Part shown: in pieces, positions 1 through 64,000 of the stretch
Layout: each line of letters opens with the position of its first letter
Position numbering within the stretch: position 1 is the stretch's first letter
Origin: Arthrobacter sp. zg-Y844
Lineage (GTDB): Bacteria > Actinomycetota > Actinomycetes > Actinomycetales > Micrococcaceae
Assembly (NCBI RefSeq): GCF_024385465.1
Contig: NZ_JANFLS010000002.1
Location: 868,001 to 932,000 of the forward strand
Length of the DNA: 64,000 bases
Direction of reading: 5' to 3'
Notes under the pieces: model-generated
Told to the model about the DNA's origin: nothing
What the model saw: the letters and a program-made list of their open reading frames with translations, nothing else
Databases searched by the model: none
Made by a program: the position numbers and the translations under genes

Positions 1-507
1 CCGCATGGCTGCCGGAACCTCGTAGCAGTGCCCGCAGACGCAGGGACCTATCCAGGCACGGAGCCCGGTTCCACCGGCGGAACGCATCCGGTCGACGGCG
101 ACGGGCAGGATGTTATCCAGCAGGCCGCGGCGGCCGGCATGCACGGCGGCGGTAACCGGCCTCCCGTCCGGGCCGGCACCGGCCAGCAGGACCGGCACGC
201 AGTCGGCCACCATCACCGCCAGCGGGTCTGCGCCGTCGGCACTGACCAGGCCGTCCGCCGTGGGAGCACCGGAGCCGGGGCCGGTTGCTTCTGCCACCAG
301 TGCGGAATGGACCTGGTTCATAAAACGCAGCGAGCCGGGGCGGACGCCCATCGCGGACTCGAGTTCCGCACGCCGCCTGCGGACCGCATCCGGGTCATCC
401 CCCACATGCAAAGCGAGGTTGCCCGCGGAAGCGTTGGTGAATCCCGCCCACAGGTTGTCGCCAACCTGGCGGTGCCACCAAAACATCCGGGACAACCCCG
501 CTGTCAT
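1..507 (-). CDS. pgeF: PgeF/YfiH-family polyphenol oxidase (laccase-domain), 3' end outside window
   Basis: The first 169 codons of a laccase-domain protein (family PF02578); the rest lies to the left of the window. Visible family motifs are NQVHS (about residue 64), DCVPVLL (about 103) and AVHAGRRGLL (about 120), which supply the zinc-binding Cys/His residues, and WIGPCVCGHCYEV near the cut edge. Family members act on purine nucleosides and were first described as multicopper polyphenol oxidases; E. coli YfiH helps peptidoglycan precursor fidelity. The ATG at 507 has no upstream in-frame rival after the ftsZ stop at 551. In actinobacteria this gene regularly follows ftsZ, and the 43-bp gap suggests cotranscription. 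Confidence 0.9.
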   Translation of the reverse strand, partial: MTAGLSRMFWWHRQVGDNLWAGFTNASAGNLALHVGDDPDAVRRRRAELESAMGVRPGSLRFMNQVHSALVAEATGPGSGAPTADGLVSADGADPLAVMVADCVPVLLAGAGPDGRPVTAAVHAGRRGLLDNILPVAVDRMRSAGGTGLRAWIGPCVCGHCYEVPAAMR

Positions 508-550
508 GCTCAGCTGTTCTTGCTCTGCTGCTCTTGCTCTGCCGGTCTTC

Positions 551-1750
551 CTACTTCAGGAAGTCCGGTACGTCCAGGTCATCCGGACGGCCGGTGGAGA
601 GATCGGACTCCACGACTGCCGGAAGATCGATGTCGAAGCCGGCGTCGGCCGGGACATCGCTGTGCTGGTGCGACCGCTGGGACCAGGCCGACAGGCCTGC
701 GGAAGCCGGAGCGGCAGCCCCGAAGCCGCCTGCAGCCGCTGCCGAGGCAGGCGGCGTGGCCGGCTCGGCCGGCTTGTTGTGCTGCGCCGGCTGCGAGGTG
801 ACATCCACCTGGTCGAAGCCTGCCGCGATAACGGTAACCCGCGCTTCGTCGCCCAGGGCGTCGTCAATGACGGCACCGAAGATGATGTTGGCTTCGGGGT
901 GGGCAACTTCCTGGACCAGGCGCGCTGCCTCGTTGATCTCGAACAGGCCGAGATCGGAACCGCCCTGAATGGAGAGCAGCACGCCGTGGGCGCCGTCGAT
1001 CGAAGCTTCGAGCAGAGGAGAAGCTATTGCCAGCTCGGCAGCCTTGACTGCACGGTCCTCGCCGCGGGCCGAACCGATGCCCATGAGGGCCGAACCTGCA
1101 CCCTGCATCACCGATTTCACGTCCGCGAAGTCGAGGTTGATCAGGCCCGGGGTGGTGATCAGGTCGGTAATGCCCTGAACGCCGGAGAGCAGGACCTGGT
1201 CCGCGGAACGGAAGGCATCCAGCATGGAGACGTTGCGGTCGCTGATGGACAGCAGCCGGTCATTCGGGATGACGATCAGCGTGTCGACTTCGTCGCGCAG
1301 CGTATCGATACCGGATTCGGCCTGGTTGGAGCGGCGCCGGCCTTCGAAGGTGAAGGGACGGGTAACCACGCCGATGGTCAGGGCGCCGAGCGAACGGGCG
1401 ATCCGGGCGACGACGGGAGCGCCGCCGGTACCGGTTCCGCCACCTTCGCCTGCGGTCACGAAGACCATGTCCGCTCCGCGGAGGACTTCCTCGATCTCCT
1501 CGGCGTGGTCCTCGGCGGCCTTGCGGCCGACCTCGGGATCAGCGCCGGCGCCCAGGCCACGCGTGAGTTCGCGGCCGACGTCGAGCTTGACGTCTGCGTC
1601 GCTCATCAGCAGTGCCTGTGCATCGGTGTTGATGGCGATGAACTCCACGCCGCGGAGGCCAACATCGATCATCCGGTTTACGGCGTTCACGCCACCGCCG
1701 CCGATGCCGACGACCTTGATGACGGCCAAGTAATTCTGCGGTGCTGCCAC
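551..1750 (-). CDS. ftsZ: Cell division protein FtsZ
   Basis: Tubulin-like GTPase that polymerises into the cytokinetic ring. The protein of 399 residues has the N-terminal [14 protein letters not shown] loop, the tubulin signature GGGTGTG at residues 103-109 and a long Ala/Ser/Pro linker ending in the conserved C-terminal peptide [10 protein letters not shown], which binds SepF/FtsW-type partners. I chose the GTG at 1750 ([13 protein letters not shown]) because family members start there and AGGGACACAGGA precedes it; an in-frame ATG at 1780 would add ten residues not seen in the family. It is separated from ftsQ by a 399-bp leader holding two palindromes, so it probably has its own promoter. 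Confidence 0.97.
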
Positions 1751-1945
1751 GTCCTGTGTCCCTTGTTCGAATCTCTGCAACTTTTATGTTTTTCGCAGCT
1801 GCGTTCGTTCTGCAGCTGCATGTGTCCTACTGAACCGGCCTGCGTACAAACCGGTTCCCGGCCGCCGACGCCCCCGTGGTTTCCAGCGGAATCCCGGAGA
1901 TCTCCACTGGACGCCCGGCCGAAAACCTTGAACCTACACAACCCT

Positions 1946-1964
1946 AACCCTCAACTTGAGGGTT
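1946..1964 (-). promoter_or_regulatory. 19-bp perfect palindrome in ftsZ leader, candidate FtsR operator
   Basis: AACCCTCAA-C-TTGAGGGTT, two perfect 9-base arms around one central base. On the minus strand a TAGGGT hexamer (fits the actinobacterial TANNNT -10) overlaps its last base. A 19-bp gap upstream of that hexamer has only a poor -35 (TAACTA). A palindrome filling a long spacer is typical of promoters activated by MerR-family proteins, and an FtsR-like MerR gene lies at 39737-40486. The link to FtsR is inference. Confidence 0.5.
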
Positions 1965-1973
1965 ATAGTTATG

Positions 1974-1993
1974 TCAAGTAATCCATTACTTGA
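1974..1993. promoter_or_regulatory. 20-bp perfect inverted repeat beside the ftsZ palindrome
   Basis: TCAAGTAAT-CC-ATTACTTGA, 9-base arms around two bases, only nine bases from the palindrome at 1946-1964. The minus-strand TTGACA (1977-1972) overlaps its edge. It is unlike a terminator: the arms are A/T-rich and no T-run follows. A protein-binding site is the simplest reading; the protein is unknown. Confidence 0.45.
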
Positions 1994-2149
1994 GACGCTA
2001 TGGGGCCAGCGCCGCTTCCGCAAATACCGCCCCCGCGTGTCGGAGGATTCTTTCATCACGGCCGCGGAACGCTACCTGCTCCGTTCCCCTGCGGATCCCC
2101 TCCGAGGGCTCCGGTCCGGCGCCTGGTTTCCAGCCGTCCTCCGCGCCGG

Positions 2150-3145
2150 TCAACGTGTCACCGGACGGTCGGGGGTACTGACGTCGTAAACCTGCACCGG
2201 CGGATCGGACGGCTCCATCTTCAGGAGCGCCTCAAGCACCCGTGCCTTTGCCTCGTTGGCATCGGCACTCCCCCAGAATACTGTCTGCCCGCTCTTAAGC
2301 TTCAGTTCGACCGAATCCAGCGTCTGGGCGGAGGCGTTCTCCAGCCGGCCAAGCACCTCCGGCGGAAGCGTCGCCAGTACTGCCGTGATGCTGGGGAAAA
2401 CACTCGCATGGATGGCTTCGCTTCCGCCGGCGATAAGCGGAAGGGCGACCGCTGCCCGGTCAGCTGCTATTGCCAGCCGGCGGCCCTCTTCGTCGATGAG
2501 GACATGCGTGTCACCGTCCTGCAGGACGGCTACGGGAATGCGTTCGGTGACAGTAACCACCAGGGTGGACGGTGGCTGTGCTGCGACCTCGATCTTTTCG
2601 ATTTCGGGGCGGTCTTTCAGCAGCCCTTCCACGTCGGCGACGGAAATGGTGGGCAGGGTCTGCCCCTTCAACGGTTCCAGCGCCGCTTCGGCCTGTTCAC
2701 GGGGCAGCAGCGTGGTGCCCTCTACCACTACGGTCTGCAGGGCGAGCATCGGTGAGAAGAACAGCAGGGCAAAGAACAGTGCGGTGACGGACACCGCTGA
2801 GCCGACCGTGATCCATGCTGCCCGGCGCCGCCGCTTGCCGGGCGGTTCCGGAAATGCCAGGACCGTTCCGTCGGTGCCTGCGCTGTTGGCGCCAGGCACC
2901 GGGGACTTTGCGGCGGAGCGCCGGCTTCCCGCAAAGCGGCGCGGGGCCTTGTCCGCCGGAGCGCCCGCAGGCTTCCCGGCGGATTTCCCCTTCCCCGCCG
3001 GCTTGGGCTTGGCGGCACCGGCAGCAGGCCGGACAGCGGTGGAACCGGCGGCGGGTCTGTCTGCTGCCACCTGGTCTTCCGGATCGAGGGCACGTGTGGC
3101 CGTAATGGTCTCGTCGTCGCTCCCGGAGCGCTTCCTAGCGGCCAT
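2150..3145 (-). CDS. ftsQ: Cell division protein FtsQ (DivIB)
   Basis: Single-pass membrane protein of the divisome that joins FtsL and FtsB-like proteins. The 331-residue protein has a charged Lys/Arg/Ala/Pro-rich cytoplasmic N terminus of about 100 residues, one membrane helix (AWITVGSAVSVTALFFALLF) and a periplasm-facing POTRA domain followed by the FtsQ region. The ATG at 3145 ([10 protein letters not shown]) lies inside the end of murC and gives an 11-bp overlap; the longer in-frame reading would run deep into murC and encode unrelated sequence. It is followed by the ftsZ leader. Confidence 0.92.
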   Translation of the reverse strand: MAARKRSGSDDETITATRALDPEDQVAADRPAAGSTAVRPAAGAAKPKPAGKGKSAGKPAGAPADKAPRRFAGSRRSAAKSPVPGANSAGTDGTVLAFPEPPGKRRRRAAWITVGSAVSVTALFFALLFFSPMLALQTVVVEGTTLLPREQAEAALEPLKGQTLPTISVADVEGLLKDRPEIEKIEVAAQPPSTLVVTVTERIPVAVLQDGDTHVLIDEEGRRLAIAADRAAVALPLIAGGSEAIHASVFPSITAVLATLPPEVLGRLENASAQTLDSVELKLKSGQTVFWGSADANEAKARVLEALLKMEPSDPPVQVYDVSTPDRPVTR

Positions 3146-4568
3146 TGGCGGCTTTCCCCGCTGCGGCGGCCGAACGGGCCGGAACGGCGGCCAGGCGGGC
3201 AACCAGTTCGGATCCGAGCGCGGTGACGTCACCGGCACCGACGGTCAGGATGATGTCTCCCTCGTCGGCGCTGTCTGCGACCTGGGCCACCGCGCGTTCC
3301 GGACTATCGGCATAGCCGCCGGGCACGTGCAGTCGGGAGGTGATCAGCTCACTGGTGACGCCTTCAATCGGATCTTCCCGTGCCGGATAGATGTCCAGGA
3401 CGGTGGCGGTATCGGCCAGGTCCAGGGCTGCTGCAAACTCGGCCGCAAAGTTGCGGGTGCGGCTGAACAGGTGCGGCTGGAACAACACATGCACCCGATG
3501 CCCTCCGGCCACTGTGCGGGCCGCCTTCAGGGCGGCGTCGACTTCGGTGGGATGGTGGGCATAATCGTCGAACACCTGCACGCCGCGTGCACTGCCGCGG
3601 GATTCGAACCGCCGGGCGGCGCCGGAGAACGTAGCGAGCCCCGCTGCGGCCGTCCGGGGATCAACGCCCAGTTCCAGCCCGACGGCAAAGGCGGCAGCCG
3701 CGTTCAGGATGTTGTGCGCGCCCGGAACCTGCAGGACAAGCTGCACCTCGCCGTCGCGGCCGTCCACGGTGTACTGCAGGGTGCTGGCCGAGCCGGCGCC
3801 GGCGGGACGGGTGTCCGTAACCCGCACGTCCGCACCGGCGGCGTAGCCGTAGGTGGCTACCCGGACGCCCGGGCAGCGTTCAACGAGGGCTACGGCACCG
3901 GCGTCGTCCGCGCAGGCGACAAGGAGCCCCTCCGCCGGCAGCAGCGCCGTGAAGGCGTCGAAGGAGGCGAAGACCGCTTCCTCCGTGCCGTAATGGTCCA
4001 GGTGGTCGGCCTCGACATTGGTGACCACGCTGATCCGCGGGTTGTAGTTGAGGAAGGAACCGTCCGACTCATCGGCTTCGGCCACGAAGACCCGTCCCGC
4101 CCCGTGGGCGGCATTGACGCCAAGGGCCGCAACGTCGCCGCCGATGGCGAAGGAAGGATCCAGTCCGGCCTCCCGCAGCATCACGGTCACCATGGCCGTG
4201 GTGGTGGTTTTGCCGTGGGTGCCGGCCACCGCGATGAGGTCCTGCTCGCCCATGGCCGCGGAGAGCGCCACTGAGCGGTGGATGATCCGCAGCCCGCGGG
4301 AACGCGCCGCCGCAAGTTCCGGATTCTGCTCGCGGATGGCCGTTGACACGACTACCGTGTCGACGCCGGCAACGTGTCCGGCGTCGTGCCCCACAAACAC
4401 CTCGGCCCCGAGCGCTTCAAGGGCCCGCAGTCCCGGCGAGTCCTTGGCATCGGAGCCGGAGACTTCAATGCCCTGGGCCAGGAGTACCCGGGCAACGGCC
4501 GACATGCCGGCACCGCCGAGGCCGATGAAGTGTACTTTCCCCAGGTCTGTCGGGTTCAGCCGGTTCAT
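3135..4568 (-). CDS. murC: UDP-N-acetylmuramate--L-alanine ligase MurC
   Basis: Adds L-alanine to UDP-MurNAc, the first amino acid of the peptidoglycan stem peptide (cytoplasm, ATP-dependent). The 477-residue protein has the N-terminal [14 protein letters not shown] nucleotide-sugar fold, the ATP loop [10 protein letters not shown] at 115-124, and the Mur middle and C-terminal domains with [10 protein letters not shown]. The start ATG overlaps the murG stop by four bases (ATGA), and the end overlaps ftsQ, so translation is probably coupled along the operon. Confidence 0.97.
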
Positions 4569-5674
4569 GCCTTTGCCCTATCGCTTGCTTCGAGGATGAA
4601 TGCAGCCATCCGCTGGTCCGCGTCACGGATGCCCAACGCCGACGATGCCTTGGCCATGGCTTCCAACGCCGCCGGATCGGCCAGCAAAGGTATCAGCCTG
4701 TCGGAAATCCACTCGGCTGTGAAGAGGGCGTCGGCAACCGTAAGCGCTCCGCCGGCAGCCACGAGGGCTTCGGCGTTAAGCGCCTGTTCGCCGTTGCCGT
4801 GCGGCAGCGGAACCAGGACGGCAGGCAGCCCCACTGCGCTGATTTCGCAGACGGTTCCTGCCCCGGAGCGGGCCAGCAGCAGGTCCGCAGCGGCGTAGGC
4901 CTGCTCCATGCCGTCGACGTACTCCACCTGCGTGTAGCCGCGGGCGGCGATCGGTTTTCCGTCGGCGTCCACCAGGGACTTTCCGCGGCCGGTGATGTGC
5001 AGGGTCTGGATGCCGGCCGCAGCCAATGCCGGAAGGGCATGTTCCACGGCCCGGTTGATGCTTGCGGCACCCGAAGAGCCTCCGGTCACCACCAGCGTGG
5101 GGCGGTCCTGCTCCAGCCCCAGGGCGGACCGTGCGGCAGTCCGGGCGGCATGGCGGTCCAGTCCGGAGATTTCCCGGCGCATCGGCATACCGACCCACGT
5201 GGCCCGGGGCAGGCTGGTGGATTCGAAGGCCACGCCCGTCACGGCCGCGAAGCGCGCACCCACGCGGTTGGCCAGCCCGGGACGCGCGTTGGCCTCGTGC
5301 ACGATCACGGGAAGCGATCGGCGGCGTGCCGCTAGGTACACCGGCGTCGAAACGTAGCCGCCCACGCCCACAACGACGTCGGCCTGCGCGGAGTCCAGGA
5401 TCTCGCCGGCCTGCCGCACGGCACGGACAAGGCGGCCGGGCAGTTTCGCCAGGTCCGCGGAAGGCCGCCGGGGCATGGGGACCCGGTCAATGGTGGCCAG
5501 CTCATAGCCCGCTGCGGGCACCAGGCGGGTTTCCATTCCGGACGCGGTCCCCACCACTGTGATGCGGGCGTCGGGGCGGTGTGCCGTCACGGCATCTGCG
5601 ATGGCCAGGAGAGGGCTGATGTGCCCGGCGGTGCCGCCTCCGGCCAGGACTACGGAGAGGGAAGGCTGCGTCAT
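4565..5674 (-). CDS. murG: UDP-GlcNAc:lipid I GlcNAc transferase MurG
   Basis: Membrane-associated glycosyltransferase (GT28) that makes lipid II by adding GlcNAc to lipid I. The 369-residue protein begins with the glycine loop [18 protein letters not shown] and has [30 protein letters not shown] and the donor-site region [27 protein letters not shown]. The start overlaps the ftsW stop by four bases. Length and domain order are normal for the family. Confidence 0.97.
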
Positions 5675-6999
5675 GGAGCTGTTGGTTCACTTTCGGGGAT
5701 TTTACGGGCAAAGGAAAGCAGGACGCCGACGGCGGCGAGCGTGAAGGTCAGGGAGGATCCGCCATACGAAATGAACGGCAGCGGTACGCCGATGACGGGA
5801 AGCAACCCGGTCACCATCGCAATGTTCACGGAGGCCTGGCCGATGATCCAGACCAGGATGGCACCGCAGACAATGCGGATGAACGGGTCGGTATGGCGCA
5901 TGGTGACCCGGACCGTCGCGACGGCAAGGACGGCAAAGAGGCTGACCACGACGAGCGTTCCCAGCAGGCCGAATTCCTCGCCGATAATGGCGAAGATGAA
6001 GTCGTTGTGGGCTTCCGGGATCCAGTTCCATTTCTGCCGGCTCTGGCCGATGCCCACTCCCAGCCAGCCGCCGGAGGCCAGCGCGTACATGCCGGCGTTG
6101 GCCTGGTCGCAGAGGCCGGTGCTGCAGTCCAGCTGGAGCCAGGCGCTGATCCGGCTGGAGCGGTTGCTGCTCACCAGGGACATGAGTACCGCTCCCACGG
6201 CCGCTCCGGCCGCAAGGACGCCCAGGAAGCGCAGCGGAGCACCGGCGAAGAACAGGGCGGCAACCATGATCATGCCCATCACGATCACGGTGCCGAGGTC
6301 GCTTCCGAGCATGACCAGGAGGATCAGGATCCCGCCGCCGGGCACGACCGGAATAAGGGCGTGCTTCCATTCGTTGATCAGCCGCCCCTTCCGGGACAGG
6401 ACCGCGGCGAACCAGATCGCCATGGCCAGTTTCGCGGCTTCGGAGGGCTGACCCGTGATGGGCCCGATCTCGATCCAGTTCTTGTTGCCGTTGACTTCCT
6501 TGCCGATCACCAGCACAAGCACCAGCAGGATGACGGCAATGCCGTAAAGGAACCAGGAGAGGAAGCGGTAGTGGGGCGGCCCGAGCCGCGAGAGCCCCAG
6601 CATGGCCACCACGCCCGCCGCAGCGAACATGGACTGCTTCAGGAACAGATCGAACGTCGTCGCCGCGCCTGCATCGCTGCCGGCAGCGGCGGCAATGGAT
6701 TCCACCGAGGACGCCGAAAGCACCATCATCAGGCCGATGGCGGTGAGGGCCAGGGTGGCGCCGAGGATCGTGTAGTAGCTGGAGCCGGTGGCGCTGCGCC
6801 CGCTGCCCTCCAGGAAGACGAGGAAGCGCTCAACGCGCGACGCCGGTTTGGCCGGACGGTCCGCAGCGCCGCGTTTCCCGGCCGGGGGCTTCCCCGGTGC
6901 GGTTTTCGGTGTCACCGCGCCCGTGCCGGTATTGGCTGTGGCCGCTGGATTCCGGCGCAGGACCGGTTTGCGTTTGCTGCCGGTGGGCGTGGTGACCAA
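5671..6999 (-). CDS. ftsW: SEDS peptidoglycan polymerase FtsW
   Basis: Polytopic SEDS glycosyltransferase that polymerises lipid II at the septum together with the FtsI-type transpeptidase. The 442-residue protein has an extended basic/proline cytoplasmic N terminus of about 60 residues, then roughly ten membrane helices and the C-terminal family motif PFISYGGSS at about 406-414. The start is a TTG at 6999: it has a near-perfect AAGGAG seven bases upstream and no nearby ATG or GTG in frame fits the N terminus. It sits one base after the murD stop. Confidence 0.93.
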
Positions 7000-7000
7000 T

Positions 7001-8554
7001 CTAGGGCTCCTTCGGAGTCTGTGCCTGTCCCGGTGCCTGCTGTTCGCTCATATATCCTGCGACGGCTTCGATGAAAGCCTCGCCGCGGTGGGCATAGGAA
7101 GTGAACTGGTCCATGGAAGCTGCTGCCGGCGCCATCAGCACCGTGTCTCCTGCTTGGGCCACGGTAGCCGCCGCAGCGACTGCCCTGACCATGATCTCTT
7201 CGGCACTGGTGACCGGTGCCGCCGTCTGCTGCCGTTCCCCAGTCTGCTCCACAAGGGCGTGGATGACCGGCACATCGGGTGCGTGTTGGGCCAGGGCTGC
7301 CTGCAGGTCCGCGGTGTCGGCTCCGATCAGGACCACTGCCTTGAGCCGGCCGCGGTGCTCGGCAACCAGGTCGTTGTAGTGAACGCCCTTGGACAGGCCG
7401 CCGGCAATCCAGACAACGCTGGTGAAGGCAGCCAGCGACGCCGCCGCGGCATGCGGATTGGTCGCCTTGGAGTCATTGACCCACAGGATGTCATTGAGGC
7501 GGGCCACGGGCTGGATCCGGTGGTCTCCCGGTGCATAGGCCCGCAGTCCGTCCCGGACCGCCGCGGGTTCGACGCCGAAGGCACGCACCAGCGCAGCAGC
7601 CGCCAGGGCATTGGCCACCATGTGCCGGGGAGCGTACTCCCCCAGGTCGGCCATGGCGGCAAGCTCCGCCGCGGAGTCCTTGCGCTGTTCGATGAAGGCC
7701 CGGTCCACCAGCAGTCCTTCAACCACTCCGACCATGCTGACCGCCGGCACTGAGGTGGTGAAGCCGACCGCGCGGCAGCCTTCCACGACGTCGGCTTCCT
7801 CGACCATGCGCTCGGTCTCGTACTGCTCGGCGTTGTAGATGCAGGCGACCTGCGTGTTTTCGTAGATCTTGGCCTTGTCGGCCCGGTAGGCCTCAAAGGA
7901 GCCGTGCCAGTCCACGTGGTCTTCGGCGATGTTCAGGCACACGCTGGCCAGCGGGGACATGGAGTGTGTCCAGTGCAGCTGGAAGCTGGAGAGTTCCACG
8001 GCGATGGCGTCATAGCCTTCCGGATCCCGGATCGCATCCAGGATCGGGGTTCCGACATTGCCGGCCGCGATGGCGCGCAGGCCGGCGGCCCGGAGCATGC
8101 TCTCGGTCATCGAGACCGTGGTGGTCTTGCCGTTGGTGCCGGTGATGGCCAGCCACTGGGCGGTCTTGCGGCCTTCGCGGATACGGACCCGCCAGGCCAG
8201 CTCGACGTCGCCCCAGACGGGAATGTCCGCTGCGGCGGCTGCCGCCAGCACCGGGTGGGTGGGGCGGAAGCCCGGTGAGGTCACCACGAGGTCAGGGGCA
8301 GCGCCGTCGACCTCGGGAAGCCCGGCAACCGCATCGGCTCCGAGCAGGATGTCCGCGGCGCCGACAATCCGAAGGGTGTCCGCCTTGGCGCGGTTCTCCT
8401 CGGTGTCCCTGGCATCCACCACTACAACCCGAGCCCCGAGTTCGATCAGGGTGTCCGCTGCGGAGAAGCCGGAAAGGCCGATACCGGTGACGACTACGCG
8501 CAGTCCGCTCCAGTCGGCGTCCCACGTGGTCAGTTCGGCAAGGGGAGCACTCAC
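7001..8554 (-). CDS. murD: UDP-N-acetylmuramoyl-L-alanine--D-glutamate ligase MurD
   Basis: ATP-dependent ligase adding D-glutamate to UDP-MurNAc-L-Ala. The protein of 517 residues has the N-terminal [17 protein letters not shown] fold, the ATP loop [11 protein letters not shown] around 133-143, and the C-terminal [13 protein letters not shown] segment typical of MurD. The start is the GTG at 8554 ([15 protein letters not shown]), overlapping the mraY stop as GTGA; upstream reading in this frame is a shadow of mraY. At more than 500 residues it is slightly long, partly from extra loops, as in other actinobacteria. Confidence 0.96.
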
Positions 8555-9654
8555 AGTCCCACCACCCATTCGGCGTAGAAGATTCCCAGCGCCACGGCCA
8601 CGCAGAGGCCGGCGATGATCCAGAACCGGACCACCACGGTGACCTCGGCCCAGCCCTTGAGCTCGAAGTGGTGCTGCAGCGGAGCCATCTTGAACACGCG
8701 CTTGCCGCCGCTGAGCTTGAAGTAGCCCACCTGGATGATGACGGAGAGGGTGATGATCACGAACAGGCCGGCAAGGATCACCAGCAGCAGCTCGGTCCGC
8801 GAGAGGATGGCGAAGGCCGCAATGGCGCCGCCGATCGCCAGCGAGCCGGTGTCGCCCATGAAGATCTTCGCCGGCGAGGTGTTCCACCAGAGGAAACCGA
8901 TGAGGGCGCCCGCCATGGCCCCGGCCAGCAGGGCCAGATCCATCGGGTCGCGGACTTCGTAGCAGACGCCTTCTGCACCCGGTGAGCCGCAGCTCTGGTT
9001 GTACTGCCAGATCCCGATCAGGAAGTAGGCGCCGAACACCAGCACGGACGCACCGGCGGCCAGGCCGTCGAGGCCGTCGGCCAGGTTCACGCCGTTGGTG
9101 GTGCCGGTGATGATGACCAGGGACCAGATCACGAACAGGATCGCGCCGATCACCGTTCCCGCGAAGGCAAGGTCGAAGTTTGTGTCCCGGATGAAGGAGA
9201 CCGCGGTAGACGCCGGCGTCCTCCCCTGCTCATTGGGGAACTGCAGGGCCAGGACGGCAAAGGTGATGCCGACGACTGCCTGCAGGATGATCTTTGCCTT
9301 GGCGTTCAGGCCGAGGCTGCGCTGCTTGGAGATCTTGGTGTAGTCGTCGATGAAGCCGACCATGCCCATACCCACGGTGAGCAGCAGGACCAGCAGTCCT
9401 GACGCCGTCGGGCTGAAGGACCCGAAACCCAGCATGCCGCTGATGAGGTGGGTAAGGAAGTACGCAGCCACCACTGACGCCACGATGACGGCGCCGCCCA
9501 TGGTGGGGGTGCCGCGCTTGGTGTGGTGGGAGGTGGGGCCGTCGTCACGGACGAACTGGCCGTACCCTTTCCGCACCAGGAAACGGATGAACAGGGGTGT
9601 TCCGGCAAAGGCGAAGACCAGAGCCAGCGAAGACCCTACAAGCAGGGAGATCAC
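8551..9654 (-). CDS. mraY: Phospho-N-acetylmuramoyl-pentapeptide-transferase MraY
   Basis: Integral membrane enzyme that moves phospho-MurNAc-pentapeptide onto undecaprenyl phosphate, forming lipid I. The 367-residue protein has about ten membrane helices, the aspartate motif [15 protein letters not shown] near residue 190, and [12 protein letters not shown] near 260. It starts with a GTG at 9654 that overlaps the murF stop as GTGA. An inserted loop around residues 215-235 (COOH side of the sixth to seventh helix) is common in actinobacterial MraY. Confidence 0.97.
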
Positions 9655-11156
9655 AGGTTCTCTCCTCCGGTCCCTTCGGTGCGCGCCGGCGCAGTCGCCG
9701 GATCAGTTGCTGCGGACGGTGGTACAGGGGTCAAGGCTATCCGATCGCCGAGGAAGCGCAGGGCCGCCCCGTTGGAGGATTTGAACAGGACAAGGTCTCC
9801 GGGCGCGAGGGACTCGGCAAGGATGCGCTCGGCTTCCTCCGCCGTTTCCACGAAGGTGGATTCCTCCCCCCAGGAACCCTCCATGACCGCACCGGTGTGC
9901 ATGGCGCGGGCACCGGTGCCCACGACAATAAGTTTGGAAATATTGAGCCGGACAGCGTAGCGGCCGATGGCGTCGTGTTCCGTGACGGCATCCTCGCCCA
10001 GCTCCAGCATTTCGCCCAGGACAGCCCAGGTGCGCCGTTCCCGGCCGAGTTCGGCCAGGGTCCGCAGGGCTGCGCGCATGGATTCCGGGTTTGCGTTGTA
10101 CGCATCGTTGATCACCGTGACGCCGTCGGCGCGGTCGGTGCGCTCCATGCGCCAGCGGCTGGCTGCCGTGCGGCCGGAAAGCCCTGCGGCAATCTGCTCG
10201 CCGGGAATACCCGCTGCGTAGGCTGCGGCAGCGGCCGCCAGCAGGTTCGCCGTGTGGTGGGCCCCGATGAGGCCGGACCGGATTTCGTGCCGGCTGCCGT
10301 CGGGCAGCAGCAGCGTGAAGACGGGCCTGCCCTCGGCGTCGGTGCGGGCATCCAGGGCACGGACGGCGTTCTTGGCGCCGTGCGCGGCCTCCGGCGAGGA
10401 GGTGAAGTAGAGGACCGGCGCGTCGGTGCGTTCAGCCATCGCCGCGACGCGGATGTCGTCGGCGTTCAGGATGGCGGTGCCGCCGGCGGGCAGCGCTTCG
10501 ACGAGCTCTCCCTTGGCGACGGCGATGTTGTCCACGCCGCCGAACTCACCGGCGTGCGCGGAACCCACGAAGAGGACGACGCCGATATCCGGCTTGACCA
10601 TGTCGGCCAGGTAGCGGATGTTGCCGATGCGGGTGGCGCCCATTTCCATCACGAGATAGCGGGTGCCGTAGCCGGCGGTAAACACGGTCAGCGGAAGGCC
10701 GACTTCGCCGTTGTAGGAACCTACCGGAGCGACGGTGGGACCGGCCTCGGTCAGGACACCGGCCAGCAGGTCCTTGGTGGTGGTCTTGCCGGCTGATCCC
10801 GTGATGCCGATGACGGTCAGTTCGCCGTGCGCCCGGAGCCGGCGGACAATTTCCGCGGCCAGGGTGCCCATGGCCAGGACGGCGTCGGGAACCAGCACGC
10901 CGGGGTAGAGCGCACCGGCGTCGTCGGCCACCGGCCGCTCGAGAAGCGCCAGCATGGCGCCGCGGGCAAAAGCGGCGCCCACGAACAGGTGGCCGTCCGA
11001 GTTCTCGCCGGGCTTGGCAATGAAGAGCGAGCCCTGTACGGCGTCGCGCGAATCCGTGGTGGCGGAAGTCACGACAAGGCCCGGCGTCTGTGCGGCCGGG
11101 CCGATCAGCTCGCCGCCTGTAATTGCCGCTATTTCGGCTGCATTAAGTTCAATCAT
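9651..11156 (-). CDS. murF: UDP-MurNAc-tripeptide--D-alanyl-D-alanine ligase MurF
   Basis: Adds D-Ala-D-Ala to the muropeptide tripeptide, completing the pentapeptide precursor in the cytoplasm. The 501-residue protein has a MurF N-terminal domain, the ATP loop [15 protein letters not shown] near 115-129, [13 protein letters not shown] in the middle domain and a C-terminal Mur domain. Its ATG at 11156 lies six bases after the murE stop. Length is normal apart from a short Pro/Ala/Thr tail. Confidence 0.97.
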
Positions 11157-11162
11157 GACGAA

Positions 11163-12794
11163 TTAGGACTCTACCCCGTCGCTCGAAAGGGCACTGAATC
11201 CGTATCTTGTCAAAGCCCGGCGCAGTTCCACCCGGTCATCGAGGGCAAGGTTCTCCCCCATGACTTCCTGCCACACTTCGTGGCCGCGGCCGGCCACCAG
11301 CACGGTGTCCTGCGGGCGCGCCAGTTCCACGGCACGGTCGATGGCAGCTGCACGGGGCGCGACCTCCTCAATGACACACGCCAGGTCTTCCCCGGTCCGT
11401 GCGCCCTCGGCACCGCGCAGGACGTCCGCACGGATGGCGGCGGCGTCTTCGCCGTGCGGGTCATCGTCGGTGACGACGACGACGTCGGCCAGGCGGGCCG
11501 CGATGGCTCCCATCAGCGGACGCTTGGTCTGGTCCCTCTCGCCGGTGGCACCAAAGACGACGATTACCCGCGAGTCGCCGTCGGGACGCCGCACCGAGGC
11601 AAGGGTGCGGGTCAGGGCATCGGGGTTGTGGGCAAAATCAACGATGGCTGCCGGCTCTTCACCGATCAGCTGCATCCGTCCGGGGACCTCGACGGTAAAC
11701 GGATCATGGGCGTCCAGCGCCGCCTGCACGGTTTCTGCGGGAACGCCGGAGGACAGCACCATCACTGTGGCCAGCGCGGCGTTGGAGATGTTGAAAGTTC
11801 CGGGCAGGGCCGTGGAAACCCGCAGCTGTTCCCCTTCCGGACCACGGAGCCTGAAGGAGTGCCCGAGTCCGCGGGGCTCAATGTCCGTAACGAACCAATC
11901 GGCGTCGCGGCCGGTGCCGTCAGTCGCAAGCGTCAGGACCGGCACCCCGGCCCGGGCTGCCATTTTCACTCCCCATTCGTCATCGACCGTGACGACGGCC
12001 CGGCGGGCGCGGTCGGGCTGGAAGAGCGCCGCCTTGGCAGCGAAGTATTCCTCCATGGAGCCGTGCAGGTCCAGGTGGTCCTGGGTGAGGTTGGTGAATC
12101 CGGCGACGTCGAAGCGGACACCGTCAACTCGGCGGTAGGTGATCGCATGGGAGGAGACCTCCATGGTGGCGGCGTCCAGGCCCCGCTCGCGCATCAGGCC
12201 CAGCAGCCCGTGCACCTGCGGTGATTCGGGCGTGGTCAGGACGCTCGGAATGGCTTCCCCGCCGGCAAGGATCTCGATCGTGCCGATCAGCCCGGTGGTA
12301 CGCCCGAGTGCCTGCAGGAGCGAGTTCACGAAGTAGGAGGTGGTGGTTTTGCCGTTGGTGCCCGTGATGCCGAACAGGGTGGGACGGGGTCCGTCCGCAG
12401 GCACGCTGTTGAAGACGACGGCGGCCAGCGGCCCGACCAGCCGGCGGACCTCACCGGCGACGAAGACCGGAATGTGCAGGTCGGCAAGATGCCCCAGCCC
12501 TGCCTTGTCGGTCAGGACCGCCGACGCTCCGGCCGCCTCCGCTGCGCCTGCGAATCGGGCGCCGTGGTGGCGGGCGCCGGCGATGCCCACATAGAGGTCA
12601 CCGGGGAGCACCTCGCGGGAATTGATCGTGAGTCCCGAAAGCTCCGTATCCCAGGCTGCTTCCGCCGTTCCCGCGGCAGGTGCAACGTCCCGCAGCTGCG
12701 CAGGCAGAGCCTGCACGGCGGCGCGCACGGTAACCGGATCAACGGCATCGGGACGGAGACCCGATCCGGCGGGGTGATTTTCACTTATTGGCAC
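11163..12794 (-). CDS. murE: UDP-MurNAc-L-alanyl-D-glutamate--diamino acid ligase MurE
   Basis: Adds the third, diamino, residue of the peptidoglycan stem. The 543-residue protein has the N-terminal TINSREVLPGDLYVGIAG segment, ATP loop GTNGKTTT at about 145-152 and the Mur C-terminal domain. The specificity motif that reads DNPR in meso-DAP ligases reads DDPH here (near residue 443), so the arginine that binds the DAP carboxylate is absent; together with the lineage this points to L-lysine as substrate (inference). The GTG at 12794 has GGAG seven bases upstream and lies 16 bases after the ftsI stop; a longer in-frame start would run into ftsI. Confidence 0.94.
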   Translation of the reverse strand: MPISENHPAGSGLRPDAVDPVTVRAAVQALPAQLRDVAPAAGTAEAAWDTELSGLTINSREVLPGDLYVGIAGARHHGARFAGAAEAAGASAVLTDKAGLGHLADLHIPVFVAGEVRRLVGPLAAVVFNSVPADGPRPTLFGITGTNGKTTTSYFVNSLLQALGRTTGLIGTIEILAGGEAIPSVLTTPESPQVHGLLGLMRERGLDAATMEVSSHAITYRRVDGVRFDVAGFTNLTQDHLDLHGSMEEYFAAKAALFQPDRARRAVVTVDDEWGVKMAARAGVPVLTLATDGTGRDADWFVTDIEPRGLGHSFRLRGPEGEQLRVSTALPGTFNISNAALATVMVLSSGVPAETVQAALDAHDPFTVEVPGRMQLIGEEPAAIVDFAHNPDALTRTLASVRRPDGDSRVIVVFGATGERDQTKRPLMGAIAARLADVVVVTDDDPHGEDAAAIRADVLRGAEGARTGEDLACVIEEVAPRAAAIDRAVELARPQDTVLVAGRGHEVWQEVMGENLALDDRVELRRALTRYGFSALSSDGVES

Positions 12795-12810
12795 TTCAAT
12801 GCTCCAGGAA

Positions 12811-14592
12811 TTAGTACTCAATGGGGTAAGTCTCGGGTTCACCCGTGGAAGGCGGCACGTTGTTGCTGACCAGCGTCTGTTCCATGACCTTCTGGAAGGA
12901 CTGGCCCGGAATGATGTAGTAGAGGTCGCCCTGGGGCCGCTGGAGGGTCACCACAACCACGTACTTCGGATCATCCATGGGTGCAATACCAGCATAAGAG
13001 AGGGTCGAGCCTGAATAGCCGCCGTTCGGTCCGGGGGCTTCAGCCGTGCCCGTCTTGGAACCGACCCGGTACTGCTTCAACTCGCCTGTCTTGCCGGAGC
13101 CGTCCTTGGTGACCGTTTCCATCATGTGCTGGACCTGCTCCGCGGTCTCCTCGGAGACAACCCGCGTACCCGGTTCCTTTTTGATGGGCTGCTCCGTGCC
13201 GTCTTCCTTGATGACGGAGTCGATGATGCTCGGCTGGACGCGGACGCCGTCGTTGGCAATGGTCTGGAAGACACTCGCCGTGTGCAGCGCCGTCTGCGTC
13301 AGGCCCTGTCCGAACAGCACGGTGTACTGCTGCCGTCCGTCCCAGGCGTCCGGTTCCGGCAGCAGGCCTGCGGTTTCCCCGTTAAGTCCAACGTTCAGCG
13401 GCTGGCCGATCCCGAACTTCCGCAGCCAGTCGTACCGCTGCTGCGGCGTCAGCTGCTCTCCGACCATCACCGTTCCGGTGTTCATGGACTTGGCCAGCAC
13501 ACCCGCCACGGTCATGTGGACGGTCCCGTGCGGGACGGCGTCCTTGAAGGTCTGGCCGTCAACGGTGTAGGTCGGTTCGATCTCCAGCCGTGTTTCGGGG
13601 GTGGTGATGCCTTCCTCGATGGCGGCCGCCATGGTGATGACCTTGGTGGTGGAGCCGGGCTCGAAGAAGTCCGTGACGGACCTCGCCTTGCGCGACTCCG
13701 CCGGGGTCGCCCCGGGATTGTTGGGGTCCACAGTGGTGGATTCCGCCAGCGCGATCACCCGGGCGGTATCCGCCTCCATAACCACGATGTTGCCCCACTC
13801 GGCATCGTATTCATCCACCTGTGCGGCGATGGTCTGCTGGGCAAACCACTGCAGGTCCTGGTCGATGCTCAGCTTTATGGATTCCCCGTCGTGGACGGGT
13901 TCGTCCTCGTTGGTGGCGTAGGGAATGCGGATGCCGTCTCCGCCGATTTCGTAGGTCTTGCTGCCGGCCTCGCCGGCAAGGATTTCGTCCTGGGTCAGCT
14001 CCAGGCCTTCCTGCGCGCCTTCGGTGCCGAGGAAGCCCACGATGGACCCGGCCACCGAGCCGGAGGGGTAGGTCCGCAGCGTGGTCCGGTCCGCATAGAT
14101 CCCCGGGAACTTTACCGCGAGGACCTTTTCCTTGACTTCCGGAGTGACGGTTTTGGCGACGAAGTTGAAGCCCTTCTCCCCCAGCAGTGCCGAGCGCAGG
14201 GTTTCCGGATCCTGCCCCAGGATGGCGCCAAGTTCCTCAAACGCCTGGTCGAAGGTGACGTCCTGGAGTTTCCCCTCGGCGTCGCGGCGCTTGAATTTCT
14301 CGCCGATGTCCTGCGAAAGGCGCTGGTCCACCACAATGTCGAACCGCTCCACGCTTCGGGCCAGGTAATTGCCGTTGGAGTCGAGGATGCTGCCGCGCAG
14401 GGCCGGTACGGTTACCGTCACGAGCCGGTTATCCACGGCGCTCTGCGCCATGCCGTCCGGGTCCAGTGCCTGGACATGGAAGAGCCGAAGTCCGAGAACG
14501 GTCAGGAGCACCAGGCCAAAGATCAGGCCGGCGCGCAGGCGTCCGGTAACGAGGGCCACCCTGTGGTTGTCCGGGCCGGATTTTTGTGCCAC
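12811..14592 (-). CDS. ftsI: Septal class B penicillin-binding protein FtsI (PBP3)
   Basis: Transpeptidase that cross-links septal peptidoglycan with FtsW as partner. The 593-residue protein has a short cytoplasmic tail, one membrane helix (LIFGLVLLTVLGLRLFHVQA), a PBP dimer domain with RGSILDSNGNYLA, and the transpeptidase domain with the three active-site motifs: SxxK as STTK (about 311), SxN as SMN (about 368) and KTG (about 510). The GTG at 14592 has GAGGA six bases upstream. There are no PASTA domains at the C terminus. Confidence 0.95.
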   Translation of the reverse strand: MAQKSGPDNHRVALVTGRLRAGLIFGLVLLTVLGLRLFHVQALDPDGMAQSAVDNRLVTVTVPALRGSILDSNGNYLARSVERFDIVVDQRLSQDIGEKFKRRDAEGKLQDVTFDQAFEELGAILGQDPETLRSALLGEKGFNFVAKTVTPEVKEKVLAVKFPGIYADRTTLRTYPSGSVAGSIVGFLGTEGAQEGLELTQDEILAGEAGSKTYEIGGDGIRIPYATNEDEPVHDGESIKLSIDQDLQWFAQQTIAAQVDEYDAEWGNIVVMEADTARVIALAESTTVDPNNPGATPAESRKARSVTDFFEPGSTTKVITMAAAIEEGITTPETRLEIEPTYTVDGQTFKDAVPHGTVHMTVAGVLAKSMNTGTVMVGEQLTPQQRYDWLRKFGIGQPLNVGLNGETAGLLPEPDAWDGRQQYTVLFGQGLTQTALHTASVFQTIANDGVRVQPSIIDSVIKEDGTEQPIKKEPGTRVVSEETAEQVQHMMETVTKDGSGKTGELKQYRVGSKTGTAEAPGPNGGYSGSTLSYAGIAPMDDPKYVVVVTLQRPQGDLYYIIPGQSFQKVMEQTLVSNNVPPSTGEPETYPIEY

Positions 14593-14639
14593 AACGTGTC
14601 CTCGTTCATGCCTAAGTTTTGATGACTGCTTCGCTTGGA

Positions 14640-15371
14640 TCAGTTTCCGCTTCGCTGCACGGGGGCGGGGATGGTTCCGCCGTTCAGTTCGCCTTCAGGG
14701 ACGATGTCCGAAGGCTGGGCCGGATCCGCTGCCGGTATCCGGGCAGCTTCTTCGGCTGCGGCGGCTTCGGCCGCTGCGTCGCGTGCGGCAGCTTCCTCCC
14801 GCTCCTCGAGTGCCCGGACGGATTCCTGCGGTTCTGCCGGAACCACGGCGGGTGCGGGTGCGGGGGTGATCGGCTGGGTCAGGACACTCGGTGCCCCGAT
14901 CAGCAGTTCGGCGGGCTCGCCTTCCTTGGCTGCCTCCGGGCTGCCGGTAACTGCAAGCGTCTGGAGGTCAATGGTGCCGAAGGTGGGCGACGAAACCATG
15001 CCCAGGTCTGCTGCGGAAGCGGCCAGGACCTGGGGTGCCTGGTGGTTTTCGATCTTCTGGGTCAGCGCTTCATTGCGTTGGGCCAGTTCCGCCTTCTGGC
15101 TCTGCAGCTGCACCAGCTCGTACTGGCCGCTGGAAACCGAGATGTTCAGCAACAGCACCGAGGCCAGTCCGAGGACGAGGGCAGCGAAGCAGAAAACCGC
15201 GAACGGGGCACGTTTGCGGCGTTTGGCGGCGGGCACCAGCGACAGCGGGGTGCGCCGCCTGACGGTGGTGGCAGGCGCCGCAGCATCCCAATCAAGCGCG
15301 CGCGCCGTGTTGCCGACGACGGCGCTTGACGCCATGGTGCTGAATCGGGCCGATGGCCGACGTTCGCTCAT
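14640..15371 (-). CDS. ftsL: FtsL-like septum formation protein with long C-terminal tail
   Basis: Bitopic divisome protein in the usual ftsL place between rsmH and ftsI. Of 243 residues, about 60 are a basic cytoplasmic segment, then comes a membrane helix (FAVFCFAALVLGLASVLLLN) and a coiled coil (about 80-120: LVQLQSQKAELAQRNEALTQ). The remaining roughly 90 residues are Ala/Glu/Pro-rich and probably unstructured, making the protein clearly longer than typical FtsL of about 100-120 residues. The start ATG overlaps the rsmH stop by one base (TAATG). The name rests on position and topology, as FtsL diverges strongly in sequence. Confidence 0.8.
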   Translation of the reverse strand: MSERRPSARFSTMASSAVVGNTARALDWDAAAPATTVRRRTPLSLVPAAKRRKRAPFAVFCFAALVLGLASVLLLNISVSSGQYELVQLQSQKAELAQRNEALTQKIENHQAPQVLAASAADLGMVSSPTFGTIDLQTLAVTGSPEAAKEGEPAELLIGAPSVLTQPITPAPAPAVVPAEPQESVRALEEREEAAARDAAAEAAAAEEAARIPAADPAQPSDIVPEGELNGGTIPAPVQRSGN

Positions 15372-16369
15372 TATTTCCTGGCCCCATCCATGGGTTTGCG
15401 GATTCGTTCTACTGCACGGAGTTTTGCGGAGGCTGCACGGGGATTTTCTGCAATTTCCTCGTCCGTAGGCACCTCGGTGCCCTTGGTCAGCCTCTTGAGC
15501 TGGGCCTTGTGTTGTTCAAGTTCAACCGGGAAGCCCTTGGGGGCGGAGGACCGCGCGCCCGCAGCGAAGACGCCCTTGACGATCTTGTCCTCAAGCGAGT
15601 GGTAGGACATCACGACCACGCGTCCACCCACGTTCAGCACCGACAACGATGCCGGAATGGCCCGCTCGAGGACATCGAGCTCCTCGTTCACTTCGATGCG
15701 CAGGGCTTGGAACGTTCGCTTGGCAGGATGCCCGCCGGTCCGCGCAGCTGCCGCCGGGACGACCCCGCGGATCGCTTCGACGAGCTCGCCGGTGGTGGTG
15801 AAGGGCTTCGACGCACGTGCAGCAACAATGGCCGAGGCGATTCGTCCCGCGAACTTCTCCTCGCCCCATTTCCGGATGATGCCTACCAGCTCGGCCTCGC
15901 CGTAAGTGTTGACGATGTCTGCAGCGGTACGCCCGCGGCTGGTGTCCATCCGCATATCCAGGGGCGCATCGTAGGAGTAGGCGAAGCCGCGGTCGCGTTC
16001 ATCGAGCTGCAGCGAGGAAACGCCCAGATCGAACAGCGCGCCGTCGATGCCCTCGAATCCAAGATCCGTGACGACGTCTGCTATTTCGTCGTAGACCGCA
16101 TGGACCAGGTCAATCCGTTCCGCAAACGGTTCCAGCCTCTCGCCGGCCAGGGCCAGTGCCTGCCGGTCCCGGTCGATACCGATCACGTGCAGCTGGGGGA
16201 ACCGCTGCAGCATGGCTTCGGTGTGCCCGCCCATTCCCAGGGTGGCATCTACTACAACGGCACGGCCGTGGTCGGCTACGGCGCTTTCGATGGAAGGAGC
16301 CAGGAGGTTGATGCAGCGGTCGCGCAGCACCGGAACATGCCGTTCCTCGGTGGGGCGCTCTTCGCTCAT
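15371..16369 (-). CDS. rsmH: 16S rRNA (cytosine(1402)-N4)-methyltransferase RsmH (MraW)
   Basis: SAM-dependent methyltransferase acting on C1402 of 16S rRNA. The 332-residue protein starts [19 protein letters not shown], with the SAM-binding segment [33 protein letters not shown] and the C-terminal [11 protein letters not shown] motif. The ATG at 16369 has AAGGA eight bases upstream; in-frame codons further upstream encode unrelated sequence. It is the second gene of the dcw operon, 186 bases after mraZ. Confidence 0.97.
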
Positions 16370-16555
16370 CTGAGGCTTCCTTCCATTCGTCGTGTTGTTT
16401 GCCCTGCGGCCGGTTCTTAAACCAGACCCCCATCCGCGCCTCACCGCTTTGCACCTTCTGGCTCCGGGGAAGGGAAGCCAGACGGCCTTGCGGTGGGGCG
16501 GCGGGAGATCTCGTTCAAGACCCGGCCCGGGTTGTCCCTGTAGCGGGTGGTACTG

Positions 16556-16987
16556 CTAGAAAATCCCTGGAATCGCGTCTTCGTCTGTTTCCGAGAACGC
16601 GGTTTCCTGTTCTGCCAGATAGTTCTGCCAAGCGGTTGCATCCCAGATCTCGGCCCGCGTACCGGCGCCGATGACGACCAGTTCGCGTCCAAGTCCCGCG
16701 TACGACCTCAGCGCCGGCGGGATGGTTACCCGGCCCTGCTTGTCTGGAACTTCGTCAGAGGCTCCTGAGAGAAAGACCCGAATGTAGTCACGCGCCTGGC
16801 GGGAGGAAAGTGGAGCTTCCCGCATTTGGTCGTGGACCCGTTCGAATTCCTTCTGGCTGAAGACGTAGATGCAGCGCTCCTGACCCCTGGTCAGGACAAG
16901 GCCGTCGGCCAGTTCCTCGCGGAACTTGGCCGGCAGGATCAGCCTCCCCTTCTCGTCCAGACGCGGCGAATGTGTTCCTAGGAACAT
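16556..16987 (-). CDS. mraZ: Transcriptional regulator MraZ
   Basis: First gene of the dcw operon and regulator of its own promoter in bacteria studied. The 143-residue protein has two SpoVT/AbrB-like halves, each with the family signature: [17 protein letters not shown] at about 10-26 and [16 protein letters not shown] at about 80-95. Family members bind short direct repeats as a ring-shaped oligomer; three such repeats lie directly upstream at 17050-17075. Confidence 0.96.
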
Positions 16988-17049
16988 CCCGCACCGCCCT
17001 GTCCGATTGGGGGTAAACCCCTTGAGTACCGCCCCTACCCTCTTATGTC

Positions 17050-17081
17050 CCCCACTTTACTCCACTTCCCTCCACAGTCAA
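17050..17081 (-). promoter_or_regulatory. mraZ (dcw operon) promoter with three MraZ-type boxes
   Basis: On the minus strand, -35 TTGACT (17081-17076), a 16-base spacer and -10 TAAAGT (17059-17054). Three boxes GTGGAG, GTGGAG and GTGGGG occupy 17075-17070, 17065-17060 and 17055-17050, an exact 10-bp period that places them on one face of the helix and across the spacer and -10. This matches the repeat arrangement of MraZ sites in other bacteria (TGGG-type boxes with 5-bp spacers), so bound MraZ should block the promoter. Operator identity is inferred. Confidence 0.75.
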
Positions 17082-17119
17082 CGCCTTCGCACGTTGTATT
17101 CCGGGCGCGTCGCATCCAA

Positions 17120-17141
17120 AATCCGCATGTTGATGCGGATT
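17120..17141. promoter_or_regulatory. 22-bp inverted repeat upstream of the mraZ promoter
   Basis: AATCCGCAT-GTTG-ATGCGGATT, perfect 9-base arms around four bases, 38 bases upstream of the -35 of mraZ. There is no T-run, so a terminator is unlikely; a binding site for an additional regulator of the dcw operon is possible. Confidence 0.4.
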
Positions 17142-17222
17142 CTCGCGGGTGGAGTGCAGTGGAGGGGTTTAAGTGACCGACATCAGCTCCGGAAACGTGT
17201 CCCGGGCAGGAAAAAGGGCACA

Positions 17223-17252
17223 AAAAAGGACCCGCCGAAACGGATCCTTTTT
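17223..17252 (-). terminator. Terminator after the DUF3040 gene
   Basis: AAAAAGGA(c)CCG / CGG(a)TCCTTTTT hairpin with one mismatch and a six-base loop, flanked by A- and T-runs so that it could work on either strand. It separates the DUF3040 gene from the dcw promoter. Confidence 0.75.
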
Positions 17253-17329
17253 GCGCTTCCTACCTGCCTGCCATCCTTCGGTACCGGACTGTCACGGTGT
17301 CCGGGGCCTGCGGCGCGGAGCGGGTGTTC

Positions 17330-17704
17330 CTACGGCTGGTCGCGTTTGCGTTCGTCCCACTTGCTTTCCAGGTTATTCATGAATCCACGCTGCGTACTGG
17401 ACTCGCGCTCCTTGCGCCCGTCCGTTGCCGCCGGCGCGTTCTTCCGTCCCCGGGTGGTTGCGTAGTACACGCCCGCACCCATGATGAGGAACCCCAGTAC
17501 ACCGACCAGGATGCCCGCTTCCGTAATTCCCAGAAGCAGCACCCCCAAGCCCACCACGGCCAGCAAGGCACCGAGGACGATACGCCTGGTCGAGATCCCA
17601 CGGCCCGCGGACGTCGCCATTGAGTTCGCGAATTTTGGATCTTCGGCGTGTAATTGCTGCTCCAGTTGATCCAGCAAGCGCTGCTCGTGTTCCGACAGTG
17701 CCAT
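17330..17704 (-). CDS. DUF3040 small membrane protein
   Basis: A 124-residue protein beginning MALSEHEQRLLDQLEQQL, the signature start of the actinobacterial DUF3040 family, followed by two membrane helices (around 45-85: IVLGALLAVVGLGVLLLG and ILVGVLGFLIMGAGVYYA) and a basic, hydrophilic tail. The start ATG at 17704 is preceded by AAGGAGG at ideal distance, which rules out the longer frame. Function is unknown; the gene is a conserved neighbour upstream of mraZ in actinobacteria. It has its own terminator. Confidence 0.9.
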   Translation of the reverse strand: MALSEHEQRLLDQLEQQLHAEDPKFANSMATSAGRGISTRRIVLGALLAVVGLGVLLLGITEAGILVGVLGFLIMGAGVYYATTRGRKNAPAATDGRKERESSTQRGFMNNLESKWDERKRDQP

Positions 17705-17919
17705 TGCTGCCTCCTTGCCGTCCGGTCCTGCCCCTGTAAACCAACCAACGAACGTGTGGCGCCGGATGTTCCCGCGCAGGCTCGCTGCTGCTTTGCACTT
17801 AGTCCAAGGATAGGTGGCAACCGGTCCGCACGAAAGCGGCCGGTCCACGTATTCCACCGGGTAGGGAACCAGCCCCGACGCACAGCCTGTCCGGCGCCGG
17901 GCGGAGCGCCGGGGGACGT

Positions 17920-19155
17920 TCAGTCCGGGAACCGGTCCGGCTCCGGCGGTGGCTTCCGGGGAGACGGGGCGATGAGCCGGGCAGGAACAACGCCCAGTTC
18001 CCCGAAGCGCCGGTTGATCCGATCCAGCGCATCCTCTGCCGAACGCCAGCTGTCCTCTCGTCCGTCCAGGGTCAGCTGCATGGCAGCACCTTCGGCGGAT
18101 TCAAGCTGTTCAGCCCTCAGCCCGATCAGCCGGACACTTTGCGGCCGCGGCCCCAGGGCGGTCAGCAGCCCCTTGGCCGTCTCGTAGATCATCTGGGCGC
18201 TGCCCACCGGCTCGGGAAGGGTGCGGGTACGGGTCAGCGTCGTGAAGTCCGCATAACGCACCTTCAGGGAAACCGACCTGCACTGGAGTCCGGCGGCCCG
18301 CAGGCGGACAGCACTGCGGTGCGCGAGCCGAAGCAGCTCCGTGTGCAGGACCTCGTCGTCGCTGACGTCTGACGCGAAGGTTTCCTCGGCGCCGATGCTC
18401 TTTTCGCGCCGGACGGGTGTTACAGCCCGGCCATCCCGCCCCCAGGACAGTTCATACACGTGGTCCCCCACGGCCCCGAGCAGCCGGCGGAGCACAGTCG
18501 GCGGGGTATTGGCCACATCCGCCACCGTGGCAATGCCGACGCGGGCCAGCACCTCGCGGGTCTTGGCTCCTACTCCCCACAACGCAGAAACGTCCAGAGT
18601 GTGGAGGAAGTCCACTGTCTGCTCCTTGGGCACCAGCAGCAGGCCGTTGGGTTTGCATCGGGTGGAAGCGATCTTGGCCACGAACTTGGTGGCGGCAATG
18701 CCCACACTGGCGGTCATGCCCAGTTCGGCGGCAACACGCTCGCGGATGTGCTCTCCGATGGCGCGGGGCGGCCCGAGCCTGCGCATGGCTCCTGCGATAT
18801 CAAGGAAGGCCTCGTCGACGCTGAGCTGTTCCACCAGCGGAGTAATGGATTCGAAGATCTGCATCAGCTGCCCGGAGAAGGTCCGGTAGACCTCCTGGTG
18901 CGGCTCCAGGACCACTGCCTGCGGGCACTGCCGGCGGGCAACGGCCATGGGCATGGCAGAACGGACACCGTAACGCCTCGCCTCATAGGATGCGGACAGG
19001 ACGACGGACCGTCCCCCGAGGCCGCCTACGATGACCGGCCTGCCAACCAGGTCGGGTCGTTTGAGCAGCTCTACGGAAACATAAAAAGCGTCCATGTCCA
19101 CGTGCATTATGGTGCAGTCGCGGTTGCCGCTGCCGGCGTCGGGACCATTGCTCAC
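17920..19155 (-). CDS. dinB: DNA polymerase IV (Y family)
   Basis: Error-prone translesion polymerase. The 411-residue protein has the catalytic motifs HVDMDAFYVSVE (about 18-29), YEARRYGVRSAMP and SVDEAFLDI (about 113-121), then thumb and little-finger domains. The C terminus is acidic/proline-rich and lacks a clear beta-clamp pentapeptide at the very end. The GTG at 19155 is the best start I see, with only a weak ribosome site. No GAAC-N4-GTTC SOS box is visible upstream, so SOS control is not supported here. Confidence 0.93.
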   Translation of the reverse strand: MSNGPDAGSGNRDCTIMHVDMDAFYVSVELLKRPDLVGRPVIVGGLGGRSVVLSASYEARRYGVRSAMPMAVARRQCPQAVVLEPHQEVYRTFSGQLMQIFESITPLVEQLSVDEAFLDIAGAMRRLGPPRAIGEHIRERVAAELGMTASVGIAATKFVAKIASTRCKPNGLLLVPKEQTVDFLHTLDVSALWGVGAKTREVLARVGIATVADVANTPPTVLRRLLGAVGDHVYELSWGRDGRAVTPVRREKSIGAEETFASDVSDDEVLHTELLRLAHRSAVRLRAAGLQCRSVSLKVRYADFTTLTRTRTLPEPVGSAQMIYETAKGLLTALGPRPQSVRLIGLRAEQLESAEGAAMQLTLDGREDSWRSAEDALDRINRRFGELGVVPARLIAPSPRKPPPEPDRFPD

Positions 19156-19300
19156 TCCATCATCGTAGCCAGCCGCGCCCCCATTCCTGCCTTTCCTGCT
19201 ACATCGCTTCTTTTCGGCACCCTAACCACCTTCCCTGGAGCGGTTTTCGGTTCGCCTAGACTGGGTGGCAGGACCCTGACCCCCACCGAAGCGGAACCCG

Positions 19301-19780
19301 ATGAAAAAGACGCTCACGCTGCTCTCTGCCGCGGCCCTGATCCTGGCGGCAGCCGGATGCTCCACCGGCACCGCGGAGGACGGGGATTCCCCGTCCGCTA
19401 CGCAGTCCGCATCCCCCACCCCGACGCCTACGGAGTCTCCCGTTGCCCTCGCGGACGGATTCCCGTCCGACCTCATCCCGGTGATGGAGGGCGCAGAGCT
19501 TCTTTCGAGCAGCGTGGACCGGGCGAACGGCACGCTCACCGCCGTATTAGTGGAGTCCTCGGATGCTCCCGCAGCCGAGATCCTCGCCTTTTACGATGCC
19601 AAGCTGGTTGCCCAGGGTTTCACTGCAGCCGAAGCGGCCACCGGTTCCCCGTCCTCGCGCGACTACGTGCGCACCGGCGCCAGTGAACCCGAGACGGTCA
19701 ACATCACGGCGATTACCAAGGAGGGCGGCCCGGCGACGGTGACTGTCGGCGCCACGGTCCTCGCAGAAACGGTGAAATAA
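19301..19780 (+). CDS. Secreted lipoprotein, unknown function
   Basis: A 159-residue protein with a lipoprotein signal peptide (MKKTLTLLSAAALILAAAGC; Cys20 would be lipidated), a Ser/Thr/Pro/Asp-rich linker and a compact domain of about 100 residues with no catalytic motif that I recognise. It is two bases upstream of the polyprenyl synthase gene, so the two are probably cotranscribed. Confidence 0.8.
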   Translation: MKKTLTLLSAAALILAAAGCSTGTAEDGDSPSATQSASPTPTPTESPVALADGFPSDLIPVMEGAELLSSSVDRANGTLTAVLVESSDAPAAEILAFYDAKLVAQGFTAAEAATGSPSSRDYVRTGASEPETVNITAITKEGGPATVTVGATVLAETVK

Positions 19781-19782
19781 CA

Positions 19783-20883
19783 GTGTCTCCCACCCCGGCC
19801 GAATCCGCGCAGGAGGAGCAGGCCGCATACCGAGACCTGTTGGGCACGGAACTCGAGGATTTCCTGGCAGTCCAGCACTCGGTGCTCGCCGAGGTCTCCC
19901 GCGAGGCGCTTCCCCTTTTGGACGCCGTTCACAACCTTGCCCGCGGAGGGAAGCGCCTGCGGGCCCTCCTTGCTTACTGGGGATGGCGCGGCGCCGGAGG
20001 AACTCCCCTGCATCCGGAAGCCGTCCGGGCCGGCGTCGCACTGGAACTGTTCCAGAGTGCGGCACTGATCCACGACGACATCATTGACCGGTCCGACACC
20101 CGCCGGGGCGGGCCAAGCGTTCACCGCACCTTCTCGATGGCGCATGCGGACGCCAACTGGCACCTGGACGGATTCCATTTCGGTTCATCGGCCGGAATCC
20201 TTGCCGGCGATCTTTGCCTGTCGCTCAGCGAGGAAATGTTTTCCGCCGTGGGTCCGCGCGCGGCGCACGGCACCGAAGCGCGGCGCATCTTCAACCGCAT
20301 GCGCACAGAGGTCATGGCCGGGCAGTACCTTGACATCCTCGAAGAGGTTGTCGGTCCGGACTACGACCCCGAGCACGCCGTCGTCCGGGCGTTGAATATC
20401 CTGCGCTACAAGGCAGCGAAGTACACCACCGAGCATCCCCTGACCCTGGGCGGTGCCCTGGCCGGTGCCGGCGCAGAGATCCTGGCGGGCTATTCCCGCT
20501 TCTCCCTGCCCCTGGGGGAAGCGTTCCAGCTGCGGGACGACGTACTGGGTGTGTTCGGAGATCCCCGGACCACCGGCAAGCCGGCGGGAGACGACCTGCG
20601 TGAGGGTAAACGCACGGTCCTGATTGCCTACGCCCTGTCCAGCGGGAGCGAGAGCGCCCGGAAAGAGATCACGGCCCGGCTCGGGGATCCGGGGCTGGAC
20701 GACGACGGCGTGGCCCGGCTGCGCGGAATCATCCTCGACACCGGGGCGCTGGCCGCGACGGAGGAACTCATCTCCAGGCATACCGAAACGGCGTTTTCCG
20801 CATTAGCCGCGCTCCCCCTCGACGGCATCCCCCGGGCCGCCCTGGACGCGTTGGCCCACGCAGCCGTTCGGCGCAGCTCCTAG
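19783..20883 (+). CDS. Polyprenyl diphosphate synthase (geranylgeranyl-type)
   Basis: Trans-isoprenyl diphosphate synthase that condenses isopentenyl diphosphate with allylic diphosphates; product length cannot be read directly. The 366-residue protein has GGKRLRALLAYW, the first aspartate motif DDIID at 98-102, and the second region QLRDDVLGVFGD (about 249-260), in the form seen in actinobacterial geranylgeranyl or menaquinone-side-chain enzymes. The start GTG at 19783 follows the lipoprotein stop by two bases. A strong bidirectional terminator follows. Confidence 0.9.
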   Translation: MSPTPAESAQEEQAAYRDLLGTELEDFLAVQHSVLAEVSREALPLLDAVHNLARGGKRLRALLAYWGWRGAGGTPLHPEAVRAGVALELFQSAALIHDDIIDRSDTRRGGPSVHRTFSMAHADANWHLDGFHFGSSAGILAGDLCLSLSEEMFSAVGPRAAHGTEARRIFNRMRTEVMAGQYLDILEEVVGPDYDPEHAVVRALNILRYKAAKYTTEHPLTLGGALAGAGAEILAGYSRFSLPLGEAFQLRDDVLGVFGDPRTTGKPAGDDLREGKRTVLIAYALSSGSESARKEITARLGDPGLDDDGVARLRGIILDTGALAATEELISRHTETAFSALAALPLDGIPRAALDALAHAAVRRSS

Positions 20884-20916
20884 GGAGCGGCACAGGCAAT
20901 AGAAAGATTCCAAACT

Positions 20917-20956
20917 AATAAGGAGCTGCCAGTCCGGAGACTGGCAGCTCCTTATT
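20917..20956. terminator. Bidirectional terminator, polyprenyl synthase / Rv2175c-like gene
   Basis: Perfect 18-base stem (AATAAGGAGCTGCCAGTC and its complement) with a CGGA loop, between two convergent genes. The flanking A/T ends make it suitable for both directions. Confidence 0.9.
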
Positions 20957-20984
20957 CAGGTGCTGCGTAATTCAGGTGCTGCGT
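20954..20984. repeat. 15-bp tandem direct repeat
   Basis: ATTCAGGTGCTGCGT occurs at 20954-20968 and again at 20970-20984, just after the terminator and before the stop codon of the Rv2175c-like gene. It looks like a local slippage duplication. Confidence 0.7.
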
Positions 20985-20993
20985 GAGGCGTTG

Positions 20994-21347
20994 CTACCAG
21001 CCCAGCGCCTGTGCACGGCGGCGGATCTCCGTCTTGCGCCCTTCGCGGAGCGCGTCCACGGGACGGCCGGGCAGCGTGTCGTCGGCCGTGAAGAGCCAGC
21101 GGATCATTTCGTCGTCGTGGAAGCCTGCGTCATTGAGCACCGAAATGGTGCCCTTCAGGCTCTCCAGCACGGCGCCGTCAGCGATAAAGGCAGCCGGGAT
21201 GCTGCGGATCTTCCGGTCGCCGAGGCGCACAGCCAGCAGGGCGCGCTCCTCCAGCAGGCTATGCACCTTGTTAATAGGGAGATCGAGTTGTTCAGCCACA
21301 TCGGGCAGGGTCAGCCAGTCGGAAACAAGTTCCTCGAGTTCATTCAC
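20994..21347 (-). CDS. Rv2175c-like DNA-binding protein, PknL neighbour
   Basis: A 117-residue protein with a winged helix-turn-helix (about 12-60: LTLPDVAEQLDLPINKVHSL) and a C-terminal conserved block ending EIRRRAQALGW. The family is restricted to actinobacteria; in Mycobacterium tuberculosis, Rv2175c is phosphorylated by PknL and loses DNA binding. Here pknL lies 1.7 kb away, with a LysM transglycosylase gene in between, so the same kinase-substrate relation is likely but inferred. Confidence 0.85.
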   Translation of the reverse strand: MNELEELVSDWLTLPDVAEQLDLPINKVHSLLEERALLAVRLGDRKIRSIPAAFIADGAVLESLKGTISVLNDAGFHDDEMIRWLFTADDTLPGRPVDALREGRKTEIRRRAQALGW

Positions 21348-21604
21348 CCTTCAAGGGTGCCACGTCCGGGGCCGCCCGGGCCAGTTTGCCGTTTGACGGC
21401 AGAACTGAAACACAAAAAGCACTACTCGGGTATTGTGCCGGTCTCTGGTTAGTGTAAATTCACATTAGTACCTGTAATCCCATGCGTAACTAGCACACCA
21501 CTAGTCACATAAAGAACAGTGGTAACACCCGTTCCATTACTTGTTTTTAATCCAAGGATTTGCGGTAAAGGCCGCGGCCAACACAGATGAGGAAACATCA
21601 CCAT

Positions 21605-22957
21605 ATGAACGCTCAGTCCACCACGGGAACGCCAGAGGCGCGTCCCGTTGCTACAGGAATACCGCGCAAACTGAGTGTTGCCGTGACGACCGCCGCCATT
21701 CCTGCAGTGATGATGTCCGCCCTGGCTCTTGCCGAGCCGGCCGCCGCTGCCCCCGCCGCACCCCAGAACACCCTGTTTCCCCAGCTCCCCCTGCAGGCCA
21801 TCAAGAACCTGAACACCGGAGCTGCCACCGGAGTTACCGCCTCGCAGCTGGCCACCCAGGTTCCCGCGACGCTGCAGGCGGAGTCGGCTGTTCCTGCCAC
21901 GCACCGGATCGTTTCCGGCGACACGGTCAGTTCAATTGCCGCACAGTATGGACTGTCCGTAACGGAACTGCTGCGCGTGAACAACCTGCAGGCGTCCTCG
22001 CTGATCTTTGCAGGTGACGATCTCCGCCTTGGCGGGGCGGCCGCATCCGCTGCCCCCGCTGCCGCTTCCGCTGCCGGCGAAGGCACCTACACGGTGGTCT
22101 CCGGGGATACTTTGAGCGCCATTGCCGGAAAGCACGGCGTCAGCCTCTCCAGCATCCTCGCCGCGAACAGCCTGACCCTCACCTCCGTCATCTACCCGGG
22201 CCAGTCGATCCGCATCGACGGCCAGGCGCCGGCCGCTCCCACGGCTCCTTCCGGTGTCCAGCCGGCCTCCGGCACCGGCAGCTCGTACACGGTTGCCGCC
22301 GGGGATACCCTCAGCGCAATCGCCGCCAAGCACGGCGTCAGCCTCTCCGGCATCATGGCCGCAAACGGCCTGTCGCAGACCTCGGTAATCCGGCCGGGCC
22401 AGAAGATCACCGTCGACGGCAGCACCGTCAGTGTCACCGCCTCCGCGCCCGTGGCAGCCGCACCCACGGATCTGGTTCCCAATACCTTCCTGCACTACAC
22501 CTACCCCGAGCACACTGTCGCCGGCGCCAACCTGAACAAGCAGACCCTCAACTCGCTGCCCGTTCCGGACCGTGCGCAGATGCAGCAGATCGTGGCCGAC
22601 ACGGCAGCGCAGATGGGTGTCGACCCGGCCCTGGCCCAGGCATTCGCCTTCCAGGAATCCGGCTTCGACCAGCGGGCTGTCTCCCCGGCCAATGCCATCG
22701 GCACCATGCAGGTCATTCCTTCCTCCGGGGAATGGGCTTCGCAGCTGGTAGGACGGCAGCTGAACCTGCTGGATCCGTATGACAATGCCACGGCCGGCGT
22801 CGCGATCATCAGCGCTTTGATCCGCAGCAGCGACAGCCTGGAAACCGCAATCGCGTCCTACTACCAGGGCCAGTACTCGGTGACCACCCACGGCATGTTC
22901 GCGGACACCCGCAACTATGTCAGTTCCGTGCTTGCCCACCGGGCGTCCTTCCAGTAA
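21605..22957 (+). CDS. Secreted lytic transglycosylase with three LysM domains
   Basis: Cell-wall hydrolase. A twin-helix-like signal segment (PRKLSVAVTTAAIPAVMMSA, then AEPAAAAPAAP cleavage region) precedes three LysM peptidoglycan-binding repeats (THRIVSGDTVSSIAAQYGLS, TYTVVSGDTLSAIAGKHGVS, SYTVAAGDTLSAIAAKHGVS) and a C-terminal SLT domain with catalytic Glu in FAFQESGFDQRAVS. Start ATG at 21605 follows GAGGAAA; the ATG at 21587 would add six residues (MRKHHH) and cannot be excluded. The gene sits between pknL and its DNA-binding partner and ends in a strong terminator. Confidence 0.9.
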   Translation: MNAQSTTGTPEARPVATGIPRKLSVAVTTAAIPAVMMSALALAEPAAAAPAAPQNTLFPQLPLQAIKNLNTGAATGVTASQLATQVPATLQAESAVPATHRIVSGDTVSSIAAQYGLSVTELLRVNNLQASSLIFAGDDLRLGGAAASAAPAAASAAGEGTYTVVSGDTLSAIAGKHGVSLSSILAANSLTLTSVIYPGQSIRIDGQAPAAPTAPSGVQPASGTGSSYTVAAGDTLSAIAAKHGVSLSGIMAANGLSQTSVIRPGQKITVDGSTVSVTASAPVAAAPTDLVPNTFLHYTYPEHTVAGANLNKQTLNSLPVPDRAQMQQIVADTAAQMGVDPALAQAFAFQESGFDQRAVSPANAIGTMQVIPSSGEWASQLVGRQLNLLDPYDNATAGVAIISALIRSSDSLETAIASYYQGQYSVTTHGMFADTRNYVSSVLAHRASFQ

Positions 22958-22978
22958 GGCAATCCAGGAGTGCATCGA

Positions 22979-23011
22979 AAGGGTCCGGATCGGGTGTCGA
23001 TCCGGACCCTT
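22979..23011 (+). terminator. Terminator after the LysM transglycosylase gene
   Basis: Perfect 14-base stem AAGGGTCCGGATCG with loop GGTGT and complementary arm, about 20 bases after the stop codon and 27 bases before pknL. Confidence 0.85.
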
Positions 23012-23037
23012 CCGCGTACCGCCATTAGGATCGAAGG

Positions 23038-25194
23038 GTGCATGAGCCCGTGAAAGACTCCCTCGTTGAGACGCTGGTCGACGACCGTTACTTCGTCAGG
23101 TCCCTGGTGGCGCGCGGCGGAATGTCCAGTGTTTACCTGGCTACCGACCGCCGTCTGGACCGCGATGTGGCCCTCAAGGTGCTGTACCCGCACCTTGCCG
23201 CGGACCGCGGCTTCCTTCGGCGTTTCGAAAGCGAAGCCAAATCGGCTGCGCGGCTTTCCCACCCCCACGTGGTGGGCGTCCTGGACCAGGGGATCACCGA
23301 CAGCCTGGCGTACCTCGTGATGGAGTATGTGCCCGGCCGGACGCTGCGCGGGCTGCTGGACGAGCGCGGTCCCCTCTCGCCGCGCCTGGCGCTGGCACTG
23401 ATGGATGCGGTGGTTGAAGGGCTGGCTGCTGCGCACGACGCCGGCCTGGTCCACCGCGACGTCAAGCCGGAGAACGTGCTCCTCGCGGACAACGGCAGGA
23501 TCAAGATCGCTGACTTCGGGCTGGCCCGTGCCGTGTCCACCAGCACCAACACCGGCACACTGGTGGGCACCGTCGCCTACCTGGCACCCGAACTGGTTAC
23601 TGCGGGCGGTGCCGACGAACGCAGCGACGTCTATTCAGCCGGCATCATGCTTTATGAAATGCTTACGGGCAGGCAGCCCTTCACGGGAGATTCACCCATC
23701 CAGGTGGCCTTTGCGCATGTCCACTCCTCCGTTCCCGCCCCTTCGGACCTGTGCCCGGGACTGGCTGAGGACCTGGACGAGCTTGTCCGCTGGTGCACCG
23801 CCAAGGACCCCGAGGAACGCCCGGTCAACGGCCGCGCCCTGCTGGGCGAACTGCGGCACATCCGGACCTCCCTCAGCGACGCGGAGCTTGACTTCCGGTG
23901 CGCTCCCGGCCCGGGCAGCCGACCGTCCGACGCCGGCACGCCCACCGAAGCGTTGTCCGGCGCCACGGAGGTCCTCACTGCCGCCGGTGCCGCCACGAGC
24001 GTCATCGACACTTCCGCATTAGGCCCCGGCGATCCCCGCGGGAACCACACCGAGGTCATCCACCGAAACGACAACGCCACCACGGTATTTCCTGCCGGCA
24101 GCCGCGGTGCAGCGGACGATGGTGGGGACCACGCGGACGGGTACGACGCTGACGGCCCGGACGACGACTATGACGCAGACGCAGACGACGAAGCCGGGCC
24201 TGGTGCGAACGCGCGTCGGCGCCTCGCGCAGCGGGATGAACGCGACCGGCTGCGGCAGAACGACCGTGAAGCGCACCGCCCGCAGTTATCCCTTCGCAGC
24301 GGAAAGCCGCGCCGCCGGGGCATCCTGCTGGCCGTGGTGCTGACGGTACTGCTCGCAGCAGTTGCCTTTGCCGGATGGTTCTTCGGTGCCGGACCCGGCG
24401 CCCTGGTCTCCGTACCGGACGTGAGCAATGCTTCCGTCGAGGAAGCCGGCACACAGCTGGGCGAGGCAGGCCTGAACTACACCACCGATGAGGTGTTCGA
24501 CGAAGTGGTTGCCGCAGGGCTCGCTGTCGGCACCGATCCCGGCGCGGCCCGGGAAATCCGCCGCTTCCAGCCGGTGACGCTGCTCGTCTCCAAGGGACCG
24601 CAGCTGTTTTCCGTGCCCAATGTAGTCCAGCGCACGCTGGAAGCCGCCCGGGCAGACCTTGAGGCGGACGAGCTCACGCTCGGCGCAGTCACGGAGGAGT
24701 ACAGCGAAAGCATCGAAGCGGGCAGCATCATCAGCCAGCAGCCGTTGCCGGACACCCTGCTGCGGCTGGGGGCGCCGGTGGACGTCACGGTGTCAAAGGG
24801 ACCGGCGCCCGTTGAGGTCCCCGCAGTCGCCGGGCTCGGCGAGGACGCTGCGGTGAAAGCCATTGAAGACGCCGGACTCACGGCTGCCGTGGCTCCGGAA
24901 AAAGTGAACAGTCCTTCCGTCCCGGCGGGCGCGGTTGTCGACCAGACGCCGGCATCCGGGCTGCTCGAGCGGGGCTCCACCGTCACGCTGACCATCTCCC
25001 TCGGTCCGCGGATGGTTGAGGTTCCGAACTATGTGGGCCAGCGCGCCGAGACCGCGCGGGCGGATCTGGAAAGCCGCGGGTTCACGGTCGAGGTGGAGAA
25101 CCTCCTGGGCGGATTGCTGGGCCTGGTCCGGGACCAGGAACCGGGCGCAGGTACCGCCCCCGAGGGCTCCACCGTCATCCTGAAGGTGGTGTAG
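23038..25194 (+). CDS. pknL: PASTA-domain serine/threonine protein kinase PknL
   Basis: Membrane kinase that senses cell wall fragments. The 718-residue protein has a Hanks-type kinase domain (about 14-285: ALKVL lysine, catalytic HRDVKPEN at about 140-147, ADFGLA at about 159, activation loop with TNTGTLVGT), a long hydrophilic linker with an acidic run near 365-390, one membrane helix at about 427-449 and four extracellular PASTA domains from about 458 to the end. The start GTG has AGGA seven bases upstream. Position next to DAHP synthase and the Rv2175c-like gene matches mycobacterial pknL; PknB-type kinases share this architecture, so the name rests on context. Confidence 0.9.
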   Translation: MHEPVKDSLVETLVDDRYFVRSLVARGGMSSVYLATDRRLDRDVALKVLYPHLAADRGFLRRFESEAKSAARLSHPHVVGVLDQGITDSLAYLVMEYVPGRTLRGLLDERGPLSPRLALALMDAVVEGLAAAHDAGLVHRDVKPENVLLADNGRIKIADFGLARAVSTSTNTGTLVGTVAYLAPELVTAGGADERSDVYSAGIMLYEMLTGRQPFTGDSPIQVAFAHVHSSVPAPSDLCPGLAEDLDELVRWCTAKDPEERPVNGRALLGELRHIRTSLSDAELDFRCAPGPGSRPSDAGTPTEALSGATEVLTAAGAATSVIDTSALGPGDPRGNHTEVIHRNDNATTVFPAGSRGAADDGGDHADGYDADGPDDDYDADADDEAGPGANARRRLAQRDERDRLRQNDREAHRPQLSLRSGKPRRRGILLAVVLTVLLAAVAFAGWFFGAGPGALVSVPDVSNASVEEAGTQLGEAGLNYTTDEVFDEVVAAGLAVGTDPGAAREIRRFQPVTLLVSKGPQLFSVPNVVQRTLEAARADLEADELTLGAVTEEYSESIEAGSIISQQPLPDTLLRLGAPVDVTVSKGPAPVEVPAVAGLGEDAAVKAIEDAGLTAAVAPEKVNSPSVPAGAVVDQTPASGLLERGSTVTLTISLGPRMVEVPNYVGQRAETARADLESRGFTVEVENLLGGLLGLVRDQEPGAGTAPEGSTVILKVV

Positions 25195-25216
25195 CCCCGG
25201 GGCGGCCCTACGCCTG

Positions 25217-26617
25217 TCAGCTCCTGCGGGAAAGGGCGCCTGCAACCAGGAAGGCCATCTCCAGGGACTGCATATGGTTCAACCGGGGGTCGCAGACGGA
25301 TTCGTAGCCCTCCACGAACGCCTCCTGGTCAATGGGGTCCGCACCGCCCAGGCACTCCGCGACGTCGTCGCCCGTCATTTCCACGTGCAGGCCGCCGGGG
25401 AAGGTCCCCAGGGAATCGTGCACTTCGAAGAAGCCGCGCACCTCGTCCATCACATCGTCGAAGTTGCGGGTCTTGTAGCCGTTGGGCGAGGTGACGGTGT
25501 TGCCGTGCATGGGGTCCGTTACCCAGAGAACCTGGGCGCCCGAGGCGGTCACCTTCTCCACCAGGGCGGGAAGCTTCTCGCGGATGTTACGGGCACCCAT
25601 CCGGGTGATGAACGTCAGCCGCCCGGGTTCCCGGTTCGGATCCAGCTTGTCGATCAGGGCCAAGGCGTCTTCGGCGCTCGTTTTCGGGCCGAGCTTCACG
25701 CCAATGGGGTTGCGTACCCGGGACAGGAAGTCCACATGCGCGGAATCTAGGTCACGGGTGCGCTCTCCGATCCACAGGAAGTGTCCGGACGTGTCGTACG
25801 GCTGGCCGGTCCGGGAGTCCACCCGGGTCAGGGCCCGTTCGTAGTCCAGGAGCAGCGCCTCGTGGCTGGCGAAGAACTCGACTCGCTTCAGGGCTTCGAA
25901 GTCCGCGCCGCAGGCATCCATGAAACGTACGGCGCGGTCGATTTCCCGGGCCAGGGATTCATAGCGTGAGTGCGCCGGATTGGACGTAAAACCCTTGTTC
26001 CAGTGGTGCACCAGCCGGAGATCGGCGAAACCGCCCTGCGTGAAGGCGCGGATCAGGTTCAGCGTGGACGCGGACGTATGGTACGCGCGCACCATCCGCG
26101 CCGGGTTGTGCCGGCGTGATTCGGGCGTGAAGTCATAGCCGTTGACCATGTCGCCGCGGTAGGCGGGCAACGTCACGCCGTCACGGGTTTCCTCGTTGGA
26201 TGAGCGCGGCTTGGCAAACTGACCGGCCATCCGGCCCATCTTGATCACCGGAACGGACGCACCGTAGGTCAGGACCACAGCCATCTGCAGCAGCGTCCGG
26301 ACACGGGCGCTGATCTTGTCCGCGGTGGCCGCTTCGAAGGTCTCGGCGCAGTCGCCGCCCTGCAGGAGGAAGGCACGGCCCTGGGCGGCCTCGGCCAGTC
26401 GGCTGCGGAGGACATCCACTTCGCCGGCGAAAACCAGCGGAGGAACCATCGAGAGTTCGGCAATGGCCGCGTCATACCCCGGATCGTCCCGCCACGTCGG
26501 CTGCTGGGAGATCGGCAGGGAACGCCAGTTGTCCAACTCGGGGTGGGTCGCGGAAGTGGCCGCCGCGCCCGAGAGCATGGTCGGAATGGACTCGCGGTGT
26601 ACGGGGGTGTCAGTCAC
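25217..26617 (-). CDS. aroG: 3-deoxy-7-phosphoheptulonate synthase, class II
   Basis: Condenses phosphoenolpyruvate and erythrose 4-phosphate in the first step of aromatic amino acid synthesis. The 466-residue protein is full length for class II, with FLLQGGDCAETF (metal/PEP site Cys), KMGRMAGQFAKPRS, HFLWIGERTRDLDSAHVD and ITRMGARNIREKLP. The GTG at 26617 has AGGA eight bases upstream. Its 3' end faces pknL at 22 bases. The tyrA gene of the same pathway is at 55165. Confidence 0.96.
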   Translation of the reverse strand: MTDTPVHRESIPTMLSGAAATSATHPELDNWRSLPISQQPTWRDDPGYDAAIAELSMVPPLVFAGEVDVLRSRLAEAAQGRAFLLQGGDCAETFEAATADKISARVRTLLQMAVVLTYGASVPVIKMGRMAGQFAKPRSSNEETRDGVTLPAYRGDMVNGYDFTPESRRHNPARMVRAYHTSASTLNLIRAFTQGGFADLRLVHHWNKGFTSNPAHSRYESLAREIDRAVRFMDACGADFEALKRVEFFASHEALLLDYERALTRVDSRTGQPYDTSGHFLWIGERTRDLDSAHVDFLSRVRNPIGVKLGPKTSAEDALALIDKLDPNREPGRLTFITRMGARNIREKLPALVEKVTASGAQVLWVTDPMHGNTVTSPNGYKTRNFDDVMDEVRGFFEVHDSLGTFPGGLHVEMTGDDVAECLGGADPIDQEAFVEGYESVCDPRLNHMQSLEMAFLVAGALSRRS

Positions 26618-26719
26618 GGATTAAATCCTACTAGTTGCCCGGCTGGAGCGAACAACGCCGTCACAAACGCTGCCGGAGCCCGCAACACATGCACGGTCCC
26701 GCCATCCCCCGAGGGGAAG

Positions 26720-27775
26720 CTAGGCGGTGTGGGAGCGCGGGTCTGCGTCGCGGTCAGCGGCCGGGCGGGCACCGCCGGTTTCGACACCGCTGCGTTCGTC
26801 GGCATCCGTCCGGGCAGCGCGGGAACCATTGGCCCCGGGCATCCGGCCACGGAACTTCGGGCGCCGTTTGTTTCCGGCTTCGCCCGCGGCGTCACCCGCT
26901 TCGGCTGCAGCCGGCTTCGAGGATTTTCGGATCCCCTTCGCCGCGCTCGTACCGATGACGGTCACGGCGCCGGGCAGTTTGCCGCCCGCTTCGGCAGGCA
27001 GTTCCGAACCGCCGGCCGGGGGCACTGCACCGGAATCGGATCCGGTGGAAAGGCGGACAGCCGCGCTGCGTGCCTGTGCGGCCTTGACGCCCTTCTTAGC
27101 GGCCATCTTTTCCTTGACGGTGCTGGCGTATACATCCACGTATTCCTGGCCGGAAAGGCGCATGAGTTCATACATGATCTCGTCGGTCACGGAGCGCTGG
27201 ATAAAGCGGTCGTTCTCCAGCCCGGCGTACCGCGAGAAGTCCAGCGGTTGGCCGACGATGATGCCGATCCGGCGGATATTGGGAATCCGCCGGCCGATGG
27301 GCTGGACCTTGTCGGTTCCGATCATCGCAACGGGGATGACGGGAACGCCGGTAGAGAGCACCAGCTTGGCTACACCGGTCTTGCCGCGGTACAGCCGCCC
27401 GTCCGGGCTGCGGGTACCTTCCGGGTAAATACCCAGCAGGCCGCCGTTTTCCAGGACATCGACGCCTGCCTTGAGGGAGGAAGCGGACGCTGCTCCGCCC
27501 GAGCGGTCCATCGGCAGCTGGTTCGCGAGCCGGAAGAAGGTTGCGGTGAGCTTGCCCTTGATGCCTTTGCCGTTGAAATAATCGCTCTTCGCGAGGAAGC
27601 TCACCGGCCGGGGTACGGCCAGCGGAAGGAAAATCGAGTCGGAAAACGAAAGGTGATTGCTCACCAGGACGGCAGGCCCGGATTCGGGGATGTTATCCAT
27701 TCCCTTGACCCAAGGCCTGAAGAGAAGATTTACCACCGGCCCGATGAATATAGTCTTCATCACCCAATAGAACAC
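26720..27775 (-). CDS. 1-acyl-sn-glycerol-3-phosphate acyltransferase-like protein (PlsC family)
   Basis: Membrane-bound acyltransferase of phospholipid synthesis. The 351-residue protein has the catalytic HX4D box in SNHLSFSDSIFLPLA (about residue 50) and the acceptor motif PEGTRSPDGRLYRGKTG (about 125). The core ends near 230; the remaining 120 residues are an Ala/Gly/Arg/Pro-rich tail of unknown role. I chose GTG 27775 (MFYWVMKTIFIGP), preceded by AGGAGA at nine bases; the longer frame has no family sequence. Located upstream of the DAHP synthase gene in the same direction. Confidence 0.88.
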   Translation of the reverse strand: MFYWVMKTIFIGPVVNLLFRPWVKGMDNIPESGPAVLVSNHLSFSDSIFLPLAVPRPVSFLAKSDYFNGKGIKGKLTATFFRLANQLPMDRSGGAASASSLKAGVDVLENGGLLGIYPEGTRSPDGRLYRGKTGVAKLVLSTGVPVIPVAMIGTDKVQPIGRRIPNIRRIGIIVGQPLDFSRYAGLENDRFIQRSVTDEIMYELMRLSGQEYVDVYASTVKEKMAAKKGVKAAQARSAAVRLSTGSDSGAVPPAGGSELPAEAGGKLPGAVTVIGTSAAKGIRKSSKPAAAEAGDAAGEAGNKRRPKFRGRMPGANGSRAARTDADERSGVETGGARPAADRDADPRSHTA

Positions 27776-27945
27776 GCGGCTTGATCTCCTGTCCGGACAA
27801 GACAATAACGGGGGGACCCGTTTGGTTCCCCAGACTCTACTGTATGCGCGCTTATCCCCGCTGGTGAATTTGGCGCGTGCCGGGGTTCCCGGGAGTTTCC
27901 CCCCTTCAGGGTCCAAAAAGGCCCCTCTAATGCAACCATAGACAC

Positions 27946-28710
27946 ATGACTTCCCTCCCCGGCGCTGATGCCTTCCACTCCGAGGGGCACGGACCCAACG
28001 CGGGCGTAGGCGTGCTTCTCAGCCACGGATTCACCGGATCCCCGGTGAGCCTTGCGGCTTGGGCGCGCCATCTGGCGGGCCGCGGCTACGCCGTGAGCCT
28101 TCCGCTGTTGCCCGGCCACGGCACCAGCTGGCAGGAATTGGCCCAGACACCGTGGCAGCGCTGGTACGAGGACTACGAGAACGCCTATCTGGACCTGCGG
28201 GAGCGGACGGACTGTGTCGTATCGGCAGGCCTTTCCATGGGCGGCACGTTGGCGCTGCGGCTGGCGGCCCGGCAGCAGGTGGCCGGCGTCGTCGTCGTTA
28301 ACCCCGGCCTGACGTTCGCCGACCCCCGGGCGCGCTATTCCGGCGTGCTGAAGTACTTCCTGAAATCGGTTCCCGCCATTGGCAACGACATCCGGCTCTC
28401 GGGACAGGATGAGGGTGCGTATCCGCGGACGCCGGTGGGCGCCGTGCAGCAACTTGGCAGGCTCTTCCGGAATACTGCCGCCGCCCTGCCCGACGTGACG
28501 GCGCCCGTGCTGGCGTTCCGTTCACGGGTGGACGCCGTGGTGCCGGAATCCAGCATGGAACTGCTCCGCCGCCGGCTCCTTAATGCAGAGCTTGAGGTGG
28601 TGCCGCTTGAGAACAGCTACCACGTTGCCACCATGGACCATGATGCGCCGCTGATCTTCGACCGCTCTTCCGAGTTCATCCACCGTGTCAGTTCCGGGGT
28701 GCGGGCATGA
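27946..28710 (+). CDS. Alpha/beta hydrolase, carboxylesterase / monoacylglycerol lipase type
   Basis: A 254-residue serine hydrolase resembling bacterial carboxylesterase Est30 and monoacylglycerol lipases. It has the oxyanion segment LLSHGFTGSP (about 25), the nucleophile elbow GLSMGG (about 95-100, Ser97), an Asp in FRSRVDAVVPE and the catalytic His in NSYHVATMDHD near the C terminus. The exact substrate cannot be read. Its stop overlaps the next gene by four bases, and plsC is divergent, which fits a lipid-related role (inference). Confidence 0.87.
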   Translation: MTSLPGADAFHSEGHGPNAGVGVLLSHGFTGSPVSLAAWARHLAGRGYAVSLPLLPGHGTSWQELAQTPWQRWYEDYENAYLDLRERTDCVVSAGLSMGGTLALRLAARQQVAGVVVVNPGLTFADPRARYSGVLKYFLKSVPAIGNDIRLSGQDEGAYPRTPVGAVQQLGRLFRNTAAALPDVTAPVLAFRSRVDAVVPESSMELLRRRLLNAELEVVPLENSYHVATMDHDAPLIFDRSSEFIHRVSSGVRA

Positions 28711-29234
28711 GCGAACGCGAGCCGGAACATAACGAGTCCACCGACGAGGAAGTCTGGCTGGACCTGGTGGCCCGCCTGGAGCATATGGACGCCAGCGATC
28801 CGGTACGTCCGGAACCGGACCGTTCCGCCGGCACCCCGGATGCCGACGCCCCGCGCGGCAGCGGAGAACCGGGGGAAGCAACACCGCCCGGCGATCCGGC
28901 GGCACCGACCCCGGCGGAACGGACCCGCGCCATCTTCGAGAACCAGCCGCTGGCATCAGCGGGGCCCCGGGACTATACCGCCGAGGATGAGGACGACGGC
29001 GGGTTTGTGCCGCCCGAACCGCCGCCGCTTGGCACCGGGGAACCGCTGGTTGTGCTCAGCTGGCTGGGCACGCTGGCCGGACCGCTCCTGCTCCTGGTGT
29101 TCGCCATGTTCTGGCGCACCGCGCCGCTGCCCGTCATCCTCGGCACTGTCGCCGTGTTTGCGGGATCCGCGGCCTATCTGCTTTTCCGGCTACCCCAGCA
29201 CCGCGATGAGGATGACGACGGAGCGGCCGTCTAG
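28707..29234 (+). CDS. Small two-helix membrane protein, unknown function
   Basis: A 175-residue protein: an acidic, Pro-rich soluble N-terminal part of about 110 residues, then two membrane helices (LVVLSWLGTLAGPLLLLVFA and LPVILGTVAVFAGSAAYLLF) and a short acidic tail HRDEDDDGAAV. I recognise no domain. The ATGA overlap with the esterase gene implies translational coupling. Confidence 0.8.
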   Translation: MSEREPEHNESTDEEVWLDLVARLEHMDASDPVRPEPDRSAGTPDADAPRGSGEPGEATPPGDPAAPTPAERTRAIFENQPLASAGPRDYTAEDEDDGGFVPPEPPPLGTGEPLVVLSWLGTLAGPLLLLVFAMFWRTAPLPVILGTVAVFAGSAAYLLFRLPQHRDEDDDGAAV

Positions 29235-29265
29235 GCCCGGCTTCCTCCCCCGGGGCCGCCCCGGC

Positions 29266-30342
29266 TCAGCGGCGTGCAGCGATCCGAGACAGGTCCGCGG
29301 CTCCGATCATCCCCGCGGCCGGACCCAGGGCCGCCCGCTCCATCTTGGCCGCGGGGCGGAAACCCCGCCCGGTAAGGTTCCGGGCAAAGGACCGCCGCGC
29401 CGGACCAAGCAGCAGGTCACCGGCATCGCTCAGCCCGCCGCCGATGACGAACATGCCAGGATCCAGGGCAGCGGCCAGGTTCGCCAGCCCCAATCCGAGC
29501 CACTGCCCCACTTCGTCAAGGAGTTCAATGGAGGCCGGGTCGCCTTCGAGGGCCAGGCGGGTGACGACGGCGCCGGTCACCTGATCCGCGTTGCCGTCCA
29601 CGGCGCGGAGCAGCTCCTGGGCTACCGGGGAGTTGGCTGCGGCCAGTTCCCGGGCCTCCCGGCCCAGGGCGTTGCCCGAGGCATACTGCTCCCAGCACCC
29701 GCGGTTGCCGCATTCGCAGCGGTGCCCGCCGGGCATGATGATCTGGTGCCCGAACTCCCCCGCCACGCCGTACCGGCCGCGCTCAAGCCGGCCGTCGAGC
29801 ACCATCGCCCCGCCGATTCCGGTTCCGAGGGTGACGCAGACCATCCTGCTCTCCCCCGCACCGGCGCCGAACCGGTATTCCGCCCAGGCGGCGCCGTCGG
29901 CATCATTGACGAGGAAGACGCGTCTGCGCAGCAGCCGCTCAAGGTTCTCGCGGAGGGGCTCATTGCGCCAGGCCAGGTGCGGGCTGAACAACACGGTGCC
30001 GCCGGCGAGGTCCATCCACCCGGCCGCACCGATTCCAACGGACCACACGTGGTGCTCGGCCGAGAGTTCCCGGACCAGGTCCACGATGACCGCTTCGACT
30101 TCCCGGGGGTCCTGCCCCGGCGTCGACCGGCGCGCCTGCTTCAGCACGCGTCCGTCGCCGTCCACGAGCCCCGCCGCCACTTTGGTCCCGCCGATATCGA
30201 TCCCGATGGCCAGGCCTCGCCGCCGCATCCGGTTCGGCAGGCGCATGGGCCTGCCTGGCCGGAAGGGTTCCGTAGCAGCAAGCCTGCGCTGGAGCGGGGT
30301 GGAAAGGGGACGGGGAACGGGTGCTGGGGTAACTGGACGCAT
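29266..30342 (-). CDS. ROK-family glucokinase
   Basis: Cytoplasmic sugar kinase, most likely glucokinase (glucose to glucose 6-phosphate). The 358-residue reading contains the phosphate loop IGIDIGGTKVAAGLV, the Asp in NDADGAAWAEYRFGAG, and the ROK zinc motif CECGNRGCWEQYASG with GHQIIMPGGH before it. The N terminus is uncertain: ATG 30342 gives about 45 residues before the kinase fold, whereas ATGs at 30246 and 30228 would give a more typical length; none has a strong ribosome site. Convergent with the membrane protein gene. Confidence 0.85.
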   Translation of the reverse strand: MRPVTPAPVPRPLSTPLQRRLAATEPFRPGRPMRLPNRMRRRGLAIGIDIGGTKVAAGLVDGDGRVLKQARRSTPGQDPREVEAVIVDLVRELSAEHHVWSVGIGAAGWMDLAGGTVLFSPHLAWRNEPLRENLERLLRRRVFLVNDADGAAWAEYRFGAGAGESRMVCVTLGTGIGGAMVLDGRLERGRYGVAGEFGHQIIMPGGHRCECGNRGCWEQYASGNALGREARELAAANSPVAQELLRAVDGNADQVTGAVVTRLALEGDPASIELLDEVGQWLGLGLANLAAALDPGMFVIGGGLSDAGDLLLGPARRSFARNLTGRGFRPAAKMERAALGPAAGMIGAADLSRIAARR

Positions 30343-30402
30343 CAGAAACCTATTCTAGGGAAACAGCAAGAGCGGCGACGCGTTCGTTATGAATCTGCAA
30401 GG

Positions 30403-30416
30403 TTACCGACGGGTAA
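30403..30416. promoter_or_regulatory. TTACC-N4-GGTAA inverted repeat upstream of acyl-CoA synthetase
   Basis: TTACCGACGGGTAA, 5-base arms, 67 bases upstream of the start codon. Its shape resembles TetR-family operators that control fatty acid genes in actinobacteria; the regulator is not in the window. Confidence 0.4.
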
Positions 30417-30482
30417 GAAAATGTGATCTACGTTATAGGCTGAACAGTGCCTACGGGCGTAACGGATATCAAAGGAGCTATC

Positions 30483-32291
30483 GTGCGAGAATTCAGCGTT
30501 CCCGTCCTAGCGGAGTCCCCGCCGCAGACAAACATCACCAACATGCTGCTCGATCAGGCAGCCAAGCCAAGCAACCCCGCTCTCTTTGCCGTCCGGAACG
30601 GCCAGGGCGAATGGCAGCGGATCAGTGCCACGGAGTTCACCAAGGACGTCCAGGCACTGGCAAAGGGCTTTATGGCCAGTGGTATCAAGGCAGGCGACCG
30701 CGTGGCCATCATGTCGCGGACCAGGTACGAGTGGACCCTGGTGGACTTTGCACTCTGGTTCGCCGGGGCGGTATCGGTTCCCGTCTATGAGACCTCCTCC
30801 CCTTCGCAGGTCGCCTGGATCCTGAGCGATTCCGGCGCCGTCGGCATTGTGGTTGAAGCTGCCCGGCACGAGAACATTGTCCGCACGGCTGCAGCGGACG
30901 AAGACCTTTCCATGGTCGCCAACGTGTGGCAGATCGACGGCGGCGGACTCGACACCCTGCGCGCCGACGGCGCGTCGGTGAGTGATGAAGATCTCGAGAA
31001 GCGCCGCTCCACCGCACAGATGACCGACCTGGCGACGATTATTTATACGTCCGGAACCACGGGCAAGCCGAAGGGCTGCGAACTCACGCACGCCAACTTC
31101 GTCGATGTGTCCCGGAACTCCGAGCTGGCCGAGCCCGAGGTTGCCACCGAGGGCTCGCAGACAATCATGTTCCTGCCCCTGGCACACGTCCTCGCCCGTT
31201 TCATTTCCGTGCTGTGCGTGGCCACAGGCGCCACCGTGGCACACACCCCCGATGTAAAGAACCTGCTGCCCGACCTGCAGAGCTTCAAGCCCAGCTTCAT
31301 CCTGGTGGTTCCCCGCGTCCTCGAGAAGGTCTTCAATGCCTCCATGCTGAAGGCCGAAGACGGCGGCAAGGGCAAGATCTTCCACGCCGGCGTCGCGACC
31401 GCCGTAGCCTGGTCGAAGGCGAAGCAGGAGGGCAAGGTTCCACTGAGCCTCACCCTGAAGCATGCCCTCTTCGACCGCCTGCTCTACGGCAAGATCCGTG
31501 AGGCCATGGGCGGCAACGTGAAGTACGCCGTCTCCGGCGGGGCTCCGCTGGGCGAACGGCTGGGGCACTTCTTCCACGGCATCGGACTGCTGGTGCTGGA
31601 AGGCTACGGTTTGACCGAAACCACGGCTCCGCTCACCACCAACACCCCGCAGCTCGTCAAGCTGGGCACCGTGGGCGCGCCCCTTCCCGGGAACAGCGTC
31701 AAGATCGCCGACGACGGCGAGATCCTGGCCAAGGGCATCAGCGTGATGAAGGGCTACTACAACCGCCCGGAACTGATGGCGGACACGTTCACCGACGGCT
31801 GGTTCCATACCGGTGACATCGGCGAACTCGACTCGGACGGCTTCCTGAAGATCACCGGCCGAAAGAAGGAAATCATCATCACCGCCGGCGGCAAGAACGT
31901 GGTTCCCTCCCAGCTGGAGGATTCCATCCGCGCCGATTCGATCGTGTCCCAGTGCGTGGTGGTCGGGGACGCCAAGCCGTTCATATCGGCCCTCATCACC
32001 CTCGACGAAGAGGCACTTCCCGGCTGGCTGGGGCGGCACAAGCTGCCGGCCACCATGACGGTGACCGAAGTGGCCAAGACCGATGAGCTGCAGAAGGAAC
32101 TCCAGGCCCTGGTGGACCGCGCCAACAAGAAGGTGTCCTCCGCCGAGGCGATCAAGCAGTTCCGCGTGGTTCCGACCGACTTCACCGAGACCAGCGGCCA
32201 CCTGACACCGTCACTGAAGATCAAGCGCGCCCAGGTGATCCGGGACTTCTCCGACGTCATCGACGACATCTACAGCGGGCAGCGGGTCTGA
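30483..32291 (+). CDS. Long-chain fatty acid--CoA ligase (FadD-type)
   Basis: AMP-forming acyl-CoA synthetase that activates fatty acids for degradation or lipid synthesis. The 602-residue protein has the AMP-binding P-loop YTSGTTGKPKGCELTH (about 187-202), LEGYGLTETTAPLT, GWFHTGDIGELDSDGFLKI, and the GRKKEIIITAGGKNVVP hinge with the family lysine later. Chain-length specificity is not readable. The GTG at 30483 has AAAGGAG five bases upstream, better than the in-frame upstream start. Confidence 0.93.
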   Translation: MREFSVPVLAESPPQTNITNMLLDQAAKPSNPALFAVRNGQGEWQRISATEFTKDVQALAKGFMASGIKAGDRVAIMSRTRYEWTLVDFALWFAGAVSVPVYETSSPSQVAWILSDSGAVGIVVEAARHENIVRTAAADEDLSMVANVWQIDGGGLDTLRADGASVSDEDLEKRRSTAQMTDLATIIYTSGTTGKPKGCELTHANFVDVSRNSELAEPEVATEGSQTIMFLPLAHVLARFISVLCVATGATVAHTPDVKNLLPDLQSFKPSFILVVPRVLEKVFNASMLKAEDGGKGKIFHAGVATAVAWSKAKQEGKVPLSLTLKHALFDRLLYGKIREAMGGNVKYAVSGGAPLGERLGHFFHGIGLLVLEGYGLTETTAPLTTNTPQLVKLGTVGAPLPGNSVKIADDGEILAKGISVMKGYYNRPELMADTFTDGWFHTGDIGELDSDGFLKITGRKKEIIITAGGKNVVPSQLEDSIRADSIVSQCVVVGDAKPFISALITLDEEALPGWLGRHKLPATMTVTEVAKTDELQKELQALVDRANKKVSSAEAIKQFRVVPTDFTETSGHLTPSLKIKRAQVIRDFSDVIDDIYSGQRV

Positions 32292-32301
32292 TTTATCCGC
32301 G

Positions 32302-32346
32302 CGCCGGGCAGGAACCGACTCCCCTAGAGCCGGTTCCTGCCCGGCG
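32302..32346. terminator. Bidirectional terminator overlapping the end of mtr
   Basis: Perfect 16-base stem (CGCCGGGCAGGAACCG and complement at 32331-32346) with a 13-base loop. It follows the acyl-CoA synthetase stop by 10 bases. The right arm and loop are also the last codons and stop of the convergent mtr gene, so one hairpin serves as coding sequence and as terminator. Confidence 0.85.
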
Positions 32347-33751
32347 TTTCCTTTGTCTTCAGCGAAAGCAGCGCGTTTTCGACCACTTCCGTCAGTGCCG
32401 GGTGGATCCAGTACTGCCCGCGGGCCATGGTGGCGGCATCCAAGCCGAACTCCATCGCCTGCACCAAGGGCTGGATCAGCATGGACGCCTCATGTCCCAT
32501 GATGTGGGCGCCGAGCAGCCGGCCGCTTTCCTTTTCCGCCAGCAGTTTCACGAATCCGGTGGAATCCTCCATTGCCCAGCCGTACGCCGTCGACCCGTAT
32601 TCCTGCACGGCCAGGGCGAGTTCGAGGCCGCGGGCTTCCGTATCGGCGATGGCCTGGTCCTCGGTCATCCCGACGCTCGCAATCTGCGGGCTGCTGAAGA
32701 CGGCCGCGGGCACGAAGCGGTGGTCCATGGCGCGGAGGTCCCCGGGGTGCACCAGGTTGTGCGCCACCACCCGCGCCTCATGGTTGGCCACGTGCTTGAG
32801 CTGGTAGGGGCTGCTGATGTCGCCCAGCGCCCAGATCCCCTCCACCGGAGCGCCGGATGCCAGCACCCTGCCGTAGCCGTCCACGGCCAGCCGGCCGTCC
32901 GCGGTGAGGTCAAAACCGGCGGCTGTGACGTCCAGCCGGTCGGTGTTGGGAGTTCGGCCGGTCGCCACCAGCACCAGGTCCACGTCCAGGGCCGACTCTC
33001 CGGCGGGGCCGGAGAGCACGGCGTGCACGGAACCGTCGGCGTTCTCCACCAGTGAGTCCACGGTGGTTTCGAACTGCACGTTCCACTGCTTGGCGGCTTC
33101 CGCGGTGAAGCGCTCGGACACGGTTTCGTCCAGGGACCGAAGCAGCGCCCCCGACCGCACGGCCAGGGTGACGTCCGACCCGAAGGCGGAGAAAACGAAG
33201 CCGAACTCCGCCGCGATATATCCGCCCCCGATGATCAGGACGCGCGCCGGCAGCTCATCGATACGCATCACCGTGTCCGAGGTATGCACCTGGGGAAGGT
33301 CCATCCCCGGCACATCCGGCAGGACCGGACGGGATCCGGCGGCCACCACGATTTCATCGGCGGTGATCTCCTGCCCCGACGCCGTGACGAGTGCGTGCGG
33401 CGAGACGAAGCGGACGTATTCACTGAACAGCGTGACGTTGTCCAGCTCCTCGTCCCGGTAGCGGCGCCCGCCGTCGGAAATCGCGTCGATGCGGGTGAAG
33501 ACCCGGTCCCGGATGTCCCGCCACCGGACCCCGGCCGACACCGTGTCCACGCCCAGCCGCGCGCCGTCCACAGCTGCTGCCGCGAGCTGGGCGGGATACA
33601 CGAACATCTTCGTCGGGATGCACCCGACGTTGAGGCACGTTCCTCCGAACGTGCCTCCGTCGATGATCGCTACCTTTTTGCCGTCCCAGTCCGGGGTGAT
33701 GATCGAGTTGCCGGAGCCGGAACCAATGATGGCCAGATCGAAGTGAGTCAC
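32324..33751 (-). CDS. mtr: Mycothione reductase
   Basis: Flavoprotein disulfide reductase that regenerates mycothiol, the actinobacterial low-molecular-weight thiol, using NADPH. The 475-residue protein has FAD-binding AIIGSGSGNS near the N terminus, the redox-active disulfide GGTCLNVGCIPTK (about 37-49), a second nucleotide fold LIIGGGYIAAEFGFVFSAFG, and a C-terminal dimerisation domain with the HxxxxE-type IHPALTEVVENAL. The GSGSGNS loop is characteristic of Mtr rather than lipoamide dehydrogenase. Start GTG at 33751 has only a weak ribosome site. Confidence 0.9.
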   Translation of the reverse strand: MTHFDLAIIGSGSGNSIITPDWDGKKVAIIDGGTFGGTCLNVGCIPTKMFVYPAQLAAAAVDGARLGVDTVSAGVRWRDIRDRVFTRIDAISDGGRRYRDEELDNVTLFSEYVRFVSPHALVTASGQEITADEIVVAAGSRPVLPDVPGMDLPQVHTSDTVMRIDELPARVLIIGGGYIAAEFGFVFSAFGSDVTLAVRSGALLRSLDETVSERFTAEAAKQWNVQFETTVDSLVENADGSVHAVLSGPAGESALDVDLVLVATGRTPNTDRLDVTAAGFDLTADGRLAVDGYGRVLASGAPVEGIWALGDISSPYQLKHVANHEARVVAHNLVHPGDLRAMDHRFVPAAVFSSPQIASVGMTEDQAIADTEARGLELALAVQEYGSTAYGWAMEDSTGFVKLLAEKESGRLLGAHIMGHEASMLIQPLVQAMEFGLDAATMARGQYWIHPALTEVVENALLSLKTKETPGRNRL

Positions 33752-33807
33752 GCTCTTCAGTCTATGCAGTCACGGTCCAACGTTCATTTCGCACCGGAAG
33801 CCGGTGC

Positions 33808-36800
33808 TTATTTCGGGGCGATGACCAGCAGCAGATCCCCGCCCTGGACCTGCTCCACCCGGGAGATGGCGACCCGTTCCACGGTTCCGGCAACCGGTGC
33901 CGTGATGGAAGCCTCCATCTTCATTGCCTCGATGGTGGCGACGGTCTCTCCTGCGGCGACCTCTGCACCCTCCTTAACCGTGACCGTGACCGCACCGGCA
34001 AACGGTGCCGCAACCTGGCCGGCTTCCGCCGGATCTGCCCGTTCCGCCGATTTCGTGGTGCTTTCGATGCTGCGGTCCCGGACCGAGACCGGCCGCATCT
34101 GCCCGTTCAGGGTGGTCATGACCGTGCGCATGCCCTTTTCATCCGGCTCGGACACCGCGTCCAGCGCAGCGATCAGCCGCACGCCCTTTTCCAGTTCGAT
34201 GACGTGCTCTTCCCCGCGCCGCAGCCCGTACAGGTAGTCCCGGGTCTCCAGTACGGAAACGTCGCCGTAGGTTTCACGGACGGTCGCGAATTCCTTGGCC
34301 GGGCCGGCAAAGAGCAGCCGGTTCAGGGTTTCCTGCCGGGTGGCCGAATCGGCGTGCAGCCCGGCCTTGTCCACCTCGGTCAGTTCGACGTCGCGGGCCT
34401 TGACCTTGCGGCCCTGCAGCGCCTTGGTCCGGAAGGGCTCCGGCCAGCCTCCGGGCGGATCGCCGAGTTCACCGCTGAGGAAGCCGATCACGGAATCCGG
34501 AATGTCGTAGTTCTGCGGGTTCTCCTCGAAGTCCTCCGGGGAGACGTTGGAGCCGACCAGCTGGAGGGCCAGGTCCCCCACCACCTTCGACGACGGCGTG
34601 ACCTTCACCAGGCGGCCCAGGATCCGGTCGGCGGCGGTGTACATGTCCTCAATGGCTTCGAACCGCTCCCCCAGCCCCAGGGCAATCGCCTGCTGGCGCA
34701 GGTTGGAAAGCTGGCCGCCCGGAATTTCGTGGCGGTACACGCGGCCGGTGGGACCCGCCAACCCGGATTCGAACGGCGCGTACACACGCCGCACGGCCTC
34801 CCAATACGGTTCCAGTGCGCCTACGGCGTCCAGGCTGATGCCGGTATCCCGTTCGGTATTGGTCAGCGCGGCGACCAACGAGGACATGGACGGCTGGCTG
34901 GTGGTGCCCGCCAGCGGCGCGCTGGCAACGTCCACGGCGTCCACCCCCACCTCGGCCGCGGCCAGCAGGGTTGCCAGCTGGCCTCCGGCGGTGTCATGCG
35001 TGTGCAGGTGGACAGGCAGGTCGAAACGTTCCCGCAGCGCAGCGACCAGCTTGGCCGCTGCAGCCGGCCGCAGCAGGCCCGCCATGTCCTTGATAGCCAG
35101 GATGTGCGCGCCGGCGTCCACGATTTTCTGCGCCAGGTCCAGGTAGTAGTCCAGCGTGTAGAGGTCCTCATGAGGGTTCAGCATGTCGCCGGTGTAGCAG
35201 AGGGCTACTTCGGCGACGGCCGTGCCGGTCTTGCGGACGGCCTGGATGGCAGGCTCCATCTGGGACACATCATTCAGCGCGTCGAAGATGCGGAAAATGT
35301 CGACGCCGGTAGCCGCGGCTTCCTCCACGAAGGCTTCGGTGACTTCGGTCGGGTATGGCGTGTAGCCCACCGTGTTCCGTCCACGAAGCAGCATCTGGAT
35401 GCAGATGTTGGGCAGCTGGTGCCTCAGGGCGGCGAGCCGCTCCCACGGGTCCTCGCCCAGGAAGCGCAGGGCGACGTCGTACGTGGCACCGCCCCAGGCC
35501 TCCACGGACAGCAGTTCCGGAGTCAGGGCTGCTACGGCCGGCGCCGCCGCGGTCAGGTCCCTGGTCCGCACACGGGTGGCCAGCAGGGACTGGTGGGCGT
35601 CGCGGAAAGTGGTGTCGGTGACGGCCAGTTCGGTCCGCTGCCGCAGGTCCGCGGCGAAACCCTCGGGGCCGAGTTCCAGCAACCGCTGCCGGGAGCCCGG
35701 CCCGGCGTCCGGCAGATCGGCGGGCAGCTTCTCCGCCGGGTCGATATGCGCAACGGGATCGCCGTAGGGCTTATTCACGGTGACATCGGCGAGCCAATTG
35801 AGCAGCTTCGTACCCCGATCCGCCGAGCCGCGGGCATTAAGCAGTTCGGGGCGTTCCTCGATAAACGACGTGGCTACGTCCCCGGCAACGAAGTCCGGAT
35901 CATCCAGGACCGCCTGCAGGAAGGAAATGTTGGTGGCAACGCCGCGGATCCTGAACTCGGCCAGCGCCCTCCGGGCCCGGTTGACCGCTATGGGGTAGGT
36001 CCGTCCCCGGCAGGTCAGCTTGACCAGCATCGAATCGAAGTGCGGGCTGATTTCAGCGCCCGCATAGACGGTGCCGCCGTCCAGCCTCACCCCGGCGCCG
36101 CCGGCGGAACGGTACGCGGTGATCCGGCCGACGTCGGGCCGGAACCCGTTCGCCGGGTCCTCGGTGGTAATGCGGCACTGGAGGGCGGCGCCGCGGACCT
36201 GCAGTTCATCCTGCTGCAGGCCCAGATCGGCCAGCGTCTCACCTGCCGCGATCCGCAGCTGGGACTGGACGATGTCGACGTCGGTGATTTCCTCGGTAAC
36301 GGTGTGTTCCACCTGGACCCGGGGGTTCATTTCGATAAAGACGTGCTGGCCGGCGCGTTCACCGACAGTGTCCACGAGGAACTCCACGGTTCCCGCGTTG
36401 ACGTAGTTCAGGGCCTTGGCGAACTTCACCGCGTCCCGGTACAGGGCCTGGCGGATGTTCTCATCCAGATTGGGCGCCGGCGCTATCTCCACCACCTTCT
36501 GGTGGCGGCGCTGCAGGGAGCAGTCCCGTTCGAACAGGTGCACGATGTTGCCGTCCGCATCGGCCAGGATCTGCACTTCGATGTGCCGGGGACGCAGGAC
36601 TGCCTGCTCCAGGAACACGGTCGCGTCGCCGAAGGCTGTCTCAGCCTCCCGCATGGCCGCCTGCAGGGCTTCGGGCAGCTTGTCCGCGGTGTCCACCCGG
36701 CGCATCCCGCGGCCGCCGCCGCCGGCCACGGCCTTGACGAAGATGGGGAAGCCGATGTCCTCTGCCTCGCTGAGCAGCTTCTCGACGTCGTCGCTCGGCT

Positions 36801-37206
36801 CGGTGGAGCGCAGAACCGGGATGCCTGCCTTGCGAGCCGCGTTCAGGGCATGGACCTTGTGTCCGGCCAGTTCCAGGATGTCCGCCGCGGGGCCCACAAA
36901 GGTGATGCCCGCGTCGGCGGCGGCGCGTGCCAGATGCGCGTTTTCGGAAAGGAACCCGTAACCGGGGTAGATGGCGTCACAGCCGGATTCCTTGGCTACC
37001 CGGATAATCTCGTCAACGTCCAGATACGCCCGGACCGGATGTCCCTCTTCCCCGATCAGGTAGGCCTCGTCGGCCTTCTGGCGGTGGATGGAATTCCGGT
37101 CCTCCTGGGGAAACACGGCCACGGTCTTGGCGCCGAGCTCATAGGCGGCGCGGAAGGCGCGAATGGCGATCTCGCCCCGGTTCGCTACCAAAATCTTCGA
37201 GAACAT
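33808..37206 (-). CDS. pyc: Pyruvate carboxylase
   Basis: Biotin-dependent anaplerotic enzyme that carboxylates pyruvate to oxaloacetate. The 1132-residue single chain has a biotin carboxylase part (1 to about 455; VKAVAGGGGRGMR ATP loop, EMNPRVQVEHTVTEEITDVD), a DRE-TIM carboxyltransferase part starting near 530 (TDTTFRDAHQSLLATR metal site) and a C-terminal biotinyl domain with the EAMKMEA biotin lysine near 1096. ATG 37206 is preceded by AGGAG. Length is normal for bacterial Pyc. Confidence 0.97.
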   Translation of the reverse strand: MFSKILVANRGEIAIRAFRAAYELGAKTVAVFPQEDRNSIHRQKADEAYLIGEEGHPVRAYLDVDEIIRVAKESGCDAIYPGYGFLSENAHLARAAADAGITFVGPAADILELAGHKVHALNAARKAGIPVLRSTEPSDDVEKLLSEAEDIGFPIFVKAVAGGGGRGMRRVDTADKLPEALQAAMREAETAFGDATVFLEQAVLRPRHIEVQILADADGNIVHLFERDCSLQRRHQKVVEIAPAPNLDENIRQALYRDAVKFAKALNYVNAGTVEFLVDTVGERAGQHVFIEMNPRVQVEHTVTEEITDVDIVQSQLRIAAGETLADLGLQQDELQVRGAALQCRITTEDPANGFRPDVGRITAYRSAGGAGVRLDGGTVYAGAEISPHFDSMLVKLTCRGRTYPIAVNRARRALAEFRIRGVATNISFLQAVLDDPDFVAGDVATSFIEERPELLNARGSADRGTKLLNWLADVTVNKPYGDPVAHIDPAEKLPADLPDAGPGSRQRLLELGPEGFAADLRQRTELAVTDTTFRDAHQSLLATRVRTRDLTAAAPAVAALTPELLSVEAWGGATYDVALRFLGEDPWERLAALRHQLPNICIQMLLRGRNTVGYTPYPTEVTEAFVEEAAATGVDIFRIFDALNDVSQMEPAIQAVRKTGTAVAEVALCYTGDMLNPHEDLYTLDYYLDLAQKIVDAGAHILAIKDMAGLLRPAAAAKLVAALRERFDLPVHLHTHDTAGGQLATLLAAAEVGVDAVDVASAPLAGTTSQPSMSSLVAALTNTERDTGISLDAVGALEPYWEAVRRVYAPFESGLAGPTGRVYRHEIPGGQLSNLRQQAIALGLGERFEAIEDMYTAADRILGRLVKVTPSSKVVGDLALQLVGSNVSPEDFEENPQNYDIPDSVIGFLSGELGDPPGGWPEPFRTKALQGRKVKARDVELTEVDKAGLHADSATRQETLNRLLFAGPAKEFATVRETYGDVSVLETRDYLYGLRRGEEHVIELEKGVRLIAALDAVSEPDEKGMRTVMTTLNGQMRPVSVRDRSIESTTKSAERADPAEAGQVAAPFAGAVTVTVKEGAEVAAGETVATIEAMKMEASITAPVAGTVERVAISRVEQVQGGDLLLVIAPK

Positions 37207-37470
37207 GGGTCTCCTGGATCAATTGCGGTGGGGCACCCGGACAGATACCGCCAATAACGGATTTTACCCACGGCGCGAGAGGAAAACCTCAAGCCGGACC
37301 GGGGTCCCGCCGACAGGCGGACTCCGGAGCTGCCGTGTTCGACATCACAGTGGCACCAGTCTAAGCGCCACCCCTGTAAAAGCCCGCTGCCAAGGTAACG
37401 GGTATGCGTCACATAGAATGAGTCAGCAGCGTCCAGTGATCCCTAGACACGTTAGGTTTTGGTTCATCAA

Positions 37471-38313
37471 GTGCAAGTAGTGAGCATCAGCAGCCTGAAG
37501 GGCGGCGTCGGCAAGACCTCCGTCACCCTCGGCCTGGCATCCGCAGCGCTGGCCGCCGGCATTCCTACGCTCGTCGTGGACCTGGACCCGCACGCCGATG
37601 CCACCACCGGTTTGGGCGTCAGCGCAGGCAACCAGCTCGGAATCGGCGAGATGCTCCGGACAGCCCGTCGGGCACAGCTTTCGGATCATGTGATCCCCAG
37701 CGGCTGGGTAGCGAACGCCCGCCGCCTTGCGAAGAATTCAGAAGGCCGGAAGCCCGTCCTGGATGTTGCCATGGGCTCGGCCTACTCGGGTATTTACGAC
37801 CGTCCGGACCTGGGCAAGCGCGATCTTCGACGCCTGACCACCCTGCTGTCCCGGGTATCCGGATACGGCTTGGTCCTCATCGACTGCCCGCCGTCGCTGA
37901 ACGGCCTCACCCGCATGGCCTGGACCGCCAGCAACCGGGTACTGCTCGTTGCGGAACCTGGGCTGTTTTCGGTGGCCGGCACCGAGCGGACCATGCGTGC
38001 GCTCGAACTGTTCCGGGAGGAATTCGCTCCCAATCTGGCCCCCGCCGGAATCATCGCCAACCGGGTGCGGCCCAGCTCCAACGAGCACGTTTTCCGGCTT
38101 GCCGAAATGAAGCAGATGTTCGGTGACCTGCTCCTCACGCCCACCATTGCGGAACAGGCGAACTGGCAGCAGATCCAGGGTGCCGCCCATTCGGTGCATC
38201 ACTGGCCGGGCGAATCAGCCAAACAGGCCGCCGGAACCTTCGACGCCTTGATGAAGAACCTGATGGATTCCGGCAGCGTGCGCAACCGCGTGATGCGCCG
38301 CCCGGTGGCCTAG
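37471..38313 (+). CDS. Orphan ParA/MinD-type ATPase
   Basis: A 280-residue ATPase with a deviant Walker A motif KGGVGKTS (about 10-17), Walker A' VDLDPHADAT and Walker B LVLIDCPPSLNGL. It has no parB gene beside it; the main ParA with scp genes is at 59095. Homologues sit in this spot beside pyc and the MerR gene in related actinobacteria. The GTG at 37471 (MQVVSISSLKGG) fits the family N terminus; a TTG at 37459 would add four residues. Role is probably positioning of some cargo, not known here. Confidence 0.82.
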   Translation: MQVVSISSLKGGVGKTSVTLGLASAALAAGIPTLVVDLDPHADATTGLGVSAGNQLGIGEMLRTARRAQLSDHVIPSGWVANARRLAKNSEGRKPVLDVAMGSAYSGIYDRPDLGKRDLRRLTTLLSRVSGYGLVLIDCPPSLNGLTRMAWTASNRVLLVAEPGLFSVAGTERTMRALELFREEFAPNLAPAGIIANRVRPSSNEHVFRLAEMKQMFGDLLLTPTIAEQANWQQIQGAAHSVHHWPGESAKQAAGTFDALMKNLMDSGSVRNRVMRRPVA

Positions 38314-38340
38314 CCCCGGCAGGCTACAAGCAACTGGACA

Positions 38341-38380
38341 AACGTTGAAGGGCATCCCCGCGGGGATGCCCTTCAACGTT
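38341..38380. terminator. 40-bp perfect palindrome, bidirectional terminator
   Basis: AACGTTGAAGGGCATCCCCG followed directly by its exact complement. It lies between the convergent ParA-type and MerR genes and would form a very stable hairpin in both transcripts. Confidence 0.85.
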
Positions 38381-38404
38381 AATGGTCTGTAGAACCTGTG
38401 CGTT

Positions 38405-38468
38405 GCCCTAACTGGGCTGTGCGCCCTAACTGAGCTATGCGCCCTAACTGAGCTGTGCGCCCTAACTG
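38405..38468. repeat. 18-bp tandem repeat running into the MerR stop codon
   Basis: GCCCTAACTG recurs at 38405, 38423, 38441 and 38459, a period of exactly 18 bases, with unit GCCCTAACTGAGCTGTGC and only one or two changes. The last copy contains the stop codon of the minus-strand MerR gene (38464-38462), so each copy carries a duplicate of that gene's end with an in-frame stop. Confidence 0.85.
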
Positions 38469-39049
38469 ATTTTGCGGGCGATGCGGCGCTGGCTCAGTTC
38501 GTCTCCGGGAAAGTCCTGCTCATTGACGTGCTCACTGGGCAACTGTGCGAGGCTGCCCTCGACTTCGCGCCAGACCCGGCCCACGGCTATGCCGAAGACG
38601 CCCTGGCCGCCCTGGACCAGGTCGATGACCTCGTCGGCGGAAGTGCACTCGTACACGCTGGCGCCGTCGCTCATCAAGGTGATCTGTGCCAGGTCCTCGA
38701 CTCCACGTTCCCGCAGGTGCTCCACGGCAGTTCGGATCTGCTGGAGTGATACACCGGTGTCCAGCAGCCGCTTGACGACTTTCAGGACCAGGATGTCGCG
38801 GAAACCGTAGAGGCGCTGCGTGCCGGAACCGGATGCACCTCGTACCGCAGGTTCCACGAGGCCGGTGCGCGCCCAGTAATCCAACTGGCGGTAAGTTATC
38901 CCTGCAGCCTTGCAGGCGGTGGGGCCACGGTAGCCTGCGTCTTCATCGAGAAGAGGCAGGTCCTCGGTGAACAGCAAGCCCTGGGCGCTCTGGGAAGGGA
39001 TGCTCCCCGGTGCTGCGGCGTGTTCGCCGGCATCGCCTTTCGGACTCAC
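38462..39049 (-). CDS. MerR-family regulator, Rv1830-like
   Basis: A 195-residue DNA-binding protein with a disordered first 40 residues, a MerR winged helix (YRGPTACKAAGITYRQLDYW to about 105, with RLYGFRDILVLKVVKRLLD) and a helical effector region. Order GarA - MerR - DUF151 - MerR is the same as Rv1827-Rv1830 in M. tuberculosis, where Rv1830 influences growth and drug recovery; this gene corresponds to Rv1830. The GTG at 39049 has AGGAGG five bases upstream. Confidence 0.85.
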   Translation of the reverse strand: MSPKGDAGEHAAAPGSIPSQSAQGLLFTEDLPLLDEDAGYRGPTACKAAGITYRQLDYWARTGLVEPAVRGASGSGTQRLYGFRDILVLKVVKRLLDTGVSLQQIRTAVEHLRERGVEDLAQITLMSDGASVYECTSADEVIDLVQGGQGVFGIAVGRVWREVEGSLAQLPSEHVNEQDFPGDELSQRRIARKIS

Positions 39050-39240
39050 GTGTGCCTCCTAGTAACGGTTCCCCTGGGGGTCGGCACAGGCCGGAGCTGT
39101 CAGGGCTTCTTCAGTGTGCCCCGAGAACTCCCCCGGTGCAATGGGAACTCTATTCTTCGACGTTAGAACCGACTGGCACCAAGGTCAAAGATGCCGGGAA
39201 CTTTTCCGCAGGCGTGTCGGAGGCAGAGGCGGAAAACCGG

Positions 39241-39735
39241 TCAGCGTTCGAAGTCTTCAGGCTCGACGTCGGCCAGGAATTCGCGGAACTGGCGCATCTC
39301 CTGCTCCGCGTTGTCCTGCTCTTCATCGTCTTCGGGGTCCGCGTCGGCAATCCGGACGCCGGCCTCATTCAGGACTTCGTCCGCGCAGTAAATAGGGCAC
39401 GGGATCCGCAGGGCAACGGCAATCGCGTCGGATGCCCGCGAATTCACGGCTGTTCCGTCCTCGAAAAGGATCTCCGCGTGGAACACGGTGTCTTCCACGG
39501 AGATCAGCCGGACGAGTGTCACTTCGCGTTTCAGCGCGTGGATCAGGTTCACCAGCAGGTCATGTGTCATGGGCCGCGGCGGAACGATCCCCTGCTGCAC
39601 AAAGGCGATGGCGCTGGCTTCCGGGGCGCCGATCCAGATAGGAAGGTGCCGTTCACCGTTGACTTCCTTAAGCAGGACCAGCGGCTGATTGGACGGGAGT
39701 TCAATCCGCACGCCGACAACTTCAACTTCCTGCAT
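39241..39735 (-). CDS. Bifunctional nuclease family protein (DUF151)
   Basis: A 164-residue protein of the DUF151 family, with LPIWIGAPEASAIAFVQQG (about 30-48), RPMTHDLLVNLIHALK and NSRASDAIAVALRIPCPIY. Plant and archaeal relatives have RNase and DNase activity; the bacterial role is unsettled. The tail is strongly acidic (DADPEDDEEQDNAEQEM). The start ATG is one base after the ftsR-like stop, with its ribosome site GGAGG inside that gene's last codons. Confidence 0.9.
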   Translation of the reverse strand: MQEVEVVGVRIELPSNQPLVLLKEVNGERHLPIWIGAPEASAIAFVQQGIVPPRPMTHDLLVNLIHALKREVTLVRLISVEDTVFHAEILFEDGTAVNSRASDAIAVALRIPCPIYCADEVLNEAGVRIADADPEDDEEQDNAEQEMRQFREFLADVEPEDFER

Positions 39736-39736
39736 C

Positions 39737-40486
39737 TCAGCCCTCCATCCGCGCTATTTGCCCATGCACCAAAGCGCTGTGCAGGCTCAGGCACAGGTCG
39801 CTGATCTCGCGGGCGGTCTCAGCGGCGCGCGCCTTCGAGGCGACGTCCCGGCGGGAGGCGACCGGGGCAACCACGCGTTCAACCAGTCCGAGCTCGCGGT
39901 CCGCTGCCGCCCGGAAGGGACGCAGGTGCCGCGGTTCGATGCCGTGCGCCTCGAGCTGGACACAGGCCTTGGCCACCTTTAGGGCATGCTCGTCATAGTT
40001 TTCATCGCCGCTGGTGATCAGTCCGTAGCTGACCAGGCTGTGCACCAATTCCGTGCTCGCGCCGGATTCCTTAACCAGCTCCTGGAAGGTCAAGGTGCGG
40101 GCATGGGCGCGGGCAGCAAGCTCTCCGGCCAGCTGGTCCGAAACGACGCGCGGGGCAAGGGACATACCGCCGGGAAGCGACTCGGGCCGCTCTCCCCGGT
40201 CAATCGCGTCCAGATAATCCTTGATGACCTTCAGCGGCAGGTACTGGTCGCGCTGCAATGCCAGCACAAACCGAAGACGCTCGACGTCGGCCGTACTGTA
40301 CTTGCGGTAACCGGCGGCCGTGCGCTGCGGCGTCACCAGGCCTTTTTCCTCAAGGAAACGGATCTTGGATGCGCTGATGGCAGGGAAGTCCGTGCTGAGC
40401 TCGCCCAGGACCTCGCCGATATTCAGCACCCTGCCACGCAGCCGTTCCGGTCCGGTGGTGCGCCTGACGGACTGTGATGCTGACAT
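39737..40486 (-). CDS. MerR-family regulator, FtsR-like
   Basis: A 249-residue protein with a MerR helix-turn-helix near the N terminus (LNIGEVLGELSTDFPAISAS, then IRFLEEKGLVTPQRTAAGYRKYSTADVERL) and a C-terminal region rich in conserved helices. It corresponds to Rv1828 and to Corynebacterium glutamicum FtsR, which activates ftsZ. ATG 40486 (MSASQSVRR) has AAGG eight bases upstream; the longer frame lacks family sequence. A candidate operator is the palindrome at 1946-1964. Confidence 0.85.
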   Translation of the reverse strand: MSASQSVRRTTGPERLRGRVLNIGEVLGELSTDFPAISASKIRFLEEKGLVTPQRTAAGYRKYSTADVERLRFVLALQRDQYLPLKVIKDYLDAIDRGERPESLPGGMSLAPRVVSDQLAGELAARAHARTLTFQELVKESGASTELVHSLVSYGLITSGDENYDEHALKVAKACVQLEAHGIEPRHLRPFRAAADRELGLVERVVAPVASRRDVASKARAAETAREISDLCLSLHSALVHGQIARMEG

Positions 40487-40523
40487 GTCTACTACCTTAT
40501 CTGCCCTACGCCGGGGCCTGAGC

Positions 40524-40994
40524 CTAGTTTCCGGCAGTTGCGGGGCGGGCAGCGTAAAAAGTGAGTCGGAACTTACCGATCTGCACTTCGCTCCCGGTAC
40601 GCAGCAGCACACTGTCGACCCGGTCATGGTTGACGTACGTGCCGTTCAGGCTCATGGAATCCACCACGCGGAACCCCTCGGGGGTACGGCGGAACTCAAC
40701 ATGCTTGCGCGAAACAGTGACGTCATCGAGGAAAACGTCTGCGTTGGGGTGCCGGCCGGCAGTAGTGACGTCCTGGTCCAGCAGGAAGCGTGCACCGGCG
40801 TTCGGACCGCTGTGGGCAATCAGCAGGGCTGAGCGCGCAGGGAGGGCCGCGACGGCGGCTCGCTCGTCCGGGGTCAGCTTGGGCTCAACCGATGTGGAAT
40901 CGGACATCGGGGGAAGACTGATGGATGTGGTGTCTTCCGTGCCGGGCGCCTGTCGGTTGCCCGCTCGTTCGGCGCTGTACTGCTCGCCCGCCAT
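40524..40994 (-). CDS. garA: FHA-domain regulator GarA (OdhI)
   Basis: Phospho-switch protein that binds and inhibits 2-oxoglutarate dehydrogenase and steers glutamate metabolism in actinobacteria. The 156-residue protein has an N-terminal tail with the motif EDTTSIS, equivalent to the ETTSVF site phosphorylated by PknB/PknG, and an FHA domain (about 65-150: AGRHPNADVFLDDVTVSRKH, SLNGTYVN). ATG 40994 has GGAGGAAA six bases upstream. Confidence 0.92.
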   Translation of the reverse strand: MAGEQYSAERAGNRQAPGTEDTTSISLPPMSDSTSVEPKLTPDERAAVAALPARSALLIAHSGPNAGARFLLDQDVTTAGRHPNADVFLDDVTVSRKHVEFRRTPEGFRVVDSMSLNGTYVNHDRVDSVLLRTGSEVQIGKFRLTFYAARPATAGN

Positions 40995-41269
40995 GTGCAA
41001 TTTCCTCCCCAAAAAGAAAACTGATCAGCCAAAATATCTGGCTGACCCGGTTCCGATGACTGTTTCTGCCTTACCTGCTGTATCAGCCTACCCGTTACAG
41101 GCCCGCTGTGGCACTGATTAACAAGTACTGCTTACGGCTTCTCCGCGCAGGAGGTAGTAATCAGGTGCGGGAGGGCGTCAACGCGCCGTAACAGGACCGC
41201 CGATTACCGCCCTTGCCGAATCCGAAGCTCACTGGCCGGCCGCGATGCATGCGCCCCGGCTGGCCTGGC

Positions 41270-42112
41270 TCAGCTGCCGGCCCGCTGGCGGGGACGGTTG
41301 CCTGCCCGGACGCTGGGCTGGTCCACGACTGCCTGCCACAAAAGCGGCCACTGCACGGCTGCTGCATCCCTGGGCAGTGCCTGCAGCGGAACTCCCGCAG
41401 CGGCCAATGCGGTCCGTGCGGTCCGTGCCGACCCAAGATACCGGCCCAGGATCTCCCCCAGCCCAGCTCCGGGTCCGTTGTAGATGGCGCGCACAAACCG
41501 CTCGTAGGGTGTCCGGTCCTGCGGGTCCAGCAGCGGGACCGGGCGCCGCCGGACACTAAGGATGCCGCCGTCGACGGCGGGCCGGGGGCGGAACCCGGCT
41601 GCGGGCACCCGGCCGCGAAGATCGAAGCCGAACCAGGGAGAGGCCTGGGCCGTCAGCAGGGTTCCCCCACCCACTCCGGCCCGCTTGCGGGCAACCTCCC
41701 ACTGGGTCAGCAGCACCGCATGGGTCCAGGTACCCGTTGCCAGCAGGCGGCGCAGGATCGGGGTAGTCAGGTGAAAAGGAATATTGCCCACAATCACCGG
41801 GCGGTCGAAGGGCACGGCCAGGGCATCTGCCTGCAGTACCCGGACTGTGGGCAGACGCCGTTGCAGTCGTCCTACTCAGCCTGAATCCAAGTCAATGGCC
41901 AGCAGGTCGCGGCCGAGGGCTGCAAGCGGACGGGTCAGGGCGCCGTCGCCGGCACCGAGTTCGAGGATGCTCCCGCCGCCCGAGGAACGGACCAGGCCAA
42001 GGACCAAACGGATGGTGGGTTGGTGGATCAGGAAATTCTGGCCGAGCTCTTCCCGGCCGCCATACTGGCTTCTCGCTCCCACGAGCGCTCCAATCGCCGC
42101 GACTTGGAGCAC
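41270..42112 (-). pseudogene. Erm-family 23S rRNA adenine-N6-methyltransferase with in-frame stop
   Basis: Two consecutive stretches of one reading frame give a complete Erm-like protein of about 280 residues split by one TGA (41878-41876). Before it: ELGQNFLIHQPTIRLV and the SAM loop ILELGAGDGALTRPLAALG, ending DLDSG. After it, in the same frame: RLQRRLPTVRVLQADA, the catalytic NIPFHLTTPILRRLL, and a C-terminal domain. Erm proteins dimethylate A2058 and give macrolide-lincosamide-streptogramin B resistance; this copy should not make the full protein unless the stop is read through or is a sequencing error. GTG 42112 is an uncertain start. Confidence 0.85.
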
Positions 42113-42335
42113 CCTTCAGGCAGATGACGCCTTCCGGGTGCCTGGCATCCGGAACGACGGCGCGCGGTACCACGAGTGGAGGCGCCGCCCGCCGTCAGCG
42201 GCGGCGGTCGCGCACGAAGAACGCGCAGTCGAATGCGCGGGAGGAAGTCCTACACGTGGAAGTCATAGGAAGGAGGATACGGCGACCGGCTCGACGGTTC
42301 CAGAGGGAGCAGCATGTTCGGCGCATGGATAAACA

Positions 42336-42365
42336 GCAGCCGGACCCGGGATGGGGTCCGGCTGC
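42336..42365 (-). terminator. Terminator after the LAxTG surface protein gene
   Basis: 12-base perfect stem GCAGCCGGACCC / GGGTCCGGCTGC with loop GGGATG, 35 bases past the stop of the minus-strand surface protein gene. Confidence 0.75.
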
Positions 42366-42399
42366 CGTTCGCCTACCGGGCTCTTGGGGGTGGCTATGC

Positions 42400-43128
42400 C
42401 TACGATTCCTGGACTTCGCGGCGACGCGTGAAGTACACGCCGGCAGCACCCGCAACAAGAAGGCCTCCGGCTCCGAGCAGGGCGAGCGATGTGCCGGAGG
42501 CTCCGGTGCCTGCCAGATCGGGGCTCACATCACGGGACGCTCCTGCGGAACCCATGCACGGCGGAGTGATGGACACGACCTGGACCATGGCTACCTCGGC
42601 ACCCATTCCCGTTGTGCCCGATGAAGCTGAAGGGGTGCCCGTCGGAGTGTCGCTCGGGGAGGGAGAGTCGCTCGGCAACGGGGTATCGCTCGGGGACGGG
42701 GTATCGCTCGGGGACGGGGTATCGCTCGGGGACGGAGAGTCGCTCGGCGACGGGGTTCCCGTCGGTGTTGGGGTAACCGTCGGGGTCGACGTCGGGGTAC
42801 CCGTCGGAGTGACCGTCGGGGTTGGAGTTCCCGTCGGTGTTGGGGTACCAGTCGGAGTGACCGTGGGCGTCGGCGTCCCGGTCGGAGTCGGCGTCCCGGT
42901 TGGGGTCGGCGTCGGCGTCGGCGTCATCCGGCACGTGGGCGTAGGGTCGGAAACGGCCAGCAGTACACCTGATTCCATTGGCGCGGCGGCGTTGACCCGA
43001 ACGGAGGCCGCCGGACCCTGTGCTGCAGCCGTCGGGGCGGCGGCCAGGGAACCGACAAGGGCGAAAGCTGCCGCAAGGCTGCAGATCGATGTAGTGGCAA
43101 GGGCATGTGGGAGGCGTTTTGTATGCAT
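42400..43128 (-). CDS. Proline/threonine-repeat surface protein with LAxTG sortase signal
   Basis: A 242-residue secreted protein. It has a signal peptide ([23 protein letters not shown]), a small N-terminal region, then about 100 residues of low-complexity PTPTGT and PSPSDT repeats, a short segment, and a cell wall sorting signal: LAGTG, a hydrophobic helix ([21 protein letters not shown]) and a positive tail TRRREVQES. LAxTG is the recognition form used by class E sortases of high-GC actinobacteria; no sortase gene is in the window. The repeat region could be glycosylated and act as a stalk. Function unknown. Confidence 0.88.
42630..42930. repeat. Degenerate tandem repeats coding PT/PS tracts
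   Basis: Tandem units inside the LAxTG gene: an 18-base unit around TCGCTCGGGGACGGGGTA (PSPSDT, 42650-42750) and longer GTCGGAGT-type units ([14 protein letters not shown], 42750-42930). Units differ slightly, so the tract probably changes length by slippage or recombination. Confidence 0.8.
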
Positions 43129-43437
43129 GCGGATGACGCTTACACCACGCTATGTTGTCCACAAGCGTAATAAAGGCACATTGTTTCACCCCAGCCCCAG
43201 AGCCCTCAGTAGTACCCGTTGCCACACGCCAGGGGGAAATCCACCCACGGTTAATTTCACCGGTCATCCACTGGACTATTCGGCTGATCAGGCGGTTCGG
43301 ACAGCGCTCACGGGCAGGGTTCGCCACTGCTGCCCGGCTACCCCGGGTCCGCTTCCGCTGCCCGGAGGCGCAGGCTACGGTACGAGGGATTGGGGCCGAA
43401 TGTGTAGCCGGGCCCCTAAACCCAGGAGCCTGCGAAA
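43129..43437. other. Divergent intergenic region, no gene
   Basis: 309 bases between the LAxTG gene (minus) and the broken GNAT gene (plus). It must hold promoters in both directions; I see no confident -35/-10 pair and no conserved structure. Confidence 0.5.
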
Positions 43438-44017
43438 ATGATCGAGGTCCATCCCGCCTCCGCCGACCGGTTCGACGACGTCGCGGCGGTCCTTGCGCCG
43501 AAGAGCCCCGATGCCCAGGGCCTGCTGGTGCCTCAGCTACCGTCTCCCGACGTCGGAGTTCCGTGCTCTCGCCGGCGCTGACCAGCAGGGCAGGCTGCGC
43601 CGGTATGCGGAGGAGGGCACCCCGCCCGGCGTCGTCGCCTACGTGGACGGCGAGGCCGCGGGCTGGTGTTCGGTGAGCCCGCGCGCCAGCCACCACCGGC
43701 TGCGGTCCTCACGGACCATCCCCGCCGTCGACGATGTTCCGGTGTGGAGCGTGGTCTGCCTGGTCATCCGTCCGCAGTTCCGCCGGCAGGGACTGGCCCG
43801 GCACCTGCTCCACGGCGCTGTCGACTATGCCCGTTCTGCCGGCGCTCCGGCGCTGGAGGCCTACCCGATCGACGCCGCCGGCGGCAGGATCGGTTCCTCG
43901 CTCGCGTACGTCGGCACTACTGCGCTGTTCGAGGCAGCCGGCTTCGAACGCGTGGCGGAGACGGCGTCGAAATCCGGCGGGAAAACCCGGTGGCTGATGC
44001 GGAGACGACTCGCCTAA
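43438..44017 (+). pseudogene. GNAT acetyltransferase with one-base frameshift
   Basis: The ATG at 43438 (AGGAG nine bases upstream) opens a frame reading MIEVHPASADRFDDVAAVL and PKSPDAQ, after which the family sequence CWCLSYRLPTSEFRALAG continues in the +1 frame to the stop at 44017. One extra G in the GGG at 43518-43520 explains it. The second part carries the acetyl-CoA motif (VIRPQFRRQGLARHLLHGAV), EAYPIDAAGG and ALFEAAGFERVAE. The protein would be about 192 residues if intact. Either a recent pseudogene or a sequencing error. Confidence 0.8.
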
Positions 44018-45180
44018 TCCGTTTCCAGGCGGAGAATCCGGTCGTCGTCCTGCCCCGGACGGCCGCGGCCGTCGGTGTTGTTCGTCAGGATCCACAGACT
44101 GCCGTCCGGAGCGTTGACGACGTCGCGCAGCCGGCCGTATTCGCCGGCAAGCTGCTCGATGGAGGTACTCAGATCATCGAGCGGGACCTCCCGCAGCCGT
44201 TCGCCGCGCAGGTTGGCAATATACAGAGTGCCACCCGCCACGGCGATGCCGCTCGGACTGGCTTCCCCGGGCGTCCACTGCTGGACCGGGTCAATGAAGC
44301 CTTCCTCTCCTGCTATGCCTTCGACCTCGGGCCAGCCGTAGTTCCCGCCGGGCTCGATGACGTTCAGTTCATCCCAGGTGTTCTGTCCGAACTCGCTCGC
44401 ATAGAGGACGCCGTCGCTGTCCCAGGCGATGCCCTGCGGGTTGCGGTGTCCATAGCTGTACACGAGCGTTCCCGGGAAGGGGTTGTCCTCCGGGTTGCTG
44501 CCGTCCGGGTTCATCCGCAGGATCTTGCCCGAGAGCGAATCCCGGTCCTGCGCGCTGTCCCGGCTGCCGGCGTCGCCAGTGGTGGCGTACAGCATGCCGT
44601 CCGGGCCGAACGCAAGGCGGCCACCGTTGTGGACCGGGCCGGCGGGGATTGAGTCGAGGATGGTTTCCGCTTCGCCCAGCGCCAATGACCCGGGGTCACC
44701 GGTGATGCTGCGGCGTTCGATCCGGTTCCCGGCGTCCCCGGTGAAATAGGTATACAGGTACCCGTCCTGGACGGCGATGCCGAGAAGCCCTCCCTCTCCC
44801 CTGCCTACGGCGCCCTCGATGGTGCCGGCCTCGCGGGCGTTACCGGCCGCGTCGAGCTCCAGGATTCGTGCAGAGTCCCGCTCACTGACCAGCGGGATGC
44901 CCTCGTGGAACGCGATGGACCACGGGGCGTCGAGACCGGTGGCGAGGACTTCCGTTTCCGGTCTTTCCACTTCCAGTCCGGGCGAAACGGAAATCGGCGA
45001 CTCCGGTCCCGGCCGGCCGTCTTCAGTACACCCGGCCACAGCGGCCACCGCGACCGTGACAGCCGCGAGGGCGGCGAACCGGCGTCGTGCCTTGCTCCGA
45101 CGGGAACCCGCACCGGCACTCCCGGGGCCCGCAGCCGCAAGCCTCACGGTTCCCTGTCGCACCGATGATCCGGGTATCAA
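44014..45180 (-). CDS. PQQ-type glucose/sorbosone dehydrogenase-like lipoprotein
   Basis: A secreted six-bladed beta-propeller of the glucose/sorbosone dehydrogenase family (PF07995). The 388-residue reading has a signal peptide with lipobox VAAVAGC (Cys about 51), then ATGLDAPWSIAF, GRGEGGLLGIAV, HNGGRLAFGPDGMLYATTGDAG, YSYGHRNPQGIAWD and EPGGNYGWPEVEG, the usual PQQ and substrate loops. The start TTG at 45180 overlaps the SDR stop by four bases; GTGs slightly downstream are equally possible and give a shorter signal peptide. Substrate unknown. Confidence 0.87.
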   Translation of the reverse strand: MIPGSSVRQGTVRLAAAGPGSAGAGSRRSKARRRFAALAAVTVAVAAVAGCTEDGRPGPESPISVSPGLEVERPETEVLATGLDAPWSIAFHEGIPLVSERDSARILELDAAGNAREAGTIEGAVGRGEGGLLGIAVQDGYLYTYFTGDAGNRIERRSITGDPGSLALGEAETILDSIPAGPVHNGGRLAFGPDGMLYATTGDAGSRDSAQDRDSLSGKILRMNPDGSNPEDNPFPGTLVYSYGHRNPQGIAWDSDGVLYASEFGQNTWDELNVIEPGGNYGWPEVEGIAGEEGFIDPVQQWTPGEASPSGIAVAGGTLYIANLRGERLREVPLDDLSTSIEQLAGEYGRLRDVVNAPDGSLWILTNNTDGRGRPGQDDDRILRLETD

Positions 45181-45950
45181 TCGACGCTCATCCCGCTCGT
45201 GAGGTTCAGGACGGCCCCGTTCATACTCCCGGCGCCGCCCTCGACCAGAAAGACCGCTGCTTCGGCCACCTCCTTGAGGGTCGGGAGGGTTCCGGTGGTG
45301 GTGAGGGATTCCAGGAAGCGGGTGAACTCGTCCAGTGCCATCGGCAGGTCCGGTGTGCTTCCGATGGTTTCCAGGATGCGCTGCAGGCGAAGGCAGACAA
45401 CCCTTACTCCCGAAGGGCCCAGCTCAGCGGCAAGGGTCCGCGTGAGTGCTTCGACGGCGGCACAAGCCGCTGCGAAGCCGCCCACTCCGGCAATGGAGAC
45501 CCTCGCCGGCGAGGCGGACAGCAGCAGGACCGTTCCGCTTCCGCGTCCAACCATGTGTACGGCAGCGGCCCGCGAGGTGATGAACTGTGTGCGCAGCCAG
45601 CCTGCTGCCGGCGAGACGACGTCGTCCACGGACATATCGAGCAGCGGGACGCCTTGCACCGCGGGGAGGCCGGCCGCGTTGAGCACGGCGTCGATCCGTC
45701 CTGCGGCGTCGACGACGGCGCCGGCGTGCGCGTCCACGGCCGCCGGATCGGAGGCATCGACTTCTGCCGTATGCACCGGCCCGCCGCCCATGGCGCGGAT
45801 GCGGTCCGCCGTCGTATTAACGGAGTCCAGGCGGTGCCCGGCGAGGAACAGCTCCGCCCCGCGGCGGGCAAATTCCTCCGCTACGGCACCGCCGATCGCA
45901 CCGCCGGCGCCATGGATAATGACCTTCCGGGATGGGATCACCGCAGCCAT
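45177..45950 (-). CDS. Short-chain dehydrogenase/reductase family protein, atypical active site
   Basis: A 257-residue Rossmann-fold protein with HGAGGAIGGAVAEEFARRG at the N terminus and VLNAAGLPA (NAAG equivalent). The catalytic Ser segment is present (LLLSAS), but the YxxxK that should follow about 13 residues later is missing (GVGGFAAACAAVEAL has no Tyr or Lys). It may be inactive, or use another mechanism. ATG 45950 has AAGGAG seven bases upstream. It overlaps the sugar dehydrogenase-like gene by four bases, so the two are coupled. Confidence 0.82.
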   Translation of the reverse strand: MAAVIPSRKVIIHGAGGAIGGAVAEEFARRGAELFLAGHRLDSVNTTADRIRAMGGGPVHTAEVDASDPAAVDAHAGAVVDAAGRIDAVLNAAGLPAVQGVPLLDMSVDDVVSPAAGWLRTQFITSRAAAVHMVGRGSGTVLLLSASPARVSIAGVGGFAAACAAVEALTRTLAAELGPSGVRVVCLRLQRILETIGSTPDLPMALDEFTRFLESLTTTGTLPTLKEVAEAAVFLVEGGAGSMNGAVLNLTSGMSVD

Positions 45951-46348
45951 GGACCCGCTCCTTCTCCGATGCAATCTGGATGGCGGACGCCGGGACGCCC
46001 GGACGGACGAGGCTAACAGGGCCCTGCAATCACGCGGAATAGCATTCAGTCAACCGATGCACGGAAGAAGCGGGATTCGTTGCGTTTGCTGATAATAGGC
46101 CATGGATCCCTACACCTACTCTCCGCCGGATTTGTGCCGCGACCGGTACTGCCACAGTGTGGGACCCACCTTCCGGCCGCATCGTTAGTTTGCCTGCGCT
46201 CCGCCGTCGAGCTCTGCTTTTAGCACCGAGGAATGCGGCGCTGAGATGGTCCCGTCGGCTCTAGGCAAGAACACACCCACATCCATAACACATGCTTAAG
46301 CATTTGACGGATATACTCAGTGTCTAATTGTTTATTTAGGAGACACCC
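45951..46348. other. Intergenic region between SDR and Ltp genes, no gene
   Basis: About 400 bases, more A/T-rich toward 46300 than its surroundings. It holds the perfect palindrome ATGCTTAAGCAT (46292-46303) followed at once by TTGACG (46304-46309) and a TAATTG (46325-46330) at a short 15-base spacing, a possible promoter for the Ltp gene. No coding frame on either strand looks real. Confidence 0.55.
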
Positions 46349-46981
46349 ATGTCCGATTTCCCCAAAGATCATTCTCCCCAGGGAGAATATCCCACACCCG
46401 GCCCCGCCTCTGTACCTACTAAGAAAAAACGCAAAAAGTGGCCGTGGGTTGTCGCCATTGTCCTAATCCTCTTTTTTGGCGGCTGCGTGTCCTCTCTTAC
46501 GGGTGGGTCTGATGACAGCAGTACTGCATCCTCAACCGACGAGACCCAAACATCTGAGACGTCCTCAGAGGCGGCACCCTCGACTACGGCCCCGGAACCT
46601 GTAAAGGAGCCGGAACCTGCAAAGGAACCGGCTGCCCCCAGTCCCGCTGCTCCTGCCCCTGCTGAAAATTCTGTTCCCGTTGAATTCAAGTCGGCACTTC
46701 GTCAGGCCGACACCTACGCGAACACAATGCACATGTCCAAAGTCGGACTCTATGACCAGCTGACTTCCGAATATGGTGGGAAATTTTCACCCGAGGCCGC
46801 ACAATATGCCGTCGATAACGTGAAGACGGACTGGAACAAGAACGCGCTGGAGAAGGCGAAAACTTATCAGGAGACGATGGCCATGTCTCCGGATGCCGTC
46901 TACGACCAGCTGGTTTCCGAATACGGAGAAAAGTTCACTCCGGCTGAGGCGGATTACGCGATTCAAAACCTGAACCAGTAG
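46349..46981 (+). CDS. Membrane-anchored protein with two Ltp domains
   Basis: A 210-residue protein: Pro-rich cytoplasmic start ending in a Lys/Arg cluster, one hydrophobic segment (WVVAIVLILFFGGC, which also looks like a lipobox), a Ser/Thr/Pro/Glu linker of about 60 residues, and two tandem Ltp repeats of about 48 residues (A-x-x-YA/YQ...M..S...Y.QL.SEYG.KF...A.YA). The Ltp domain is named after a lipoprotein of a Streptococcus thermophilus phage that blocks DNA injection by related phages. ATG follows AGGAG at six bases. A phage-exclusion role is inference only; many actinobacteria carry such proteins. Confidence 0.85.
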   Translation: MSDFPKDHSPQGEYPTPGPASVPTKKKRKKWPWVVAIVLILFFGGCVSSLTGGSDDSSTASSTDETQTSETSSEAAPSTTAPEPVKEPEPAKEPAAPSPAAPAPAENSVPVEFKSALRQADTYANTMHMSKVGLYDQLTSEYGGKFSPEAAQYAVDNVKTDWNKNALEKAKTYQETMAMSPDAVYDQLVSEYGEKFTPAEADYAIQNLNQ

Positions 46982-47007
46982 TTCAGGCCTCGCCAGCAAA
47001 ATCCTCG

Positions 47008-47044
47008 AGGGCCATCCCGCATGCTGTAGCTGCGGGATGGCCCT
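47008..47044 (+). terminator. Terminator after the Ltp gene
   Basis: 14-base stem AGGGCCATCCCGCA / TGCGGGATGGCCCT with a nine-base loop, followed by TTT, 27 bases after the stop codon. Confidence 0.85.
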
Positions 47045-47269
47045 TTTCGTGGCTCATGACCACATGTCCAGAGCGTATCCGCATGATTTGAACCGGGGCG
47101 GGCTTCAACCCACCATTGTTGTGCGATCAGTGCGAGCTCCAACTCGGGTTCGACGCCGCGTGACCGTGCAGCCTTGACTGACCAGCGGGCGGAAGACCAA
47201 GCTGGCTTGCAGGAACAGGTGACGTTCTCAACCCAAACCCGGCACGGCAATGAAATCCCGGGAGAACGC

Positions 47270-47785
47270 ATGGAGATGCTCTTCGTCCATGGAGCCGGCG
47301 GCTACCAGGACGACCTACCCCTCGCAGAAGAACTGCACACCCGCCTCGGCCTGCCCGTTACGGCGCCCCGCTTCCCCGACGAGGACATGTCAGCCGCGGG
47401 CTGGCGGAGCGAGATCGAACGGCACCGGAACGCCCTCGCCCCTGACCTGGTCATCGTCGGGCATTCCTTCGGGGCGTCGATGGCCCTGCTTCACCTCGCC
47501 GATGGATTTCAGGGCACGGCGCCGCTGGGACTCGCCCTCCTGGCAATGCCTTTCTGGGGGTCGGAGGGCTGGCAGGCGGAGTACACGCTGCCTGCGGACG
47601 CCAAGCTGCCGACCGGTTTCCCGGTCTGGCTCCACCATTGCGTCGACGACGATGTGGTGCCCATCGGCCATCTGGACCGGCACACGGCCCGGTTGCCGCA
47701 GGCGCAAGTCCGCCGTCATACGTCCGGCGGGCACCAGTTCGAGGGGCGGATGGGGGCGGTTGCCGACGACGTCGGCACGCTCTAG
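47270..47785 (+). CDS. Small alpha/beta hydrolase
   Basis: A 171-residue serine hydrolase of compact type with LFVHGAGGYQDDLPLAEEL, the nucleophile elbow GHSFGAS (about 67-73) and a C-terminal SGGHQFEG carrying the His. A second Asp is in HHCVDDDVVP. The substrate cannot be predicted. ATG 47270 (MEMLFVHGAGG) has GGGAGA upstream; the longer frame shows no family sequence. It converges on the LuxR-family gene. Confidence 0.8.
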   Translation: MEMLFVHGAGGYQDDLPLAEELHTRLGLPVTAPRFPDEDMSAAGWRSEIERHRNALAPDLVIVGHSFGASMALLHLADGFQGTAPLGLALLAMPFWGSEGWQAEYTLPADAKLPTGFPVWLHHCVDDDVVPIGHLDRHTARLPQAQVRRHTSGGHQFEGRMGAVADDVGTL

Positions 47786-47817
47786 TGGCGGGGCCTCGAC
47801 CGTCACGCCCGCGGGCG

Positions 47818-50547
47818 TCAGGAAAGGGACAGCTCGCGGAGCTGACGGCGCGAGGTGACGCCCATTTTGCGGAAAATATTGCGGAGGTGGGCATCAATCG
47901 TCCGTGGGCTGAGAAAGAGTTCCGTGGCGACTTCGCGGGAGGTTGCACCGGTGGCCACCAGCCGGGCGATGTGCATCTCGTGGGCGGTGAGGGAGTCGGC
48001 CGGCTGGGCGCTTCGCTTGCGGGGGTGCTCGCCGGTGGCGCGAAGTTCGCGGGCGGCGCGGGCGGCGAACGCCTCGGCGCCCATGTCCAGTAACAGTTCG
48101 TGCGCGGTGCGGAGCTGTTCGCGGGCGTCCTGGCGGCGGCCCTCGCGGCGGAGCCACTCGCCGTAGACGAGGTGCGTTCGGGCGAGATGGGTGGTTATCC
48201 GGCAGCGGTTGAGTTGTTCGATCGCCTCGCGGAAGTGTTCCTCAGCGGCTGTCCCCGTAGAGGTCAAAGCCCGTGAACGCGCCGCCAGACCGAGCCCCCA
48301 CGGCGTACCGCTGGCGAGGGCGCGTGAAGTGAGTTGCTCCAGCGCATCGGCCGCACTCTCCGGCCGGCCGGAACGGCACGCCGCTTCGACGAGTTCAGAG
48401 TGGGCCAGGTTGTTGAACCTCACCGCTTCGGTGTCGAAGGCCCGTGCCGCCGCGGCATGAGCTGCGGAGTAGTCGCCCAGACCGTTATGCAGCACCGCCA
48501 TGGCGTACTGTGTCAGGGCATCCTCGGTGCTGTGCGCCTGTTCGGCAGCCTTGCGGACAATGCTCGCGCGCATCCCGGCGGTCTCGTCTGGACGGCCGCG
48601 CCAGGCAGACAGGAGGAGCTGCGCGTGCAGCAAGGGCACAGCCTCGGTCGCGGCTGCGATCGCTGCGTGCTCGGCTGCGCGGTCGAACTCACCCGAGAGC
48701 ACTTGTATGACGGATTGGCCCAGAAGTGCGTCCGGGAGTGCGGCAAGCGCGCCGGACTCACGGGTCAGACGGACATGACGGATGGACACGGCGTGGAGCA
48801 TCTCGTCGTCGAACACCGACATTGCGGTTCGGCTGGCGAGCCACCCCCAGCGGCAGGTGTCGGCGACGCTCAGCGCATCAACATCCTGCTCCTGGCCTCC
48901 GAAGGCCGCCAGCGCCCGCCGCAGCTCCGGCACACCGGCCGAATACCCCTGAGTGAAGGTCGTCACAAGCCCGTCGAGCAGCAGATCCGCAGGCCGCAGA
49001 GACCCCGTCGCTACGGGCGCCGTCAGGGCAGCCTCGGTCACTTCCGGTATGCCGCGGCCGCGGCGGAAGTCACCGGTGACGATCGCCGCTTCGAGCGCGC
49101 GCAGATACGTCTCACGGGACAGCACCGGGTCCAGCGGGGCCAGGCTCTTAGCGGCTTCCAGCAGCATCCTTTGCCCTTCGGCGTCGCGCGCGAGGTGGAA
49201 CGCGATCCGTGCGCGCAGCAGTTCGAGGCGAGCCTGCTGCAGGGTATCGAGCGGCCCGGCCGAAGCGACCGTCAGCAACTCGGAGGCGTCCGCACCAGCC
49301 TCGTGCTTATCCTGCGCGGCCTCCAGCGCCCGGCTCGCGCGTGTGGCAGGGTCAGGGGTCAGTCTGGCCGCATGCTCCATGAACGCCGCCGCAGCGGCCA
49401 GCCCGCCGCGGGCGCGCGCCCGGTCTGCTGACCGCACCAGCCCAGCGGCGGCGTCCTCGTCGGTGCCCAGCACGGCCTGGGCCCGGTGCCAGGCGCGGCG
49501 GTCGGGGTCGACGTCTGGATCGATGGCAGCGGCCAGCGCGTCGTGTGCACGGCGGCGCTCCAGCGGGGCGGCGGACCGAAGCACAGCTGAACGCACCAGC
49601 GGATGGCGAAACCTCACCCGTGTATCAATCTCCAGGAGTCCGGCGGCCTCTGCGGGCGCGGCAGACTCGCCGGCGATCCCCAGGTGCGCGGCCGCACGCC
49701 AGAGCAGCGCCACCTCGCCGGTAGAATCGGCCGCGGCAACCAGCAGCAATAGTCGAGTAGGTGCCGGCAGGCTGTCCGCGCGGCGCCGAAAGGTGTCCTC
49801 GATGCGGTCCGTGATGCCCGGCACCGGCTCGAACCCGCCGGCCACCCATGCCGCCGGCGCGCTTCGGGCCAGCTCCAGCAGCGCGAGAGGGTTCCCGTGC
49901 GCCTCCGCGACGACATGCTCGCGCATCCCGTCGTCCAGGGGTACGTAGTCGGCTGCTGCCAGCAGCTCCCGCGCGTCGGCCTCGTCGAGCCCGCCCAAGC
50001 GTAAGCCGGGTATGCCGTCGAACCCGCGCACATCGCGGTCGGTGGGCTCCCGCAGTGCGAACACCAGCGCCATCGGCTCCGCGGCGACCCGTCGTGCCAC
50101 AAATGTGAGGACCTGAGCCGACGCCTCGTCCAGCCACTGCGCATCGTCAACGAGGCACAGAAGGGGCCCTTCCTCAGCGGCCTCGGCCAGCAGGTTGAGA
50201 GTGGCCAGCCCTATCAGAAACCAATCCGGTACTGCACCGTTTCGCTGCCCGAACGCCACGCCCAGAGCGGTCTGCTGCGGCTCGGGCAGGGCACCCATGC
50301 GGTCCAGCAGGGGCGCGCACAACTGATGCAGGCCGGCAAAAGCGAACTGCGTCTCGCACTCCACCCCGACCGAGGACACTACTCGGAACCCCGAGGCATC
50401 AGCCCTGCCGCGGGCGTACTCGAGCAACGCCGTCTTTCCGATTCCCGCTTCCCCTCGGACGATGACTGCCCCGCTCAGCCCGGCACGTGCCTGCGAGAGG
50501 AGGTTGTCGACCGTTGCGCGGTCCGCGGAGCGGCCCAGGAAGTCCAT
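47818..50547 (-). CDS. Large LuxR-family transcriptional regulator with AAA-type ATPase (LAL/MalT type)
   Basis: A 909-residue regulator. N-terminal P-loop ATPase (GEAGIGKTALL at about 33-43; LCLVDDAQWLDEAS Walker B-type at about 130), a helical repeat middle part of more than 500 residues, and a C-terminal LuxR helix-turn-helix (SLTAHEMHIARLVATGATSR and SPRTIDAHLRNIFRKMGV). Such proteins activate transcription on an inducer signal. ATG 50547 (MDFLGRSADRATVDN) has AAGGGAG upstream; the open frame continues further upstream by chance only. The divergent genes at 50824 and 51498 are natural candidate targets (inference). Confidence 0.9.
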   Translation of the reverse strand: MDFLGRSADRATVDNLLSQARAGLSGAVIVRGEAGIGKTALLEYARGRADASGFRVVSSVGVECETQFAFAGLHQLCAPLLDRMGALPEPQQTALGVAFGQRNGAVPDWFLIGLATLNLLAEAAEEGPLLCLVDDAQWLDEASAQVLTFVARRVAAEPMALVFALREPTDRDVRGFDGIPGLRLGGLDEADARELLAAADYVPLDDGMREHVVAEAHGNPLALLELARSAPAAWVAGGFEPVPGITDRIEDTFRRRADSLPAPTRLLLLVAAADSTGEVALLWRAAAHLGIAGESAAPAEAAGLLEIDTRVRFRHPLVRSAVLRSAAPLERRRAHDALAAAIDPDVDPDRRAWHRAQAVLGTDEDAAAGLVRSADRARARGGLAAAAAFMEHAARLTPDPATRASRALEAAQDKHEAGADASELLTVASAGPLDTLQQARLELLRARIAFHLARDAEGQRMLLEAAKSLAPLDPVLSRETYLRALEAAIVTGDFRRGRGIPEVTEAALTAPVATGSLRPADLLLDGLVTTFTQGYSAGVPELRRALAAFGGQEQDVDALSVADTCRWGWLASRTAMSVFDDEMLHAVSIRHVRLTRESGALAALPDALLGQSVIQVLSGEFDRAAEHAAIAAATEAVPLLHAQLLLSAWRGRPDETAGMRASIVRKAAEQAHSTEDALTQYAMAVLHNGLGDYSAAHAAAARAFDTEAVRFNNLAHSELVEAACRSGRPESAADALEQLTSRALASGTPWGLGLAARSRALTSTGTAAEEHFREAIEQLNRCRITTHLARTHLVYGEWLRREGRRQDAREQLRTAHELLLDMGAEAFAARAARELRATGEHPRKRSAQPADSLTAHEMHIARLVATGATSREVATELFLSPRTIDAHLRNIFRKMGVTSRRQLRELSLS

Positions 50548-50823
50548 CAGTGTCGCTCCCTTCAGAGCATGACGGCACCTTAGTAGGCAATTTTCACCTA
50601 CGCAATCGAAGTCGCTCCGACCCAAGCAGCTAGGCGGAAACCGGCGGAAAGGCAGGGGTTTCCACCGATGCGAAGACCCCGCTGCCGCTGCGAATCTGAA
50701 GACTCCGGTGCAGGCGAAGCAGTACGGCCCGGCCCAGACCTGGGAACACGGTTTGTGCCGGACCGTTTCGAGAATCGCACGAATCCACGACCCGCATAAG
50801 ACATAAGAAAGAAGCGCCGAACC

Positions 50824-51408
50824 ATGAACCTCATTCAGGAACTGATCATCAACTTCCAGGATCTGGCGGCCCAAGTGCCCGAGATCATCCGGCCCTTCAT
50901 CGTGATGCTCGCCGGGGCCGTCCCGTTCATCGAGACCGAAGGGGCCTCCGTGATCGGCATCCTCGGCGGCCTCCACCCTATCGTTGCCGGTATCGCCGCC
51001 GCAGTCGGCAATTTCCTGAGCGTGGTTCTCGTGGTGCTCTTCACCTCCCGGGCCCGCACTGCGGTCACCAACCACAACAGGGACCGTGTCTCGGCTGCCC
51101 GGAGCGCCGAGCGCGTCCCGGCCTCCCTGGGTTACCAGGGGTCCGCTGCGTTCGAGGAGACGGCGCCGGCCAAGCCCGTATCCAAGGGGCGCCAGCGCTT
51201 CATGAAGTGGCTCGTCCGCTTCGGCGTCCCCGGCGCGAGCATCCTCGGTCCCCTTGCAATCCCGACCCAGTTCACCTCCGCGATCCTCATCGCGAGCGGA
51301 ACCCCCCGTGGCTGGGTGCTGCTCTGGCAAGGTGTGGCAATCGTCATATGGACGACAGTGGCCACCGTCTTGTTCTGGGCCGCCCTCACCTTCGTCGTCG
51401 GGGTCTGA
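50824..51408 (+). CDS. Small multidrug export protein family membrane protein
   Basis: A 194-residue membrane protein of family PF06695, with about four helices and the signature VPFIETEGASVIG in the first part; the second half has a cytoplasmic loop (NHNRDRVSAARSAERVP to about residue 125) and LGPLAIPTQFTSAILIASG. The family was named for drug export, but substrates are not established. It is divergent from the LuxR-family gene by 276 bases. Confidence 0.85.
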   Translation: MNLIQELIINFQDLAAQVPEIIRPFIVMLAGAVPFIETEGASVIGILGGLHPIVAGIAAAVGNFLSVVLVVLFTSRARTAVTNHNRDRVSAARSAERVPASLGYQGSAAFEETAPAKPVSKGRQRFMKWLVRFGVPGASILGPLAIPTQFTSAILIASGTPRGWVLLWQGVAIVIWTTVATVLFWAALTFVVGV

Positions 51409-51497
51409 GTCACGTGAAAGGCCGGATCTAAGATCCATCGGCGGAACGTAGCCGCGCTGGCAGGGCAGCTCCGAAGAAGCGATTCCGGGAGGAACAA

Positions 51498-52139
51498 GTG
51501 ACACGCAAAGAGACGCCGGACCCCGGGGACGGCCATACGCTTCCGCGCTATCGATGGTGGCAGCTGTTCTCGCGTTCCCTCTTTCATCTGCAGCTCGCCG
51601 GCGAGGACGGTTCACCGGAGATCTGGTCCGTAGAGGTCCGGCCCGGGGGTGATTCGGACGGCGAAGTGCGCGCGCAGCTCTACCGCAACGGGGTCAACCA
51701 GGCCCGATCGAAACTTCCCGCGGTGTTCGCAGTGCCGGGTGGCGCCATCGAGGTCGAGGTCAGCATCTACGGGCTCAGACGCTGCCACTATGTGACGCCC
51801 GACGGGTCCGAGCGACAGCTTCTACCTGATCCTGCCTCGGCCGAAGGACTGCGCGCCCGACTGGAACGGACCAATCCGGCGCTGAGCCGTGCCGTTGGCA
51901 TCGTATCGGCCAGCGTACTCGTGGTCGCGCTCGTGCTCGGCGTTCCGCAGATCATTGAGCAGATCATGCAGCTCCCGCCCGTCGCGGAGAACATCGGCAC
52001 GTTCTCCAGTCCGTTCCAGCTTCCGGCATCGGCGAACTTGGTGCTGCTGCTGGCAACGCTGGCAGCCAGCACCGAGCGCGCACTGAGGCTGCGCTACAAC
52101 TGGGTCCTCGACGGCGGCTTCCTTGAGGGTGGTGACTAG
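51498..52139 (+). CDS. Unknown membrane protein
   Basis: A 213-residue protein with no domain I recognise: a soluble first part of about 130 residues (LPRYRWWQLFSRSLFHLQLA, a beta-rich central part with RRCHYVTPDGSERQLLPD) and two C-terminal membrane segments (AVGIVSASVLVVALVLGVPQ and ASANLVLLLATLAAS). GTG 51498 follows GGGAGGAA, and it is 90 bases after the efflux-family gene. A terminator hairpin follows at 52192. Confidence 0.75.
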   Translation: MTRKETPDPGDGHTLPRYRWWQLFSRSLFHLQLAGEDGSPEIWSVEVRPGGDSDGEVRAQLYRNGVNQARSKLPAVFAVPGGAIEVEVSIYGLRRCHYVTPDGSERQLLPDPASAEGLRARLERTNPALSRAVGIVSASVLVVALVLGVPQIIEQIMQLPPVAENIGTFSSPFQLPASANLVLLLATLAASTERALRLRYNWVLDGGFLEGGD

Positions 52140-52191
52140 AGCATCGGCCGGGCTCTGCGGCAGGCTCAGCCCGCACCCGCTTAAACGACAA

Positions 52192-52223
52192 AAGCCTGAC
52201 GAAACTCGCGTTTCATCAGGCTT
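52192..52223. terminator. Terminator between the unknown membrane protein and tRNA-Pro
   Basis: AAGCCTGA(c)GAAAC / GTTTC(a)TCAGGCTT hairpin with a TCGC loop and one mismatch; the A- and T-flanks suggest it works for both the plus-strand gene and the minus-strand tRNA. Confidence 0.75.
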
Positions 52224-52227
52224 ACCG

Positions 52228-52301
<74 letters not shown>

Positions 52302-52441
52302 CAGTTCTTCCGGAATGTCTCCCGGCTGAACCACCTCAAATACCTTACACCACAACCGGCGATTACGTCGCATCGAGGCTCGCGGGCGTTGCGGGCACCG
52401 GCGTACGGCCAAAAACAGAGCGCGCACCAGCTCCCCCGCTT

Positions 52442-52559
52442 CGGCTTATCCGCTTCCCGGCCGCGGTGCTTGTACAGATAACGGGCTTATCCGCTTCCCC
52501 GTTGCCCTGGTTGTACAGATAACGGGCTTCTCGCAGCCGGATAGCCCCGTTATCTGTAC
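52442..52559. repeat. 41-bp tandem repeat plus inverted copy
   Basis: Two tandem copies at 52442-52482 and 52483-52523 share the first 16 bases (GGCTTATCCGCTTCCC) and the last 14 (TTGTACAGATAACG) with a variable middle. TGTACAGATAACGGG is present in both (52470-52484, 52511-52525) and once inverted (52545-52559), so the second copy can pair with the inverted one in a 15-bp stem with 19-base loop. It resembles a small interspersed or REP-like element rather than a terminator. Confidence 0.75.
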
Positions 52560-52675
52560 AGTGATGAGCCGCCGGTCCTGCGGGCCGCTGTCACAGTCCC
52601 GAAGTCCCGCTGTCACAGCCAACACCCTCGGCCCGCCTACCCGACAGCACCGCAGCCTGCGCCCCAAAACTGCGG

Positions 52676-52721
52676 AAAGCCCCGACCCCGCTCCCCCATA
52701 AGGGAACAGGACCGGGGCTTT
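52676..52721 (-). terminator. Terminator after der
   Basis: AAAGCCCCG at 52676-52684 pairs with CGGGGCTTT at 52713-52721, with partly paired inner sequence. It lies 13 bases beyond the der stop codon. Confidence 0.65.
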
Positions 52722-52733
52722 ACACCAAGAGAC

Positions 52734-54296
52734 TTAGCGCTTGCTGGTCTTGCCGCGCTTCTCGCGGACGCGCATGCTGACCTCGATGGGCGTGCCCTCG
52801 AAACCGAACGTCTCACGCAGCCGGCGGGTGATGAAGCGGCGGTAGCCGGGATCCAGGAAGCCGGTGGTGAACAGCACGAACTTCGGCGGACGCGAGGAAG
52901 CCTGCGTACCGAAGAGGATGCGTGGCTGCTTGCCGCCGCGCACGGGGTGCGGGTGGGCTGCCACAAGCTCGCCCAGGAAGGCGTTGAGCTTTCCGGTGGG
53001 GATGCGCTTGTCCCAGTTTTCCAGGGCAGTATCCAGTGCCGGAACAAGACGGTCCTTGTGCCAGCCGGTCTTGGCCGAGATGTTGACGTGGGGAGCCCAT
53101 TCAACGTGGGCCAGGTCCCGCTCGATCTCGATCTTGAGGTAACGGCGGCGCTCGTCGTCGAGCAGGTCCCACTTGTTGAAGGCGAGGACCAGTGCGCGGC
53201 CGGATTCGATGGCCAGCTGCAGGATGCGGACGTCCTGCTCGCTGAGGACCTCGTCTACGGCCAGCAGCACGACGGCGACCTCGGCCTTTTCCAGGGCAGC
53301 CTGGGTACGCAGGGAGGCGTAGAAGTCGGCGCCCTGTGCCATGTGCTGGCGGCGGCGGATGCCGGCGGTGTCGACGAAGCGCCAGGTGCGGCCGCCGAGC
53401 TCGATCATTTCGTCCACCGGGTCGCGGGTGGTGCCGGCGGTGTCATCAACGACCACGCGTTCGGAACCGGCGAGCTTGTTCAGCAGCGAGGACTTGCCCA
53501 CGTTCGGGCGGCCGATCAGGGCGATGCGTCGCGGTCCGCCGGAGCGGTCCAGTCCGCCGTACGCGGAGTACTCGGGCAGCACGTCCAGGACGGCGTCGAG
53601 CATGTCACCGGTGCCGCGGCCGTGCAGGGCGGAGACCGGGTACGGCTCGCCGAAGCCCAGGCCCCAGAGGGAGGAGGCATCGGCTTCGTTCTGGATGTCG
53701 TCCACCTTGTTGGCGACGACGACGACGGGCTTGCCCTTGCCGCGCAGCATCCGCACCACGGCCTCGTCGGTGGCGGTGATGCCGACGGTCGCGTCGACCA
53801 CCAGCATGACGGCGTCGGCGTGGTCAACGGCGATTTCGGCCTGGTCGGCTACCCGGGCGTGGATGCCGCGGGCGTCGTGCTCCCAGCCGCCGGTATCCAC
53901 CAGGGTGAAGTTCACGCCGTTCCAGGTCGCGGGGTAGGTAACCCGGTCACGGGTCACACCGGGGGTGTCTTCGACGACGGCCTCACGGCGGCCGAGGATA
54001 CGGTTCACCAGGGTCGATTTGCCCACGTTCGGGCGGCCAACAATGGCGACCACCGGATCCTGCCGCAGGGGTGCGTCTTCGTCGTATTCTGCGAAGCCGC
54101 CGGCGAGCAGCGCGGCGTCTTCTTCATCAAGTTCATAGTCGTCGAGACCGGCGCGGAGGGAACGGGCGCGGATATCGGCCTCGTCGTCATCCATTGCCGC
54201 GAGGCGCTCGTCGATCTGGTCTTCTCCTGACGGGACGTACTCGTCCGTGGAGATCCCGTCACCGGCGGTGTCGTCGTTGAGAGGTTTTCCGTTCAT
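52734..54296 (-). CDS. der: Ribosome biogenesis GTPase Der (EngA)
   Basis: Tandem-domain GTPase needed for 50S subunit assembly. The 520-residue protein has an acidic N-terminal extension of about 80 residues (typical of actinobacterial Der), a first G domain ([27 protein letters not shown]), a second ([27 protein letters not shown]) and a KH-like domain. ATG 54296 (MNGKPLNDD) has GGAAAG upstream. The run of minus-strand genes from parA ends with this one. Confidence 0.96.
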
Positions 54297-54466
54297 TGAA
54301 TTGCTTTCTTTCCGTTGAGGTCTGCAGCACTGCGTACAGGCCGTCGCCGGACGTTCAGCCCGGTAAGTGTGAGGGAGGATACCTTGCGGCGTTGCCGCCG
54401 GATGTCCTCCTCCCATTGAAACACGGGCGGGTGCCCGTAGTTGGTGCCGGGTCCCCCGGCAGGGAG

Positions 54467-55168
54467 CTAGTGGGTACTGGTGAAAACCACTTCGAGTACG
54501 GCCGAGACCGTCTCTTCGAAGTCCAGGTCGGATGAATCGATGGTGACGACGCCGTCGGCGGCCTGCTGGAATTCCACCACGGTGGAGTCCTTCGCGTCGC
54601 GGACCAGTACCTGTTCCTTCAGGGCGGCTGCTGTCTGCGTGCCGCCCAGCTGGATGCCGCGGCGGCGGAGCCGGGCTTCTTCGCTGGCGGTGAGCAGGAT
54701 CCGCACCTCGGCATGCGGAGCGACCACTGTGGTGATGTCCCGGCCCTCGGCCACGATCCGCAGGCCGGAGTCCCGAATCAGCTGCTGCTGGCGCCGGACG
54801 AGTTCCGCCCGGGCGCCCAGGGTGGTGGCGACGGCGCTCACCGAGGACGAGACGGCGGGCTCGCGGATCGCGTCGGTGACGTCCCGGCCGCTGACCCGCA
54901 CCCATTCCTCGTCCGGGGACAGGCTGAGGGCAATATCGGCGTTTTCCGCGGCGGCCTCGACGGCCACCGAATCAGTCAGGTCGATGCCGGCCTCCATGCA
55001 GGAGAGCGTGACCGCGCGGTACATGGCACCGGTGTCGAGGTAGGCGGCGTGCAGGCGGCGGGCCACTTCACGGCTGATGCTGGACTTGCCCGAACCCGAC
55101 GGTCCGTCGATGGCCACAACCAGCGGCTTGCCCTGCCGGAACTGGGCCGGATCCACATTAGAACTCAC
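54467..55168 (-). CDS. cmk: Cytidylate kinase
   Basis: Phosphorylates CMP and dCMP with ATP. The 233-residue protein has [19 protein letters not shown] (P-loop, about 16-34), [12 protein letters not shown], and [19 protein letters not shown] with the lid arginines after it (RLRRRG). I chose the GTG at 55168, which overlaps the tyrA stop as GTGA and has AAGG seven bases upstream; a GTG at 55183 would add five residues. Confidence 0.95.
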
Positions 55169-56274
55169 TGCACTACCTTCCACCCGCGGGCGCTTAATTC
55201 AGAAACAAGGTCATTCACCCGGCCGGGCAGGACGGAGATTTCCGCCCTTCCCACCTGCCGGCCGGAGGCGTGCTCCAGCCGGAGGTCCTCCAGGTTCACG
55301 CCGATCTCACCGATTTCGGTGAGCAGCCGGGCAATCTGGCCCGGTGTGTCATCCACCAGGACGGTGAAGGACACAAAGGTCTGCGCCGGTCCGCCGTGCT
55401 TGCCCGGAATCCGAGCCTGCCCGGCGTTGCCTTCGGCAATCAGCTGCGCCATGTCCAGGCGCGCACCGTCCGCCACCGGGTCTTCGAGCGTGCGGATCAG
55501 CCGGTTCAGGTCCTCGCGGACCCCGTGCAGGATCGGCACCAGCCGCCCGGCGTTTCCGCTGAGGATCTGCACCCAGAGGTTCGGATCGCTTGCGGCAATC
55601 CTGGTCACGTCCCGCAGGCCGTTGCCGGACAGGGCGAGGGACTGCGGCGGAGTTTCCTGCAGCCGGCTGGCCACCAGGGAAGCCATGACCTGCGGCAGGT
55701 GCGAGGTCAGCGCCACGGACGCGTCGTGGTCTTCGGCGGACATCCGGGAGACCACGGCGCCCAAGTCGAAGGCAAGGGCCTCGGCACGGCGGACGGCGTC
55801 CGGAGCCGCTTCCTCCGGAGGGCAGATCACCCAGGGCATGCCGTTGAACAGTTCCGCCCGCGCGGCCACCGGCCCGGACTTCTCCCGGCCTGCCATCGGG
55901 TGCGTGCCCACGTAACGGCTGAGGTCGGCGTCGCGCTCCCGCAGGTCCGCCAGGACGGCGGACTTGACGCTGGCAATATCGACGACGACGGCGGCCGGCC
56001 AGTCCTTCAGTGCTGCCGCGGCCAGGGCCGCGGTGACGTCCGGAGGAGCGGCAACGACGACAAGTGCCGGCTCGAAGCCTTCACCGGCGGTGCTAAGCAA
56101 CCGTCCGGCGCCGATGTCGCGGGCCACGGCCTCTGTCGAGGGAGACAGGTCCGAGAGCACCACGTCGACACCCCGGGCAGAAAGCCCGAGGCCGATACTG
56201 GTGCCCAGCAGTCCCGTGCCGATAATCAGCACGGATCCGGACAGGTGGGTGCCCCCGTCAGCGGCAGCGGCCAT
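55165..56274 (-). CDS. tyrA: Prephenate dehydrogenase with ACT domain
   Basis: NAD-dependent oxidative decarboxylation of prephenate in tyrosine synthesis. The 369-residue protein has the nucleotide loop VLIIGTGLLGTSIGLGL (about 15-31), GTHPMAGREKSGP with the catalytic His, ALTSHLPQVMASLVAS and, from about residue 295, a C-terminal ACT domain (TFVSFTVLVDDTPGQIARLL) likely to bind tyrosine for feedback. The start is three bases after the rluB stop. Confidence 0.95.
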   Translation of the reverse strand: MAAAADGGTHLSGSVLIIGTGLLGTSIGLGLSARGVDVVLSDLSPSTEAVARDIGAGRLLSTAGEGFEPALVVVAAPPDVTAALAAAALKDWPAAVVVDIASVKSAVLADLRERDADLSRYVGTHPMAGREKSGPVAARAELFNGMPWVICPPEEAAPDAVRRAEALAFDLGAVVSRMSAEDHDASVALTSHLPQVMASLVASRLQETPPQSLALSGNGLRDVTRIAASDPNLWVQILSGNAGRLVPILHGVREDLNRLIRTLEDPVADGARLDMAQLIAEGNAGQARIPGKHGGPAQTFVSFTVLVDDTPGQIARLLTEIGEIGVNLEDLRLEHASGRQVGRAEISVLPGRVNDLVSELSARGWKVVQ

Positions 56275-56277
56275 TGG

Positions 56278-57498
56278 CTACAGTCCTACTGAGGCGAGCA
56301 GGTGTCCGACCTCGCCGCGGCCGAGGACGCGGATGCTGCCCTGGCGCTGGTCGCCCAGGCTGATCGGGCCGATCTTGGTGCGGACGAGGCGCTCCACCGG
56401 GTGGCCGACGGCGTCGAACAGCCGGCGCACAATGCGGTTGCGGCCCGAGTGCAGGACTACCTCGACCAGGAGGTGTCCCGGGGTGGAGTCGACCAGTTTG
56501 AAGGAATCAACCTTCTGGAAGCCGTCTTCCAGTTCAATGCCTTCCCGCATCTGTGCGCCCACGCCGTGGTTCATCGGTCCGCGGACCTGCACCAGGTAGG
56601 TTTTGGGCACTTCGTAGGAGGGGTGCGTCAGCCGGTTGGTCAGCTCGCCGTCATTGGTCAGCAGCAGCAGGCCCTCGGTTTCGTTGTCCAGCCGGCCAAC
56701 GTGGAACAAACGCTCGTTCTTGCTGGTGGACTTAAGGAAGTCGCTGATGCAGGGACGCCCTTCGGGGTCTTCCATGGTGGAGATGACGCCGCGGGGCTTG
56801 TTGAACACATAGTACTTCTGGGTTTCATCCAGCTGCAGGCGCATGCCGTCCACATGGATGGCCACCGTCTCCGGGTCGACGCGGACGCCGAGCTCGGTGA
56901 CAACCTGGCCGTCAACTTCGACGCGGCCTTCGGCAATCATTTCCTCGCACACGCGGCGTGAGGCAACGCCGGCGCTGGCCATGACCTTCTGCAGGCGGAC
57001 GCCTTCGGGGTTGTGCTGTTCGGAAATCACCGGGGCCGCGGGGCGGCGGGTGGTGGAACGGCGCACGGGGCCCAGGTTCTGACCGAAGCGCTCCCCGCGG
57101 AAAGCGCGGTCGCCGCTCTTGCGCTGGCCTGCCTGCGGGCCGCCGAACTTGCCGGCACCGGACTTGGAACCCGGCTTGAAGCCGCCCGATTTGGGAGCAC
57201 CGGACTTCGGGTCGCCGGTCCGGGGTGCACCGGTCTTGCCGGAGTTGCTTGATCCGAAGGCCTTCACGGCGTCGGACTTGAATTTCTCCGGGCGGGCGGC
57301 CTCGGGGCTGACGGGCCGGTAGCCGTTGGCGCGGTCTTCACCGGGCTTCAGGCCCGATGCCGAGCGCGGGCCGCCGGTGCGGTTGGAGGAGGGCTTGGAG
57401 CCGCGGCCGTAGCTCTTGCCGCCGGCGGGGCCACCGGCACTGCGTCCGCCGCCGCGAGGGGTATTGCGGCCGGATCCGGAACGGGGTGCTGGTGTCAT
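56278..57498 (-). CDS. rluB: 23S rRNA pseudouridine synthase (RluB family) with long disordered N terminus
   Basis: Isomerises uridine to pseudouridine in 23S rRNA. The 406-residue protein has about 160 N-terminal residues rich in Gly, Lys, Arg, Ser and Pro (GGRSAGGPAGGKSYGRG and SGAPKSGGFKPGSKSG-like units), then an S4 domain (RLQKVMASAGVASRRVCEEM) and the catalytic domain with VGRLDNETEGLLLLTNDGEL (Asp in RLDNETEG) and HSGRNRIVRRLFDAVGHPV. The tail is probably an RNA-contacting disordered extension. ATG 57498 has AAGGA seven bases upstream. Confidence 0.93.
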   Translation of the reverse strand: MTPAPRSGSGRNTPRGGGRSAGGPAGGKSYGRGSKPSSNRTGGPRSASGLKPGEDRANGYRPVSPEAARPEKFKSDAVKAFGSSNSGKTGAPRTGDPKSGAPKSGGFKPGSKSGAGKFGGPQAGQRKSGDRAFRGERFGQNLGPVRRSTTRRPAAPVISEQHNPEGVRLQKVMASAGVASRRVCEEMIAEGRVEVDGQVVTELGVRVDPETVAIHVDGMRLQLDETQKYYVFNKPRGVISTMEDPEGRPCISDFLKSTSKNERLFHVGRLDNETEGLLLLTNDGELTNRLTHPSYEVPKTYLVQVRGPMNHGVGAQMREGIELEDGFQKVDSFKLVDSTPGHLLVEVVLHSGRNRIVRRLFDAVGHPVERLVRTKIGPISLGDQRQGSIRVLGRGEVGHLLASVGL

Positions 57499-57522
57499 GA
57501 GTAAGTCCTTTGGGTGTAGCGG

Positions 57523-58167
57523 TTAATAAGTAGTGTCTTCATATTCGGCCAGGTTTTCCAGCCCGGGCAGGTGCGGTGCAATCTGTGGAAGTTCGTCGAG
57601 GCTGCCCAAACCAAGCCGTTCCAGAAAGTACGGCGTAGTCCGGTACAGCAGCGAACCGGTTTCCGGTTCGGTGCCGGCGTCGACGATCAATCCACGCTGA
57701 ACCAGCGTGCGGACCACCGAATCGACGTTTACTCCCCGGATCGCGGAGACCCGGGCCCGGGAGACGGGCTGCCGATAGGCAATCACCGCCAATGTTTCCA
57801 GTGCGGCCTGCGACAGCCGTGCACTCTGGCCTTCCAGTACAAACTTCGACACAACGGGCGCATAGTCAGCGCGGGAAAAAATCCGCCATCCGCCTGCTAC
57901 GTCGCGGAGTTCAAAACCACGCGGTGCGCCCTCGGGTCCATCCCCAGTATAACCGTCATACTCCCGCTGCAGTTCCGTGAGGGCCGCGAGCACCTCCGGC
58001 TCCGGCACACCGATCACCGAGGCAAGCACCTCGGGGGCTGCGGGTTCGTCCACCACCATCAGCACCGCCTCCACGGCGGCCTTCACTCCCCCGGGAAATG
58101 CTGCAATGTCTTCGCGGCCGTCATCCCCGCCGCTCTTCCCGGGACCAAAACCAGGTTCCGCCGTCAT
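57523..58167 (-). CDS. scpB: Segregation and condensation protein B
   Basis: Winged-helix subunit of the SMC-ScpA-ScpB condensin complex. The 214-residue protein has two winged-helix units, with the family segment SQAALETLAVIAYRQPVSRA and VSAIRGVNVDSVVRTLVQRG, and GSLLYRTTPYFLERLGLGSL near the C terminus. The start overlaps the scpA stop by four bases (ATGA). Confidence 0.95.
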   Translation of the reverse strand: MTAEPGFGPGKSGGDDGREDIAAFPGGVKAAVEAVLMVVDEPAAPEVLASVIGVPEPEVLAALTELQREYDGYTGDGPEGAPRGFELRDVAGGWRIFSRADYAPVVSKFVLEGQSARLSQAALETLAVIAYRQPVSRARVSAIRGVNVDSVVRTLVQRGLIVDAGTEPETGSLLYRTTPYFLERLGLGSLDELPQIAPHLPGLENLAEYEDTTY

Positions 58168-59117
58168 GACCGGTCCCCTTCCAGGGCTGTGTGTTGGATA
58201 GCTGCGCCATTGGATCCGATGTTTTCGCCGGCGCGCTCATTGCCATCTTCATCTCCCCCGGCAGCAACCGCGCCTGCCGGATCCGCGCCTCCGGTCCATG
58301 TGACGAGCAACTCGCCCAGCGGGGCAGCCTGTTCAAAGCTGACGGCTCCGTCCCGGAACATTTCCAGCAGCGCGAGGAACCGGGCCACCGCCACCGGACC
58401 GTCGGCGTCGGACACCAGGGCCCCGAAGGTGGCCGCGCCGTCGGCAGCGAGCCGTTCCGCGAGGATCAGGGCCTGCTCCCGGACGCTGGTCTTGGGTGCG
58501 TGCAGGTGTTCAAGCCCCACGGTCGGAGGCAGCTCGTCGCGCGGCTGCAGGGCACGCACGGCAAGGTCCGCGAACTGCTGCGGCGTGGTCCGCCAGACCA
58601 GCTCGGGAAGCATCGCCGCGAAGTGCGGATCCAAGGAGACCTGCCGCGGGAAACGCCGTGCCTCGTCCATCAGCCGGTCCCCCAACAGGGCGGCCATCTC
58701 GCGGAACGCCTTGTACTGCAGCAGCCGGGCGAACAGCAGGTCACGGGCCTCGAGCAGCGCGACGTCTTCCTCGTCCTCCACGTCGCCGGCCGGAAGCAGG
58801 CGCGCAGCCTTGAGGTCCAGGAGGGTGGCGGCGATAACCAGGAATTCGCTGGCCTCATCCAGTGCCACCTCGGGACCGGTGCCGAAGAGCTCCCGGATGT
58901 AGCCCAGGAACTCATCGGTGACGGCAGCGAGGGCGATTTCGGTGATGTCCAGCTCGTGCTTGGAAATCAGTCCCAGCAGGACATCGAAGGGCCCGGTGAA
59001 GTTTGCCAGACGGACTTCGAAGCCGGCATGGGAAGCCGGATCCTGCGCTGCCGGCTCCGTGGCGTCCGGCCCCGCCAGGCGGGCGGGCGCCGGCTTAGGG
59101 CGCGCCGCCGCGGGCAA
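58164..59117 (-). CDS. scpA: Segregation and condensation protein A
   Basis: Kleisin subunit that bridges SMC heads and binds ScpB. The 317-residue protein has the ScpA N-terminal motif FTGPFDVLLGLISKHELDIT (about 40-59), a long acidic middle part (LPAGDVEDEEDVALLEARDLL) and a C-terminal winged helix; the last 50 residues are Gly/Ala-rich. The TTG at 59117 is the only credible start: AAGGA lies five bases upstream and no ATG or GTG is in frame before the motif. It overlaps parA by 23 bases. Confidence 0.92.
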   Translation of the reverse strand: MPAAARPKPAPARLAGPDATEPAAQDPASHAGFEVRLANFTGPFDVLLGLISKHELDITEIALAAVTDEFLGYIRELFGTGPEVALDEASEFLVIAATLLDLKAARLLPAGDVEDEEDVALLEARDLLFARLLQYKAFREMAALLGDRLMDEARRFPRQVSLDPHFAAMLPELVWRTTPQQFADLAVRALQPRDELPPTVGLEHLHAPKTSVREQALILAERLAADGAATFGALVSDADGPVAVARFLALLEMFRDGAVSFEQAAPLGELLVTWTGGADPAGAVAAGGDEDGNERAGENIGSNGAAIQHTALEGDRS

Positions 59118-59988
59118 TCAGTTCCTTGGCGAGACGGCGGTAGGAGTCGGCGCCCGGGTGGTTGCCGGCGTACGAGGTGATCGGTTCGGCCGCCACAGTG
59201 GCGTCAGCGAACTTGATGGTCCGCTTGATGACCGTTTCGAAGACCTTGTCCCCGAAGGCTTCCACGAGGCGGGAAATCACTTCACGGCTGTGCAGGGTGC
59301 GGGCGTCGTACATAGTAGCCAGGACGCCGTCCACCTGCAGGCTGGGGTTGAGCCGGTCCTGGACCTTCTCGATGGTCTCCACCAGCAGGGCCACCGCACG
59401 CAGGGCGAAGAACTCGCAGATCAGCGGGATGATCACGCCGTGCGCGGCAGTCAGGGCGTTGACGGTCAGCAGGCCCAGGGAAGGCTGGCAGTCGATGAGG
59501 ATGACGTCGTAGTCATCCGACACCCGGCGCAGGGCGCGTTCGAGCACCTGCTCGCGGGCTACCTCGTTCACGAGCTGCACCTCGGCTGCGGAAAGGTCGA
59601 TATTGGCCGGCAGCAGGTGGATGTTCTCGATGGAGGTTTCATGGATCGCCTCGCGGATATCCACCTTCCGGTCCATCAGCACGTTGTAGACGGTGAGGTC
59701 CAGTTCGTGCGGGTTGGCTCCCATCCCTGCGGACAGGGCGCCCTGCGGGTCAAAGTCCACCAGCAGAACACGGCGGCCGGCTTCCGCCAGGGCGGCGCCG
59801 AGGTTGATGGTGGAGGTGGTCTTGCCGACCCCGCCCTTCTGGTTCACCATCGCAATGATCCGGGCAGGACCATGGGACGTGAGGACGGGAGGCTCGGGGA
59901 ATACCGTCAGGGGACGTCCGGTTGGACCCATCACCGTTTCGGCTCCGGTTGCGTCCTGCAGAGTTGATGAACCCTGTTCGCTGCTCAC
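59095..59988 (-). CDS. parA: Chromosome-partitioning ATPase ParA (Soj)
   Basis: Walker ATPase of chromosome segregation, here upstream of scpA and scpB. The 297-residue protein has Walker A KGGVGKTT (about 51-58), VDFDPQGALSAGMG, DYDVILIDCQPSLGLL and the conserved C-terminal helices. The GTG at 59988 (MSSEQGSSTLQDATG) matches related proteins; the in-frame GTG at 60000 or TTG at 60039 would add 4 or 17 residues. The TTG belongs to a TTGACA that could instead be a -35 element. No ParB gene is in the window. Confidence 0.93.
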   Translation of the reverse strand: MSSEQGSSTLQDATGAETVMGPTGRPLTVFPEPPVLTSHGPARIIAMVNQKGGVGKTTSTINLGAALAEAGRRVLLVDFDPQGALSAGMGANPHELDLTVYNVLMDRKVDIREAIHETSIENIHLLPANIDLSAAEVQLVNEVAREQVLERALRRVSDDYDVILIDCQPSLGLLTVNALTAAHGVIIPLICEFFALRAVALLVETIEKVQDRLNPSLQVDGVLATMYDARTLHSREVISRLVEAFGDKVFETVIKRTIKFADATVAAEPITSYAGNHPGADSYRRLAKELIARGGAP

Positions 59989-60102
59989 GTATAAATCCAC
60001 GCTTCCGTATCTAGCTTTGCTGCGGGCTGTCTTTGTCAAGGTTACAGCCGCGCCACGGCCATCCCGCGAATCAGGGCCGTGATGACCGGCGAGCCTTGAC
60101 GC

Positions 60103-60690
60103 TCAAGTAGAACTCGAACCTTGAAGCCGGACGGCAGCATGCAGATGCATGTCGTGCCAGCCGTCGGCATGCCTGAGGGCGCTGCGCCTGGTTCCTTCCA
60201 GCGCGAAGCCGGTTTTCCCGGCAACGCCGCAGGATCCCTGGTTGTGCACCGAGTGGGACAGCTGGAGGCGCATAAGACCGGCCGAGCCTAACGCCCAGCG
60301 CTTCAGCGCATCCACGGCCCGGGACGCCACGGCTTTTCCCCGGTCCCCCGGCAGCACCCAATAGCCGAGTTCCGCGTCGCCTTCGTACAGATTGACGCGG
60401 CTGAGGGCCACGCGCCCAACCACGTTCCGATCACTGGTGCAGACGGCCCAGTTGGCCCCGGATTCTTCCTGCCACCGGGTGCCCCAGCGGCGGATCCACT
60501 CGAGCGCTTCGGCTTCGGTTGCCATCGTCCGCCGGCTGAAGTGGCAGATATCCGGCTCTCGGTACGCCTTCACCACCACGGCGGCGTCGTCGTCCCGCCA
60601 GGGCCGCAGCACCAGGCCGTCCGCGTCGAGGCTCGGTTGCACCTGGCCGCTCAATGTCCCGCGCTGCAGATAGGGGCCAAGGGCTGTCAT
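60103..60690 (-). CDS. GNAT-family acetyltransferase, RimJ/RimL type
   Basis: A 195-residue acetyltransferase with LRPWRDDDAAVVVKAY near the N terminus and the acetyl-CoA region ELGYWVLPGDRGKAVASRAV, LMRLQLSHSVHNQGSCGVA and KTGFALEGTRRSAL. Subtype resembles N-terminal-alanine and aminoglycoside-type acetylating enzymes; substrate not readable. ATG 60690 is chosen (GGTGG upstream); ATG 60720 would add ten residues. Confidence 0.85.
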   Translation of the reverse strand: MTALGPYLQRGTLSGQVQPSLDADGLVLRPWRDDDAAVVVKAYREPDICHFSRRTMATEAEALEWIRRWGTRWQEESGANWAVCTSDRNVVGRVALSRVNLYEGDAELGYWVLPGDRGKAVASRAVDALKRWALGSAGLMRLQLSHSVHNQGSCGVAGKTGFALEGTRRSALRHADGWHDMHLHAAVRLQGSSST

Positions 60691-60781
60691 CGTAAGACCA
60701 CCGTTTCGTAGAGCGGGCATCGAGGACCATTATGCCCGCAGGCGGATTCCCCTCCAGCTGCCGGCAGCACGGACGCAGAAA

Positions 60782-60817
60782 CGCGCCCCGCCCCGGAGTC
60801 TTCCGGGGCGGGGCGCG
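60782..60817. terminator. Terminator between the GNAT and symporter genes
   Basis: Perfect 16-base stem CGCGCCCCGCCCCGGA with loop GTCT and complementary arm, 33 bases past the symporter stop codon (minus strand). Confidence 0.85.
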
Positions 60818-60850
60818 GTGTGAGGTACTGCCGGTGGTGGCGTCGGCGCC

Positions 60851-62278
60851 TTAGTGCCGCGGATCGCCGGCGGTGCCGGAGACCACGGAAGTGCCGGCGG
60901 GGCCGGGAACAGATGCGGCGAGTTCGGCGGATTCCGCCGTCTGCCGCGGCTCGTCCGTGCCGGCGTCGACGTTCATGCTGGCCTCGTCGAAGGGCAGTTC
61001 GCGGTTCAGGACCGCCTTGACCTGCTCCTTGTCGATTTCCTTGGTCCAGGTGCCGATGAGCACGGTGGCGACGGCGTTGCCGGTGAAGTTGGTCAGGGCG
61101 CGGGCCTCGGACATAAAGCGGTCGATGCCCACGATCAGGCCTACGCCGTCGATCAGGTCGGGGCGGTGGGACTGCAGGCCGCCGGCCAAGGTGGCCAGGC
61201 CGGCGCCGGTGACGCCGGCAGCGCCCTTGGAGGCAATGATCATAAAGACCAGCAGGGAGATCTGCTCGCCCAGTTCCAGCGGCTTGCCCATGGCCGAGGC
61301 CACGAACAGTGCGGCCATGGTCAGGTAGATGGCGGTTCCGTCGAGGTTGAAGGAATACCCGGTCGGCACCGTAACACCGACCACGGGCTTGGAAATGCCC
61401 AGGTGTTCCATCTTGGCGATCAGGCGCGGCAGGGCCACCTCGGAAGAGGAGGTGGAGAAGATCAGCAGGTATTCACGGCCCAGGTAGCGCATGAGCTTGA
61501 AGATGCTGAACCCGGTGACCAGCTTCAGCAGTCCGCCCAGGATGACCACGATGAAGAGGATGCAGGTGATGTAGAAGGCAATCATCAGGGTTGCCATGCT
61601 CACGATCGCCTGGATGCCGGTCTCGCCGACGACGGCGGCAATGGCACCGAACGCGCCGATGGGCGCCAGCCACATGATCATCATCAGGATCCGGAAGACC
61701 AGGGCCTGGATGTAGCCGATGCCCTTGAGCACGGGGGCGCCGGCAGCGCCCATCTTCTGCAGGGCGAAGCCTACGAGCAGGGCAACGAAGAGGGTCTGCA
61801 GGATGGACTCGCCGGTGAGGGAGGCCAGCAGCGTGGTGGGGATGATGCTGAGGAGGAAACCGGTCATGCCGTCCCCTTCCTCGGGTGCCGCGGGGGCTGC
61901 GCCGGAGGCGGACTGGATGTCCAGGCCCTCACCGGGGTGGATCAGGTTGCCCACGACCAGGCCGATGGCCAGGGCGAAGGTCGACATGATGATGAAGTAG
62001 CCCAGCGCGAGGCCGCCGACCTTGCCGACGGTGGCAGCTTTGGCGATTGATCCGATGCCTAGGACAATGGTGCAGAAGATGACCGGAGCGATCATCATCT
62101 TGATGAGGTTAATGAACCCTGTTCCGAGCGGCTTCAGGGATTTCGCGAACTCCGGCGCCATGAGGCCGATAACGGCACCGAGCACAACCGCCGCAATGAC
62201 GGCAATGTAGAGGAAATGGGTTCTGTCCGGTTTCCGGCTCTTCTGTGAACCGGCATACGGATTGGCGGCAGCTGCCAT
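60851..62278 (-). CDS. Dicarboxylate/amino acid:cation symporter (DAACS; DctA/GltP family)
   Basis: Secondary transporter for C4-dicarboxylates or glutamate/aspartate with protons or sodium. The 475-residue protein has about eight membrane helices, the serine-rich hairpin STSSSEVALPRL (about 300), the NLDGTAIYLTMAALF substrate-binding stretch and the second hairpin ASKGAAGVTGAG. The C-terminal 60 residues are hydrophilic. ATG 62278 has AAGGAG seven bases upstream. The divergent CitA/DcuS-type kinase suggests dicarboxylate as substrate (inference), hence no firm gene symbol. Confidence 0.88.
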   Translation of the reverse strand: MAAAANPYAGSQKSRKPDRTHFLYIAVIAAVVLGAVIGLMAPEFAKSLKPLGTGFINLIKMMIAPVIFCTIVLGIGSIAKAATVGKVGGLALGYFIIMSTFALAIGLVVGNLIHPGEGLDIQSASGAAPAAPEEGDGMTGFLLSIIPTTLLASLTGESILQTLFVALLVGFALQKMGAAGAPVLKGIGYIQALVFRILMMIMWLAPIGAFGAIAAVVGETGIQAIVSMATLMIAFYITCILFIVVILGGLLKLVTGFSIFKLMRYLGREYLLIFSTSSSEVALPRLIAKMEHLGISKPVVGVTVPTGYSFNLDGTAIYLTMAALFVASAMGKPLELGEQISLLVFMIIASKGAAGVTGAGLATLAGGLQSHRPDLIDGVGLIVGIDRFMSEARALTNFTGNAVATVLIGTWTKEIDKEQVKAVLNRELPFDEASMNVDAGTDEPRQTAESAELAASVPGPAGTSVVSGTAGDPRH

Positions 62279-62325
62279 GGCGGTACTCCTTGTGCAATTG
62301 GTCGGCTTCCATCTTCGTTGGGTGA

Positions 62326-62341
62326 TGTGATCACAGTCACC
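62326..62341. promoter_or_regulatory. Candidate CRP/GlxR-type operator
   Basis: TGTGATCACAGTCACC, matching the CRP/GlxR consensus TGTGA-N6-TCACA in nine of ten fixed positions, midway in the 131-bp divergent region between the symporter and the sensor kinase genes. Such sites control carboxylate uptake in related actinobacteria; the factor itself is not in the window. Confidence 0.45.
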
Positions 62342-62409
62342 CTTGTGTTCATACTGTTCCCAGTGGAACCGCTTACACCGTGTAACGACTCGCAACCAAA
62401 GGATCGAAA

Positions 62410-64000
62410 GTGCATCGAGGCAGCCTGGCCGGCCGGTTGTTCCTGGCCCAGCTTGCCTTCATCCTGTGCGTCTCGGGCGGAATCGCCTGGGGCTTGTACC
62501 AGCAGGCGGAAGAGAACACCCGTGAGGAGACCGGCTTACGGATGCTGGCAGTAGCCGGGACGGCGGCCGCCAGCAGCACGGTCCGCACCGCCGTCGACTC
62601 CCCGGACCCCGCGGTCCTTCAGGGTTACGCACGCGAGGTGATGGAGCGCGTGGGCGTGGATTTCCTGACCATCATGGATACCGACCGGACGCGGTTCACC
62701 CATCGGAACCCGGACCAGATCGGCAAGCCGTACATCGGATCCATCGACCCGGCCCTGGCCGGGGAGAGCTTCACGGAAACCTACACGGGCACGCTCGGAC
62801 CCTCGGTGCGCGCCGTCACCCCGGTGTACGACGACGCCGGCAATGTCACCGCGCTCGTCGCCGCCGGCATCACGGTGGACCGGGTGGCCATTGCCCGGGA
62901 TGCGCGGCTGCCGGAGCTGTTCGCCATCGACGCAGCCGCGCTCGCTGCCGGAGCCGCGGGGTCATTCCTGCTCAGCCGCTATCTGCGCCGGGCCACCCAC
63001 GGCCTCGGCCCCGCGGAGCTGACGCACATGTATGCCTTCTACGACTCGGCGCTGCACTCGGTGCGTGAGGGGCTGCTGCTGCTCAACGACCGGGGACAGC
63101 TGGTGCTCTACAACGACGAAGCCGCCGTCCTGCTGGGGCTGCCGCCGACAGATGCGTCCGTGCGGAGCCGGGAACTGCCGGACCTCCCCGGACCGCTGGC
63201 ATCCCTGCTGCGCTCCGGCCGGGACGCCCGGGAGGAAATCCACCTCACCGGCGAGCGCATCCTGGTGGTCAACCAGTCCGCAGCGGTGTCCGCAGGACCC
63301 CACGGCAGGCGGTTCGGCACGGTGACTACGCTGCGGGACCATACCGACGTCGAATCCCTCACCGGCGAGCTGGCCTCCATGCGGACCCTCGCTGATGCCC
63401 TGAGCGCCCAGGCCCACGAGCACGCCAACCGCGTGCACACCCTGGCGTCCCTGATCGAGCTGGGGCGCAGCGACGAAGCCCTGCGGTTTGCCACGGCCGA
63501 TTTGGAACAGTCGCAGCAGCTCAATGACGAAGTGCTGGCCGTGGTGGAGGAACCGGCGGTAACCGCCCTGCTGATGGGCAAGGCGGCACAGGCCCGCGAG
63601 CGCGGCATCGAGCTGGACATCGAGGTGGGTCCGGACACGGGACGCTTCAGCGGGGCCGGATTGGAACCGGTGGAACTGGTGACCATCATCGGCAACCTGC
63701 TGGACAACGCGTTCGACGCGGCAAAGGACTCCGTGCGCCTGTACCTGGGCAGCGGCGACGGCCAGCTGCTGATCGAGGTGCAGGACGACGGTCCGGGCGT
63801 GGATCCCCGGATAATCGAACATATATTCGAACAGGGGTTCAGCACGAAGGAGCTGCCGCAGGGACGGGTGCTGACCGGCCGGGGAATCGGGCTCGCACTG
63901 GTCCGCCAGGCCGTGACGCGCCTGAACGGAAGCATCCAGGTGCTGGGCGGCCCGGGGGCCTGCTTCAGCGTGGAACTCCCCCTGCCGGCTTCGGCCTCTG
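62410..64000 (+). CDS. Sensor histidine kinase, CitA/DcuS type, 3' end outside window
   Basis: The first 530 residues of a membrane sensor kinase. Order: short cytoplasmic start, TM helix (FLAQLAFILCVSGGIAWGLY), an extracellular sCache sensor (about 35-175) with FTHRNPDQIGKPYIG, the carboxylate-binding form of CitA/DcuS, TM helix (FAIDAAALAAGAAGSFLLS), PAS domain, the H-box SAQAHEHANRVHTLASLIEL (His near 339), and a HATPase with NLLDNAFDAA, DDGPGVDP and GRGIGLALVRQ. The start GTG follows AAAGGATCGAAA. Its response regulator should follow to the right. It probably controls the divergent symporter gene. Confidence 0.93.
   Translation, partial: MHRGSLAGRLFLAQLAFILCVSGGIAWGLYQQAEENTREETGLRMLAVAGTAAASSTVRTAVDSPDPAVLQGYAREVMERVGVDFLTIMDTDRTRFTHRNPDQIGKPYIGSIDPALAGESFTETYTGTLGPSVRAVTPVYDDAGNVTALVAAGITVDRVAIARDARLPELFAIDAAALAAGAAGSFLLSRYLRRATHGLGPAELTHMYAFYDSALHSVREGLLLLNDRGQLVLYNDEAAVLLGLPPTDASVRSRELPDLPGPLASLLRSGRDAREEIHLTGERILVVNQSAAVSAGPHGRRFGTVTTLRDHTDVESLTGELASMRTLADALSAQAHEHANRVHTLASLIELGRSDEALRFATADLEQSQQLNDEVLAVVEEPAVTALLMGKAAQARERGIELDIEVGPDTGRFSGAGLEPVELVTIIGNLLDNAFDAAKDSVRLYLGSGDGQLLIEVQDDGPGVDPRIIEHIFEQGFSTKELPQGRVLTGRGIGLALVRQAVTRLNGSIQVLGGPGACFSVELPLPASAS

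Follow-up and report, generated by a model that had tools for sequence, protein, structure and literature searches.

The window, by which we mean the whole stretch of 64,000 nucleotides analyzed, contains ftsZ on the minus strand at 551..1750 (TIGR00065, 419.5 bits). Its start codon is the GTG at 1750, a start position shared by relatives. The ftsQ gene lies on the same strand at 2150..3238, where the top match was PRK05529 (155.5 bits, under the cut-off of 353). Between the ftsZ GTG (1750) and the ftsQ stop (2150) lies the ftsZ leader (1751-2149), which is 399 bp long. FtsZ was 97% identical to that of Arthrobacter gandavensis, and the genome is close to that species. The leader contains two perfect palindromes, neither assigned to a strand. 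Palindrome 1 (1946..1964, 19 bp) reads AACCCTCAA-C-TTGAGGGTT, with 9-base arms and a 1-base center. Palindrome 2 (1974..1993, 20 bp) reads TCAAGTAAT-CC-ATTACTTGA, with 9-base arms and a 2-base center, and its right arm overlaps the motif TTGACAT. The spacing between the two is nine bases, so the coordinates bear out the sequence-only reading, which had described two palindromes with arms of 9 at this distance in a 399-bp leader.

Over the 64 kb, we counted all perfect palindromes having 9-base arms and a loop of 0-2 bases. Five were listed at four places, whereas 20 first-order Markov versions averaged 1.75; for the 399-bp leader, 0.005 would be expected, and two or more occurred in 0.04% of 5000 simulations. 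Both leader palindromes are real and beyond chance, but they differ in meaning. The 19-bp palindrome 1 had no second match in the genome when up to 3 mismatches were allowed. Beyond what the sequence-only reading had noticed, palindrome 1 sits at the center of a longer, imperfect palindrome spanning 1940-1970, of which the hexamer TAGGGT (1941-1946) also forms part. Elsewhere in the window, a further perfect palindrome was observed at 38351-38370, just past a second MerR gene (38462-39049), and one more at 19378-19396.

The window also encodes FtsR. The longest open reading frame of ftsR (39737..40627, minus strand) scored 283.6 bits against NF050798 (cut-off 150), confirming the FtsR-like MerR gene that had been noticed at 39737. 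This frame overlaps the next gene, indicating that the true start is probably further in. The best solved match to the protein was the C-terminal domain of Rv1828 (5ydc/5ydd). An OdhI/GarA-like FHA gene lies on one side of ftsR, and genes for a bifunctional nuclease and the second MerR protein lie on the other; the OdhI model gave 164.4 bits, under its cut-off of 200, and the FHA, bifunctional nuclease, and MerR_1 domains were over theirs. The gene is accordingly an orthologue placed in the odhI/garA - ftsR - nuclease - MerR cluster that has been described for ftsR (PMC6683498). FtsR was over the family cut-off in 120/120 sampled family genomes, covering 31/31 genera.

Half-sites of the FtsR type in the ftsZ leader

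It has been established that FtsR binds and activates ftsZ in C. glutamicum, and the published FtsR site is a 25-bp inverted repeat with 9-7-9 spacing, located upstream of the start in that species (PMC6683498). A half-site matrix, trained on only two published 25-mers and 8 distinct Streptomyces-type 25-mers, was applied to the window leader. Two overlapping 9-7-9 hits were obtained. Register B (1940..1964, minus strand) reads AACCCTCAA-GTTGAGG-GTTAGGGTT and scored 26.9 of 29.4. Register A (1946..1970, minus strand) reads AACTATAAC-CCTCAAG-TTGAGGGTT, scored 19.9, and corresponds to the register of the published M. tuberculosis site. The next best score was -0.8, and the shuffled-leader maximum was 10.8. 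Thus, 25-bp inverted repeats with halves of the AACCCTAAA/TTGAGGGTA type and 9-7-9 spacing are present upstream of ftsZ. The two hits make up a compound FtsR-type operator of 31 bp (1940..1970, minus strand), reading AACTATAACCCTCAA-G-TTGAGGGTTAGGGTT in the ftsZ sense, and their 19-bp overlap is palindrome 1. Its perfect symmetry arises because the right half of one site faces the left half of the other.

From this arrangement, four AACCYTMAA-type half-sites would combine into two 9-7-9 dimer sites centered at 1958 and 1952, six bp or about half a helical turn apart. In the window's genome, register B was the sole zero-mismatch match to the operator pattern; at 2 mismatches, the pattern matched two other genomic places, compared with 1 for the reversed control. 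The symmetrical DNA before ftsZ is, as predicted from these motifs, very probably the docking site of FtsR, in the form of two overlapping sites six bases apart. The earlier proposal that palindrome 1 is the FtsR site therefore holds insofar as it lies in an FtsR-type operator, but the conserved unit is the 9-7-9 site in one or two registers and not the 19-bp palindrome.

Conservation among relatives

Leaders were compared in four sets: 30 genus rows (29 genomes plus the window, which duplicates its own genome), 113 other leaders of the family, 78 of 80 named loci, and 60 of 108 class genomes. Two named loci (L064 and L067) were left out owing to too little upstream DNA, the named set includes the Streptomyces used for matrix training, and one genome (G126) gave no ftsZ match. 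All leader counts include related sequences and do not represent independent events. Counts of symmetry, of the family palindrome, and of the -10 and GACAC elements refer to TTGACAT-type-anchored leaders only, and their percentages apply to those leaders. One leader, L010, titled Sporosarcina beigongshangi, carried a Micrococcaceae-type ftsZ (83% identical) and leader; this genome is probably mislabelled or contaminated.

For the doublet count, both halves of each site were required, since a cut-off on the total score would admit one perfect and one poor half. Pairs six bp apart were found in 24/30 genus leaders, and numbered 47 across the 113 other family leaders and 43 across the 78 named leaders. 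A Markov control of 4420 leaders yielded 30 with one site and 0 with two. At other spacings, the family set gave 6 pairs and the named set gave 2. In the three leader sets, a six-bp partner accompanied 15/20, 38/68, and 31/50 distinct sites, compared with 0.1-0.4% in simulations that kept the half-sites and randomized the spacer and flanks, and we therefore rejected the idea that registers A and B are chance by-products of each other. A stricter cut-off left 13, 21, and 5 distinct sites with such a partner (0.03-0.07% simulated). The class sample showed a site in 46/60 leaders and two sites in 21/60, all pairs being six apart, and no site in 14. Among the 113 other family leaders, no site was found in 26 at a score of at least 8, or in 36 when both halves were required, even though every sampled family genome carries FtsR. 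Such leaders, like the pairs at other spacings, count against the compound-operator reading.

We then considered the palindrome itself. In a genus clade (G002, G003, G007, G008, G019, G022, G023, and G024), palindrome 1 was down to 5-7/9 pairs and register B stayed within one mismatch. We rejected palindrome 1 as a dimer site of its own on two grounds: it erodes in genomes that retain register B, and FtsR sites as published have 9-7-9 spacing. In 69 anchored leaders from the rest of the family, palindrome 1 kept at least 7/9 pairs in 59 and was perfect in 12. The pattern around its center in 74 distinct leaders was AACnnTAACCYTCAA-N-TTGARGGTTAnnGTT, showing symmetry around the operator center except at pairs 11 and 12. 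The right outer GTT (+13 to +15) was kept in 54-69 of the 74; the left AAC was fixed by the choice of leaders, but the right GTT was not. In the genus alignment, read in the ftsZ sense, the invariant or nearly invariant blocks were CCGACACGCG, GGTNNTTGC, ATAGCGT, TACTTGACATAACTnTAAC, and TCAA, and the right part of the operator was more variable. The left half of register A, AACTNTAA, has a moderate score and was nearly invariant in the genus clade that has lost its partner half, so it may be kept for another reason. The stretch 1963-1977, TTGACATAACTATAA in the ftsZ sense, was likewise nearly invariant in the genus even with the other half of register A lost, with one base differing in L093. 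Any function of TTGACATAACTATAA, like the functions of both registers, is one that we infer. Single half-site-like words (GGTTCAAGG and TTGAAGGTT) were also observed 3′ of the operator in the genus leaders L082-L110.

FtsR proteins were compared from 60 family genomes. Genus g13 is without the usual site, and a 9-7-9 repeat with halves (A/C)AGGTTCAA was present in 5/5 of its leaders (AAGGTTCAA-type versus AACCCTCAA-type), 235 bp before ftsZ in L161, L185, L186, and L191 and 255 bp before it in L162; this repeat was chosen by eye together with an 8-of-9 filter. The FtsR of g13 carries SKLRFLEERDL in 5/5, and most others carry SKIRFLEEKGL or a near form. Thus, RD replaces KG after the recognition helix, and the other 55 FtsR proteins all lack that D. 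The joint change of half-site and FtsR is only suggestive and, as read from these alignments, would amount to one evolutionary event.

A rival explanation is that register B alone is used; the adjacent -35-like element would then have produced the left outer half, and with it the perfect palindrome, as side effects. Consistent with this, register B had exactly one match within one mismatch in 28/29 genus genomes, each just upstream of ftsZ, the control pattern matching in one genome of the same scan, and register B is single in the genome. Among distinct genus leaders at a summed half-site score of at least 12, register B was present in 19/19 and register A in 12/19, never alone. However, both registers are common in the rest of the family, where 37/113 leaders (and 51/78 named leaders) could not be anchored and were left out of this count: register A reached a score of at least 12 in 53 of 67 distinct anchored leaders, and 14 leaders had A but not B, and 11 had B but not A. 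Doublets far above simulation and the retained right outer GTT also speak against the use of register B alone, which we regard as rather doubtful. Palindrome 2 as a second, separate operator is far less credible, and we rejected it. It is perfect with arms of 9, of which so few are expected in the leader, but the alignment of leaders that had been proposed as a check on both palindromes separated the two: the FtsR-type site of palindrome 1 was kept, and palindrome 2 was found only in the closest species. Palindrome 2 was perfect in 8 of the 30 genus rows, had 8/9 pairs in two more, and fell under 8/9 in 20; 69 other family leaders averaged 3.0/9 pairs, near chance, with 3 reaching at least 7. 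A McdR site was also rejected, as palindrome 2 did not match the motif AATnACAnnnnTGTnATT by eye. The right arm of palindrome 2 owes its conservation to the overlap with TTGACAT, and palindrome 2 is probably without a function of its own.

Candidate promoters around the operator

Upstream of the operator, a WhiA/WhiB-type box, CCGACACGC, which the sequence-only reading had not mentioned, was found at 2035..2043 on the minus strand and contains cGACACGc. In mycobacteria, cGACACGc is described as the WhiB2 motif and precedes a -10 (PMC9040748). The motif of WhiA is GACAC, and in Streptomyces WhiA/WhiB target ftsZ directly (PMC3781837, PMC4850268). As in the mycobacterial case, the window box lies upstream of a predicted -10, TAGCGT (1995..2000, minus strand), with a predicted start near 1988. 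TTGCGG (2018..2023, minus strand), at a 17-bp spacer, may serve as the -35, and its TTGC was kept in the genus alignment. The window genome contains one whiA and two whiB-like genes. Further downstream, the -35-like TTGACAT (1971..1977, minus strand) stands directly before the left half-site and was invariant in the genus alignment; in the class sample, [T/C]TGACAT[A/C]A was present in 42 distinct leaders among 60.

These elements were well conserved relative to TTGACAT. TANNNT preceded TTGACA by 12-27 bp in 159/160 distinct TTGACAT leaders of the four pooled sets (25/25 genus, 66/67 other family, 26/26 named, and 42/42 class), compared with 6.6% in a shuffle null. GACAC lay 40-90 bp before TTGACAT in 25/25 genus, 66/67 other family, 21/26 named, and 20/42 class leaders (null 6.0%). 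The TTGACA anchor was held by 107/143 genus and family leaders, the other 36 being left out of the box count; GACACG was found in 103 of the 107, at 61-65 bp before TTGACA in the 17 rows listed, and TANNGT[T/C] in 105. The conserved box and TANNNT, together with the whiA and whiB-like genes, point to a better conserved candidate promoter upstream of TAGGGT, a predicted WhiA/WhiB-type promoter P1 composed of 2035-2043, 2018-2023, and 1995-2000 with a start near 1988. The operator centers would lie approximately 30 and 36 bp downstream of this start.

The sequence-only reading had instead placed palindrome 1 in the long spacer of a TAGGGT -10 with a poor -35, the geometry of MerR-activated promoters. 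In such a classical promoter, FtsR would bind in the 19-bp spacer between the poor -35 and TAGGGT and untwist the DNA, a mechanism partly compatible with a compound operator. The hexamer is indeed present, and the hexamer at this position was TANNNT in 24/25 genus and 58/67 other family distinct leaders; the M. tuberculosis motif lies between the -10 and -35 of that species' start P1, according to PMC6683498. However, TAGGGT (1941-1946) coincides with the half-site of register B, and outside the family the hexamer was often GAGGGT, with TANNNT in only 10/26 named and 6/42 class distinct leaders. Furthermore, a good -35 is lacking at 19 bp, the sole good one (TTGACA) being 25 bp away; no -10 was found at the normal distance from TTGACA in the window. 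As TAGGGT is a half-site, TANNNT is scarce outside the family, and a more widely conserved -10 lies upstream, in P1, the classical promoter with a 19-bp spacer is unproven and, in our view, unlikely. TAGGGT is a possible second -10 in this family. Alternatively, palindrome 1 might act at the RNA level, folding into a hairpin within the leader of a transcript from P1, which would include it if P1 is used. A hairpin was predicted for 10 aligned genus leaders, and at one inner pair both bases vary together, as C-G or T-A (Fisher p 7e-4, uncorrected for relatedness). Nevertheless, the covariation term across the 10 sequences was only -0.11 kcal/mol with 1/19 pairs compensated, on which ground the hairpin was rejected; the inner pairs also break in the clade that keeps register B, and no T-run follows directly in the window. 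A hairpin function is thus very improbable.

Proposed operation and comparison with known systems

Taken together, the best explanation of the locus, which we consider probable, is a compound FtsR operator of two 9-7-9 sites, located just downstream of the predicted P1 and controlling ftsZ. Palindrome 1 would be the core of this operator, directly after TTGACAT, through which the MerR-type FtsR encoded at 39737 would control ftsZ. FtsR would bind at 1940-1970 and use both registers, and occupancy would tune ftsZ either through activation of a start just downstream (register A, with TAGGGT left free) or through hindrance of P1 with the hexamer covered (register B). A bolder version would be a two-register dose switch across much of the class, in which FtsR on register A beside TTGACAT promotes ftsZ and a further dimer, bound to register B, hides the start region or shuts off the WhiA/WhiB promoter. 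This version is speculative and we do not expect it to hold; if true, FtsZ output would peak at an intermediate FtsR level, and the switch would be absent from corynebacteria, whose one site precedes the GACAC box.

FtsR control of ftsZ is already known; new here are the doublet of sites and its placement downstream of a GACAC promoter. This two-register layout is not described in the accessible part of the FtsR literature searched (PMC6683498). Little is known about how Actinobacteria set their ftsZ dose, on which FtsR acts as a conserved direct regulator. If a double site downstream of a WhiA/WhiB promoter is true, the published 25-bp single-site model, including the mycobacterial register, would be incomplete, and other organisms need not show the activation reported for C. 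glutamicum. Such a double site might also account in part for the disturbed division of C. glutamicum both when FtsR is lost and when it is in excess. With the half-sites, registers, and spacing now defined, the double-site reading can be tested directly.

With regard to the promoter, ftsZ is a direct target of WhiA/WhiB in Streptomyces, from which the Micrococcaceae differ in that spore-forming division is not known in them. The predicted box of the window resembles the GACAC or cGACACGc box of WhiA/WhiB(2) promoters (PMC3781837, PMC4850268, PMC9040748). As for the regulator, the C. glutamicum FtsR operator at ftsZ shares the regulator family, half-sites, 9-7-9 spacing, and target gene with the window (PMC6683498). 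The Rv1828 site at M. tuberculosis ftsZ, with the left half AACTCTAA, is equivalent to register A of the window and is described between the -35 and -10; unlike in the window, a second register is not mentioned in the accessible part of that source (PMC6683498). The C. glutamicum 25-mer was matched within two mismatches in 4/301 genomes (L351-L354), all of one genus, from a family whose members appear to include mycobacteria and corynebacteria. All four showed a single-register FtsR site with GACACGC beginning 2 bp after it, and in two of them ftsZ was identified downstream, once by script and once by eye. This order agrees with the published C. glutamicum site upstream of the start (PMC6683498). 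The C. glutamicum-type site, known here from these four genomes, is thus single and upstream of the GACACGC box, in contrast to the 31-bp, two-register operator of the window downstream of the box promoter. The earlier suggestion of FtsR control at this locus is upheld as regards an FtsR-type operator at ftsZ, but activation as in Corynebacterium cannot simply be carried over, as the order of operator and GACAC box is reversed in the four matching genomes. Finally, at the QacR and DtxR/IdeR operators, two dimers occupy overlapping sites approximately half a turn apart. These proteins belong to other families and double occupancy in the window is only proposed, but the overlapping layout of their operators is similar to that found here.
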